From Holophagaceae bacterium (GTDB taxonomy: Bacteria; Acidobacteriota; Holophagae; Holophagales; Holophagaceae), in the NCBI GenBank assembly GCA_025357545.1, contig JANXPB010000175.1, forward strand, positions 1 through 40,729: DNA of 40,729 nucleotides, read 5' to 3'. The position numbers and the translations under genes were made by a program. This document shows, piece by piece, positions 1 to 40,729 of the stretch (its first letter is position 1; each line of letters begins with the position of its first letter). Below the pieces are notes generated by a model, which was not told the DNA's origin, searched no databases, and saw nothing but the letters and a program-made list of their open reading frames with translations.

Positions 1-687
1 TCACCAGAGCCATGGCATTGGCGGGCAGGTCCGACTGGATCTCCAGTTTGCGGTTGTCCACCACGTCGAAAACGGTCTGGCCGGAAGTGAGCACGTCGCC
101 AGCCTGGATCAGCCGCCGGGCCACCTGGCCCTCGAAGGGCGCCAGGATGCGCGCCTTCTTCATGCGCACCTTGGCCATTCCGGCCTGGCTCTGGGCGGCC
201 TGGACCGTGGCCGCGGCCGCATGGTTGGCGGTCTCGGCCTGCTGGGCGGCCTGGCGGGTGATGCTGCGCTTTTCCAGGAGCATCTCAGCGCGGTCCGCGT
301 CCCGCTGGGCCTGCAGCGCCTGGGCCTGAGCCTGGGCCAGCTGGGCCTCCGCCGCTTGGGTGGCGAGCGAGAGGTCATCCTCATCCTGGGTCGAAAGGAC
401 GGCGCCGGCCTTCACCGTGTCGCCCTCCTGCACCAGTACCCGGGTGACCCGGCCAGGCACTTCGGCCTTGAGTTCGGCGCGGTTCACCGCCAGCAGGTTG
501 CCCGTGAAGGGGATGCCGGGATTAAAGGCGCGGTTCTCCACGGTCACCACTGAGACCGCCACCAGCCCCTCTTCCTTCACGTTTTTCTGGCTCGCCAATT
601 CCGCGTTGCGCTGGCTCCGGTGGTAGGTGCGGCCACGGCGATGACCACCACGACCACGGCGCCAGCGGCAAGTATCTTGTTCTTCAT
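1..687 (-). pseudogene. RND-type efflux periplasmic adaptor (HlyD/MFP family), frameshifted and cut by window edge
   Basis: The minus strand from 687 opens with MKNKILAAGAVVVVVIAVAA, a good N-terminal membrane anchor, preceded by an AGGAG ribosome site. That frame then runs into a TGA after about 36 codons. The frame continuing to the window edge encodes a typical membrane-fusion protein: a beta-barrel/lipoyl half (FTGNLLAVNRAELKAEVPG, VLVQEGDTVKAGAVL), an alanine/glutamine-rich coiled-coil hairpin, and the returning lipoyl half (ILAPFEGQVARRLIQAGDVL). Adding one base near 625-640 would join the two parts, so one base appears lost there, either truly or by sequencing error. The second frame has no upstream start that would supply an anchor. 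The adaptor would bridge an inner-membrane RND pump (expected beyond position 1) to the TolC-like protein encoded just upstream. Family assignment is firm; pseudogene status is inference. Confidence 0.72.
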
Positions 688-745
688 GTTCAGCTCCTGG
701 AGGGCGTCGGCACGCCGTCAATCATCGGTCATCAAGCGGCTGGAT

Positions 746-2038
746 TCAGGGAAGGGGCGGAAGGCCGAGGCTGCGCCGTTGCTCGAAGAGCGCGGACCAG
801 ACTCCAAGCTGGGCGCGGATGCGCTGGCTCTCCATCTGCCGCTCGGCCCGCTCGGCCTGCAGCAGGTCCAGCGAGGTGATCAGGCCCTGGTCGAAGGATT
901 CCCGGCTCACGCGCAGGGCTTCGTCCCCGGCATCGTGGGCTTTCGTGGCAGCCTCCAGCAGGGCCACCGCCTTTTCGATCTCGCGCCGGGCGGTCTGCTG
1001 CTGCACCTGGACCTGGCGCTCCAGGTCCACCTTCTGCTGCCGCACCTGCTCCAGCACCGCGCGGTTCTGGGCCCGCTTGCCGGAGCTGCGCAGTCCATCG
1101 AAGACCGGCACCTTCAAGGTCAGGCTCACCCGCCAGGTCTCGTAGGGCTCATGGAACAGCTTGTCCGTGTGGCCGGCCTGCCAGCCATAACTCGCGTTGA
1201 GGTCCAGCTTGGGTCTGAGGTCCGAGGCGAGGATCCGATCGTTGACGCCGAGTGCCTTCTCCTGCTGCTCGAGCTGGTTGACCTCGCTGCGGGCGACTCC
1301 GCCCAGGGCCTTCGGGATCTCGGGGACCGCCAGGCCCTCCAGCCGCAGCGCCGTACGCGGATCGAGCCCCAGCTGGCCGTCCAGCACCTCCACCGCCCGG
1401 GCGAAATCGGCCTTGGCCTGAAGGACTTCCGGCAGGACCCCCTGCCATTCCGACTGGGCCCGCAGCAGGTCCAGCTGGGTGGCGCTCTGGGCATCCAGCT
1501 TGGACTTCACATCCTCCAGGAAGCGTTCGGAGGTCTTGAGCCGGACGCCCACTACATCCAGCTGGGCCTTGGCGCCGAGTACCGCCAGGTAGGCCTTGGC
1601 CACGCCGTGCAGGGTATCGAGTTCCGCCGTCGTGAAAGCCGCCTGGGCTTCGAGCTCGCCGAGCTTCGCCACTTCCAAAGTGCTGTTCAGTTTCCCGAAG
1701 TAGTAAAGGGGTTGGCTGAAGTTCAACTGCGTGGTGTAGACACTCCGGGCTCCCACCAGGCTGTTCTTGTCGAAGCCGAACTGCGCGGCCGAATCCCCGA
1801 AGCTGCTGTTGAGGATGGAGACATCGCGGTTCCGGGTGAAGTCACCCAAGGCATTCAACTGGGGCAGCGCGTCCGCGCGGGTGGCGGTGATGAGCCCGCG
1901 CCGTTCGTCCACCCGGGCCGCGGCGGCCTTCAGCAGCGCGTTCTGTTCCTTGGCGCGGAGGAGCGCGCTCCGCAGATCAAAAGCCAGCGGTGTCTGGGCG
2001 GGTGATTCGGCCATCTGGGCCGGGGGCATGGGCAGCAT
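746..2038 (-). CDS. TolC-like outer-membrane efflux protein
   Basis: 430 aa, the usual length of the outer-membrane efflux (OEP/TolC) family. It shows the two-fold helical pattern: LDLRSALLRAKEQN-like openings near residue 20, long heptad-rich helices, and a second repeat from about residue 215 (LEGLAVPEIPKAL onward) ending in LLQAERAERQMESQR. TolC trimers form the exit duct for tripartite pumps. The gene starts 1 bp after the tetR stop codon, with AAGGAG inside the end of tetR, so the two are translationally linked. An in-frame TAG about 24 bases upstream rules out a longer start. The resulting N-terminus (MLPMPPAQMAESPAQ) has no hydrophobic signal peptide, which is abnormal for an outer-membrane protein and suggests loss of its leader. 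Confidence 0.85.
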   Translation of the reverse strand: MLPMPPAQMAESPAQTPLAFDLRSALLRAKEQNALLKAAAARVDERRGLITATRADALPQLNALGDFTRNRDVSILNSSFGDSAAQFGFDKNSLVGARSVYTTQLNFSQPLYYFGKLNSTLEVAKLGELEAQAAFTTAELDTLHGVAKAYLAVLGAKAQLDVVGVRLKTSERFLEDVKSKLDAQSATQLDLLRAQSEWQGVLPEVLQAKADFARAVEVLDGQLGLDPRTALRLEGLAVPEIPKALGGVARSEVNQLEQQEKALGVNDRILASDLRPKLDLNASYGWQAGHTDKLFHEPYETWRVSLTLKVPVFDGLRSSGKRAQNRAVLEQVRQQKVDLERQVQVQQQTARREIEKAVALLEAATKAHDAGDEALRVSRESFDQGLITSLDLLQAERAERQMESQRIRAQLGVWSALFEQRRSLGLPPLP

Positions 2039-2039
2039 C

Positions 2040-2699
2040 TCAAGCTCCTTGCGGCGCGACGCCTAGGGCGCGCAGGGTGTAATCGGTGAGGAAGTCGGCG
2101 AGTTCCACCGGGTCCGGCGGGAAAACCGCATCCGAATTGAGTTTGATGGCCGCCGGGATGAACTTGTAGATCATGGCGCTGCCATGGATGGCCGCCATGG
2201 CGAACAGGGTTTGGGATTCCAGCCAATCGGGACGGAGGATCCGCACGCAATCGCGCAGATGTGTGAAATAGGGATGCATGAATTCGCGGTTGAGTTCTTC
2301 CAGCAAGGGGCCGCCCACCGCCAGTTCCCGCATGAGCAGGACGCTCGAGGCATGTCTGAGCGGGTCGCACTGCGGCAGCAGCAACTCGCTTACAAATACG
2401 CGGATGTGCGCCTGGAGGCCCGCCAGCGCCAATTCCCGCGCCTGGGGATGGCCAGGCTCCGGGATGGGATCCAATTCCGCCACCTGGCTGGGGCAACGCA
2501 GGAAACCCGCCCGGAGCACCTGCAGGTAGAGCCCCTCCTTGCCGCCAAAATGGTAGGCCACCATGGCGCTGTTGGCCTGGGCCTTTGCAGCGATCTCCCG
2601 GATGCCCACCCCATCGAAACTCTTTTCCGCGAAGAGCAGGGTCGCCGCCTCGACGAGTCGCTGTTTCACTTCCTGTGAGAGATCGGGAGGAGGAGCCAT
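2040..2699 (-). CDS. TetR/AcrR-family transcriptional repressor
   Basis: 219 aa, standard for TetR proteins. The N-terminal helix-turn-helix is clear: VEAATLLFAEKSFDGVGIREIA followed by the recognition helix region NSAMVAYHFGGKEGLY (about residues 16-60). The C-terminal ligand domain resembles the YbiH/CecR type group (a FLRCP...PGHPQARELALAGLQAHIRVFVSELL stretch). It leads the operon with the TolC-like protein and adaptor and very probably represses it, releasing DNA when a toxic compound binds. Two operator-like palindromes lie directly upstream, one inside the predicted promoter. The ligand cannot be told from sequence. Confidence 0.9.
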   Translation of the reverse strand: MAPPPDLSQEVKQRLVEAATLLFAEKSFDGVGIREIAAKAQANSAMVAYHFGGKEGLYLQVLRAGFLRCPSQVAELDPIPEPGHPQARELALAGLQAHIRVFVSELLLPQCDPLRHASSVLLMRELAVGGPLLEELNREFMHPYFTHLRDCVRILRPDWLESQTLFAMAAIHGSAMIYKFIPAAIKLNSDAVFPPDPVELADFLTDYTLRALGVAPQGA

Positions 2700-2713
2700 G
2701 GGTACAACCTGTC

Positions 2714-2729
2714 AATCAATCGGATGATT
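2714..2729. promoter_or_regulatory. Secondary TetR operator candidate
   Basis: AATCAATCGGATGATT is an imperfect copy (6 of 8 arm positions symmetric) of the perfect palindrome 36 bp away at 2750. It lies between the predicted transcription start and the tetR start codon, where a bound repressor would block elongation. Inference from sequence similarity and position only. Confidence 0.55.
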
Positions 2730-2744
2730 AGTTCGTGGAATTCC

Positions 2745-2772
2745 ATGTTAATCAATCGATTGATTGGGTCAA
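2745..2772 (-). promoter_or_regulatory. tetR-operon promoter with an operator palindrome in its spacer
   Basis: Read on the minus strand: a -35 box TTGACC (2772-2767), a 16-bp spacer, and a -10-like TAACAT (2750-2745). The perfect 16-bp palindrome AATCAATCGATTGATT occupies 2750-2765, filling the spacer. This is the classic arrangement for TetR autorepression. The -10 match is modest. The same operator could also affect the divergent gene at 2857. Confidence 0.65.
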
Positions 2773-2856
2773 TCTCTTTTTTCGTGGGGCCCCCAGGCTC
2801 AGTTCCAGCGCCCTTTCCCAGGCATCTGTGCTATTTCTGTAGGGCTGGAGAAGCCG

Positions 2857-3204
2857 ATGTTGCTCTTTTACGTCTTCTATTACCTGCTGTCCGCTCTGCT
2901 GGTCTTCCAGGGGCTCCATCTGGCTGCCGAGGTGAAATCCCCCTTGGGCACCCTGCCGGAGGAAGTCGCCCAGGCAGCCGACCCCAGCCTGAAGTGGGGC
3001 AGTTTCCTGGTGGCCTACGGGGCCCTCTGCCTGGTGGTGGGCATCTTCAGCCACCATTACGAGTATTTGGCGACGGCTCTGCTGCCGCTACGAAACGTCG
3101 GCGCTCTGGTTCTGGCCGTCTTCGGCACCTGGGTGATCTTCAAGGGCCGCACCGTGAAGTACCTGGGCGAGCCCGCCATGGACCAGGGGCACGGGCAACA
3201 CTAG
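2857..3204 (+). CDS. Small multi-spanning membrane protein, function unknown
   Basis: 115 aa starting at ATG 2857 after a GGCTGGAG ribosome site; in-frame starts further up would add 31 non-hydrophobic residues overlapping the tetR operator, so I reject them. Three hydrophobic segments are visible: MLLFYVFYYLLSALLVFQGL, GSFLVAYGALCLVVGIF, and a segment of about residues 75-95 (LPLRNVGALVLAVFGTWVIF). I do not recognise a family. It is transcribed divergently from the efflux operon and followed by a strong terminator, so it is probably monocistronic. The shared upstream region with the TetR operator makes joint regulation possible. Confidence 0.75.
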   Translation: MLLFYVFYYLLSALLVFQGLHLAAEVKSPLGTLPEEVAQAADPSLKWGSFLVAYGALCLVVGIFSHHYEYLATALLPLRNVGALVLAVFGTWVIFKGRTVKYLGEPAMDQGHGQH

Positions 3205-3236
3205 GAGGCCGCTTGTGGCCTTGCACCCGCCATCCG

Positions 3237-3264
3237 AAAAGGCAGCTTGAAGGCTGCCTTTTTC
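3237..3264 (+). terminator. Rho-independent terminator
   Basis: AAAAGGCAGC, a 6-nt loop TTGAAG, then GCTGCCTTTTTC: a GC-rich stem flanked by A and T runs, ending in TTTTT. It lies 33 bases after the stop of the small membrane protein gene. Confidence 0.9.
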
Positions 3265-3282
3265 GTGATCTAAGCTAAGTTG

Positions 3283-3297
3283 ACCGATTAAGTCGGT
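3283..3297. promoter_or_regulatory. Short palindromic site upstream of the acyltransferase (Rrf2/IscR-like?)
   Basis: ACCGATTAAGTCGGT, with TTGACC at its left edge, sits 12 bases before the TTG start at 3310, in the only space left after the terminator at 3264. Its size and TTGACC...TCGG pattern resemble Rrf2/IscR-type operators. No Rrf2 gene is in the window; weak evidence. Confidence 0.3.
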
Positions 3298-3309
3298 TTT
3301 GGAGCCCCC

Positions 3310-4104
3310 TTGGCCACTCGCCTAGTCAACCTGGAAAACACCGCAGCAAAGGCCAGATTTGAAACCTGGATCGCGGGCATCGACGCCCGCCTGCACGACC
3401 CGAAAACTGACCGCAACGAACTATGCATCGAGCTGTGCCGAGGCTTCTATGGCATGCCGGACACGCCGCGCAGCCTCCACGAGGAAATCCTGCTGCTGAA
3501 TTTCGATCCCCGCAACGCATCGCTGGAAGCCGAGTACTACAGCGAACTGATTACCGAAAAGTGGGCGCCGGTCAAGCCCCTCACCTGGCTCTGGCAGATG
3601 TTCGACAACTCGCCCCTCAACGCCAACGTATGGCTGGGCCTGAAGTTCCGCGGCATGCTGGCCCAGCACATCTTCGCCAGCTGCGGCCAAAACGTGAAGT
3701 TCTTCACGGGCGTGGAATGGAGCTTCGGGTACAACATCCGCATCGGCGAAGACAGCATCATCCACCGCTTCGTGCTGCTGGACGACCGCGGCTCCATCAC
3801 CATCAAACGAGGCGCCAGCATCAGCGACTACGTCAACGTGTACAGCCATTGGCACGATCTGGTGGACCCCGCCATCGTGAACCTGGGCGATACGGTCATC
3901 GGCGAAGGGGCCCGGGTGGCCTATCATTCCACGGTGCTGAGTGGCACCCAGGTGGGCGATTTCGCCATGGTGGGGGCCTATGGCCTCACCACCAAGGACA
4001 TCCCCGATTACAACGTGGCCATCGGCATGCCCGCCAAGCCCCAGCGCCTCAAGCCCAACGCGCCCGACGAGGTGGCCGCCAGGCATCCGAACCTGAAGCG
4101 CTGA
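3310..4104 (+). CDS. Hexapeptide-repeat (left-handed beta-helix) acyltransferase
   Basis: 264 aa from a TTG start preceded by GGAG at 3301. The C-terminal half carries imperfect hexapeptide repeats from about residue 125 (NVKFFTGVEWSFGYNIRIGEDSIIHRF...GSITIKRGASISDYVNVY), followed by the typical LbH acetyltransferase end: TVIGEGARVAYHSTVLSGTQVGDFAMVGA, then the closing DYNVAIGMPAKPQR. The motif YSHWHDL supplies the likely catalytic histidine seen in maltose/galactoside O-acetyltransferases. The N-terminal 120 residues are an extra helical domain not present in the short Maa/LacA enzymes. Substrate unknown; a sugar or surface glycan O-acetylation role is plausible. Confidence 0.8.
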   Translation: MATRLVNLENTAAKARFETWIAGIDARLHDPKTDRNELCIELCRGFYGMPDTPRSLHEEILLLNFDPRNASLEAEYYSELITEKWAPVKPLTWLWQMFDNSPLNANVWLGLKFRGMLAQHIFASCGQNVKFFTGVEWSFGYNIRIGEDSIIHRFVLLDDRGSITIKRGASISDYVNVYSHWHDLVDPAIVNLGDTVIGEGARVAYHSTVLSGTQVGDFAMVGAYGLTTKDIPDYNVAIGMPAKPQRLKPNAPDEVAARHPNLKR

Positions 4105-4117
4105 GGACCGGGAGGCC

Positions 4118-4627
4118 TCAAGGGTAGTTGATGAGATAGCCGGTGGTGACGACCTGCAGGTTCGCGAAGGCCGGGTCCCAGGGCGTGGTAATGCTGAACA
4201 TCGGCGAATGGTTGGTGGAGGCGGCGAAGATGCGTCCGGCGGTGAAGCTGCGGCTCAAGCCGACCTGTTCACTGGCGCCCCCGGCCTTGAAGGATTCCGC
4301 ATAGACCGTCGTGAAGGTCTGCTGGTTGTTGACGTACCAACGCAGGGCGACGAAGCCGTCCAGGGAGCCCGTGTAGCCGAAGGGCGCGTAGCTCTGCATC
4401 GAGACGTCAGTAATGACCAAAGCTTGCCCGGCGGGAATGGTGAAGACGGCGCCGAACGTGCCGTCATTGCTGATCTGCACCATGTTGGAGAATACATTCG
4501 TCGGGTCGCCGGCCTTGTGGGTGAACGTGACCTGGACGAACTTCCCCGGCGCCACGTTGAGGTGGCTCTGGGCCAACGCGGGCACCGCGGCGAGTGTGAG
4601 GGAAAGCATGAGGGCGCGTGTGCGCAT
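4118..4627 (-). CDS. Secreted protein of unknown function
   Basis: 169 aa with a clear Sec signal peptide (MRTRALMLSLTLAAVPALA, cleavage before QS). The mature part is beta-rich, with alternating hydrophobic residues (FVQVTFTHKA, ALVITDVSMQSYAPFGYTG) and no cysteines, so a beta-sandwich periplasmic or secreted protein is likely. I do not recognise the family. It converges on the acyltransferase gene, with 13 bases between stops, and no partner gene gives a clue to its job. Confidence 0.75.
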   Translation of the reverse strand: MRTRALMLSLTLAAVPALAQSHLNVAPGKFVQVTFTHKAGDPTNVFSNMVQISNDGTFGAVFTIPAGQALVITDVSMQSYAPFGYTGSLDGFVALRWYVNNQQTFTTVYAESFKAGGASEQVGLSRSFTAGRIFAASTNHSPMFSITTPWDPAFANLQVVTTGYLINYP

Positions 4628-4727
4628 ACTGGCTCCTGGGTTGAAGATCCAGTGTCAGCGCGCCGGAATTGCCACCAGGGTCCGGTTTTGCAAGTCGCCC
4701 ATGGACCTGTTGCGGATCGCGCCCGGG

Positions 4728-5636
4728 TCACAGCCCCCAACAGGCGAGGTGGCTGTCCGCCCACCGCTTCCACCCGCCGGGCACCTTGCCCCCCGCCTCG
4801 CAGTGCCCAGCGCCCGCCACCACGGTGAGATCCGGGTGCGCCCTCGCGATTTCCTGAACGCCCACCAAGGGCGTGATGGTGTCCGCAGCTCCCGCCAGGA
4901 AAGCCAGGGGAGTCCGGAGGCGCATGCTGGCCTTCAACGGCGACACCGCGTCCGGGTCAAAGTGGGCCATGCGCGCGGCGCGGTGGAGCGCCACAAATTC
5001 CGCAGGCCGCGCGAGGACCTCCACCCAGCCGAGGGTCCCCTTCAGGTGGTTGCGCGCCGCATCCCGAAGATCCACATAGGGCGATTCCAGCAGGGCGCCC
5101 GCCAGGGGCACTCCATTGCGTTCAAGGTCCGCCAAGGCCAGCAGGGCCACACCGGCCCCCTGACTGGTTCCCACGATCAACATCCGCTGCCGGGGGATCC
5201 CCTGCCCTTCCAGGAATCGCTCCACACACACCACATCCTGCCCTTCCCAGGCACCCAGGGTGGAGGGAACCTCCGGGTGGCGGTCCCGACCACGGAAAGT
5301 GAAGACCACGGCATCCCACTCCAGAAGATCCCGGGAGCGCGGAGCGGTGCCCCAGGCATCGTCGCCAAAGCCGTGAAGGAAGATCACGACGCCCTTGGGT
5401 TGGGCGCGGTGCAGCCACCAGACTTCCAGCGCACACCCCTCCCCGCCCCGCACCGCGTGCTGGGTCCAATGGCTTCCAGCCACCGCGAGGGTGCCGCGGA
5501 TTTGCTCCCGCTGGAGCTCCGTGCGGGTGGGCTGGGGACACCGGAGCAACTGCTCCGGCAGCAGGAAGCCCGCCACCGCCGTGAGTCCGGTCCACAGCAG
5601 CAACAGCGAAAGGAACAGCCGAGCAAGGAGGCGCAT
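4728..5636 (-). CDS. Membrane-anchored or exported alpha/beta hydrolase
   Basis: 302 aa. An N-terminal hydrophobic segment (about residues 4-25) would act as signal peptide or anchor. The alpha/beta-hydrolase core follows: oxyanion-hole motif FLHGFGDD near residue 87, nucleophile elbow GTSQGAG with Ser158, acid AGAADTITP with Asp252, and base AGAGHCEA with His278. All three catalytic residues are therefore present in correct order. Best matches in style are the serine aminopeptidase/lysophospholipase-like exported hydrolases. Substrate is not predictable. It is followed on the same strand by the unrelated secreted protein at 4118, about 100 bases away. Confidence 0.85.
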   Translation of the reverse strand: MRLLARLFLSLLLLWTGLTAVAGFLLPEQLLRCPQPTRTELQREQIRGTLAVAGSHWTQHAVRGGEGCALEVWWLHRAQPKGVVIFLHGFGDDAWGTAPRSRDLLEWDAVVFTFRGRDRHPEVPSTLGAWEGQDVVCVERFLEGQGIPRQRMLIVGTSQGAGVALLALADLERNGVPLAGALLESPYVDLRDAARNHLKGTLGWVEVLARPAEFVALHRAARMAHFDPDAVSPLKASMRLRTPLAFLAGAADTITPLVGVQEIARAHPDLTVVAGAGHCEAGGKVPGGWKRWADSHLACWGL

Positions 5637-5684
5637 GCAAGCCCTACGCCGGCCTTGCTCCGCGGATTAGAAGGGCGGCGAGGA

Positions 5685-7832
5685 TCAGACCCGCATCAGC
5701 TTCCGGTAGGCTTCGAGGAAATCAGCGGCCTGGGGCAGGATCTCATCCTCTAAATGAGGTTGATAAGCGACCCAAGTGTCTTTGGCCGCCACGCGGCGGA
5801 CGGGGGCGTCGAGGTGGAAGAAGAGTTCGTCGGCGATGCGGGCGGCGATCTCGCTGCCGTAGCCCCAGGACAGGGTGTCCTCGTGGGCGACGATGACGCG
5901 GTGGGTCTTCTTGACGGTCTTTTCGATGGCGGCCCAGTCGTAGGGATTGAGGCTGCGCAGGTCGATGATCTCCACATTCAGGCCTTCCTTCTCGGCCTCC
6001 CGCGCGGCCTGCACGGCGCGGTGGACCGTGCAGCCGAAGGTGATCACCGAAAGGTCGCTGCCTTCCCGCACGGTGCGTGCCTTGCCGAAGGGGATCATGA
6101 AATCCGCCGGCGCTTCCGGGCCCTTATTATGGGTCTGGCGGTAGAGGTGTTTGGGCTCCAGAAAGAGCACCGGGTCGTCGCAGCGGATGGCGGTGCGCAG
6201 CAGGCCCGCGGCGTCCAGCGCCGTGCTGGGGCAGATGACCCGCAGGCCCGGGATGTGGGTGAAGGTGCTTTCGCCGCACTGGGAATGGTAGGTGGCGCCG
6301 CCCATGAGATAGCCCGCGATGGGCACGCGGATGACCATGGGGCTCTTGAACATGCCGTTGGAGCGCCAGCGGATCGTGGCCAGCTCGTCCCGCAGCTGCT
6401 GCATGGCCGGCCAGATGTAGTCGAAGAACTGGATCTCCACCACGGGCTTGAAGCCCCGGGCCGCCAAGCCGATGGCCCTGCCGACGATGGTGGCCTCCGC
6501 CAGGGGCGAGTTGTAGACGCGGTGGTCGCCGAAGGCCTTCTGCAGGCCGTGGGTGGCCTTGAAGACGCCGCCCTTGCCCTTCACTTCGTCGAGGATTTCC
6601 GAACGCGAGGCGTCCGCCACGTCCTCGCCGAAGACCAGAATCTTGTTGTCCCGCGCCATCTCCAGCTTCAGCACATGGTTCACGGAATCGATGAGAGTCT
6701 TGGAGCCGGTGGGATCCGCAACGCTGGCTTCCGTATCGAAGGCGGCGGAGGTGGGATCCACGTCTTCGCTGTAAAGGTGCTGGTAGAAGCTGCCGCTGGC
6801 GGGCAGCGGCGCCTGCTCGGCGGCCTCCCAGTCCACGTCGATCTCCATCTGGATCTCGGCCTTCAACTGTTCGAGGGCGGGCTCGGTGAGATCGCCCAGC
6901 TCCACCAGCTGCCGGGCGAAGGTGGCCACCGGATCCCGCAGGATCTCCTCCTTGCGCTGGGCGGAGGATTTGTAGAGCTGCTCGTCATCAGACAGCGAGT
7001 GGCTGTAAGGGCGGATGACCTTGGCGCGCACCAGGGCCGGCCCCTTGCGGGCGCGGGCATAGTCGATGGCCAGCTTCAACGCGTCGTAGCTGGCCAGGGG
7101 GTCGCAGCCGTCCACGTCGTCCACGATGAGCAGGCCGTGGGGCTGGTACCCCGCGAGCAGCGCCGCGATGTTGCCGCCGGGATACTGGACCTCGGTAGGC
7201 ACCGAGATGGCATAGCCGTTGTCCTCCACCAGGAACACCACCGGCAGCTTCAGGTTCACGGCGTTGCTGATGGCCTCCCAGAATTCACCTTGAGAGCAGG
7301 TGCCGTCGCCGGTGGTGGTGAGCACCACCTCATCGGAATGGATACCCATCTCCTGCTGAAGGCCCGCGGCCTCGGCGCGCAGGATGGCCTCGGCGGCGCC
7401 CACGGCCTGCAGGAACTGCGAGCCCGTGGGGCTCGAAGTGGTAAAGATATTCAGGGATTTTTCCCCCCAGTGACTGGGCATCTGCCGACCACCGGAGGCC
7501 GGATCCTCCACGCTGCCCACGCTGCCCAGGAACATCTGCTTGGCGGTGTAGCCCAGGCCGTAGCTCAGGGCGCGGTCCCGATAATAGAGGAAGAACCAGT
7601 CGTGGCCGGGGCGGAGCAGCATGGCGGCGGCGGCCTGGACAGCCTCGTGGCCCACCCCGTTGATTTGGAAAAAAACCTTGTTCTGGCGTTTGCCGATGAT
7701 CTCCTTGTCGTCGATCCTCCGGGCCGCGTAGATGGTACGGAACAAGGCGAGGCGCTGCTCGCGGCTGAGGGTGGCCGACGCCTTGGCCGGGGCTACAGCA
7801 TGGGTGCTGGCGGGGCTGCTGGCGGGGGTCAC
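5685..7832 (-). CDS. Fused 2-oxoacid dehydrogenase E1 alpha/beta (branched-chain type)
   Basis: 715 aa, joining the E1 alpha and E1 beta chains that are usually separate (about 400 and 330 aa). Residues 25-350 are the alpha part: [17 protein letters not shown], and the thiamine-diphosphate motif GDG at 175-177 ending at Asn205. Residues about 375-715 are the beta part: [25 protein letters not shown], the [18 protein letters not shown] segment, and the C-terminal transketolase domain ending in [21 protein letters not shown] favours branched-chain 2-oxoacid over pyruvate dehydrogenase. The enzyme decarboxylates 2-oxoisovalerate-like acids and passes the acyl group to an E2 lipoyl protein; E2 and E3 are not in the window, so the gene stands alone here. 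Confidence 0.9.
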
Positions 7833-7945
7833 GGGCGCTCCGATTCAAGGCATCTCGAATCCTCAAACTACCATGTATGACGGGGTTTTCCGAGGGCTAA
7901 ACCCGCGCCGGCCATGGTAAGTTGAAGCATTGACCTGGTGCCCGA

Positions 7946-8887
7946 ATGAAAACTCTCAACGAGATCCGCGCCATCCATGGCCTGCCCTTCCCGGAGCTCT
8001 TGTTCCGGGCGGCCACCGTGCACCGGGAGCACTGGGACGCCAGCGACATCCAGTTCTGCACCCTGGATTCCATCAAGACCGGCGCCTGCCCGGAAGATTG
8101 CGCCTACTGTCCCCAGTCCGCGCGCTACGCCACCGAAGTGAAAGTCGAGCCGTTGAAAGAGGTAGGCCGCGTGCTGGCAGGCGCCCAGATCGCCAAGGAG
8201 GGCGGCTCCACCCGCTACTGCATGGGGGCAGCTTGGCGCGAAGTCCGGGAAGGCGCCCAGTTCGACGCGGTGCTGGACATGGTGCGGGGCGTTTCTGGCA
8301 TGGGTCTGGAAGTCTGCGTCACCCTCGGCATGGTCACCGAGAAGCAGGCCCTGCAACTCAAGGAAGCTGGCTGCCAGGTCTACAACCACAACCTGGACTC
8401 CAGCCGCGAGTTCTACGAAAAGATCATCACCACCCGCACCTACGATGACCGCCTGGCGACTATCGCCAATGTCCGCGCCGCCGGCCTGGAAGTGTGCAGT
8501 GGCGGCATCCTGGGCATGGGTGAGACCCTGGAGGACCGCGTCCATTTCCTCCACGAGCTGACCAAGCTGGAGCCGCCGCCGGAGAGCGTGCCCATCAACC
8601 AGCTCGTGAGCGTGGAAGGCACGCCCATGGAAAATGCGGAGCCGGTGCCGCCGCTGGATTTCATCCGCATGATCGCCACGGCGCGCATCCTGTTCCCCAA
8701 ATCGCGCATCCGCCTGAGCGCGGGCCGCACCCAGATGAGCGACGAGCTGCAGGCCCTGGCCTTCTTCGCAGGCGCCAACTCGCTGTTCACCGGCGAAAAG
8801 CTGCTCACCACGCCGAACCCGGGCGAGACCCACGACCATCGGCTCATCGAATCCCTGGGCATGCGGATCGAGACGGTCGCCACCTAA
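7946..8887 (+). CDS. bioB: Biotin synthase
   Basis: 313 aa radical-SAM enzyme converting dethiobiotin to biotin. The SAM-cluster motif CPEDCAYC holds Cys48, Cys52 and Cys55. Other family landmarks are present: YCMGAAWR, EVCVTLGM, YNHNLDSS, TTRTYDDRL, CSGGILGMGE, and IRLSAGR, whose arginine ligates the auxiliary 2Fe-2S cluster in characterised BioB. Length matches short BioB proteins. The rest of the biotin pathway is not nearby, so it is a scattered locus. It is divergent from the E1 gene and about 130 bases ahead of valS. Confidence 0.97.
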   Translation: MKTLNEIRAIHGLPFPELLFRAATVHREHWDASDIQFCTLDSIKTGACPEDCAYCPQSARYATEVKVEPLKEVGRVLAGAQIAKEGGSTRYCMGAAWREVREGAQFDAVLDMVRGVSGMGLEVCVTLGMVTEKQALQLKEAGCQVYNHNLDSSREFYEKIITTRTYDDRLATIANVRAAGLEVCSGGILGMGETLEDRVHFLHELTKLEPPPESVPINQLVSVEGTPMENAEPVPPLDFIRMIATARILFPKSRIRLSAGRTQMSDELQALAFFAGANSLFTGEKLLTTPNPGETHDHRLIESLGMRIETVAT

Positions 8888-8919
8888 AAACCCACCCGGC
8901 GCAGGGCAACGAAGAAGCC

Positions 8920-8976
8920 GAGGGCAGCGGAGAAATTATTTCTTGCCCAGTTGCTGTCCATTCCTCCGCTGCCCTC
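8920..8976 (+). promoter_or_regulatory. Structured leader of valS (13-bp perfect inverted repeat)
   Basis: GAGGGCAGCGGAG (8920-8932) pairs perfectly with CTCCGCTGCCCTC (8964-8976), leaving a 31-base loop. It lies in the 131-base bioB-valS gap, 42 bases before the valS ATG, and is followed by T-rich stretches (CTTTTCAGCTTTTTG). It could be a bioB terminator, a valS attenuator or a protein-binding RNA. No T-box consensus (AGGGTGG-ACCGCG) is visible. Confidence 0.55.
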
Positions 8977-9018
8977 CCCGTGGCCGCTTTTCAGCTTTTT
9001 GATTGTTAGGGACACCCT

Positions 9019-11634
9019 ATGCGCGAAATGGACAAGGCTTTCGATTTCAAGACGGCGCAGGGGCGCTGGTACGCCACCTGGGAGGCCGCGAAGACCTTCG
9101 AGGCCAAGCCCGCCAGCGGCAAGCCGCCCTTCTCCATGTCCCTGCCGCCGCCCAACATCACCGGCAACCTGCACATGGGCCACGCCCTGGCCTACTCGCT
9201 CCCGGACGTGCTGGCGCGGCTCAAGCGGGCCCAGGGTTTTGATGTCTGCTGGGTGCCCGGCGTGGACCACGCGGGCATCGCCACGCAGATCATCGTCGAG
9301 CGCAAGCTGAAGGAAGAGGGCACCGACCGCCACCAACTGGGGCGCGATAGATTCCTGGAACGCATCTGGGCCTGGAAGGACCAGAACCAGGTGGACATCG
9401 AGAACCAGCTGCGCCGACTGGGCGCCAGCCTGGACTGGTCCCGCAAGCGCTTCACCATGGATCCGGACCTGAACCGCGCCGTCCGCAAGGTCTTCGTGGA
9501 AGCCTACCGGCAGGGCCGCATCTACCGCGGGCCGCGCATGATCCAGTGGGACCCGGTGTCCCGCACCGCGCTCTCCGACTTGGAAGTGAAGCACGTGGAG
9601 CGCAACGGCCACCTCTGGCACATCAACTACCCCTTCGCGGACGGCAGCGGCCACCTCACGGTCGCCACGACCCGGCCCGAAACGATGCTGGGCGACACCG
9701 CCGTGGCGGTGCATCCCGAGGACGCGCGCTACACCCACCTCATCGGCAAGCTGGTGCGCCTGCCCCTGACGGACCGAGAAATCCCGGTGGTGGCCGACGG
9801 ATTCGTGGACCAGGACTTCGGCACAGGCTGCGTGAAACTCACCCCGGCCCACGATCCCAACGACCATGCGGCTGGCCTGCGCCTGGGCCTGCCCGCCATC
9901 GTCGTCATCGGCTTCGACGCGAAGATGACTCCGGCCGCGGGTGCCGCCTACGCGGGCCTAGACCGCTTCGAGTGCCGCAAGAAAGTGGTGGCGGAGCTGG
10001 AAGCCCTGGGCCTCCTGGCCAAGGTCCAGACCCACATTTCTCAAGTGGCCACCAGCGACCGCACTGGCGCGGTGCTGGAACCGCTGGTCTCCGAGCAGTG
10101 GTTCATGAACGTGGCGGACGCGGCCCAGAAGGCGCTCCAAGCGGTGCGCGACGGCCGCATCGCCTTCACGCCCCAGCACCATGTGGCGGTGTGGGAGCAC
10201 TGGCTCACGAACATCCAGGACTGGTGCATCTCCCGCCAGCTCGTGTGGGGCCACCGCATTCCCGCCTGGACCTGCGCCGCCTGTGGCCATCTCCATGTGG
10301 AGCTGGAAGCGCCGACCGCCTGCTCGGAATGCGCTGCCGCCAAGCTCGACCAGGATCCCGACACCCTGGACACCTGGTTCAGCTCGGCGCTCTGGCCCTT
10401 CAGCATCCTGGGCTGGCCGGACGAAACCGCCGACCTGGCCCGCTACTACCCCAACGATGTGATGTGCACGAGCTACGACATCATCTTCTTCTGGGTGGCG
10501 CGCATGGTGATGAGCGGCCTCACCTGGACGGATTCGATCCCCTTCAGGCAGGTCTACTTCAACAGCCTCGTGCGGGATGCCTCCGGCGCCAAGATGTCCA
10601 AGTCCAAGGGCAACGTCATCGATCCCCTGGAAGTCATGGACGAGTTCGGCACCGACGCCCTGCGTTTCACGCTCATCTCCATGTCCGCCCCGGGCACGGA
10701 CATCGCGCTGAGCCCCGCCAAGCTGGAATCCTCGCGCAATTTCTGCAACAAACTCTGGAACGCCGCGCGCTTCGTGCAGATGAACCTCACGGACGAGGTG
10801 ACACTGTCGGTTGAGCCCGAGCTGGGCGAAGCCGAATACTGGATGATCCGCCGCCTGCGCGAAGTCCTTGGCAAGGTCACGACGGCCTTGGACGAATTCC
10901 GCTTCCACGAAGCCGCGGACCTGCTCTACCACCTGGTCTGGGATGACTTCTGCGCCACCTATATCGAGCTGGCCAAGATCAACCTGATGAACGGCACCGT
11001 CGGCCAGAAGGCAGCCATCCTGCAGTTCTTGGACATCCTCCTCCTGACATTGCATCCTATGGTCCCCTTCGTCACCGAGGAGATTCACGAAGCCGTGGTG
11101 GTGGATAGGCTTCCGCCCGGCGAGCCCCGGCTGCTCGCGGAACGCGCCTGGCCCCTGACCCACCCCCTCCTTGCCCGCGAGGGCGGGGACATCTCCCTCG
11201 TCCCGCGGTTCCAAGACCTCCTCACCGCGTTCCTGCGCCTGAAGGCGGAGTACGGCGTGGACCCGGCCAAGCGCGTGGCGGCGGCCTGCACCGTCCTGGA
11301 GCTGAAGCCCTTCGCCGAGGCCCTCAAGGCCATCGCCCGCCTGGAGAACGTCGACTTCACTGCCACCGAACTGGCCTCCCCCACCCGGGTGGTGGCGGTG
11401 GTGAGCGGCGGCACCATCGCCTTGGAAATGGCGGGCCTGAAGGACCCCGTGGCGGAACAGGCGAAACTCGAAAAGGAACGTGAGAAATTGCTGAAAGAGC
11501 TGGAGCCTCTGCGTGGCCGCCTGGCCGACGAGAGCTTCGTCACCAAGGCCCCCGCAGCCGCCGTAGCCAAATTGCGCGGCCAGGCTGAGGAAAAGGAGGC
11601 ACGGCTGAAGCAGATTGTGGCGCTGCTCGGGTGA
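9019..11634 (+). CDS. valS: Valyl-tRNA synthetase
   Basis: 871 aa class I synthetase charging tRNA-Val in the cytoplasm. PPPNITGNLHMGHA (about 43-56) is the HIGH-type motif, and KMSKS starts at residue 525. The editing (CP1) domain shows TTRPETMLGDTAVAV, and ITPAHDPND-like LTPAHDPND. The anticodon-binding region includes SRNFCNKLWNAARF, and the last 60 residues form the ValRS tRNA-binding coiled coil (AKLEKEREKLLKELEPLRGR). CXXC pairs near residue 415 (CAACGHLHVE...CSECAAA) suggest a zinc site. A tRNA-Val(GAC) gene lies at 23.8 kb, unlinked. The structured 5' region suggests RNA-level control. Confidence 0.97.
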   Translation: MREMDKAFDFKTAQGRWYATWEAAKTFEAKPASGKPPFSMSLPPPNITGNLHMGHALAYSLPDVLARLKRAQGFDVCWVPGVDHAGIATQIIVERKLKEEGTDRHQLGRDRFLERIWAWKDQNQVDIENQLRRLGASLDWSRKRFTMDPDLNRAVRKVFVEAYRQGRIYRGPRMIQWDPVSRTALSDLEVKHVERNGHLWHINYPFADGSGHLTVATTRPETMLGDTAVAVHPEDARYTHLIGKLVRLPLTDREIPVVADGFVDQDFGTGCVKLTPAHDPNDHAAGLRLGLPAIVVIGFDAKMTPAAGAAYAGLDRFECRKKVVAELEALGLLAKVQTHISQVATSDRTGAVLEPLVSEQWFMNVADAAQKALQAVRDGRIAFTPQHHVAVWEHWLTNIQDWCISRQLVWGHRIPAWTCAACGHLHVELEAPTACSECAAAKLDQDPDTLDTWFSSALWPFSILGWPDETADLARYYPNDVMCTSYDIIFFWVARMVMSGLTWTDSIPFRQVYFNSLVRDASGAKMSKSKGNVIDPLEVMDEFGTDALRFTLISMSAPGTDIALSPAKLESSRNFCNKLWNAARFVQMNLTDEVTLSVEPELGEAEYWMIRRLREVLGKVTTALDEFRFHEAADLLYHLVWDDFCATYIELAKINLMNGTVGQKAAILQFLDILLLTLHPMVPFVTEEIHEAVVVDRLPPGEPRLLAERAWPLTHPLLAREGGDISLVPRFQDLLTAFLRLKAEYGVDPAKRVAAACTVLELKPFAEALKAIARLENVDFTATELASPTRVVAVVSGGTIALEMAGLKDPVAEQAKLEKEREKLLKELEPLRGRLADESFVTKAPAAAVAKLRGQAEEKEARLKQIVALLG

Positions 11635-11695
11635 TGGGCCCTTCGATGCGCCGAAGCAAGCCGGCGAGCCGGATTTTCTGCGTTAACCTTGAACC

Positions 11696-12124
11696 ATGAT
11701 CAAGACCTACTATGCCGGCATGGACCTCGACGCCCCTTGCGGGCGCTGCAAAGGCGAGACGCAGCACCGGGTGCTCACCCTCACCAATGGCGTGCCCGAC
11801 AATCTGATTTGCGCGAACTGCAAATCCGTCCATAAATTCCGGGCGGAGAAGCCCAAAACCGAATCCGCGCCACGGGTCGCGCGGGGCTCCGCCAGCGCGG
11901 GCGGCCCGCGTCCCAAGGCCTCCGCGTCGCCTTCGCGGTTCCAGGAACTGATGACCCAAGAGCAGGCGGGCAGGGTCGCCAAGCCCTACAGTGTGCAGTC
12001 CCGGTGGGAGGAAGGCCAATGGATGGACCACCCCAGCTTCGGCCTCGGCAAGGTGCAGAAGCGCATCGCGAAGAAAGTGGACGTGCTCTTCCGCGATGGC
12101 CTGAAGACCCTCATCAGCGCCTGA
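11696..12124 (+). CDS. Zinc-ribbon protein with C-terminal beta-barrel-like domain, function unknown
   Basis: 142 aa. The N-terminus holds a zinc ribbon, CGRC (15-18) and CANC (39-42). A low-complexity linker rich in Lys/Pro/Ser/Ala (about 50-85) follows. The C-terminal 45 residues contain HPSFGLGKVQKRIAKKVDVLFRDGLKTL, a pattern of short beta strands resembling small Tudor/SH3-like or CarD-type modules. That suggests nucleic-acid or RNA-polymerase contact, but I know no characterised homologue. It starts 61 bases after valS and 15 bases before the exonuclease gene, so the three may share a transcript. Confidence 0.75.
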   Translation: MIKTYYAGMDLDAPCGRCKGETQHRVLTLTNGVPDNLICANCKSVHKFRAEKPKTESAPRVARGSASAGGPRPKASASPSRFQELMTQEQAGRVAKPYSVQSRWEEGQWMDHPSFGLGKVQKRIAKKVDVLFRDGLKTLISA

Positions 12125-12139
12125 TCCGCGCGCGCCTCC

Positions 12140-12787
12140 ATGTCTGAGCAGGACGCAAGCCTGTTCCCGATGCCGGAGCCCATGCCCCTGCGCGGCCTAC
12201 GCTTCGCTGTGATCGACCTGGAGACCACCGGCGGCAGCCCCAAGGCCTTCTGGGACAAGAAGGAGCGCTTCCATGCGGCCTCGGAGATCACCGACGTGGG
12301 CCTCGTGAAGATGTGCGGTCCGGTGATCGAGGGGAGCTTCGAAATGCTCGCCGCCATCGAAGGCGACTACCCGCCCCTCATCCAGAAGCTCACAGGCATC
12401 ACCCCAGCGATGCTCGCGGATGCGAAGCCATGGGAGCAGGTGGCGCTGAGCCTGCCCGCCGAACTCGAAGGCCGAGTCTGGGTGGCCCACCACGCGCCTT
12501 TCGACGGCTCCTTTTTGAAGGCCTGGCTGCCCCATGGTCTGTGGCACCGCCACCGGCTCATCTGCACCCGGCGTTTGGCCATGGCCCTCCTCCCGGAGGC
12601 CAAGAGCCGCGCCTTGCACCAGCTCTGCCTGCTGCTGGGCATCCACAACCGCCGCGCCCACCGGGCCCTGCCCGACGCCGAGGCCACTGCGGAATTGATG
12701 CAGCACCTTTTGCAGCGCGCCGAGGAACGGAGCCTGGATGCGGAAGGTTTCTTGGCCCTGGGCGAAGTGGCCTGGGCGAAACTCTGA
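12140..12787 (+). CDS. DnaQ-like 3'-5' exonuclease (DEDDh)
   Basis: 215 aa. The exonuclease motifs are all present: Exo I DLETTG (Asp26, Glu28), Exo II HHAPFDGSFL (Asp122), Exo III HRALPDAEAT (His174, Asp179), defining the DEDDh subclass of Pol III epsilon/RNase T-like enzymes. An insertion of about 15 residues (GGSPKAFWDKKERFHAAS) sits between the first motif and the next strand, so it is not a canonical epsilon subunit. A role in DNA repair or RNA trimming is likely; no polymerase subunit is near. It ends just before intergenic sequence interrupted by an insertion element. Confidence 0.88.
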   Translation: MSEQDASLFPMPEPMPLRGLRFAVIDLETTGGSPKAFWDKKERFHAASEITDVGLVKMCGPVIEGSFEMLAAIEGDYPPLIQKLTGITPAMLADAKPWEQVALSLPAELEGRVWVAHHAPFDGSFLKAWLPHGLWHRHRLICTRRLAMALLPEAKSRALHQLCLLLGIHNRRAHRALPDAEATAELMQHLLQRAEERSLDAEGFLALGEVAWAKL

Positions 12788-12933
12788 CGTGAGTTGTCGC
12801 CTCAGCGCTTGAGGATGAACGAGACCCGGAACCACGAATGACGCGAATGGACGCGAATAAAGTGCGAGGTAGCGAGTCGTTTCGGGTTCTCGGGGCTGGT
12901 GACCGAGTCACGCATTGCCTGGTGGCGAGCCTA
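12788..12933. other. Intergenic repeat-type sequence interrupted by an IS
   Basis: Contains CCACGAATGACGCGAATGG and similar short iterations. On the other side of the IS, 13760-13815 carries CCCTTCGCGTCCCTTCGCGG. Such CGAATGG/TTCGCG iterations are common in bacterial intergenic spacers. The IS at 12934 appears to have landed within this spacer. No gene is supported. Confidence 0.45.
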
Positions 12934-12946
12934 GGGCCTGTTAACA

Positions 12947-13740
12947 CTATCGAAGCGCCTCAATAATCAGGGCTACGACTACGAAAGCAGCAAACATCAC
13001 GTCGAGCTTATCGAAGCGGGTGAACACCCTTCGATACCCCTTCAACCGCCTAAACACTCGCTCGACCTCATTCCGACGCTTGTACAGTTCTCTGTCGTAT
13101 TCCCAGGGATCTACCCGCGTGCTGATCGGAGGTACGACCGGGAGATAGCCCAGGTCGACGGCGAGTCGCCTTGTTTCATTGCCCTCATACGCTCGATCCA
13201 TGAGCAGGTGGGTTGGATGGCCTGGTGGTCCGAGGTTGTGCAGCAACTCTCGGCCACGGGGCCCATCCCCGTCTTGTCCGGGAGACAGTTCAAACTTCAG
13301 GACCGTTCGAGCATCTGCGGCAACCAGATGAATTTTGGTGGTCCATCCTCCCCGGGATCTCCCGATTGCCTGGGGTTCGTTTTTTTGAGCGCTCCCGTGC
13401 CATCCGGGTGGACCTTGATGTGGGTGCTGTCCAGCGAGACAACATCGACTTTGATACGAAGGATTTGAGCGCGCTGCAATTCTGTGAACACTCTGTCCAA
13501 CACGCCCTTCTTGGCCCACCGGTTCATCCGGGTGTAGACGGTGTGCCAGTTTCCGAATCGGGGAGGCAAACCTCTCCATTTGCACCCATGCTCGGCGACA
13601 TAAAGGATCGCATTGAGTAGGTTCAGGTTCTCCATGCTCACGTTGCCCCGCTGAGTAGGAAGGCAGTGCGCAATGAGTTGGAATTGAGCTTCTGAGATTT
13701 CCATGACCTGAAGCATCGGGCATCGGCCAGGGAAAATCAA
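12947..13740 (-). CDS. IS5-family transposase made by -1 programmed frameshifting
   Basis: Two overlapping frames make one DDE transposase of about 265 aa. Frame A (13740-13297) holds the N-terminal DUF4096-type domain (LPTQRGNVSMENLNLLNAIL, WRGLPPRFGNWHTVYTRMNRW) and the first catalytic Asp (VVSLDSTHIKVHPDG). Frame B, ending at 12947, holds the second Asp (LLMDRAYEGNE) and the Glu region (RRNEVERVFRRLKGYRRVFTRFDKL). They join at a run of seven A on the coding strand (plus positions 13380-13386), where a -1 slip moves ALKKTNP to AQKNEP. The start could also be the internal Met at 13704 (MEISEAQ), a common IS427 start. Confidence 0.9.
13380..13386 (-). other. Slippery A7 frameshift site in transposase
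   Basis: On the coding strand the sequence is GCG CTC AAA AAA ACG in frame A. A -1 slip gives GCT CAA AAA AAC GAA in frame B, which continues into the catalytic second half. Runs like this are the standard frameshift signal in IS427-type elements. Confidence 0.75.
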
Positions 13741-13815
13741 GTAGTGTTAACAGGCCCTAGGCCTTCTCTGTGGCATCCAGTCCCTTCGCGTCCCTTCGCG
13801 GTGTCAGCTTTCCCT

Positions 13816-16116
13816 TTAGCGCGCTGGCCGCCCTGGACGGCTGTCGGGGGTTGCCTCCAGTTTTTTGGCCAAGCCCGGTTGCAGCAAGTCCATTTCCAGG
13901 GCCAACTGGCGCAGTTCCTCGGTGCGGCCGAGATTGCGCAGCGCTTCAGCGTAGGGCTGGAGGATGCGACGGAAGGGCATGTCCAGAATGAAGCGCTGGA
14001 TCTGTGGCGGGATCTCCTTCATCCCTGGCATGGGCTTGAGGTAGGCCGGCAGAGCCTCCCGCCAACCCAGATCCCAGAGGGCCCGGCACCAGTCCGCGAG
14101 CCCCTCCCAATCCTTTTGGCTTTGGAGGAACGCCGTCACCAGCCCGGTGGCCTCTAGGGGCAGCGGACCCGCTCTCATGATGTTCCGGCTCTGCTCCACG
14201 TTCTTCCAGATGGCGAGGGTGCGCAGCAAGGCTCCGGGCCGGGGATGGGCGGGATGCAGCGCTGCCCAAGAGGCCCAAGCCGACCATAGTTCGCCCGAAG
14301 CGGGCCAGTGGCGCAGCTCCCCCTCGATCAAAGGCAGGGCTTTCCGCGCTGCCGGGGCCCACAACTCTCCGTCCGCCTTCCAGTCCTTCGGGAAAATGGC
14401 TACCGCCCCGAGGCGGGAGCGGTCCGCCAGCAGCCGGTGCTCCAACCCCAGTGTCTGTGTCCGGCCCAGGACTTCGGCGATGCGCTGCCCGCGGGCCTCC
14501 AGGTGCTCCGGGTGGGCCTTGATGAAGGCATCCAGCTCCGCCAGATACGGCAGCCCCTGCCCCCGCACCAGATCCGTAAGGGTGCCGAGGGCCGGCAACT
14601 CCCCGCCGCTGGCCAGCAGGTCGTTGCCCCGGACCAGCATCCAGCGCGCCTCGCCCCCCTCGCCGCGATCGTGGAAGGCGCGGGCCTCCGCGTCCGTGAG
14701 GCGGTTCCACACGAGATCGCGGCCGGGCTTCCAGGCGTCGAAGGCGCCGTCCTTTTGGAGCTTCATGAATTCGGCTTCCCAATAGGGCTTCCCTTGGATG
14801 GCCAAGCGCAGCGGCGGCGCAGCGGCCGGGGCCACCGCTTCCTGAACTCCCGGCTGCCGGAGGAATTCCTTGATGGCCCGCCGCTCCTCCTCATTGAGCA
14901 CCTTTTCCAGATCGCCGCCCAGGCTGATGTGGCCAAAGGCCTGCTGGACCCGGCGCCAGGCTCGACCACTCAGGGTGCGGCATTCCGCGAGCGTGGCCAT
15001 GGCGTCCTGTTTGCGCCCCAGGTGCAGCAGAGCCTCCACCCGGTAGGGTCCCCACGCCGCCGCCACGGAGGCCCGGTGCCACAGAGCGGAGCCGTCGTCA
15101 CTGGCCTGAACCACCAACGGCTGCAGGGCCTGGACCATGGCCGAAGCAGCGCAGCGCTCCAGTCCCACCCAATCCGCGATGCGCCGGTAGGCCAGAGCCA
15201 CGGGCTCCGCGGCATCCAGGGGAGGCCAGGGTTGGCGGGGGGCGGGATCGAGCGACGCCAGCAGCGCTTCCGGCGAGTCCCGGGGGCCCGCCAGTTCGGT
15301 CCAGGCGCTCCACAGCCGCCAGTCCCCGGGCCGGGCCTTGAGGGCGGCTTCCACCCCGGTGCGCATGTTGGTGGTGGAAGGCTGCAGCAGCGGCGAGGCG
15401 GAAAATCCCTTGGCGCTTTCATCCAACCCGATGCGGAATTCAAAATGGTCCACCCAGCCGTTCACCTCCATGAGGCCCCGGAGCGCCCGGTCCACCTCGC
15501 CGAAGCGGGCCTGGTCGGAGGCCGCATCGGGCGGCGGTTCAGCGCTCGCCGGTTCGCCGGCCTTGTCGCCTGCGGCATCCCCGCCCTTGCCCCCCGCCCC
15601 GGGAGAAGGCGTGTTCGGATCCCCCGGGGCCAGGGCGACCTTCAGGGATTCGGTGAAGAGATCCTGCCAAGCCTCGCCATTGTCGGGGTGTTCCCGGAGG
15701 AACGCGTCCCGCCGTTCCGCCAGGGGTTTCCACCCCGCGTCCCGCAATGTCTGGAGCAGGGAGTCCACCGTGAAGGGGGCGTTGCCGCTGGCCGCGACCT
15801 CGAGGTTCGGCCCCAGCAAGGCCCAGCGGCTCTCCCCCGGAGACCAGCGCTGCCGGGCCCAGAAGGCCTTGGCTTGGCCGTCGTCCAGCTGCATGAAGCT
15901 GAGCTCGCCGGAAGCCCGCAAGAGTGTGATCTGCCGGTCGAAGCGCCAGGTGCCCTCGAATTCCTGCCCCCGGGTCACGAGCTGGTAGGCGCCCTGGTCC
16001 TCGGGGCGGAAGCGCTGCCGGGCCAGCAGCTGGTCCCAGGCATCAGGGGTCTGGGCAGCCAGCGGCGCCAGAGCCATGGGGAGCAGGAACAGCGGACGGA
16101 GCGAATGGAGGGACAT
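13816..16116 (-). CDS. Large secreted protein with an internally duplicated domain, function unknown
   Basis: 766 aa, starting at Met 16116, which begins a signal peptide (MSLHSLRPLFLLPMALAPLAA, cleavage before QT). The longer frame up to 16188 adds 24 polar residues and is unlikely. A domain of about 110 residues occurs twice: residues about 26-145 (AFWARQRWSPGESRWALLG ... RRDAFLREHPDNGEAW) and about 440-540 (AFHDRGEGGEARWMLVRGN ... LDAFIKAHPEHLEAR). Each copy ends in a TPR-like helix pair. Between them lies an Ala/Gly/Pro-rich linker (about 165-205) and helical segments. The protein is Trp- and Arg-rich. I do not recognise it; a periplasmic scaffold with TPR-like repeats is the safest description. 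Confidence 0.8.
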   Translation of the reverse strand: MSLHSLRPLFLLPMALAPLAAQTPDAWDQLLARQRFRPEDQGAYQLVTRGQEFEGTWRFDRQITLLRASGELSFMQLDDGQAKAFWARQRWSPGESRWALLGPNLEVAASGNAPFTVDSLLQTLRDAGWKPLAERRDAFLREHPDNGEAWQDLFTESLKVALAPGDPNTPSPGAGGKGGDAAGDKAGEPASAEPPPDAASDQARFGEVDRALRGLMEVNGWVDHFEFRIGLDESAKGFSASPLLQPSTTNMRTGVEAALKARPGDWRLWSAWTELAGPRDSPEALLASLDPAPRQPWPPLDAAEPVALAYRRIADWVGLERCAASAMVQALQPLVVQASDDGSALWHRASVAAAWGPYRVEALLHLGRKQDAMATLAECRTLSGRAWRRVQQAFGHISLGGDLEKVLNEEERRAIKEFLRQPGVQEAVAPAAAPPLRLAIQGKPYWEAEFMKLQKDGAFDAWKPGRDLVWNRLTDAEARAFHDRGEGGEARWMLVRGNDLLASGGELPALGTLTDLVRGQGLPYLAELDAFIKAHPEHLEARGQRIAEVLGRTQTLGLEHRLLADRSRLGAVAIFPKDWKADGELWAPAARKALPLIEGELRHWPASGELWSAWASWAALHPAHPRPGALLRTLAIWKNVEQSRNIMRAGPLPLEATGLVTAFLQSQKDWEGLADWCRALWDLGWREALPAYLKPMPGMKEIPPQIQRFILDMPFRRILQPYAEALRNLGRTEELRQLALEMDLLQPGLAKKLEATPDSRPGRPAR

Positions 16117-16217
16117 GGTGCCTCCATAATGCCGGATCCCGGCGGACCGTTCCGACAGATTCCTGGACCGCTGCCCCGGATTCGCCAAGCCCCGCAGGTT
16201 CCAGGCACACTCTTCCC

Positions 16218-16787
16218 ATGGATCTCACCCGTTTCCTGGATGTCGTGCGGAACAGCGGTTGGCAGGGCATGGCGCTGTGGGGCGTGCTGCTGGCCCAGGC
16301 CCTGCTCTGGGTGGGGCTCGTGCGCCTGCAGCTCGCGGTCCACCGGGAAGAGGCCCCGTGGGAGGAATGCGTCGGCAAGATCCGCTCGGCCTTCCTGCGC
16401 AAGCTCAACGGCGAGGATGAGATCGCCGAGCTGAAGGTCCACCGCTACGCGCCGCTGGTGGACCGGCTCATCGCCCTGCATTTCAGCGAGCAGAAATCCG
16501 AGGCTTTCATGCGCTGGCTGTTGCTGCGGTGGAAGGCCAAGGAGGGGCTCCGGCCCTATTGGATCCGGTGGGGCCATCTGCTCATCGGCTTCGGCATGGT
16601 GGTCTGGTTCCTCCAAGGCCTACGGCTCGACATCGGCACCGAAGTGCTCAAGAAGACCCCCTGCGACCCTCGCCTGCTCTGGGTCTGGCTGGGCTACGCC
16701 ATGTGGATCGCCTGGAAGCTGGTGCGCCTCCAGGGCAATCTCGAGCGCGTGCAGCGGAGCCTTATCGCGCCCCGCCAGGACGAATAG
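16218..16787 (+). CDS. Membrane protein, function unknown
   Basis: 189 aa with three hydrophobic segments: about residues 14-38 (GWQGMALWGVLLAQALLWVG), 115-135 (WGHLLIGFGMVVWFLQGLRL) and 150-170 (LLWVWLGYAMWIAWKLV). Between the first two lies an acidic, helical cytoplasmic stretch. The topology vaguely recalls ExbB/MotA-type proteins, but no signature is visible and I do not assign it. It is divergent from the secreted-protein gene, with a 101-base gap, and upstream of nrfH by 158 bases that carry their own promoter-like signals. Confidence 0.7.
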   Translation: MDLTRFLDVVRNSGWQGMALWGVLLAQALLWVGLVRLQLAVHREEAPWEECVGKIRSAFLRKLNGEDEIAELKVHRYAPLVDRLIALHFSEQKSEAFMRWLLLRWKAKEGLRPYWIRWGHLLIGFGMVVWFLQGLRLDIGTEVLKKTPCDPRLLWVWLGYAMWIAWKLVRLQGNLERVQRSLIAPRQDE

Positions 16788-16807
16788 GCCGCATCCCGGC
16801 CCAGGAC

Positions 16808-16857
16808 TGTGACGGAAGTCATATTCGGATTGAGTGGTCTTTTTCATCGCGGATACT
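16808..16857 (+). promoter_or_regulatory. CRP/FNR-type box and promoter candidate for nrfHA
   Basis: TGTGACGGAAGTCATA (16808-16823) matches TGTGA-N6-TCACA at 9 of 10 positions. Downstream are TTGAGT (16830-16835) and, after 16 bases, GATACT (16852-16857), a plausible -35/-10 pair. The box centre would lie about 48 bases before the predicted start. FNR/CRP-family control of nitrite ammonification is common, so the location fits; the regulator is not in the window. Confidence 0.5.
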
Positions 16858-16945
16858 GGTCGGACCGCTGCAGTCCCACGGACGTTTCCGCTCGGCGGAT
16901 CGCGCCGCTCCACCGCCCAGGTTTCATCCTCGAGGATCCCCCACC

Positions 16946-17443
16946 GTGAAAGGCCCTTCGACCCTCCTCTTCTCCGGTGTGCTCGCGAGCCTCCTGGTGG
17001 GCGTGTTCCTGGGCTCTGGAACCTTCACCTTCGTATCGGCCCAGGGCACCTCGTACCTCTCGAACGACCCGGCGGTCTGCGTGAACTGCCACATCATGCG
17101 GGAGCAGTACGACGGGTGGAGCAAGGGCTCCCACCATGCCGTGGCCACCTGCAACGACTGCCACCTGCCCCACGACAACGTGGTGCACAAGCTGTTCGTC
17201 AAGGCCAGCAATGGCTACCACCATTCCAAGGCCTTCACGCTCCAGGATTTCCAGGAGCCCATCCGCATCAAGCCCGGCAATGCCCAGGTGCTCGAGGAGA
17301 ACTGCCTGCGCTGCCACGGCGATCTCACGGACGAAATCACCGCCCACGGCACCCTGGGCGTGCCCACGGACCCTTCGCTGAAGGCGGATCTCTACGGCTG
17401 CGTCCGCTGCCACCAGGAGGTGGGCCATGGCCCTCGCCGCTGA
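16946..17443 (+). CDS. nrfH: Cytochrome c nitrite reductase small subunit, membrane quinol dehydrogenase
   Basis: 165 aa from GTG 16946, with GAGG about 10 bases upstream; the frame is open further up but only this start gives the normal NrfH N-terminus. A single membrane anchor (about residues 7-32) is followed by four haem motifs: CVNCH (45-49), CNDCH (69-73), CLRCH (120-124), CVRCH (152-156). The first reads CVNCHIM, matching the CXXCHXM of NrfH whose Met ligates haem 1. NrfH (NapC/NirT family) oxidises menaquinol at the membrane and feeds electrons to NrfA. nrfA follows after 63 bases, so this is an nrfHA operon. Confidence 0.96.
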   Translation: MKGPSTLLFSGVLASLLVGVFLGSGTFTFVSAQGTSYLSNDPAVCVNCHIMREQYDGWSKGSHHAVATCNDCHLPHDNVVHKLFVKASNGYHHSKAFTLQDFQEPIRIKPGNAQVLEENCLRCHGDLTDEITAHGTLGVPTDPSLKADLYGCVRCHQEVGHGPRR

Positions 17444-17506
17444 ACATCCTTATTCGGATCCGTTGTTCTCAAACAAGCTGCCTGCTGTCCCCACCGGAGG
17501 TCTCCC

Positions 17507-19012
17507 ATGACCGACTCCAAGCCCGCCCTCCTTGCCCGTCCCGCCGTGCGCATGGGCCTCATCGCCGCGGGCGCCGCCCTGGCCACCGTGCTGGTGATGG
17601 CGCTCTACTCCAACGTCACCAAGCGCAAGGCCGAAGCTCGCCAGACCAGCTTCAAGCTGATGGATCTGGACGAGAAGACCGTCGATCCGGCCCAATGGGG
17701 GAAGAATTTCCCCCGGCAGTACGATGCCTACCAGCGCACCCTCGAGAAGTACGGCACCAAGTATGGCGGCGGCGGCAGCGAGGGCTTGCTCAGGAGCAAG
17801 ATCGCCGAGGACCCGCGGCTGGTCTCGATTTTCGACGGCTATGCGTTCTCCATCGACTACAACCAGCGCCAGGGCCACGCCTACATGCTGGATGACCAGC
17901 GCGTCACCAAGCGTGTCACCGAGCGCAAGCAGCCCGGTTCCTGCCTCCATTGCCACGCATCCAATACCGTGGCATTCCGGGAGCAAGGCCTGAAGCAGGG
18001 CGCGCCCGGAACCCTGGACGAGGCCTTCACCAGCCCCAACGCCCAGGCCCAGCTCATGGCCGGCTTCGAGGCGGTCTGCAAGCTGCCCTACGGCGAGGCC
18101 ACCAAGCTCGTGAAGCACCCCGTCGCCTGCATCGACTGCCACGACCCCAAGAGCATGCAGCTGCGCGTCACCAAGCCCGGCTTCATCCGCGGCATCGACG
18201 CCCTGGCCCGCAGCGGCGAGCCCGTGCCCCACCTGCCCTCCATTGAGAAGTGGCGCAAGGGCGACAAGCTGGCGAACTACGATGCCAACCGCGACGCGTC
18301 AAGGCAGGAGCTGCGCTCCATGGTCTGCGGCCAGTGCCACGTGGAGTACTATTGCGGCCCCAAGACCACGCTGTTCTTCCCCTGGAACAAAGGCCTGAAG
18401 GTGGAGCAGATCGAGGCCTACTACGACGATTACAAATTCCCCGACGGCCACCGCTTCTTCGACTGGAAGCACGGCAAGACCGGCGCCGAGGTGCTCAAGG
18501 CCCAGCATCCGGAATTCGAGATGTGGAGCCAGGGCATCCACGCCCGTTCCGGCGTTTCCTGCGCCGACTGCCACATGCCCTACGTCCGCGAGGGCGCCAT
18601 CAAGATCAGCGACCACCAGGTGCGTAGCCCGCTGCTGAACATCTCGCGCTCCTGCCAGACCTGCCACCGCTTCCCCGAAGAGGAGCTGAAGGCCCGGGTC
18701 GAGGCCATCCAGGACCGCACCAAGGCCCTCATGAACCGGGCCGAGGATGCGGTGGTGCAGCTCATCGCCGACCTCGAGGCCGCCAAGAAGGGCGGCCTGG
18801 ACGAAGCGAAGCTCGCCCCCATCCTCGAGTTCCAGCGCAAGGCCCAGTGGCGGGTGGATTTCGTCAACGCGGAAAACTCCATGGGCTTCCACGCCCCCCA
18901 GGAAGCGGCGCGCATTCTTGGCGAGGCCATTGACTACGGCCGCCAAGGCCAGCTGGCCCTGCGGGACTTGGCGGGAACCAGCAGTGGGAGCGCAGCCAAA
19001 GGCCGGAAGTAG
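17507..19012 (+). CDS. nrfA: Ammonia-forming cytochrome c nitrite reductase, catalytic subunit
   Basis: 501 aa preceded by GGAGG. An N-terminal hydrophobic segment (about 14-35) exports or anchors it to the periplasmic face. Five haem motifs: CLHCH (146-150), CIDCH (208-212), CGQCH (274-278), CADCH (352-356), CQTCH (383-387). By order and context the first is the catalytic haem, which in Escherichia coli NrfA is CXXCK; here the lysine is histidine. VEYY after the third motif and KAQHPE (His334) carry the known active-site Tyr and His, and the Glu/Lys/Gln residues of the calcium site appear kept. It reduces nitrite to ammonium with six electrons from NrfH. Confidence 0.96.
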   Translation: MTDSKPALLARPAVRMGLIAAGAALATVLVMALYSNVTKRKAEARQTSFKLMDLDEKTVDPAQWGKNFPRQYDAYQRTLEKYGTKYGGGGSEGLLRSKIAEDPRLVSIFDGYAFSIDYNQRQGHAYMLDDQRVTKRVTERKQPGSCLHCHASNTVAFREQGLKQGAPGTLDEAFTSPNAQAQLMAGFEAVCKLPYGEATKLVKHPVACIDCHDPKSMQLRVTKPGFIRGIDALARSGEPVPHLPSIEKWRKGDKLANYDANRDASRQELRSMVCGQCHVEYYCGPKTTLFFPWNKGLKVEQIEAYYDDYKFPDGHRFFDWKHGKTGAEVLKAQHPEFEMWSQGIHARSGVSCADCHMPYVREGAIKISDHQVRSPLLNISRSCQTCHRFPEEELKARVEAIQDRTKALMNRAEDAVVQLIADLEAAKKGGLDEAKLAPILEFQRKAQWRVDFVNAENSMGFHAPQEAARILGEAIDYGRQGQLALRDLAGTSSGSAAKGRK

Positions 19013-19213
19013 CCTTCCGCGGGAACCTACCCATGACCCCGAGCGATGGGGAGGTAATGCCCCAGCCAGGAAAGGGTGGGGCTCTGCCTTCGTCGGGTCC
19101 GCTGAGCTGGGGCCACGTTTTCAGCGGAGGCTTCACGCCGGGTCACAGCGCTATCCTGTTCCCAGCGAGGCCTTGTTTCAGAGACCCGTCGCAATCCTCC
19201 CACCGGCGGCACC

Positions 19214-19918
19214 GTGAACCCCTACGAAACCCTCGACCTCCAACCCGATGCTTCAGCCGAACAGGTCAAGGCAGCCTACATAAGGCTCGCCAAGGAATCA
19301 CACCCGGATCGCTTCACCGGAGCCGACCGCCTTGCGGCCGCTCTGCGGTACCGTGAGTTGACCGAAGCCTTCTCGCAACTGAAGGACCGGGGAGGGGCCG
19401 CCGCCGAAACCACCGAGCCGGTTCCTCTGGCCTTGGATCAGGGCATGCAGATCGACCTTGCTTCCTACACGCCCCCCGCCAAAAATCCGGTAGGTAGGGC
19501 CAAGGATGCCCTGGAGAAGGCGGACTATGCGGAAGCCCTGGCCTGCATCGGCGCTGCCTTGAAAGAAGACCCTGACAAGCATGAGTACCATGCCCTCCAT
19601 GCCAAGATCCTGGATGCCAGCGGTGGGGATCGCCGCACGTTGGTGGCAGCTCTGGAACATTGCCTGCGGCTTGATGAAAGGGATGCAGACTCCGCCATCC
19701 GGTTGGCGGAAACCTACCAGACCCTGGGCATGCCCAGCCGTGCCACCCGCTACCGGGAGTGGGCCTATCATCTGGCGCCCCAGCACCCCCACTTCCAGCA
19801 GGAGACCGCCTTAAGCAAACACGAGTCCGTGGAAAGCGGCAGGGATCTGGGTGGATCGATCCGGGGGCTCTTGGCAGAGACCAAGGGCCTGCTTGGACGC
19901 TTTGGCAAGAAGGGCTGA
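19214..19918 (+). CDS. J-domain protein with TPR-like C-terminus
   Basis: 234 aa from GTG 19214. The first 65 residues are a compact J domain: NPYETLDLQPDASAEQVKAAY, then the diagnostic HPD in KESHPDRF, then a third helix. The rest is helical, with TPR-like pairs (AKDALEKADYAEALACIGAALKEDP, AALEHCLRLDERDADSAIRLAETYQTLG). J domains recruit and stimulate DnaK/Hsp70. There is no Gly/Phe-rich or zinc domain, so it is a specialised co-chaperone rather than DnaJ. The 201-base gap before it shows no gene. It is followed directly by the YraN-like gene, probably cotranscribed. Confidence 0.85.
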   Translation: MNPYETLDLQPDASAEQVKAAYIRLAKESHPDRFTGADRLAAALRYRELTEAFSQLKDRGGAAAETTEPVPLALDQGMQIDLASYTPPAKNPVGRAKDALEKADYAEALACIGAALKEDPDKHEYHALHAKILDASGGDRRTLVAALEHCLRLDERDADSAIRLAETYQTLGMPSRATRYREWAYHLAPQHPHFQQETALSKHESVESGRDLGGSIRGLLAETKGLLGRFGKKG

Positions 19919-19922
19919 CGGT

Positions 19923-20315
19923 TTGAAGCCCGAAGGGGTCCTGAAGCCCAGTCGAAGGCGCGGCGGCGCCGCTTGGCGATGGGGCCGGCGCTGCGAGCGC
20001 ATGACGCTTTGGCTGCTCTGGCTGCGAGGCTGGGACCTGGTGGCCTGGCGCTTCCAGCAGGGGCGCTTTGAGCTGGACCTGCTCATGAGCCGCGGCGACG
20101 AACTGCGGCTGCTGGAGGTGAAGGCCAGGAAAGCCGGGGCCTGGGTGGGCGGCAACATCGCCTTGACCCATGAGCAGCGGCTGCGCCTCCAACTGGCCCT
20201 GGCCCGCTATCTGGACCGCGTCCCTTGGCCCGGCGCCGTCACCTTCCAGCGGGTGAGCTGGGCCGGCTGGCGCTGCCGCTTCCATCAGCCGGAGCGCTGG
20301 GATGGGCTTAGGTAG
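19923..20315 (+). CDS. YraN family (UPF0102) putative endonuclease-fold protein
   Basis: 130 aa from TTG 19923, 4 bases after the preceding stop with AAGGG well placed for initiation; an earlier ATG at 19851 would overlap the J-domain gene by 68 bases. The core FELDLLMSRGDELRLLEVKARK matches the UPF0102 nuclease-like motif E-[IL]-D-L...[VL]-E-V-K. GNIALTHEQRLRLQLALARYL is the usual helix (normally KQ/RR rich). The N-terminal GxxGExxAxxxLxxxGY stretch is diverged (RRRGGAAWRWGRRCERMTLW). Function in the family is unproven; a DNA-processing role is suspected. Confidence 0.8.
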   Translation: MKPEGVLKPSRRRGGAAWRWGRRCERMTLWLLWLRGWDLVAWRFQQGRFELDLLMSRGDELRLLEVKARKAGAWVGGNIALTHEQRLRLQLALARYLDRVPWPGAVTFQRVSWAGWRCRFHQPERWDGLR

Positions 20316-20507
20316 GCTAGGAGCCATGGGCTGTGGGCCAGACACGGCAAGAGCTCCACCCCATAGCCTACAGCCCACTTGGCATCTTCCTCGCCCTTCA
20401 CCGGACTGGTGTCAACATGCCGACCCTGGCCTTCCTAGACGTGTCGATGAGTTTCGCGGTTGCCGTTCCGGCGGGCTCTGCTGCCGCACGGCCAGGGCAC
20501 ATCTGAC

Positions 20508-21311
20508 ATGGCCGGTCCCCTGTCCCTTTTTCGCGCCCGGGTGGTGGCGGTGACCAGCGGCAAGGGCGGCGTGGGCAAAACCAACGTCGTGGCAGGACTC
20601 GCCACGGCCTTCGCCATGGCCGGCCAGAAGGTCGTGGTGCTCGACGCCAATTTCGGGCTGGCCAACCTGGACGTGCTCCTGGGCCTGACCCCGCGCCACA
20701 CCCTGGAGCACGTGCTCAGGGGCGAAAAAATGATGGAGGACATCCTGCTCAAAGCGCCCGTGCCCGGGGGCCGAAGCCTGTGGGTGATCCCCACCAGCAG
20801 CGGCGTCCATGAGCTGTCCCAGCTGGACGCGCCTTCCGAGCTGCGCTTGGTGCAAAGCCTGCAGCGGGTCTGCGAGGATGCCGACTGGCTGCTCATCGAC
20901 ACGGCGGCGGGCATCCATGACGCGGTGCTCAAGATGCTGGCTGCTGCGCAAGAAGTCATCCTGGTCACCACGCCGGAACCCACCAGCCTGCTGGACGCCT
21001 ACGCCATGGTGAAGGTGCTCAATGCCCGGGAGCCCCGGAAGCCCATCCAGCTGGTCGTGAACAATGCCCAAAGCCTGGAGGAGGCCACCGAGGCCGTGGA
21101 CCAGTTGCGCTCCGCCGCGCGGCACTTCCTGGGCCGTGATCTGGACGTCCTGGGCCTGGTGCCCTCGGACCGCCACCTGCTGCAGGCCGTGCGCGAACAG
21201 CGCAGCGTGGTGGCCCTCTACCCCGAAAGCCCCGCGGGCACCGCCTTGCGGAACATGGCCGAAAGCCTGGTGGGTCATTCCCCGACTCAGGATCCAGCGC
21301 TGATCTGGTGA
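20508..21311 (+). CDS. FlhG/FleN-like MinD-family ATPase
   Basis: 267 aa from ATG 20508; the frame is open 48 bases further up but the extra residues look non-coding. The deviant Walker A of MinD-type ATPases is SGKGGVGKTN (17-26), followed by VVVLDANFGLANLDVLLGL, the FlhG/YlxH hallmark, and LLIDTAAGIHDAVL as Walker B region. VTTPEPTSLLDAYAMVKVL is also typical of FlhG/FleN. These proteins set flagellar number and placement with FlhF. No flagellar gene is in the window, so this is an orphan copy or is used for another polar structure. A C-terminal MinD-type amphipathic helix is not evident. Confidence 0.85.
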   Translation: MAGPLSLFRARVVAVTSGKGGVGKTNVVAGLATAFAMAGQKVVVLDANFGLANLDVLLGLTPRHTLEHVLRGEKMMEDILLKAPVPGGRSLWVIPTSSGVHELSQLDAPSELRLVQSLQRVCEDADWLLIDTAAGIHDAVLKMLAAAQEVILVTTPEPTSLLDAYAMVKVLNAREPRKPIQLVVNNAQSLEEATEAVDQLRSAARHFLGRDLDVLGLVPSDRHLLQAVREQRSVVALYPESPAGTALRNMAESLVGHSPTQDPALIW

Positions 21312-21427
21312 GGTGCCACCACAGGTGTGGCGTTTGGGTAGCCACGCTGTGAGGCCATTCCACCACCTTGGTGATGGGCGCATCATCCGTTAGCGTTCGG
21401 AAGGCGGCAGGACGGAGTGGAGGCTCT

Positions 21428-23263
<1,836 letters not shown>

Positions 23264-23728
23264 GGCTGGCAGGTGACCTACGACGGCCATGAAAGCCGCT
23301 CATCCAGCTTCGTCCACCCCCACCCTGGGCAGAGTTTTTGACAGCGTGTCGACACAGGGATCGAGAGGGAAGGGCCAAGAACTCCGCATCCAGGCCTTGT
23401 TTGATTGCGTGGTTGGCGCGGGCGGCGAGGGAGGATGTGGGTCGCGGTTTGGGAGGACTGGATGTCCTCCCAATCGCGGGGCCCCGCACCGACTGAGGAA
23501 CCTTGGCGGCTGGCTGGGCAGGGGAATCCCGCTAGGCGGGACCGGCTGCGCACGCTCTCGCGGGCTCCGCCTTTCCCACCATCCGACCGCAGCGAAGCGA
23601 AAGAAGGATAGGACCGTATCGCGCAGCGATAGCGGCCCCGCAGGGGTGAGGGCCTTCGGCCCGAATCAGTCTGCCCGCCATCCTTCGGTCGGCGCTTCGA
23701 GACTTCCCCACTGGTTGATTCGAGCCAT
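23264..23728. other. Non-coding spacer between glmS and tRNA-Val
   Basis: About 465 bases without a convincing gene; the open frames here have atypical residues. The right part (23580-23700) is dense in short palindromes, such as ATCGC-GCAGCGAT and GGGCCTTCGGCCC, resembling intergenic REP-like material. No transposase remnant or RNA family was recognised. Confidence 0.5.
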
Positions 23729-23757
23729 AAAAAAGGCCGGAGATTCCTCCAGCCTTT
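23729..23757 (-). terminator. Rho-independent terminator of tRNA-Val
   Basis: On the minus strand, AAAGGCTGGAG, loop GAAT, CTCCGGCCTTTTTT: a stem with one T-G wobble followed by six T. It begins directly after the tRNA CCA end. Confidence 0.85.
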
Positions 23758-23832
23758 TGGTTGGCGCGGGCGGTCTCGAACCGCCGACCCCCACCGTGTC
23801 AAGGTGGTGCTCTACCGCTGAGCTACGCGCCA
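23758..23832 (-). tRNA. tRNA-Val(GAC)
   Basis: 75 nt with encoded CCA. The acceptor stem is TGGCGCG/CGCGCCA, the D arm GCTC-AGCGGTA-GAGC, the anticodon arm CCACC-TTGACAC-GGTGG (anticodon GAC), the variable loop GGGTC, and the T arm GGCGG-TTCGAGA-CCGCC, with discriminator A. All stems pair perfectly. It decodes GUC and GUU valine codons. It stands alone, followed at once by a terminator. Confidence 0.97.
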
Positions 23833-24016
23833 TTACGAAACCGTTATTGTAGCTGGCTCTGGGTTTTTGTCGAGGGAAGGCCTTGCGGAGGTGGGCCGCT
23901 GCTGGTTCCGTGATGGCTGCGTGATGGCCGTGCCCAATGCATGGCCCGATCGGTTGCGGTCGGCCCCGCCGCGCGGAGGAGATTGGAAAGCGGGCTCGCC
24001 TAGCCGACAGAAAATC
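23833..24016. other. Spacer upstream of tRNA-Val
   Basis: Roughly 180 bases with no supported gene. It should hold the tRNA promoter on the minus strand, but I see no strong -35/-10 pair. It leads into the repeat and hairpin array that runs to 24295. Confidence 0.4.
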
Positions 24017-24040
24017 CATCGCGCCGGCCTGCGGCCGGCA
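24017..24040. repeat. GC palindrome repeat, copy 1
   Basis: Contains GCCGGCCTGCGGCCGGC, a 7-bp perfect palindrome around TGC, preceded by CATCGC. Identical 24-bp copies occur at 24154-24177 and 24219-24242. This resembles a REP-type element. Confidence 0.8.
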
Positions 24041-24044
24041 ATAT

Positions 24045-24093
24045 GGGCCCTTAGCGGACCGACAGCGCCTTTCTGTCGGTTCGGATAGGGCCC
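24045..24093. repeat. Nested inverted repeat
   Basis: Outer arms GGGCCCT (24045-24051) and AGGGCCC (24087-24093); inner arms CCGACAG (24059-24065) and CTGTCGG (24073-24079) around CGCCTTT. It could form a two-stage hairpin. No T run follows on either strand. Confidence 0.7.
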
Positions 24094-24120
24094 GTTATAC
24101 CCGTTAAGGGTGAGAGGAGC

Positions 24121-24250
24121 CCTAACGCCTTCGATTTGCTTTGGAGAACCACCCATCGCGCCGGCCTGCGGCCGGCATAAGAAGCCCTAACGCCTTCGAT
24201 TTGCTTTGGAAAACCACCCATCGCGCCGGCCTGCGGCCGGCATAAGGAGC
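24121..24250. repeat. Two tandem 65-bp repeats, each carrying the GC palindrome
   Basis: Units 24121-24185 and 24186-24250 differ at only two positions. Each reads CCTAACGCCTTCGATTTGC, then ACCACCCATCGC and GCCGGCCTGCGGCCGGC, ending CATAAG(A/G)AGC. A third unit starts at 24251 (CCTAACG) but breaks into another hairpin. The first palindrome copy (24017) lies outside the tandem, so the palindrome moves or is copied separately from the 65-bp unit. Not CRISPR: no spacers. Confidence 0.88.
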
Positions 24251-24295
24251 CCTAACGAAATCACCCACTCGCGTGGGTGATTTCGCAAGGGCTCC
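24247..24295. terminator. Very long two-stage hairpin reaching the Omp85 stop codon
   Basis: Outer arms GGAGCCCT (24247-24254) and AGGGCTCC (24288-24295); inner arms CGAAATCACCCAC (24256-24268) and GTGGGTGATTTCG (24273-24285), with loop TCGC. That is 21 perfect pairs with one small internal loop. The last base overlaps the stop codon of the minus-strand Omp85 gene. There is no T run, so it is an atypical terminator or mRNA 3'-end stabiliser. Confidence 0.6.
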
Positions 24296-27200
24296 TAAAA
24301 TTGGAAACCGGCGGAGATCAGGAGGGTATGAAGTTGAGTGTTCCTTTCTTCTCGGGTGCGGGTCCGGCCCAGGATGCGTTTGACGTCCGCGCCGTATTCG
24401 ATCTTGATGGGCAGGCCCAGCTTGAAAATGAGGCCCACGCCGGCCGCCACGCGCAACGGCGGATATTGGGACTGGTAAGGCGTTCCGCCGGGACTCAAGG
24501 CAGCCCCCCGCAGGATGCTTGGATAAACCTGGCCCGCGTCCATGAAAACCTCCCCCCAGATCGTCGTCCCGATGAGCGGGAACCGGTAATCCAGATTGAT
24601 CAGGGCCAAGCCCTGCCCGCCAATGGGAATGAGCTGGTAGACGATGCTCGTCCCATCGGGCGAGAGCAGGGGAACATACTTTCCGCCCGAGGTCTGGCGG
24701 AGGAAAGGGATGCTGGTCTCGGGGCCCAGGAAGTCGGGTTCAACCCCCCGGAAGGTGCCTGAGCCGCCGGCGAAGAAGCGCTCCGCCAAGGGCAGTTGCT
24801 GGCTGCTGCTGGAGGTGGGGCGCGCCGCGCCGATGCGCAGGCCCAGGCTCACGACGCCTGCGCTGGCCCGGTAGCCCACGGGCCAGGTCCATTGTTGGCG
24901 GGCATCCAGCTTCACGAAACTGGAGTTCCGGCTGGTGCCGAACAACTGGTTCGCAAATTCCAGACGCACTGAGGTGAGCGCGCCGTTCGTAGGATCGTAG
25001 GGGCTGTCGCGGGTGTCGCTGATCCACTGGATGTAGGGCGCGGAGATGGTGGAGCGGGAGGGGCTCCGCGTGGCATTGTTCAGCAGGTCAGGGTCCTCGA
25101 GGATGCTCTTGAACCGATCATAGGGAGGCGAGTTCAGGTCGACGAGGTCCACCAGCCGCACGTCGGAACGTTCGAAGCGGTGGCCGATGCGCAGCACCCG
25201 CGTGGCATCGAGACGCCACTCCAGGCTGTTCAGCACACGCCGCCGCCGAATGAGATAGGCGGTCTGCTGTTCCTGGATATAGGCTGCCTCGGCCCTGTAC
25301 TGGGCGCGCTCCGGCAAGAAATTGGTAAGGATGCCCGGCGAGAACCAGGGATCGGTGTAGCCCAGGGTGTAGCTATCCACCGAACGCGAGAAATCACCTG
25401 TGGGAAACCACCTCCGCAAGGTGGGGTTCTTGATGGTGCCGTCGCCGGCTCGCAGGCCGAAATCCAGGGTGCGGCCCATGCCTTGGACATTCAGGCGTTG
25501 CACCCCGTAACCGAAGTTGTAGCCCGTGCTCTTGTCGTAGCCGAAGGACTCGCTGAAAACCCAGTGGGAGCGCTCTTCCAGGCGCAGTGCCAAGTCGCTA
25601 TCGGTCCAGGGACCGGTCTTGTCCCGCCCCTCCGACTCGGCGGCCACATCCTTCATGCTCACTATGTCCACGCGCTTGAAGGCCCCCAGGTTGCCCAGGT
25701 TGGCCTGGGCCTGGCCCACGTTTTCAAGGTTGAGGGGCTTGCCCGGTTCCAAGTCCTTGGTCTCCCGGGCTACCGCCCGGGCGCGGGTTTCGTCGCTGCC
25801 CTGCACCACCAGCCGCCGCACCTGGGGCAGGTCCTGTTTCGGAATGTCGATGCGGATGGTGGCACCGGCGTCATCCTCGTCGAAGCGCATGTGGATGCTG
25901 GGCCGGATGGAGCCCAGGGAGGCTACATGCTGGTTGATGCCCGTGAGCACCGCGCCCATGTCCGCCCGCAGATAGGGGACCGGCTGCTCGGTCAGGAGGC
26001 GCACCCTGGTTTTAGGTTTGCCGATCTCGCTGGGGAGGAGTTCCAGCACCGCCACGAGCCCCTTCAGTTCCCGGCGGTCGGACTGGTAGCGCCGCCGCTG
26101 GATGAAGACAGGTTGCAGAAGGATGGGCTTGTCGGAAAAGGCGCGGAGCAAATGCTCGCCGAATTTCCACGGATCCCACACATCACCTTCGGGCAATTCC
26201 AGGATGATGGCCCGCAGCGTGCGGCGAGACCCTTCGCGAATGGAAAAGACCAGCACCTGTTCGCCATTGCGGACATCGACGCGGCGCCGCAGCCGCACTT
26301 CCGAAAAGCCGGCCGCAAGATAGCGGTTCTTGATGCGGGTCTCCACTTCGCCCAGCAGGTCTGGCGTGGCCTTGGGCGCATTGAAGAAGAGCGAACCCCG
26401 TGGAAGGCTGGCAGCCTTGCGCAGCTCTTGGTCCGTCAATTCCTGATTGCCTTCAAAGAGGATGCGGTTCGCGTAATGCCGCTGGCCTAGCCGGATTTGG
26501 TAGGTGATGAGCACTTCCTGCGGTTGCGCGGCATCCCCGGCCACCCCTTCGCGAACATGGGTGGATCTCACATCCAGGTAGCCCTTGTCACGGAAGTGGC
26601 GGGTGATGTTGCGGTCGCCTTCGTCCAGCAGCTCTGGTCCGTAGCGGTCCGCCCGGACCAATGGCACCAGTTCCTTCAAGGTGCGTTGGCTGAGGCGTTC
26701 ACCTTGGGATCGGAGGCGCACGATCGGCCCGGGATGCACGGTGAGCGTTATGGTGCCATCGCTCGCGTAGGAGAATTCGCCCTTCCCCTCTAACCGCCGG
26801 TCCTTCACGAAACGGCGGCGCAGGTCCCGGGCCGCCTGGCGGCGGAGGGTCTGGGTCCAGAGCGTGCGGCCCAGCTCGATGCCTGCGGTCTTGAGCAGGT
26901 TCGTCTGGCTGTAGGGCCCTAGATCACCCACCACCTCGACCGTCCGGATCAGGCTTGGGGGCCCCAGCGCGAGATGCAGCGTCAACGCCGCACCGGTGGC
27001 ATCCCGCTCCAGCTGGAGCGAGGCCTGGGGATGGCCCTCGTCTCTTAACCAAGCCTCGGCGCGCTTCCGCCAATCCTCCAGCCGGATCGGGCCCAGACGC
27101 CGCCCTTTCCGCAGATCGGGAAAGAGGCTCTGCCAAGCCTTGGCCGGCAGCGCATCGCCCTGCCAGGCCCAGGTGCTGAGTGGCGCCCAGGGGTCCAGAC

Positions 27201-27501
27201 GGATGCGCGCCACCACGCCACCCGGGCCGGGTTCCAGACTGCCCTCCACCGTCCGGAAGCGGTCCGTGGCCCGGATGGCCTCGAGCACCTTCGCCAGGGG
27301 CGCGGTGATGGGCTTGCCCGGGACTAGCCCGGAGGCCATCGCCGCAAAGGTCTGATCGTCGACGTCCCCACCGCTCCAGGCAAACCCTTGAAACGAATCC
27401 TGCCCCGCCGGCGGCGCGGGCTGGGCCGCGGCGCCAACGGGGCAGAGAAGTCCAATCAGCGCCGATGCGCGGGCCGCACGCACCGGGCGCATGGGTGGCA
27501 T
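24295..27501 (-). CDS. Omp85/BamA-like outer-membrane assembly protein
   Basis: 1068 aa, longer than typical BamA (about 800). An N-terminal signal (ASALIGLLCPVGAAA, cleavage before QP) precedes about 600 residues of POTRA-like modules, visible as repeats such as IRTVEVVGDLGPYSQTNLLKTAGIELG, YANRILFEGNQELTDQELRKAASLPRG and VRRLVVQGSDETRARAVARETKD. The C-terminal third is a beta barrel (SRSTISAPYIQWISDTRDSP, RFFAGGSGTFRGVEPDFLGP, then LINLDYRFPL), with the FRG motif of Omp85 lid loops, ending in an aromatic QF. It inserts or secretes outer-membrane proteins. It lies 4 bases after a STAS gene; chaperone Skp or BamD genes are absent, so an alternative Omp85 rather than the main BamA is possible. 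Confidence 0.9.
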   Translation of the reverse strand: MPPMRPVRAARASALIGLLCPVGAAAQPAPPAGQDSFQGFAWSGGDVDDQTFAAMASGLVPGKPITAPLAKVLEAIRATDRFRTVEGSLEPGPGGVVARIRLDPWAPLSTWAWQGDALPAKAWQSLFPDLRKGRRLGPIRLEDWRKRAEAWLRDEGHPQASLQLERDATGAALTLHLALGPPSLIRTVEVVGDLGPYSQTNLLKTAGIELGRTLWTQTLRRQAARDLRRRFVKDRRLEGKGEFSYASDGTITLTVHPGPIVRLRSQGERLSQRTLKELVPLVRADRYGPELLDEGDRNITRHFRDKGYLDVRSTHVREGVAGDAAQPQEVLITYQIRLGQRHYANRILFEGNQELTDQELRKAASLPRGSLFFNAPKATPDLLGEVETRIKNRYLAAGFSEVRLRRRVDVRNGEQVLVFSIREGSRRTLRAIILELPEGDVWDPWKFGEHLLRAFSDKPILLQPVFIQRRRYQSDRRELKGLVAVLELLPSEIGKPKTRVRLLTEQPVPYLRADMGAVLTGINQHVASLGSIRPSIHMRFDEDDAGATIRIDIPKQDLPQVRRLVVQGSDETRARAVARETKDLEPGKPLNLENVGQAQANLGNLGAFKRVDIVSMKDVAAESEGRDKTGPWTDSDLALRLEERSHWVFSESFGYDKSTGYNFGYGVQRLNVQGMGRTLDFGLRAGDGTIKNPTLRRWFPTGDFSRSVDSYTLGYTDPWFSPGILTNFLPERAQYRAEAAYIQEQQTAYLIRRRRVLNSLEWRLDATRVLRIGHRFERSDVRLVDLVDLNSPPYDRFKSILEDPDLLNNATRSPSRSTISAPYIQWISDTRDSPYDPTNGALTSVRLEFANQLFGTSRNSSFVKLDARQQWTWPVGYRASAGVVSLGLRIGAARPTSSSSQQLPLAERFFAGGSGTFRGVEPDFLGPETSIPFLRQTSGGKYVPLLSPDGTSIVYQLIPIGGQGLALINLDYRFPLIGTTIWGEVFMDAGQVYPSILRGAALSPGGTPYQSQYPPLRVAAGVGLIFKLGLPIKIEYGADVKRILGRTRTREERNTQLHTLLISAGFQF

Positions 27502-27505
27502 GGAC

Positions 27506-27841
27506 TCAGAAGCCCGAGAGGGACTCTTCTTCCGTGTCCTTCACGTCGAACACCGAGTGGAGGCTCGTCATTGTGATCAGGCTGAAGATACGGGTGTTCA
27601 TACCGCAGATGCGCAGCTCCCCGCCCTTGCCCTTCACAGAGGTGAAGCAGCCCACCAGCTCGCCCACGCCAGAAGAGTCCAGGTAGCTCACCTTGGTGAA
27701 GTTGATGAGGACCTTCCGGCTGCCCTGGTCCAGGGCCGTGCGGACGGCCTCGCCCAGTTCTTGGTCACCATCCCCCAGCGTGATCTTGCCCTCGGGATAG
27801 AGGATCAGCACGTCGTTGTGGCTGCGGGTCGTCATCTTCAT
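27506..27841 (-). CDS. STAS-domain anti-sigma-factor antagonist-like protein
   Basis: 111 aa, the usual size for SpoIIAA/RsbV-type proteins. Start at 27841 (MKMTTRSHND) follows GAGGAACC; a longer frame to 27967 adds 42 residues with no homologous look. The STAS fold is clear: DVLILYPEGKITLGDGDQEL, KVLINFTKVSYLDSSGVGEL and GELRICGMNTRIFSLI. The serine of DSSG is the phosphorylation site in this family, so regulation by a HATPase serine kinase is expected, but none is near. It is the first gene of a two-gene unit with the Omp85 protein and divergent from the pseudo-receiver gene. Confidence 0.92.
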   Translation of the reverse strand: MKMTTRSHNDVLILYPEGKITLGDGDQELGEAVRTALDQGSRKVLINFTKVSYLDSSGVGELVGCFTSVKGKGGELRICGMNTRIFSLITMTSLHSVFDVKDTEEESLSGF

Positions 27842-27961
27842 GGCGGTTCCTCGAAGAAGATTGTGGGGGATGGGCCAGTGTAGCAAGAGTTGGAAGAGGG
27901 GAAAGAGTTGGGTGCATCGGCCCGGCGATTGGGCACAATACCACTGGCGGGCCCCAGCCTC

Positions 27962-28675
27962 ATGCATGAATCCTACCTACCCACTCAGGAGAACCCCGGC
28001 CGGATCCTAGTCGCCATGGCTTCCGATGTGGACCTCCAAGCCATTCAAAGGGACCTCCGCGCGTCGCCGTACCATCTCACCCTTTCCTGCGGCGCCGTGG
28101 AGGCCTTCGAGAACTGCACTTTCCAGTCCTTCGAGGGGGTCCTGCTGGAGCAGGGGCTTTCCAGCCAAGGCTGCCAGCAACTCAGCCAAACCCTCCATGA
28201 CAGCGAACTGAATGCCCAGACACCCCTCATTTTCCTGGCGTCCCAGGGCCTCCTGGAAATCACCATGGCCGAGGGCCTGAGCGCTGGAGCCATGGATTGC
28301 GTGGCCTGGCCCAGCCCACCACCGGATTTGCTGGCCAAGCTCCGGATGATGGTGCGCTTTTCCCGCCAACAGCGGGATCTGTTGCTAGCCGAGCGGCAGC
28401 GCGCCCTGGTGGAGATCGCCGGGGGCGCGGCCCTGGAAGTCTGGCCCTACCTGCGGGACGCCCAGGCCCTGATCGATGGCTGGAAGCAGGGAGGGATCTC
28501 CCCCCAGGCCCGGGAACTCGAGGACCTGACCACCTGCCTGGACCACGTCCAGAGGGTGCTCGCCCAGATCCAGAGTCTGCGGGGTTACATCACCAAGTCC
28601 CACGGCCCCGCGCGGGTGCTGGATCTGGCAGGCAGCAGCCAGGGCACGGTGCCTCTCAAGGGCCGCTCCCGCTAG
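27962..28675 (+). CDS. Degenerate response-regulator receiver protein
   Basis: 237 aa. Residues 12-135 resemble a receiver domain: GRILVAMASDVDLQAIQRDLRASPYHL, then FEGVLLEQGL where the phospho-Asp is normally found, then TPLIFLASQGLLEITMAEGLSAGAMDCVAWPSPPPDLLAKL. The usual Asp is Glu63, the lysine before the final proline is Trp, and the acidic pair at strand 1 is missing. Such a domain cannot be phosphorylated normally. The C-terminal 100 residues are helical (LTTCLDHVQRVLAQIQSLRGYI), possibly dimerising. No output domain is recognised. It starts 120 bases from the STAS gene. Confidence 0.7.
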   Translation: MHESYLPTQENPGRILVAMASDVDLQAIQRDLRASPYHLTLSCGAVEAFENCTFQSFEGVLLEQGLSSQGCQQLSQTLHDSELNAQTPLIFLASQGLLEITMAEGLSAGAMDCVAWPSPPPDLLAKLRMMVRFSRQQRDLLLAERQRALVEIAGGAALEVWPYLRDAQALIDGWKQGGISPQARELEDLTTCLDHVQRVLAQIQSLRGYITKSHGPARVLDLAGSSQGTVPLKGRSR

Positions 28676-28711
28676 ACTGGAGGATCCCGTTCCCGCGGGA
28701 CCGAGGTCCGC

Positions 28712-29815
28712 ATGTCCGATCAGCTGAAGCCCTTAAGTCCCCGGCGCAAGACCCGCCAGGTCATGGTGGGCAAGGTGCCGGTGGGCGGAGACGCGCCGAT
28801 CCCCGTGCAGAGCATGACCAAGACCGACAGCCGGGACGTGGAAGCCACCGTCAGCCAGATCTACAGCTACGCCGGCGCCGGCTGCGAGATCGTCCGGGTG
28901 AGCGTGCCCACCAAAAAGGCTGGGGAAGTCTTCCACGAGATCGTGGCCCGGTCCCCCATCCCCATCATCGCTGACATCCATTTCGACTACCGCTTGGCCC
29001 TGGTGGCCGCCGATGGCGGCGCCGCCTGCCTGCGCATCAATCCCGGCAATATCGGCGGCCAGGACCGGGTGCGGGCCGTGGTGGAAAAAGCGGGTGCAAA
29101 GGGCATTTCCATCCGCATTGGAGTCAACGGCGGCTCCCTCGAGAAAGATCTGCTGGAGAAGTTCGGCACCGCCACGCCGGAAGCCATGGTGGAGTCAGCC
29201 CTCCGCCACCTGGAGATGCTCGAAAAGGAAGGCTTCCACAACACCAAGATCAGCCTCAAGGCGAGCGACGTGATACGCACCGTGCAGGCTTATCGGTTGC
29301 TCGCCGCGCAGGTGGACTACCCCTTCCACCTGGGCATCACCGAGGCGGGCACGCCCTTCGGCGGCACCATCCGCTCCAGCATCGGCATGGGCATCCTGCT
29401 GGGGGAAGGCATCGGTGACACGGTCCGGGTTTCGCTCACCGGCGACGGCGAAGAGGAATGCAAGGTCGGCCACGAGATGCTGCGGGCCCTGGGCCTCCGC
29501 GAAGGCGGCATCCGCATGGTGAGCTGCCCCTCCTGCGGCCGGGTGCAGATCGACCTCAACCGCGTGGCCAACGAAATCGAGGCCGGTCTCAAGGAGATCA
29601 ACCACGAGGGCATCACCTACGCGGTCATGGGCTGCGTGGTGAACGGCCCTGGCGAGGCCCGGGACGCGGATCTGGGTGTGGCGGGCGGCGCGGGTGAAGG
29701 CTTGATCTACCGCCGCGGCGAGCTGATCCGCAAGGTGAAGGAGGAGGATCTCGTTCCAGCCTTCCTGGAGGAAGCCAGGAAGTTCAAAGCGGAGAAGGAA
29801 CTTGCCGGAGCCTAG
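28712..29815 (+). CDS. ispG: 4-hydroxy-3-methylbut-2-en-1-yl diphosphate synthase
   Basis: 367 aa, the short bacterial GcpE form. TIM-barrel start: TRQVMVGKVPVGGDAPIPVQSMTKTDSRD, then ADIHFDYRLALVAADGGAACLRINPGNIG. The 4Fe-4S ligands are in CPSCGR (Cys272 and Cys275) and GCVVNGPGEA (Cys308), matching the family pattern. It reduces methylerythritol cyclodiphosphate in isoprenoid synthesis (MEP pathway), so undecaprenyl carrier and quinone supply depend on it. The following yidD gene starts 73 bases later on the same strand. Confidence 0.97.
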   Translation: MSDQLKPLSPRRKTRQVMVGKVPVGGDAPIPVQSMTKTDSRDVEATVSQIYSYAGAGCEIVRVSVPTKKAGEVFHEIVARSPIPIIADIHFDYRLALVAADGGAACLRINPGNIGGQDRVRAVVEKAGAKGISIRIGVNGGSLEKDLLEKFGTATPEAMVESALRHLEMLEKEGFHNTKISLKASDVIRTVQAYRLLAAQVDYPFHLGITEAGTPFGGTIRSSIGMGILLGEGIGDTVRVSLTGDGEEECKVGHEMLRALGLREGGIRMVSCPSCGRVQIDLNRVANEIEAGLKEINHEGITYAVMGCVVNGPGEARDADLGVAGGAGEGLIYRRGELIRKVKEEDLVPAFLEEARKFKAEKELAGA

Positions 29816-29888
29816 GGGCCAAGCCCAGGGTGCCGCGGTGGACGAGGCTCCCGACGCAAATTCAAGCCCTCAACCGCGAAAGAACCGT

Positions 29889-30224
29889 ATGACCGTGTGG
29901 ACCCTCAATCACCCTTTCCTGGCCCTGTTCATCTACCTCTGTGTCGAGGCCCTGCTCCCGGTGCGCTTCCAGCCCAGCACCTGGGTCTGCCGCGGCCTCA
30001 TCCGCGCCTACCAGATCACGCTGAGCGCCCACGTGCCCAGCCAGTGCAAATTCACGCCCACCTGCAGCCACTATGGCCTGGGCTGCATGCGCCGCTATGG
30101 CACCCTGCGGGGCGGTGTCCTCACCACTTGGCGCCTGCTACGCTGCTCGCCCTTCACCACGGGCGGCGTGGACCCAGTGCCGGGACATGAGCCCGGGGCG
30201 GACAGCACCCACCCTGCACATTGA
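29889..30224 (+). CDS. yidD: Membrane protein insertion efficiency factor YidD
   Basis: 111 aa from ATG 29889. The core RGLIRAYQITLSAHVPSQCKFTPTCSHYGLGCMRRYGTLRGG matches YidD, including the three conserved cysteines of C-x-FxPTCSxY. An N-terminal hydrophobic segment of about 20 residues (HPFLALFIYLCVEALLP) is longer than in most YidD, and LLRCSPFTTGGVDPVP is the standard ending. YidD helps YidC insert membrane proteins. It is usually next to rnpA/yidC, but not here, where it sits between ispG and a lipid acyltransferase. Confidence 0.93.
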   Translation: MTVWTLNHPFLALFIYLCVEALLPVRFQPSTWVCRGLIRAYQITLSAHVPSQCKFTPTCSHYGLGCMRRYGTLRGGVLTTWRLLRCSPFTTGGVDPVPGHEPGADSTHPAH

Positions 30225-30231
30225 GGCAGAT

Positions 30232-30531
30232 GTGACCGATGCCCTCGCCCAGGCCACCACCGCACCTTGCTCCTCCGCCTTCGGCGCGGTCCAATGGAAG
30301 GCGGAGGCTCCCTTGGGCATCACGGAACAAATCCTGGCGGACCACGCGGCGCGGAAGAATGGCGAAGGCGTGACCTGGTTCTCGGCCGGGGACCTGCGCC
30401 GGCTTGGCCTTTCCGAGGCGCTGTTCACGGTGATGCAGACAGTCCAGCACACGCTTCGGCTGCAGCACAGCGATCATGTGGTGGAGAGCGGCGGTTGCAC
30501 GGACCGCTGGTCCATCCAAGACGCGCATTAG
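30232..30531 (+). CDS. Small hypothetical protein between yidD and plsC
   Basis: 99 aa from GTG 30232, with GAGG six bases upstream; an ATG at 30187 would overlap yidD by 38 bases and lacks a ribosome site. Stretches include GVTWFSAGDLRRLGLSEALFTVMQTVQHTLRLQH. No signal peptide or membrane segment is visible. It is soluble and of unknown function; I do not recognise a family. Its stop abuts the plsC start (TAG then ATG), so it is translationally linked to plsC. Composition and context support a real gene. Confidence 0.65.
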   Translation: MTDALAQATTAPCSSAFGAVQWKAEAPLGITEQILADHAARKNGEGVTWFSAGDLRRLGLSEALFTVMQTVQHTLRLQHSDHVVESGGCTDRWSIQDAH

Positions 30532-31284
30532 ATGGAAACCTGGCGGGACAACCCCGTCTGGGGCTGCTTCACCCTGCTCTGGGCCTTTCTCACGGTGCCC
30601 CTGACGGTGCTCGGGATCCTGGTGGCGGCGCCCTTCCTGGGCCCACGGCGAGCCTTCTTCACCATCGGCCCGCTCTGGGCCCGGCAGATGTTCCGGGTCT
30701 GCGGCATCAGCCTGGAGACCCGGGGCTGGGACTCACTGCCCGAAGCCATCCGGCGCAATGAACAACCCGTGATCTTCATGAGCAACCACGAGAGCCAGCT
30801 GGATCCGCCGCTCCTGATCTGGGCCATCCCGGTGCCTGCGGTCTACATCGCGAAGAAGGAAGTGAAATTCATCCCCTTCGTGGGCTGGGCGGCCATGTGC
30901 GCGGGGGTGATCTGGATCGACCGTGGCGACCGCGAGCACGCGGTGCGGAGCATCCAGGAAGCGGTCCTCAAAATCCGCCGGGGCCGCAACGTGGTCATCT
31001 TCGTGGAGGGCACCCGTACCAAGACCGGCGAGTTGCTGCCCTTCAAAAAGGGCGGCTTCCAGTTGGCCATGGATGCGGGCGTGCCCATCGTGCCGCTAGC
31101 CACCTTGGGGGGCCACCAGACCCTGCGGCCTGGGGCCCTGTGGATCCGTCCCGGCCACTACCTGGTGAGCTTTGGCGAGCCCGTGGACACAGGCGCTTTC
31201 ACCAACCGCGAGCAGCTCATGCGCGAAGTGCGGACGCGCATTGAAGGCCTCATTGCGGATGCGCGAAACGGAAGTGGGCTGTAG
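30532..31284 (+). CDS. plsC: 1-acyl-sn-glycerol-3-phosphate acyltransferase
   Basis: 250 aa. Motif I NHESQLD (Asn85-Asp91) and the acceptor-binding FVEGTRTKTG (EGTR at 159-162) are canonical PlsC/LPAAT motifs, with VPIVPLATLGG as the fourth block. An N-terminal hydrophobic hairpin (about 10-35) anchors it to the inner membrane. It converts lysophosphatidic acid to phosphatidic acid. The start directly follows the preceding stop codon, so it is the last member of the ispG-yidD-hypothetical-plsC unit. Confidence 0.93.
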   Translation: METWRDNPVWGCFTLLWAFLTVPLTVLGILVAAPFLGPRRAFFTIGPLWARQMFRVCGISLETRGWDSLPEAIRRNEQPVIFMSNHESQLDPPLLIWAIPVPAVYIAKKEVKFIPFVGWAAMCAGVIWIDRGDREHAVRSIQEAVLKIRRGRNVVIFVEGTRTKTGELLPFKKGGFQLAMDAGVPIVPLATLGGHQTLRPGALWIRPGHYLVSFGEPVDTGAFTNREQLMREVRTRIEGLIADARNGSGL

Positions 31285-31355
31285 ACCTTGGGTCCTGTGT
31301 CCCAGGTCCCGAACACTATTCGGCAGGTTTTCGCTCAGCGTCTAGCGCCTCGCGC

Positions 31356-33920
31356 TCATCGAAAGGCAGGATCCCGCTTGGCGACGCGGCGCTTTCCATT
31401 GTGGAGCTGGTCCGCGAGGTCGACCATGGGCAGGGCTTCTCCCTTGAGTCTCAGTTCGGCGAGCGTGCGGGCCATGAAGTACAGGTTCACGGAGGCCACA
31501 CGCTTCTCGTTGTGAAGGCGGGTGTTCCAATCCGTGGTCTGGCAACGACGGAAGTAGGGCTGATAGACCGCGAGGGTTCCAGCGGCATCCTTGAGGACGG
31601 CCCTGGGGAGCCCCTTCAGCAACACCGCATTGGAGTGGTCAGGCGGCCAGGCCGATGCCAGCTCCGCAACGTAGCGGTTCACGGTGGCCGTGTCGCCGCG
31701 CTCATAGGCGCAGTAGGCATCCAGGCTCTTCAGCACCGTGGAGCCCGGCGCCTCCGCCAGCCCCCGGGCGACGCGGGTTTCGGCCTCGGGGGCGCGGCCC
31801 ATCCAGAGCAGTGAGTCCGAGGCGGTGACGTAAGTGAATTCCGAGGCTGGGCGCAGGGCGATGGCGCGGTCCGCGTGGCGCACGGCCTCCTCCAGTTCCC
31901 CGTCGTTTTGCAGCAGCACCGCGAAGCGGTGGTGGGCCTGGGGGTTGTCCGGATCCAAGGCCAGCGCCTTCTCGAAGTAGCGATGGGCGACGATGTGGTT
32001 ATCCTCGCCATCGAGCCCCGCAAAAGTATCCGCCAGCACGTTGTAGGCCCGGGTGTCGCCCGGATCCAACCGGATGGCCTCCAGGGCCGCCCGGCTGGCA
32101 CCATCCACATCGCCCAAGCGGAGTTTGATGGCGGAGAGCGCCCGGTGGGCCATCTCGTTGTTCGCGTCCAATTCGATGGCCTTCAACGCTTGGCCTTCGG
32201 CTTCCTTGAAGAGCTTCTGGGCCTCGCCGAAGCGGCCGGTGCCCAGCGACATGGAACTGGCCAGTTCGGAGATGGTCCAGGCCATGGCCGCATGGGCCGG
32301 CGCGTAGCTCGGTTCCAGATCCAGGGCCTGCTGCAGGGTGTCCTTGGCGCGCAACAGCGCGTCCATGCTGCCTTCGACAAACAGGGTGTTGCCCTTGATG
32401 AACAGTTCGCGGGTGCGCGGATCCTGCGCCCGGTAGCGGATGCCGCCATCGTCGCTGCTCAGGCCCATCTCCCGGGGCAGGCGGCGCTGCAGTTCATCTT
32501 CGATGTCCAGCAGTTTGGCCTCGGGCTTTTCCAGGGTGAACTGCTTCAGGACGCCCCCGGAGGCACTGTCAAGGATGCGGATGCTCATGCGCACCCGCCC
32601 TTCCAGCACCTGGTAGGTGCCCTGCACGATCCACTCAGCCTTCAACGCCTTGACCAACTGGCCAAAGGCCCGCAGTGGTTTGCCGGGCGTCTCGCCGAGC
32701 TGGTGCATGGCTTCGGTCACCCGCAGGCGGTCCACCACCATGACGTCCTCCCGGGCCGCCAAGCCCGACGCCATGGCGTCCGCGAAACTGTTGCTGAGCC
32801 AGGCCTGGGATTCATCTCCGGTGAGCTGCTCCACCGGCAGCACGGCCACGATGCGCCGGCCTTTGGCGAAGTCGGAGGTGGAGGCCTGCCGGGCCAACCC
32901 CAGGCCCGTCGCGGCTGTGCGCGACCGCCACCAGGCGAATCCGCCGCCCGCAACCAGAAGCAGGGCGGCACCCACCGCCGCCAGCGGCACCCAGCGCCTG
33001 GCCCCCGGCGCCGGAACCGCGCCCGTGCGGGTCCTCTGGGTGCTCATGAAGGCGCCCCCCAAGGTAGGCGCCATCTGCGTGGCCTGGCCCTCTTGCAAAC
33101 CATCCATCAGCGCGGTCATGGATGGGAATCGGTCCTCGGGTGCTTTCCCCAGCATGCGCATGATGGAAAGCGCCAGGCCCGTAGACAGGTCCGGGCGCAC
33201 CTGATGCAGCGGCGCCGCCGGATCCTTGACCACTGCAAATAGAGTCTCCACCAAGGTGGCGCGCATGAAGGGGTGCTGGCCCGTGGCCAGTTCATGGAGC
33301 ACCACGCCCAGGGAGAACTGGTCGCTGGCGGGGCCCACGGCCCAGCCGTTGGCCTGCTCGGGGCTCATGTAGGCGGGCGTCCCCTGGCTGTAGCCCGGCG
33401 CCGTGCGTTCGATGAGCGTGGCGTGGTGGCCCGTGGGCCCTTGGAGCGGGGTGGACGACTGGTGTTGGGCGATGCCGAAATCCAGAATTTTCAGCATCCC
33501 TTCCTCATTGAGTACCAGATTGTCGGGCTTGATGTCCCGGTGCACGAGCCCCTTCTGGTGGGCGTGGTGTAGCGCTGCGGCAGCCTGCAGCGCGATGCTG
33601 TGCAGCCACTCGCCTTCGGCCGGCCTGCCTTCGAAGCGGCGGAGGGTGCTGCCGAGCACCAGTTCCATGGCGATGAAGGGCGTGCCATCCACTTCGCCCG
33701 CCTCGTAGATGTGCGCAATGTTCGGATGGTTCAGCTGGCAGGCCATCTTGGCTTCGTGCAGCAGGGCCCGGTGTCGCACTTCGTCGGCGTTGCGCAGGAT
33801 CTTCAGGGCGACTTCGCGTTCCAGTCGCAGATCCAGGGCGCGCCATACGGTGCCCATGGCGCCTTCGCCCAGGCGCTCTATGAGCCGGTAGGATCCGAAT
33901 GTCGGCGATTCAGTGTTCAA
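31356..33920 (-). CDS. Membrane Ser/Thr protein kinase with C-terminal TPR region
   Basis: 854 aa. Hanks-type kinase domain (about 1-280): G-loop LGEGAMG (17-23), Lys40 in VALKIL, HRDIKPDN with Asp129, DFG at 147-149, then GTPAYMSPEQA. All catalytic residues are intact. A single membrane segment (about 311-331) follows. The periplasmic part contains a SCO/peptide-like segment starting IVAVLPVEQLTGDESQAWLSN, then TPR-like repeats (about 500-850: ALDLEPSYAPAHAAMAW, AIRLDPGDTRAYNVLAD, ALDPDNPQAHHRFAV). This architecture is common in Acidobacteriota kinases. Targets are unknown. A convergent plsC lies downstream. Confidence 0.93.
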   Translation of the reverse strand: MNTESPTFGSYRLIERLGEGAMGTVWRALDLRLEREVALKILRNADEVRHRALLHEAKMACQLNHPNIAHIYEAGEVDGTPFIAMELVLGSTLRRFEGRPAEGEWLHSIALQAAAALHHAHQKGLVHRDIKPDNLVLNEEGMLKILDFGIAQHQSSTPLQGPTGHHATLIERTAPGYSQGTPAYMSPEQANGWAVGPASDQFSLGVVLHELATGQHPFMRATLVETLFAVVKDPAAPLHQVRPDLSTGLALSIMRMLGKAPEDRFPSMTALMDGLQEGQATQMAPTLGGAFMSTQRTRTGAVPAPGARRWVPLAAVGAALLLVAGGGFAWWRSRTAATGLGLARQASTSDFAKGRRIVAVLPVEQLTGDESQAWLSNSFADAMASGLAAREDVMVVDRLRVTEAMHQLGETPGKPLRAFGQLVKALKAEWIVQGTYQVLEGRVRMSIRILDSASGGVLKQFTLEKPEAKLLDIEDELQRRLPREMGLSSDDGGIRYRAQDPRTRELFIKGNTLFVEGSMDALLRAKDTLQQALDLEPSYAPAHAAMAWTISELASSMSLGTGRFGEAQKLFKEAEGQALKAIELDANNEMAHRALSAIKLRLGDVDGASRAALEAIRLDPGDTRAYNVLADTFAGLDGEDNHIVAHRYFEKALALDPDNPQAHHRFAVLLQNDGELEEAVRHADRAIALRPASEFTYVTASDSLLWMGRAPEAETRVARGLAEAPGSTVLKSLDAYCAYERGDTATVNRYVAELASAWPPDHSNAVLLKGLPRAVLKDAAGTLAVYQPYFRRCQTTDWNTRLHNEKRVASVNLYFMARTLAELRLKGEALPMVDLADQLHNGKRRVAKRDPAFR

Positions 33921-34034
33921 ACGTGGACCTGAAAACCCTGAGTATAGGGCCAGGGGGCGCCAATCCCATCCAGCTGGTCCTGAATTCCCCGAAGCGGCCC
34001 GCCCGGGCAGACTGGGGCCGTCCAGGTTTTCCCT

Positions 34035-34700
34035 TCAGAAGGCTGATCCGCCTTCCAGGAAGGCCAGCACCGCCGGGCGCGCTTCCTCCATTCCGACACA
34101 ACGCTGGACGGCCGCAGCCGCCATGGCCTCGGGCCCACCCCAGCGCTCCAGGCCGCAGAAGAGACGGTCCGCGCCCTCGGCGCCCAAAACCTCGACTAGT
34201 CGCACCGTGCCGCTGAAGCCAGTGAGTATGCCGTGCTGCGCCGCGGGATGAACCAGTTTCAGCGCGCCCCGCCCGCCGGTGGACCCCACCTCGACACCCC
34301 ACCTCTCCTGCCCCGACAGGGCCAGGTCGCAGCCCCCGCCCATGGCCGCGCCGCTGATCAGCGTGAGGCTGCGCCAGCCCGGCCAGAGCAGGTGATCCAT
34401 GGCCCGCTGCCCTCGGCGCGCGAAGGCATCCGCCGAACTGGCGGTCAATTTTGAGACCTCGTGCAGGTCAGCCCCGGCGCTGAAGTTGCGGCCGTGTCCG
34501 GCCATCCAGCCCGCGTCGCTCAGCGCCACGCGCCGGACACCGGACCAGCGCAGTTCCACGAAGAGGCGATCCAGGGCCATCAGCAGATCCATGCGCAGGC
34601 GGTTCAACCCATCCATGGACGCCAGCCCGATCCAGGCCCAGTCCTCGCCGCGCAGCAGGTCCAGTGACGTGGATCCCGTGAAAACCTGGGTGGGCTTCAC
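34035..34700 (-). CDS. Crotonase-fold (enoyl-CoA hydratase-like) protein, probably not a classical hydratase
   Basis: 221 aa, about 35 shorter than usual crotonases. It shows the GHGRNFSAGADLHEV oxyanion-hole region and GAAMGGGCDLALSGQERWG, but the first catalytic Glu position is Asp and the second, normally P-E, reads HPAAQ. Both acid/base glutamates are thus replaced. It starts inside the miaA stop (ATGA overlap), so it is translated with miaA. It may be an isomerase, a binding-only protein or a degraded enzyme; sequence alone cannot decide. Substrate unknown. Confidence 0.8.
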   Translation of the reverse strand: MKPTQVFTGSTSLDLLRGEDWAWIGLASMDGLNRLRMDLLMALDRLFVELRWSGVRRVALSDAGWMAGHGRNFSAGADLHEVSKLTASSADAFARRGQRAMDHLLWPGWRSLTLISGAAMGGGCDLALSGQERWGVEVGSTGGRGALKLVHPAAQHGILTGFSGTVRLVEVLGAEGADRLFCGLERWGGPEAMAAAAVQRCVGMEEARPAVLAFLEGGSAF

Positions 34701-35578
34701 GACAGCCCCAATTTTTCAAAGGCCGTCACCAGGGATTCCGTATCGGGATTCCAGTGGGGGACGCCGGGGAACTGGTTGCGGAACCAGGTGGCTTGGCGCT
34801 TGGCATAGGCCTGGGTCGCCTGCACGGTGCGCTCCACGGCTGCTCCGGATTCTTCGTCCGCCAGGAGCTGCGCATAGCCCAGAGGCCGCAACGCGTCCAG
34901 GTTTCCGCGGTGGCCCGCAGCCAACAGGCTTGCCACTTCCATCCGCCAGCCGGCTTTGAGCTGCTCTGCCACGCGGGCCTCCACGCGGAGGCGCCGCAGC
35001 CCGCGCTCCGGCATCGCCATGAGGACGCGCCAGCCTTCTGGAACCCCGCACCCGACACCCGTGAGCAGCTTCGAGGGTTTCAGGCCGGTGGCCCGATGGA
35101 GGGCCAGGGCCCGCGTCACCCGCGCCGCATCGTTGGGGTGCAGCTCCGCCGCCCGCTGCGGGTCGATGCAGGCCAGCAGCCGGTGCAGCCGGGGCACCCC
35201 CAACTCCGCCGACCAGCGGCGCACGCGCTCCACGATGGCGAGTGGGACATCGGGCAGCTCAGTGAGCTGACCCCAGATGCCCCGCAAGTAAAGGCCCGAG
35301 CCGGTCACCAGCACCGGCCGCTCCACCGACGCGAGCCAAGCCTGCACCTGCAGGCCGAATCCCGCCGGGTTGAGCCGGGCCGAAAGCGGCAGCACGCCAT
35401 AACCCAGGTGGGGCACGCCCTGCCGTTCCTCCTCCGAAGGCTGGCCCGTGCCGATGGCCAGACCCTGGATGGCCTGGAAGGGGTCGCCATTGACCACCGT
35501 GCCGCCGATGTGGCGGGCCACTTCCACCGCAAGGGAAGACTTCCCCGACGCGGTGGGACCGAGGATGGCGATTCGCAT
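34697..35578 (-). CDS. miaA: tRNA dimethylallyltransferase
   Basis: 293 aa. P-loop GPTASGKSS (7-15), NGDPFQAIQGLAIGTGQPS in place of the usual NxDSxQxYxxxxIGTAKPS, VTGSGLYLRGI matching the GGTGLY element, and the DAARVTRALALHRATGL motif near 150-165. It attaches a dimethylallyl group to A37 of tRNAs reading UNN codons, so it depends on isoprenoid precursors made by the MEP pathway (ispG in this window). The Ser after Asp in the DSxQ motif is Pro, a moderate departure. The crotonase-like gene overlaps its end by four bases. Confidence 0.93.
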   Translation of the reverse strand: MRIAILGPTASGKSSLAVEVARHIGGTVVNGDPFQAIQGLAIGTGQPSEEERQGVPHLGYGVLPLSARLNPAGFGLQVQAWLASVERPVLVTGSGLYLRGIWGQLTELPDVPLAIVERVRRWSAELGVPRLHRLLACIDPQRAAELHPNDAARVTRALALHRATGLKPSKLLTGVGCGVPEGWRVLMAMPERGLRRLRVEARVAEQLKAGWRMEVASLLAAGHRGNLDALRPLGYAQLLADEESGAAVERTVQATQAYAKRQATWFRNQFPGVPHWNPDTESLVTAFEKLGLS

Positions 35579-35634
35579 GGCTCTTAAAGTACCGGAACCT
35601 AGCCTGTCCTCCGGTCATTCATCCCCTGACCCCG

Positions 35635-36012
35635 ATGCGCCTCCACCCCTTGCTGATCCCGCTCTTGACGACCCTGGCGTGTGCCCAAGGGACGCGCCCG
35701 GCCCTCGCCCAGCGGTCGGGCCTGGCGCGTCTGCCCTGGATCCTGGCCGACAGTTACTCCTTCAAGGTGCTGCCTCCGAGGCAGGCTCCCAGGCTGGTGC
35801 CCGAAGCCACCGTGGTGGTGGTGGGCGATTACCTGCCCCTCTTCACCGAGCGCGAGATCCGCTTCCTGGAATTCCGTGCGGCCCTCCTGGCGGACCTGCG
35901 GGTGCACCTCGAGGAGAATGTTCCGTCCGCGCCCCAAGGCACCTTCGTGCCCGTCCGGTATGGCGGCAATCCGGTGCAGAAGCTGTATCCGTTCGGGGGC
36001 CGGAAGTGGTGA
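35635..36012 (+). CDS. Small secreted protein, function unknown
   Basis: 125 aa. A short signal peptide (MRLHPLLIPLLTTLACA, cleavage before QG) precedes a soluble part with EATVVVVGDYLPLFTEREIRFLEFRAALL. The last residues (GTFVPVRYGGNPVQKLYPFGGRKW) are aromatic and basic. No cysteines or membrane segments follow the leader. I do not recognise it. It is divergent from miaA with 56 bases between; no downstream partner is present. Confidence 0.65.
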   Translation: MRLHPLLIPLLTTLACAQGTRPALAQRSGLARLPWILADSYSFKVLPPRQAPRLVPEATVVVVGDYLPLFTEREIRFLEFRAALLADLRVHLEENVPSAPQGTFVPVRYGGNPVQKLYPFGGRKW

Positions 36013-36581
36013 GCGCCGGGCCACTAGTGGTGCCCACGCGAAACAATCGGATCATTCCACTCGCTCATGGGCACCACGTGGGGGGGCTCTGGGGGCACGG
36101 CAGTGCCCCAGAGGGGTGACAGCCCCGGTGCGCCGGGGCGTCATACTGATTTGCATTCAAAAGATAAAGATTCACCACCATCCATCTTTTCGTCTCGTGT
36201 ATCGGCCAAGCCGATAGCGAGAAGGCACGAAGACACCAAGAAAAGCACCAAGCTCCGCCGCCCTTGATCCCTGCTCGAACTTGCTTCGTGGGGCGCAGCG
36301 CCTGCCGGCTGAAGGCCTGCAAATTCAGGCGGTCCGGCGTGGATCACGCAGAGCGTGAGTTCACCGCCGAACCGCCCGAATTGCTCCGCGAAGCTGGCAC
36401 ATGAGGTAGCTCTTCTCGGCATCGGCTGCGCCGATACACGAGACAAAGCGAAACTTGGTGCCCTTGGTGTCGTGGTGGTTCTATTTTATTGAATGCAACT
36501 TGGTATCAGAGGGGCCATGCCCCGATGGGAAGGGCACCCCGCCGGCTCCATCCTTGATCCAGGTATTTCAGGCGGGGTGCG
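36013..36581. other. Intergenic region carrying a MITE-like element
   Basis: 569 bases without a supported gene. It holds the 348-bp inverted-repeat segment at 36151-36498, GACACCAAGAAAAGCACCAAG-type iterations and a GGCACCCCGCCGG-rich stretch before the helical protein gene. Confidence 0.6.
36151..36498. mobile_element. MITE-like inverted-repeat element
   Basis: Left arm 36151-36224 and right arm 36412-36498 are imperfect inverted copies. The ends are TTGCATTCAA and TTGAATGCAA (10 bp perfect). Further in, both carry ACCACCA, then TCTCGTGTATCGGC and GCCGAT-(A/G)-(G/C)-CGAGAAG in the same order. The core of about 190 bp has no gene. No clear target duplication is seen, so a mobile origin is inference; a folded RNA or repeat family member is also possible. 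Confidence 0.55.
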
Positions 36582-36914
36582 CTAGCCCAGCCGGGGCAGC
36601 AGGGCGGCGGCCTGATCCCGTGCCAGACGGGCCGCTTCCAGCGCGCTCTGCAACAGGCGCTCGGGGTCCTGGTCCGGGTGCAGCAGGGCCTCGCACTGGT
36701 CCCGCAGGCGGGCCACTTCGCCCTCCCGGTCCTGGAGCCGCAGTCGCGCGGCGGCATCGAAAATCGCCAGGAAGCATTTCAGCGCATCGCACGCGGCGCT
36801 CAAGGTCGCGGCCCCATTGCGGTGGTCGCTCTGCAAGGCCAGGGCCGTGGCCAGGAAGCGCAGGCCATCTTCGAAGCGCGTCTGGAGGGCACCCGAGGGG
36901 CCGGAGGCGTCCAT
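36582..36914 (-). CDS. Small helical hypothetical protein downstream of purF
   Basis: 110 aa, strongly alpha-helical and Ala/Leu/Arg-rich (LRFLATALALQ, LSAACDALKCFLAIFDAAARLRLQD, LLQSALEAARLARDQAAALLPRLG). No signal peptide or membrane segment. It starts 22 bases after the purF stop on the same strand, so it is probably cotranscribed. Not recognised; a four-helix-bundle fold is only a guess. Codon usage resembles the neighbours. Confidence 0.6.
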   Translation of the reverse strand: MDASGPSGALQTRFEDGLRFLATALALQSDHRNGAATLSAACDALKCFLAIFDAAARLRLQDREGEVARLRDQCEALLHPDQDPERLLQSALEAARLARDQAAALLPRLG

Positions 36915-36935
36915 GGCTTCAGGCCGACCCCGGGA

Positions 36936-38327
36936 TCAGCACGTGCCCTTCGCCTTCGGTCCTGAAGCCATGGGATCCACCGGGTACTCGCCGGTGAAGC
37001 AGGCGTAGCAGAAGCCCTGGCCGCCATCGGGATCCCGCACAGAGGCCTGCAGGTCCTCCAGCGTGAGGTAGCCCAGGGTATCGGCGCCGATGAAGGTGCG
37101 GATGGCTTCGTTATCGCGGTTGTAGGCGATGAGCTGCTCCCGGCTGGGGGTGTCGATACCATAGAAGCAGGAGTGGGTGGTGGGCGGGCTGGAGATGCGC
37201 ATGTGGACTGCGCGGGCGCCTGCGGCCCGGACCATCTCCACGATTTTTTTCGACGTGGTGCCCCGTACGATGGAATCGTCCACCAGCACCACGCGTTTGC
37301 CCACCAGCAGGTCCCGCACGGGGTTCAGTTTCACCTTCACGCCGAAACTGCGGATGCTCTGCTTGGGCTCGATGAAGGTGCGGCCTACATAGTGATTGCG
37401 GATCAGGCCGAAATCGAAGGGCAGGCCGCTGGCCTCAGCGTAGCCCAGCGCTGCGCTCACGCCGCTATCTGGCACGGGCACCACCAGATCGGCCTGCACC
37501 GGATGGCGCTTCGCCAGCCTGCGGCCCATCTCACGCCGGGTGGCCATGACGCTGCGGTCGAAGACATTGGAATCGGGCCGCGCGAAATAGACATGCTCGA
37601 AGGAGCACGGTTTGGGTTGTTCCTTGGGCCTGGGAAAGCGGGATTGGACCTCCCTACCCCGGACGATGACCAGCTCGCCGGGCTCCACTTGCCGCACGTA
37701 ATTCGCGCCCACCAGGTCGAAGGCGCAGGTCTCGGAAGAGAACACCACGGCCCCGGCCAGCTCGCCCATGGCCAGGGGCCTGAAACCGCGGGGATCCCGG
37801 GCCGCCATGATGGCGTCCTCCGTGAGGACCAGCAGCGAGAAGGCGCCTTCGCAGCGCTTCAACGCCTCGGCCACCGCGTCGTCGATGGAAGTGGCTTCGG
37901 CCCGGTTGATCATGGCGAGGATCACTTCCGAATCGCTGGGACTCGTGAAGGTGTGGCCGTCGCGGATCAGCTGGGCGCGGAGTTGCTCAGTGTTGGTCAG
38001 ATTGCCGTTGTGGCAGAGGGCCACCTGGCCGAAGCGCCCATGGATCAGGAAGGGATGGGCCGCGCTTGCGACATTGCCACCGGTGGTGCTGTAGCGCGTG
38101 TGGCCGATGGCCGAATCCCCCGGCAGCGAGTCGATGGTGGCCTGGTTGAAGATGTCTGCCACGTAGCCCTGGGCCTTGTGCAGGAAGAGCTGTCCAGCGT
38201 CCCGGGAGCAGATGCCCGCCGCTTCCTGGCCGCGGTGCTGGAGCGCATAAAGACCGAGGTAGGTCTGCCGGGAGGCCTCCGCCTGGGGCGAAATCCCGAA
38301 AACTCCACATTCGTCCCTAAACGGCAT
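36936..38327 (-). CDS. purF: Amidophosphoribosyltransferase
   Basis: 463 aa. Cys7 in MPFRDECGVFGI is the glutaminase nucleophile after removal of a six-residue propeptide. The glutaminase domain shows LQHRGQEAAGI, GHTRYSTTGG and HNGNLTN. The phosphoribosyltransferase site is VVLVDDSIVRGTTS. Cysteines in PKPCSFEH, HSCFYGID and FCYACF correspond to the 4Fe-4S ligands of the Bacillus-type enzyme, so it is likely an iron-sulfur, oxygen-sensitive form. It commits PRPP to purine synthesis. The shared 72-base upstream region is divergent from the secreted protein gene at 38400. Confidence 0.97.
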   Translation of the reverse strand: MPFRDECGVFGISPQAEASRQTYLGLYALQHRGQEAAGICSRDAGQLFLHKAQGYVADIFNQATIDSLPGDSAIGHTRYSTTGGNVASAAHPFLIHGRFGQVALCHNGNLTNTEQLRAQLIRDGHTFTSPSDSEVILAMINRAEATSIDDAVAEALKRCEGAFSLLVLTEDAIMAARDPRGFRPLAMGELAGAVVFSSETCAFDLVGANYVRQVEPGELVIVRGREVQSRFPRPKEQPKPCSFEHVYFARPDSNVFDRSVMATRREMGRRLAKRHPVQADLVVPVPDSGVSAALGYAEASGLPFDFGLIRNHYVGRTFIEPKQSIRSFGVKVKLNPVRDLLVGKRVVLVDDSIVRGTTSKKIVEMVRAAGARAVHMRISSPPTTHSCFYGIDTPSREQLIAYNRDNEAIRTFIGADTLGYLTLEDLQASVRDPDGGQGFCYACFTGEYPVDPMASGPKAKGTC

Positions 38328-38399
38328 GATGGCTCCAGACTTAAATTCTATCGTGGAACCCCTAGCCGCCTAACCCGCATGTACAGGATGGAGACCCCC

Positions 38400-39137
38400 A
38401 TGTCCAAGCTGATTCCCATTTTACTGCTCACGGCCCTGCCCTGCGCCGCCGACGCGCTGGCGGACCTGCGCGGCGCCCTCTCCCGGCTGCAAGGCAGCGA
38501 GGCCATCCGCGCCACGGCCGACATCCAGAACTGGAGCCAGGACGGCGAGGGCAAGAAGGCCCGGGTCAAACAGACCCACAGCTCGGTACAGCTCGAAGAC
38601 GGTCCCAGCGGCCTGCGGCTGGGCTGGACCTCCCAACAGATCCAAGGCGCCCGCAAGGAATCCCAGCTCAAGGCGACAAACCCAGAGGCCGTCACCCCCA
38701 ATCTGGATTCCCTGAGTGCGCTCAACGGCCTCGACGCCACCGCCTTCCTGTCCCAGAGCGATCACCTGCTTCAGCAGCTCAAGGGCGCCACGGTGCTGGA
38801 GGACAGGCCCGACACCTGCCAGGGCAAACCCGCCCGGCTGGTGGTCTTCAAGCTGGATCCGGTGGTCGGCGCCGAAGAGAAGAGCATGATCAAGGACCGC
38901 AAGGAAACCTTGAAGGTCTGGCTTGACAGCCACGGCGTGCCCCTCGCCTCGGAACACGAAATGGCCATTAAGGCTTCCAAATTCCTCCTCACCTTCACCA
39001 TCAGCAACCGCCAGGCGCGCAAGTTGGCGGTGCTGGGCAACCGGCTGGTGGTTGCGAACGAAACCGAGGAGAGCAGCGGCTCCGGCATGGGCTTCTCAAA
39101 CACCTCCAAAAAAATGACCGCGTTGACCTTTTTCTAA
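38400..39137 (+). CDS. Secreted protein, possibly periplasmic, function unknown
   Basis: 245 aa from ATG 38400, with GGAG seven bases upstream; earlier in-frame ATGs (38379, 38388) add only a few residues. The signal peptide is MSKLIPILLLTALPCAADALA. The mature protein is rich in beta-strand patterns (ARVKQTHSSVQLEDGPSGLRLGW, PARLVVFKLDPVVG, TLKVWLDSHGVPLASEHEM), which recalls LolA/outer-membrane lipoprotein-sorting-type folds, but no motif confirms that. No cysteine lipobox is evident. It is followed 68 bases later by the MgtC/DUF4010 gene. Confidence 0.75.
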   Translation: MSKLIPILLLTALPCAADALADLRGALSRLQGSEAIRATADIQNWSQDGEGKKARVKQTHSSVQLEDGPSGLRLGWTSQQIQGARKESQLKATNPEAVTPNLDSLSALNGLDATAFLSQSDHLLQQLKGATVLEDRPDTCQGKPARLVVFKLDPVVGAEEKSMIKDRKETLKVWLDSHGVPLASEHEMAIKASKFLLTFTISNRQARKLAVLGNRLVVANETEESSGSGMGFSNTSKKMTALTFF

Positions 39138-39205
39138 TCTGGGCTTCAAGCGGCTCCAGGCTTCGGGGCTACCATGACTGCACCTGGTCAGTAGCGGGAG
39201 CCCCT

Positions 39206-40468
39206 GTGTTCAAGGATCTGCTGTCGTTCATCCCCCCCGAGGGCCTGAAAATCCTGCTGGTCCTGCTGCTCTCCTTTCTGGTGGGGCTGGACCGGGAAGA
39301 GCGCAGCGTCGAGGGCCACCGCGTGTTTGGCGGCGTGCGTACCTTCCCCATCATCGGCCTGCTGGGCTACGCCCTGGCGCTGCTATCCGGTGAACAAGTC
39401 CTCCCGGTCGTTCTGGGCTTTGCGGTGGTGGGCGGCTTCGGCATGGTTTCCTATTGGCACAAGCGGTCCAGGACCGAGGAAGCCGGCACCACCACGGAGG
39501 TTTCCGCCCTGGCCATCTACCTGGTGGGCGCTCTGGTGTTCAAGGGGCAGTTCTGGATCGCCACGACCCTCGTGGTCATTCAGCTATTCCTGCTGGAGCT
39601 GAAGACCGGCCTCGAAGGGATGGCCCGTAGCTTGGCTCCCATGGAGGTCATCGCCTTCACGAAATTCCTGCTGCTGACGGCCGTGATCCTGCCCGTGGTG
39701 CCGAACCGTGAGTTCACCATTTTTCAGATCAATCCGTTCAAGACCTGGCTTGTGGTGGTGGCCGTGAGCGCGGTCTCCTACGGCAGCTACCTGCTGCAAA
39801 AAATGTCCAAAGGCCAAGGTGGGGTCTTCTTCTCGGCGCTGCTAGGCGGCGCCTATTCCTCAACTGTCACCACGGTGGTCCTGGCCAAACTAGGGGCCCG
39901 CGAACACCGCCCCCACGCCATCTCCGGAAGCATCCTGAGCGCCTCGGGAATGATGTACCTGCGCCTGGCGGCGCTGGTGAGCCTCTTCAGCCGGCCGCTC
40001 ATGCTGAAGCTGGGGCCGGCCTTCTGCGTCCTTGGGCTGGCAGCGATCCTCGGCGGCTGGCTCTGGTCGCGCCGCCAGGATGAAGAGGTGGCCCAAGCGG
40101 ATGCGGCCGAGGGCGAAAAAAACCCCCTGGAGTTGAAATCCGCCTTCCTGTTCGCACTCATTTTCCTGGCGATGCTGGTGGCCACGCACCTGGCCGTCAC
40201 CTACCTGGGCAAGGGTGGTGTTTACAGCCTGGCCGCCATCATGGGCCTCTCGGATGTGGATCCCTTCATCATGGGCATGACGCAGACCGCGGCAAACTCC
40301 ACTCCGGTGCATGTGGCCGCCATGGCGGTGCTGATTGCGGCCTCCAGCAACAACCTCATCAAAGGCATTTACGCACGCTCCTTTTCGGATGCCCGCACGG
40401 GCCGCTGGAGCTTGGTGCTGCTCACACTCTTGGCGCTGCTGGGATTGATTCCCGCCTTGTGGGTTTGA
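39206..40468 (+). CDS. MgtC/DUF4010 family membrane protein
   Basis: 420 aa from GTG 39206. Residues 1-about 140 match the MgtC/SapB membrane domain: SFLVGLDREERS, VFGGVRTFPIIGLLGYAL, TTTEVSALAIYLVGALV. The remainder is DUF4010, with about seven more hydrophobic helices (GGVFFSALLGGAYSSTVTTVVLAKL and GVYSLAAIMGLSDVDPFIMGMTQTAA). MgtC proteins aid growth at low magnesium and acid; the DUF4010 form is probably an inner-membrane transporter or regulator. Topology is confident; function is not. Confidence 0.88.
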   Translation: MFKDLLSFIPPEGLKILLVLLLSFLVGLDREERSVEGHRVFGGVRTFPIIGLLGYALALLSGEQVLPVVLGFAVVGGFGMVSYWHKRSRTEEAGTTTEVSALAIYLVGALVFKGQFWIATTLVVIQLFLLELKTGLEGMARSLAPMEVIAFTKFLLLTAVILPVVPNREFTIFQINPFKTWLVVVAVSAVSYGSYLLQKMSKGQGGVFFSALLGGAYSSTVTTVVLAKLGAREHRPHAISGSILSASGMMYLRLAALVSLFSRPLMLKLGPAFCVLGLAAILGGWLWSRRQDEEVAQADAAEGEKNPLELKSAFLFALIFLAMLVATHLAVTYLGKGGVYSLAAIMGLSDVDPFIMGMTQTAANSTPVHVAAMAVLIAASSNNLIKGIYARSFSDARTGRWSLVLLTLLALLGLIPALWV

Positions 40469-40589
40469 CGAGGGACGAGGTGGTGAGGTTCGGGCTGGTC
40501 GCGGCCAGGGGCCGCCGTGACCAGCGTGCCGCAGGCGCGTCCCTCATAGCTATTAACTCATGGCTCACGACTCATGACTCGCCACCTAA

Positions 40590-40729
40590 GAGGGTGTGTT
40601 TCAAAATAATCATGCAGCCAGCCTCGCCAGCATCAGGCGAGTCATCGCAAGGTAGATCAAGGATTCCACTGACTCACAGAGTTGTTCGTAGTCCTTGCTG
40701 AAGCGCCGATAACGGCCTATCCACGCGAA
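40590..40729 (-). mobile_element. Partial second IS5-superfamily element at right edge
   Basis: One end of an element beginning near GAGGGTGTGTTTCAAAA (40590 on), with the transposase C-terminus behind it. Its sequence and inverted end differ from the IS at 12934, so it is a different element. The rest is outside the window. Confidence 0.7.
40610..40729 (-). CDS. Transposase C-terminus (partial)
   Basis: Minus-strand frame from the window edge reads WIGRYRRFSKDYEQL, then ESVESLIYLAMTRLMLARL and a TGA at 40612-40610. R-[RF]-L/F-S-K-D-Y-E followed by a helix ending in LMLRRL is the usual ending of IS5-superfamily DDE transposases. About 39 residues are present. Confidence 0.8.
   Translation of the reverse strand, partial: FAWIGRYRRFSKDYEQLCESVESLIYLAMTRLMLARLAA

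Follow-up and report, generated by a model that had tools for sequence, protein, structure and literature searches.

Background

The BOX element of Streptococcus pneumoniae (boxA - boxB n - boxC) has end modules enclosing tandem inner modules, whose number varies, lies between genes and folds into hairpins, all of which it shares with the Holophagaceae element described here. BOX encodes a gene's stop codon in 36 cases without clear truncation (PMC3049150), and the ends of both elements can fall on the stop codons of genes. The Holophagaceae element, which comes from a different phylum, differs from BOX in the conserved A-A mismatch and loop of its right-hand (R) hairpin, in an inner unit of 65 bp and in its TAAG/TAA ends. 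The likeness claimed is one of architecture alone, and no sequence relation to boxA, boxB or boxC is expected.

REPs and BIMEs are dispersed extragenic palindromes that occur in mosaic arrays and in both orientations, with compensatory changes in their stems, and in these respects they also resemble the Holophagaceae element. The hallmark of the REP/RAYT system is a GTAG (or GTGG) head at the foot of a 20-40 bp palindrome, together with a RAYT gene that is flanked by the repeat. The Holophagaceae hairpin, in contrast, is longer (53 nt core), has no GTAG/CGTC head and no associated RAYT. REP-like palindromes tagged with CGTC have been reported without a dedicated transposase (PMC3733652), although the element described here lacks the CGTC tag and is a larger composite of two hairpins. 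Finally, MITE-like repeats such as ERIC/RU-1, RUP and Correia/NEMIS, which are intergenic foldback sequences of ~100-150 bp (PMC2229807), share with the Holophagaceae element a small size, a non-autonomous nature and inverted ends; here, however, the triplets at the two ends often do not match as a target duplication would, and no parent insertion sequence was found in the three genomes searched. No description of a Holophagaceae or Geothrix repeat family was found in the open-access literature searched. Composite interspersed palindromic repeats are a well-known kind, and this particular family would appear to be undescribed.

Layout of the repeat block

The window, i.e., the whole stretch of DNA analyzed (40,729 nucleotides), is an entire contig (C175) of a 3.27 Mb assembly in 239 contigs (genome G000). 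It carries a composite repeat block in which, in plus orientation, B palindrome 1 is followed by hairpin C, a small hairpin D, two 65-bp units with a B palindrome each, and hairpin R. The features are as follows:

23758-23832, minus strand: tRNA-Val(GAC), a neighbor outside the element
24016-24298: composite block, between tRNA-Val and the Omp85/POTRA gene
24016-24039, plus strand: B unit copy 1, 7+3+7 palindrome with a conserved CCATCGCG lead
24043-24095, minus strand: hairpin C, a member of the R hairpin family in inverted orientation, based on covariance model R1 matches and loop orientation
24099-24111, no strand assigned: small hairpin D, ACCCGTTAAGGGT (ACCC/GGGT)
24115-24179, plus strand: 65-bp tandem unit 1, with an arm copy AGGAGCCCTAACG, a linker and B palindrome copy 2
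24180-24244, plus strand: 65-bp tandem unit 2, carrying B palindrome copy 3
24245-24296, plus strand: R hairpin (right-end module), ~21 paired positions, A-A mismatch, ends in CCTAA
24297-24298, plus strand: AA completing the conserved right-end TAA
24295-24297, minus strand: Omp85 stop codon TAG, common to the right end of the element
24295-27501, minus strand: Omp85/POTRA outer-membrane protein gene (Pfam PF01103, 3e-27; PF07244, 6e-18), the host gene adjoining the element

The palindrome GCCGGCCTGCGGCCGGC (17 nt, 7+3+7) is present in three copies without mismatches, at 24023, 24160 and 24225, while shuffled sequences averaged 0.2 matches when up to two mismatches were allowed. An initial annotation, made from the sequence alone, had described three identical copies of a 24-bp palindrome. 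The 24-nt context is identical in all three (starting at 24016, 24153 and 24218), but the full 24 nt is a repeat, and only the 7+3+7 nt within it form the palindrome proper. The two tandem 65-bp units differ at two positions (97% identity), as originally described, and the second is indeed a recent local duplication. Also borne out was a hairpin of about 21 pairs reaching the Omp85 stop codon: the arms of R (24245-24268 and 24273-24296) are 92% complementary, and its last two bases (24295-24296) fall within that codon, so that the hairpin supplies the TAG. A covariance model match extends over R from 24214 to 24299 (94 bits).

Hairpins C and D are additional to the structures in the initial annotation. 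Over hairpin C, matches to R1 were obtained on both strands (24012-24098, plus; 24040-24113, minus), and hairpin D follows hairpin C in other copies too. The order B-C-D-A(R) is repeated at four other loci (L005, L045, L050 and L058) and is reversed at a fifth (L061). As single-stranded DNA, the block folds far better than shuffled sequences (z = -7.9).

Dispersal in the genome and across the Holophagaceae

A search of the whole genome recovered the exact 19-nt palindrome string only in these three copies, but BLAST of the block found diverged relatives elsewhere in the same genome. The covariance model R1 (B plus R, built from six copies) gave at least 90 matches at E<=1 with both strands counted, corresponding to at least 46 distinct hairpins of adequate length; both figures are lower bounds from scoring the best 150 of 813 first-look candidates. 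In a survey of 100 genomes, R1 matched 32 of 61 Holophagaceae (own genome included) and none of the 39 genomes outside the family. All five species (genomes) of the genus carry the element, with at least about 40 matches each among the best 44 candidates scored per genome. Several sister genera had no R1 matches, and G035, from a mostly empty genus, had at least 43. Most of the Holophagaceae genomes used are fragmented assemblies. Nothing similar to the element was found in plasmid and phage collections, and a search of Rfam with the block gave no match at the curated score, the tRNA alone reaching the cut-off. The block thus belongs to a repeat family that is dispersed, lineage-bound and structured, has been amplified recently and forms composite arrays, and it is probably one copy of a new composite, non-autonomous family of dispersed palindromic repeats that is confined, as sampled, to the Holophagaceae (Acidobacteriota).

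Two further observations were made in these genomes. An element in G055 (L079, genus g4) and one in G004 (L126, genus g1) are 98-99% identical together with both flanks, for which bin contamination and recent transfer are alternative explanations. A second short dispersed repeat, ATGAGCCATGAGCC...GTGCGCCTTCGGC, is also present in the genus (L270:4301-4340 and 5069-5108; flanks of L176).

Recent movement and modular composition

A 105-bp version of the element is present in the sister species G004 in 12 copies at ~90% identity or more, two of them at 100%, and the flanks of these copies are unrelated to each other. Such near-identical copies in unrelated flanks indicate that the element moves or has recently moved. 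Genes between neighboring copies in G004 (C33 and C171) appear to be ordinary chromosomal genes. An independent young subfamily was found in G035, which belongs to another genus, including a 140-bp form (L288, L289, L290, L292 and L293) with a third hairpin, TAGATCCAGGTCAACGCCTGCGTTGACCTGG, inside the left arm of R. The proposal that the palindrome multiplies by itself, as REP elements do, therefore holds as far as a dispersed family with near-identical copies in a sister species is concerned, but not as strict REP membership, given the lack of a GTAG/CGTC head and of any link to a RAYT.

The element is modular. Solo L halves were found, and R halves are also joined to unlike left halves. In 39 loci, B palindromes precede the R hairpin, generally by 26 nt, and their stems covary (e.g., GTCGGCC/GGCCGAC and GCCGGAC/GTCCGGC). 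Upstream of R, the B unit is present one to four times, often at a spacing of 65-68 nt (several loci, sister genomes). Because tandems of 65-68 nt recur in sister species, the 65-bp tandem of the window represents one case of a general habit.

Hairpin structure and level of folding

Among 28 ungapped hairpins from the genome, both partners had changed in 16 of 21 pairs. No shuffle out of 500 reached any of five pairing measures, and, although relatedness can inflate counts of compensatory changes, slid versions of the alignment, which retain that relatedness, also fell far below. Pair 10/44 is a conserved mismatch (A-A in 91 of 141 distinct hairpins), and the loop is conserved as well. Stem mismatches in the 141 hairpins comprised 119 A-C and 75 G-T. 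Were folding at the RNA level, G-U should outnumber A-C, and the observed ratio of 75 to 119 instead favors folding at the DNA level or template switching. Template switching inside a quasi-palindrome can likewise produce covariation and needs no selection to do so. Hence, the data favor either DNA-level folding or replication template switching that restores pairs without selection.

The Omp85 locus

The Omp85 gene is not truncated, as its last residues (..SAGFQF or close) are alike with and without the element. Orthologous hairpins at the Omp85 end are present in three species (G000, G003 and G004). These differ at pairs 4, 5, 7, 8, 14-16, 18, 19, 22 and 23, with nearly all differences compensatory and the A-A mismatch kept in all three. 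The element may have been retained at the shared position since long ago, or it may have inserted repeatedly at a site it prefers. In the corresponding gap of G002 (L101, after the Omp85 stop), we observed a decayed R hairpin and a different long repeat, GGGGGGACGTAGTGAGCGAAGCGAGCAGGCGGTCCCCCC.

Position beside a tRNA gene had also been taken to fit an insertion hotspot. This was not supported, since none of the 41 other element loci in the genome has a tRNA within the ~1.5 kb of flank fetched. One sister species (G001), though, has an apparently empty Omp85-tRNA gap, in which the Omp85 TAG is followed ~50 bp on by tRNA-Val without an element.

Insertion sites and element ends

According to gene calls from a simple home-made codon-usage caller, of 151 hairpins only 2 extend more than 25 nt into a called gene. 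Gene starts and gene ends flank the hairpins about equally frequently on either side, and both orientations are used about equally. For 30 of 70 convergent genes, the gene ends exactly where the right end of the element supplies TAG, and five more end 17 nt further in. At the left border, several upstream genes stop exactly there, with TAA, TAG or TGA.

The ends of the element read TAAG and CCTAA, its core hairpin measures 53 nt, and terminal inverted repeats are present (a GCCGTTG-like left end and GGGGCCGTTGC, reverse, at the right end). At the right end, 71 of 74 copies carry TAA. The left triplet is more varied (TAA in 37/74, TGA in 6/74 and TAG in 4/74), and TAA is found at both ends in 36/74. 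This pattern suggests that the left triplet is the target and the right TAA a part of the element. Judging from the end sequences, insertion would likewise seem to proceed without target duplication.

Search for a mobilizer

No mobilizing enzyme or autonomous copy was found in searches for Y1 and Y2 transposases, integron integrases and terminal repeats. Searches with the terminal repeat in G000, G004 and G035 recovered, on inspection, only the arms of the element; two repeats spaced as in an insertion sequence were not seen. Since metagenome bins and assemblies frequently lack multi-copy elements, the absence of a mobilizer is weak evidence.

A RAYT or other Y1 transposase was rejected as the mobilizer, as the distribution of the genes does not match that of the element. 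Six element-rich genomes have no Y1 gene (G001, G002, G014, G016, G042 and G057), while five genomes with Y1 genes have few or no elements (G010, G025, G034, G045 and G053). The initial annotation had recommended looking for a REP-associated tyrosine transposase; Y1 genes, as these counts illustrate, do not track the element. The single Y1 gene of the genome (L033:301-732, on G000:C5) is of the IS200 type, encodes 143 aa and has hairpin-like flanks of its own that are unrelated to the element. No element copy was present in the 1.4 kb read around it. An IS91-type Y2 transposase was likewise rejected, being absent in G001-G004 and G014, as was an integron integrase acting on attC sites, for which both distribution and sequence mismatch. 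Integron integrases scored above the curated cut-off in 24 of the 60 genomes searched. Beside the integrase of G007 (L268, G007:C1:576000-588000) are two attC-like 124-nt repeats that are 82% identical and have GGTTAGGC ends.

Alternative explanations

The initial annotation had considered a simple local duplication sufficient if the repeat occurred nowhere else and was absent in sister genomes. That is true only of the exact 19-nt string and false for the family. While this string and the 97% identity of the 65-bp units are consistent with a purely local event unrelated to other places, such an origin is extremely improbable given that the genome holds other, diverged relatives of the whole composite and that sister genomes have them too. 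If the hairpins were retained for their action in transcripts, as a conserved RNA element or a structure at the mRNA 3' end, this would account for their abutting stop codons and for pairing kept at the orthologous Omp85 end in three species. Nonetheless, G-U pairs do not outnumber A-C mismatches in the stems, the element shows little preference for one orientation or one gene end, copies that are nearly identical lie in unrelated places, and the block has no Rfam match. An intrinsic terminator, one sense in which a role at the mRNA end had been suggested, is contradicted by the lack of a T-tract and by a terminator scan that returned no sites (shuffles, mean 1.1). Overall, retention for a function in RNA is improbable.

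Movement by known classes of enzyme must also be weighed. In its short palindromes between genes, its composite arrays and its compensatory stem changes, the element resembles REPs and BIMEs (PMC2817692), and the genome does have a Y1 transposase gene. The ends, however, are TAAG/TAA rather than a GTAG or CGTC head, and that sole gene is IS200-like, with no element in the 1.4 kb read around it. Given also the mismatched distribution of Y1 genes, a strict-sense REP/BIME mobilized by a RAYT is quite improbable. Integron attC-like sites moved by an integrase would look alike in that a folded strand with conserved unpaired bases is recognized, and integrases are common among relatives. Yet the element-rich G000 and G004 have no integrase over the cut-off, whereas G007, G017 and G024 have one but only 0-3 elements. 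Near the integrase loci fetched, R1 gave nothing but one match 1.4 kb away, in G035. The repeats at the integrase of G007 are different, and the ends of the element differ from GTTRRRY/RYYYAAC, so that there is very little chance of an attC identity. A MITE of a DDE insertion sequence (e.g., IS5- or IS630-type), with short terminal inverted repeats and a TA/TAA target duplication, is more plausible, though still unlikely. As terminal inverted repeats would, the two ends share the reading G..CCGTTGC..AAAATAA, bounded on the outside by TAA, and the foldback structure, the size of ~105 bp and the recent bursts agree with it. Against this, a left triplet that varies beside a nearly constant right TAA is unlike a duplicated target, and no terminal-repeat pair at insertion-sequence distance was found in the three genomes searched.

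Proposed mechanism

In the family proposed here, the basic element would consist of a left half (an L or B unit, ~47-65 bp) and a right hairpin half (R, ~57 bp). A triplet resembling a stop codon (TAA, more rarely TAG or TGA) would precede it, and a TAA of its own would form the other end. An enzyme supplied in trans may recognize the folded R hairpin as DNA via the conserved loop and A-A mismatch, leaving the stem free to covary. This enzyme would place the element between genes, often exactly at stop codons, such that no reading frame is harmed. Mobility in trans and DNA-level recognition of the hairpin are what we infer from these patterns. The fuller scheme, comprising precise insertion beside TAA, TAG or TGA without target duplication, an own TAA at the other end, and movement in trans by a hairpin-recognizing DNA enzyme outside the Y1 (IS200/RAYT), Y2 (IS91) and integron classes, is put forward tentatively and is on balance doubtful.

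At the Omp85 locus, an ancestor of the three sampled sister species may have gained the element at the stop codon, or there may have been more than one separate entry. Thereafter, the 65-bp B unit would have been duplicated in tandem on the spot and a second hairpin module added in inverted orientation, giving the present array. Any effect on the ends of Omp85 mRNA would be secondary.

Implications

Composite repeats of the BOX/BIME type are thus present at high copy number in a poorly studied family of Acidobacteriota, with ends that coincide with stop codons. Several copies of the element sit at contig ends, and such repeats may therefore help explain contig breaks in metagenome assemblies of Holophagaceae. 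Since two genomes from different genera both carry young copies that are nearly identical, the mobilizing enzyme and the insertion rule become testable.
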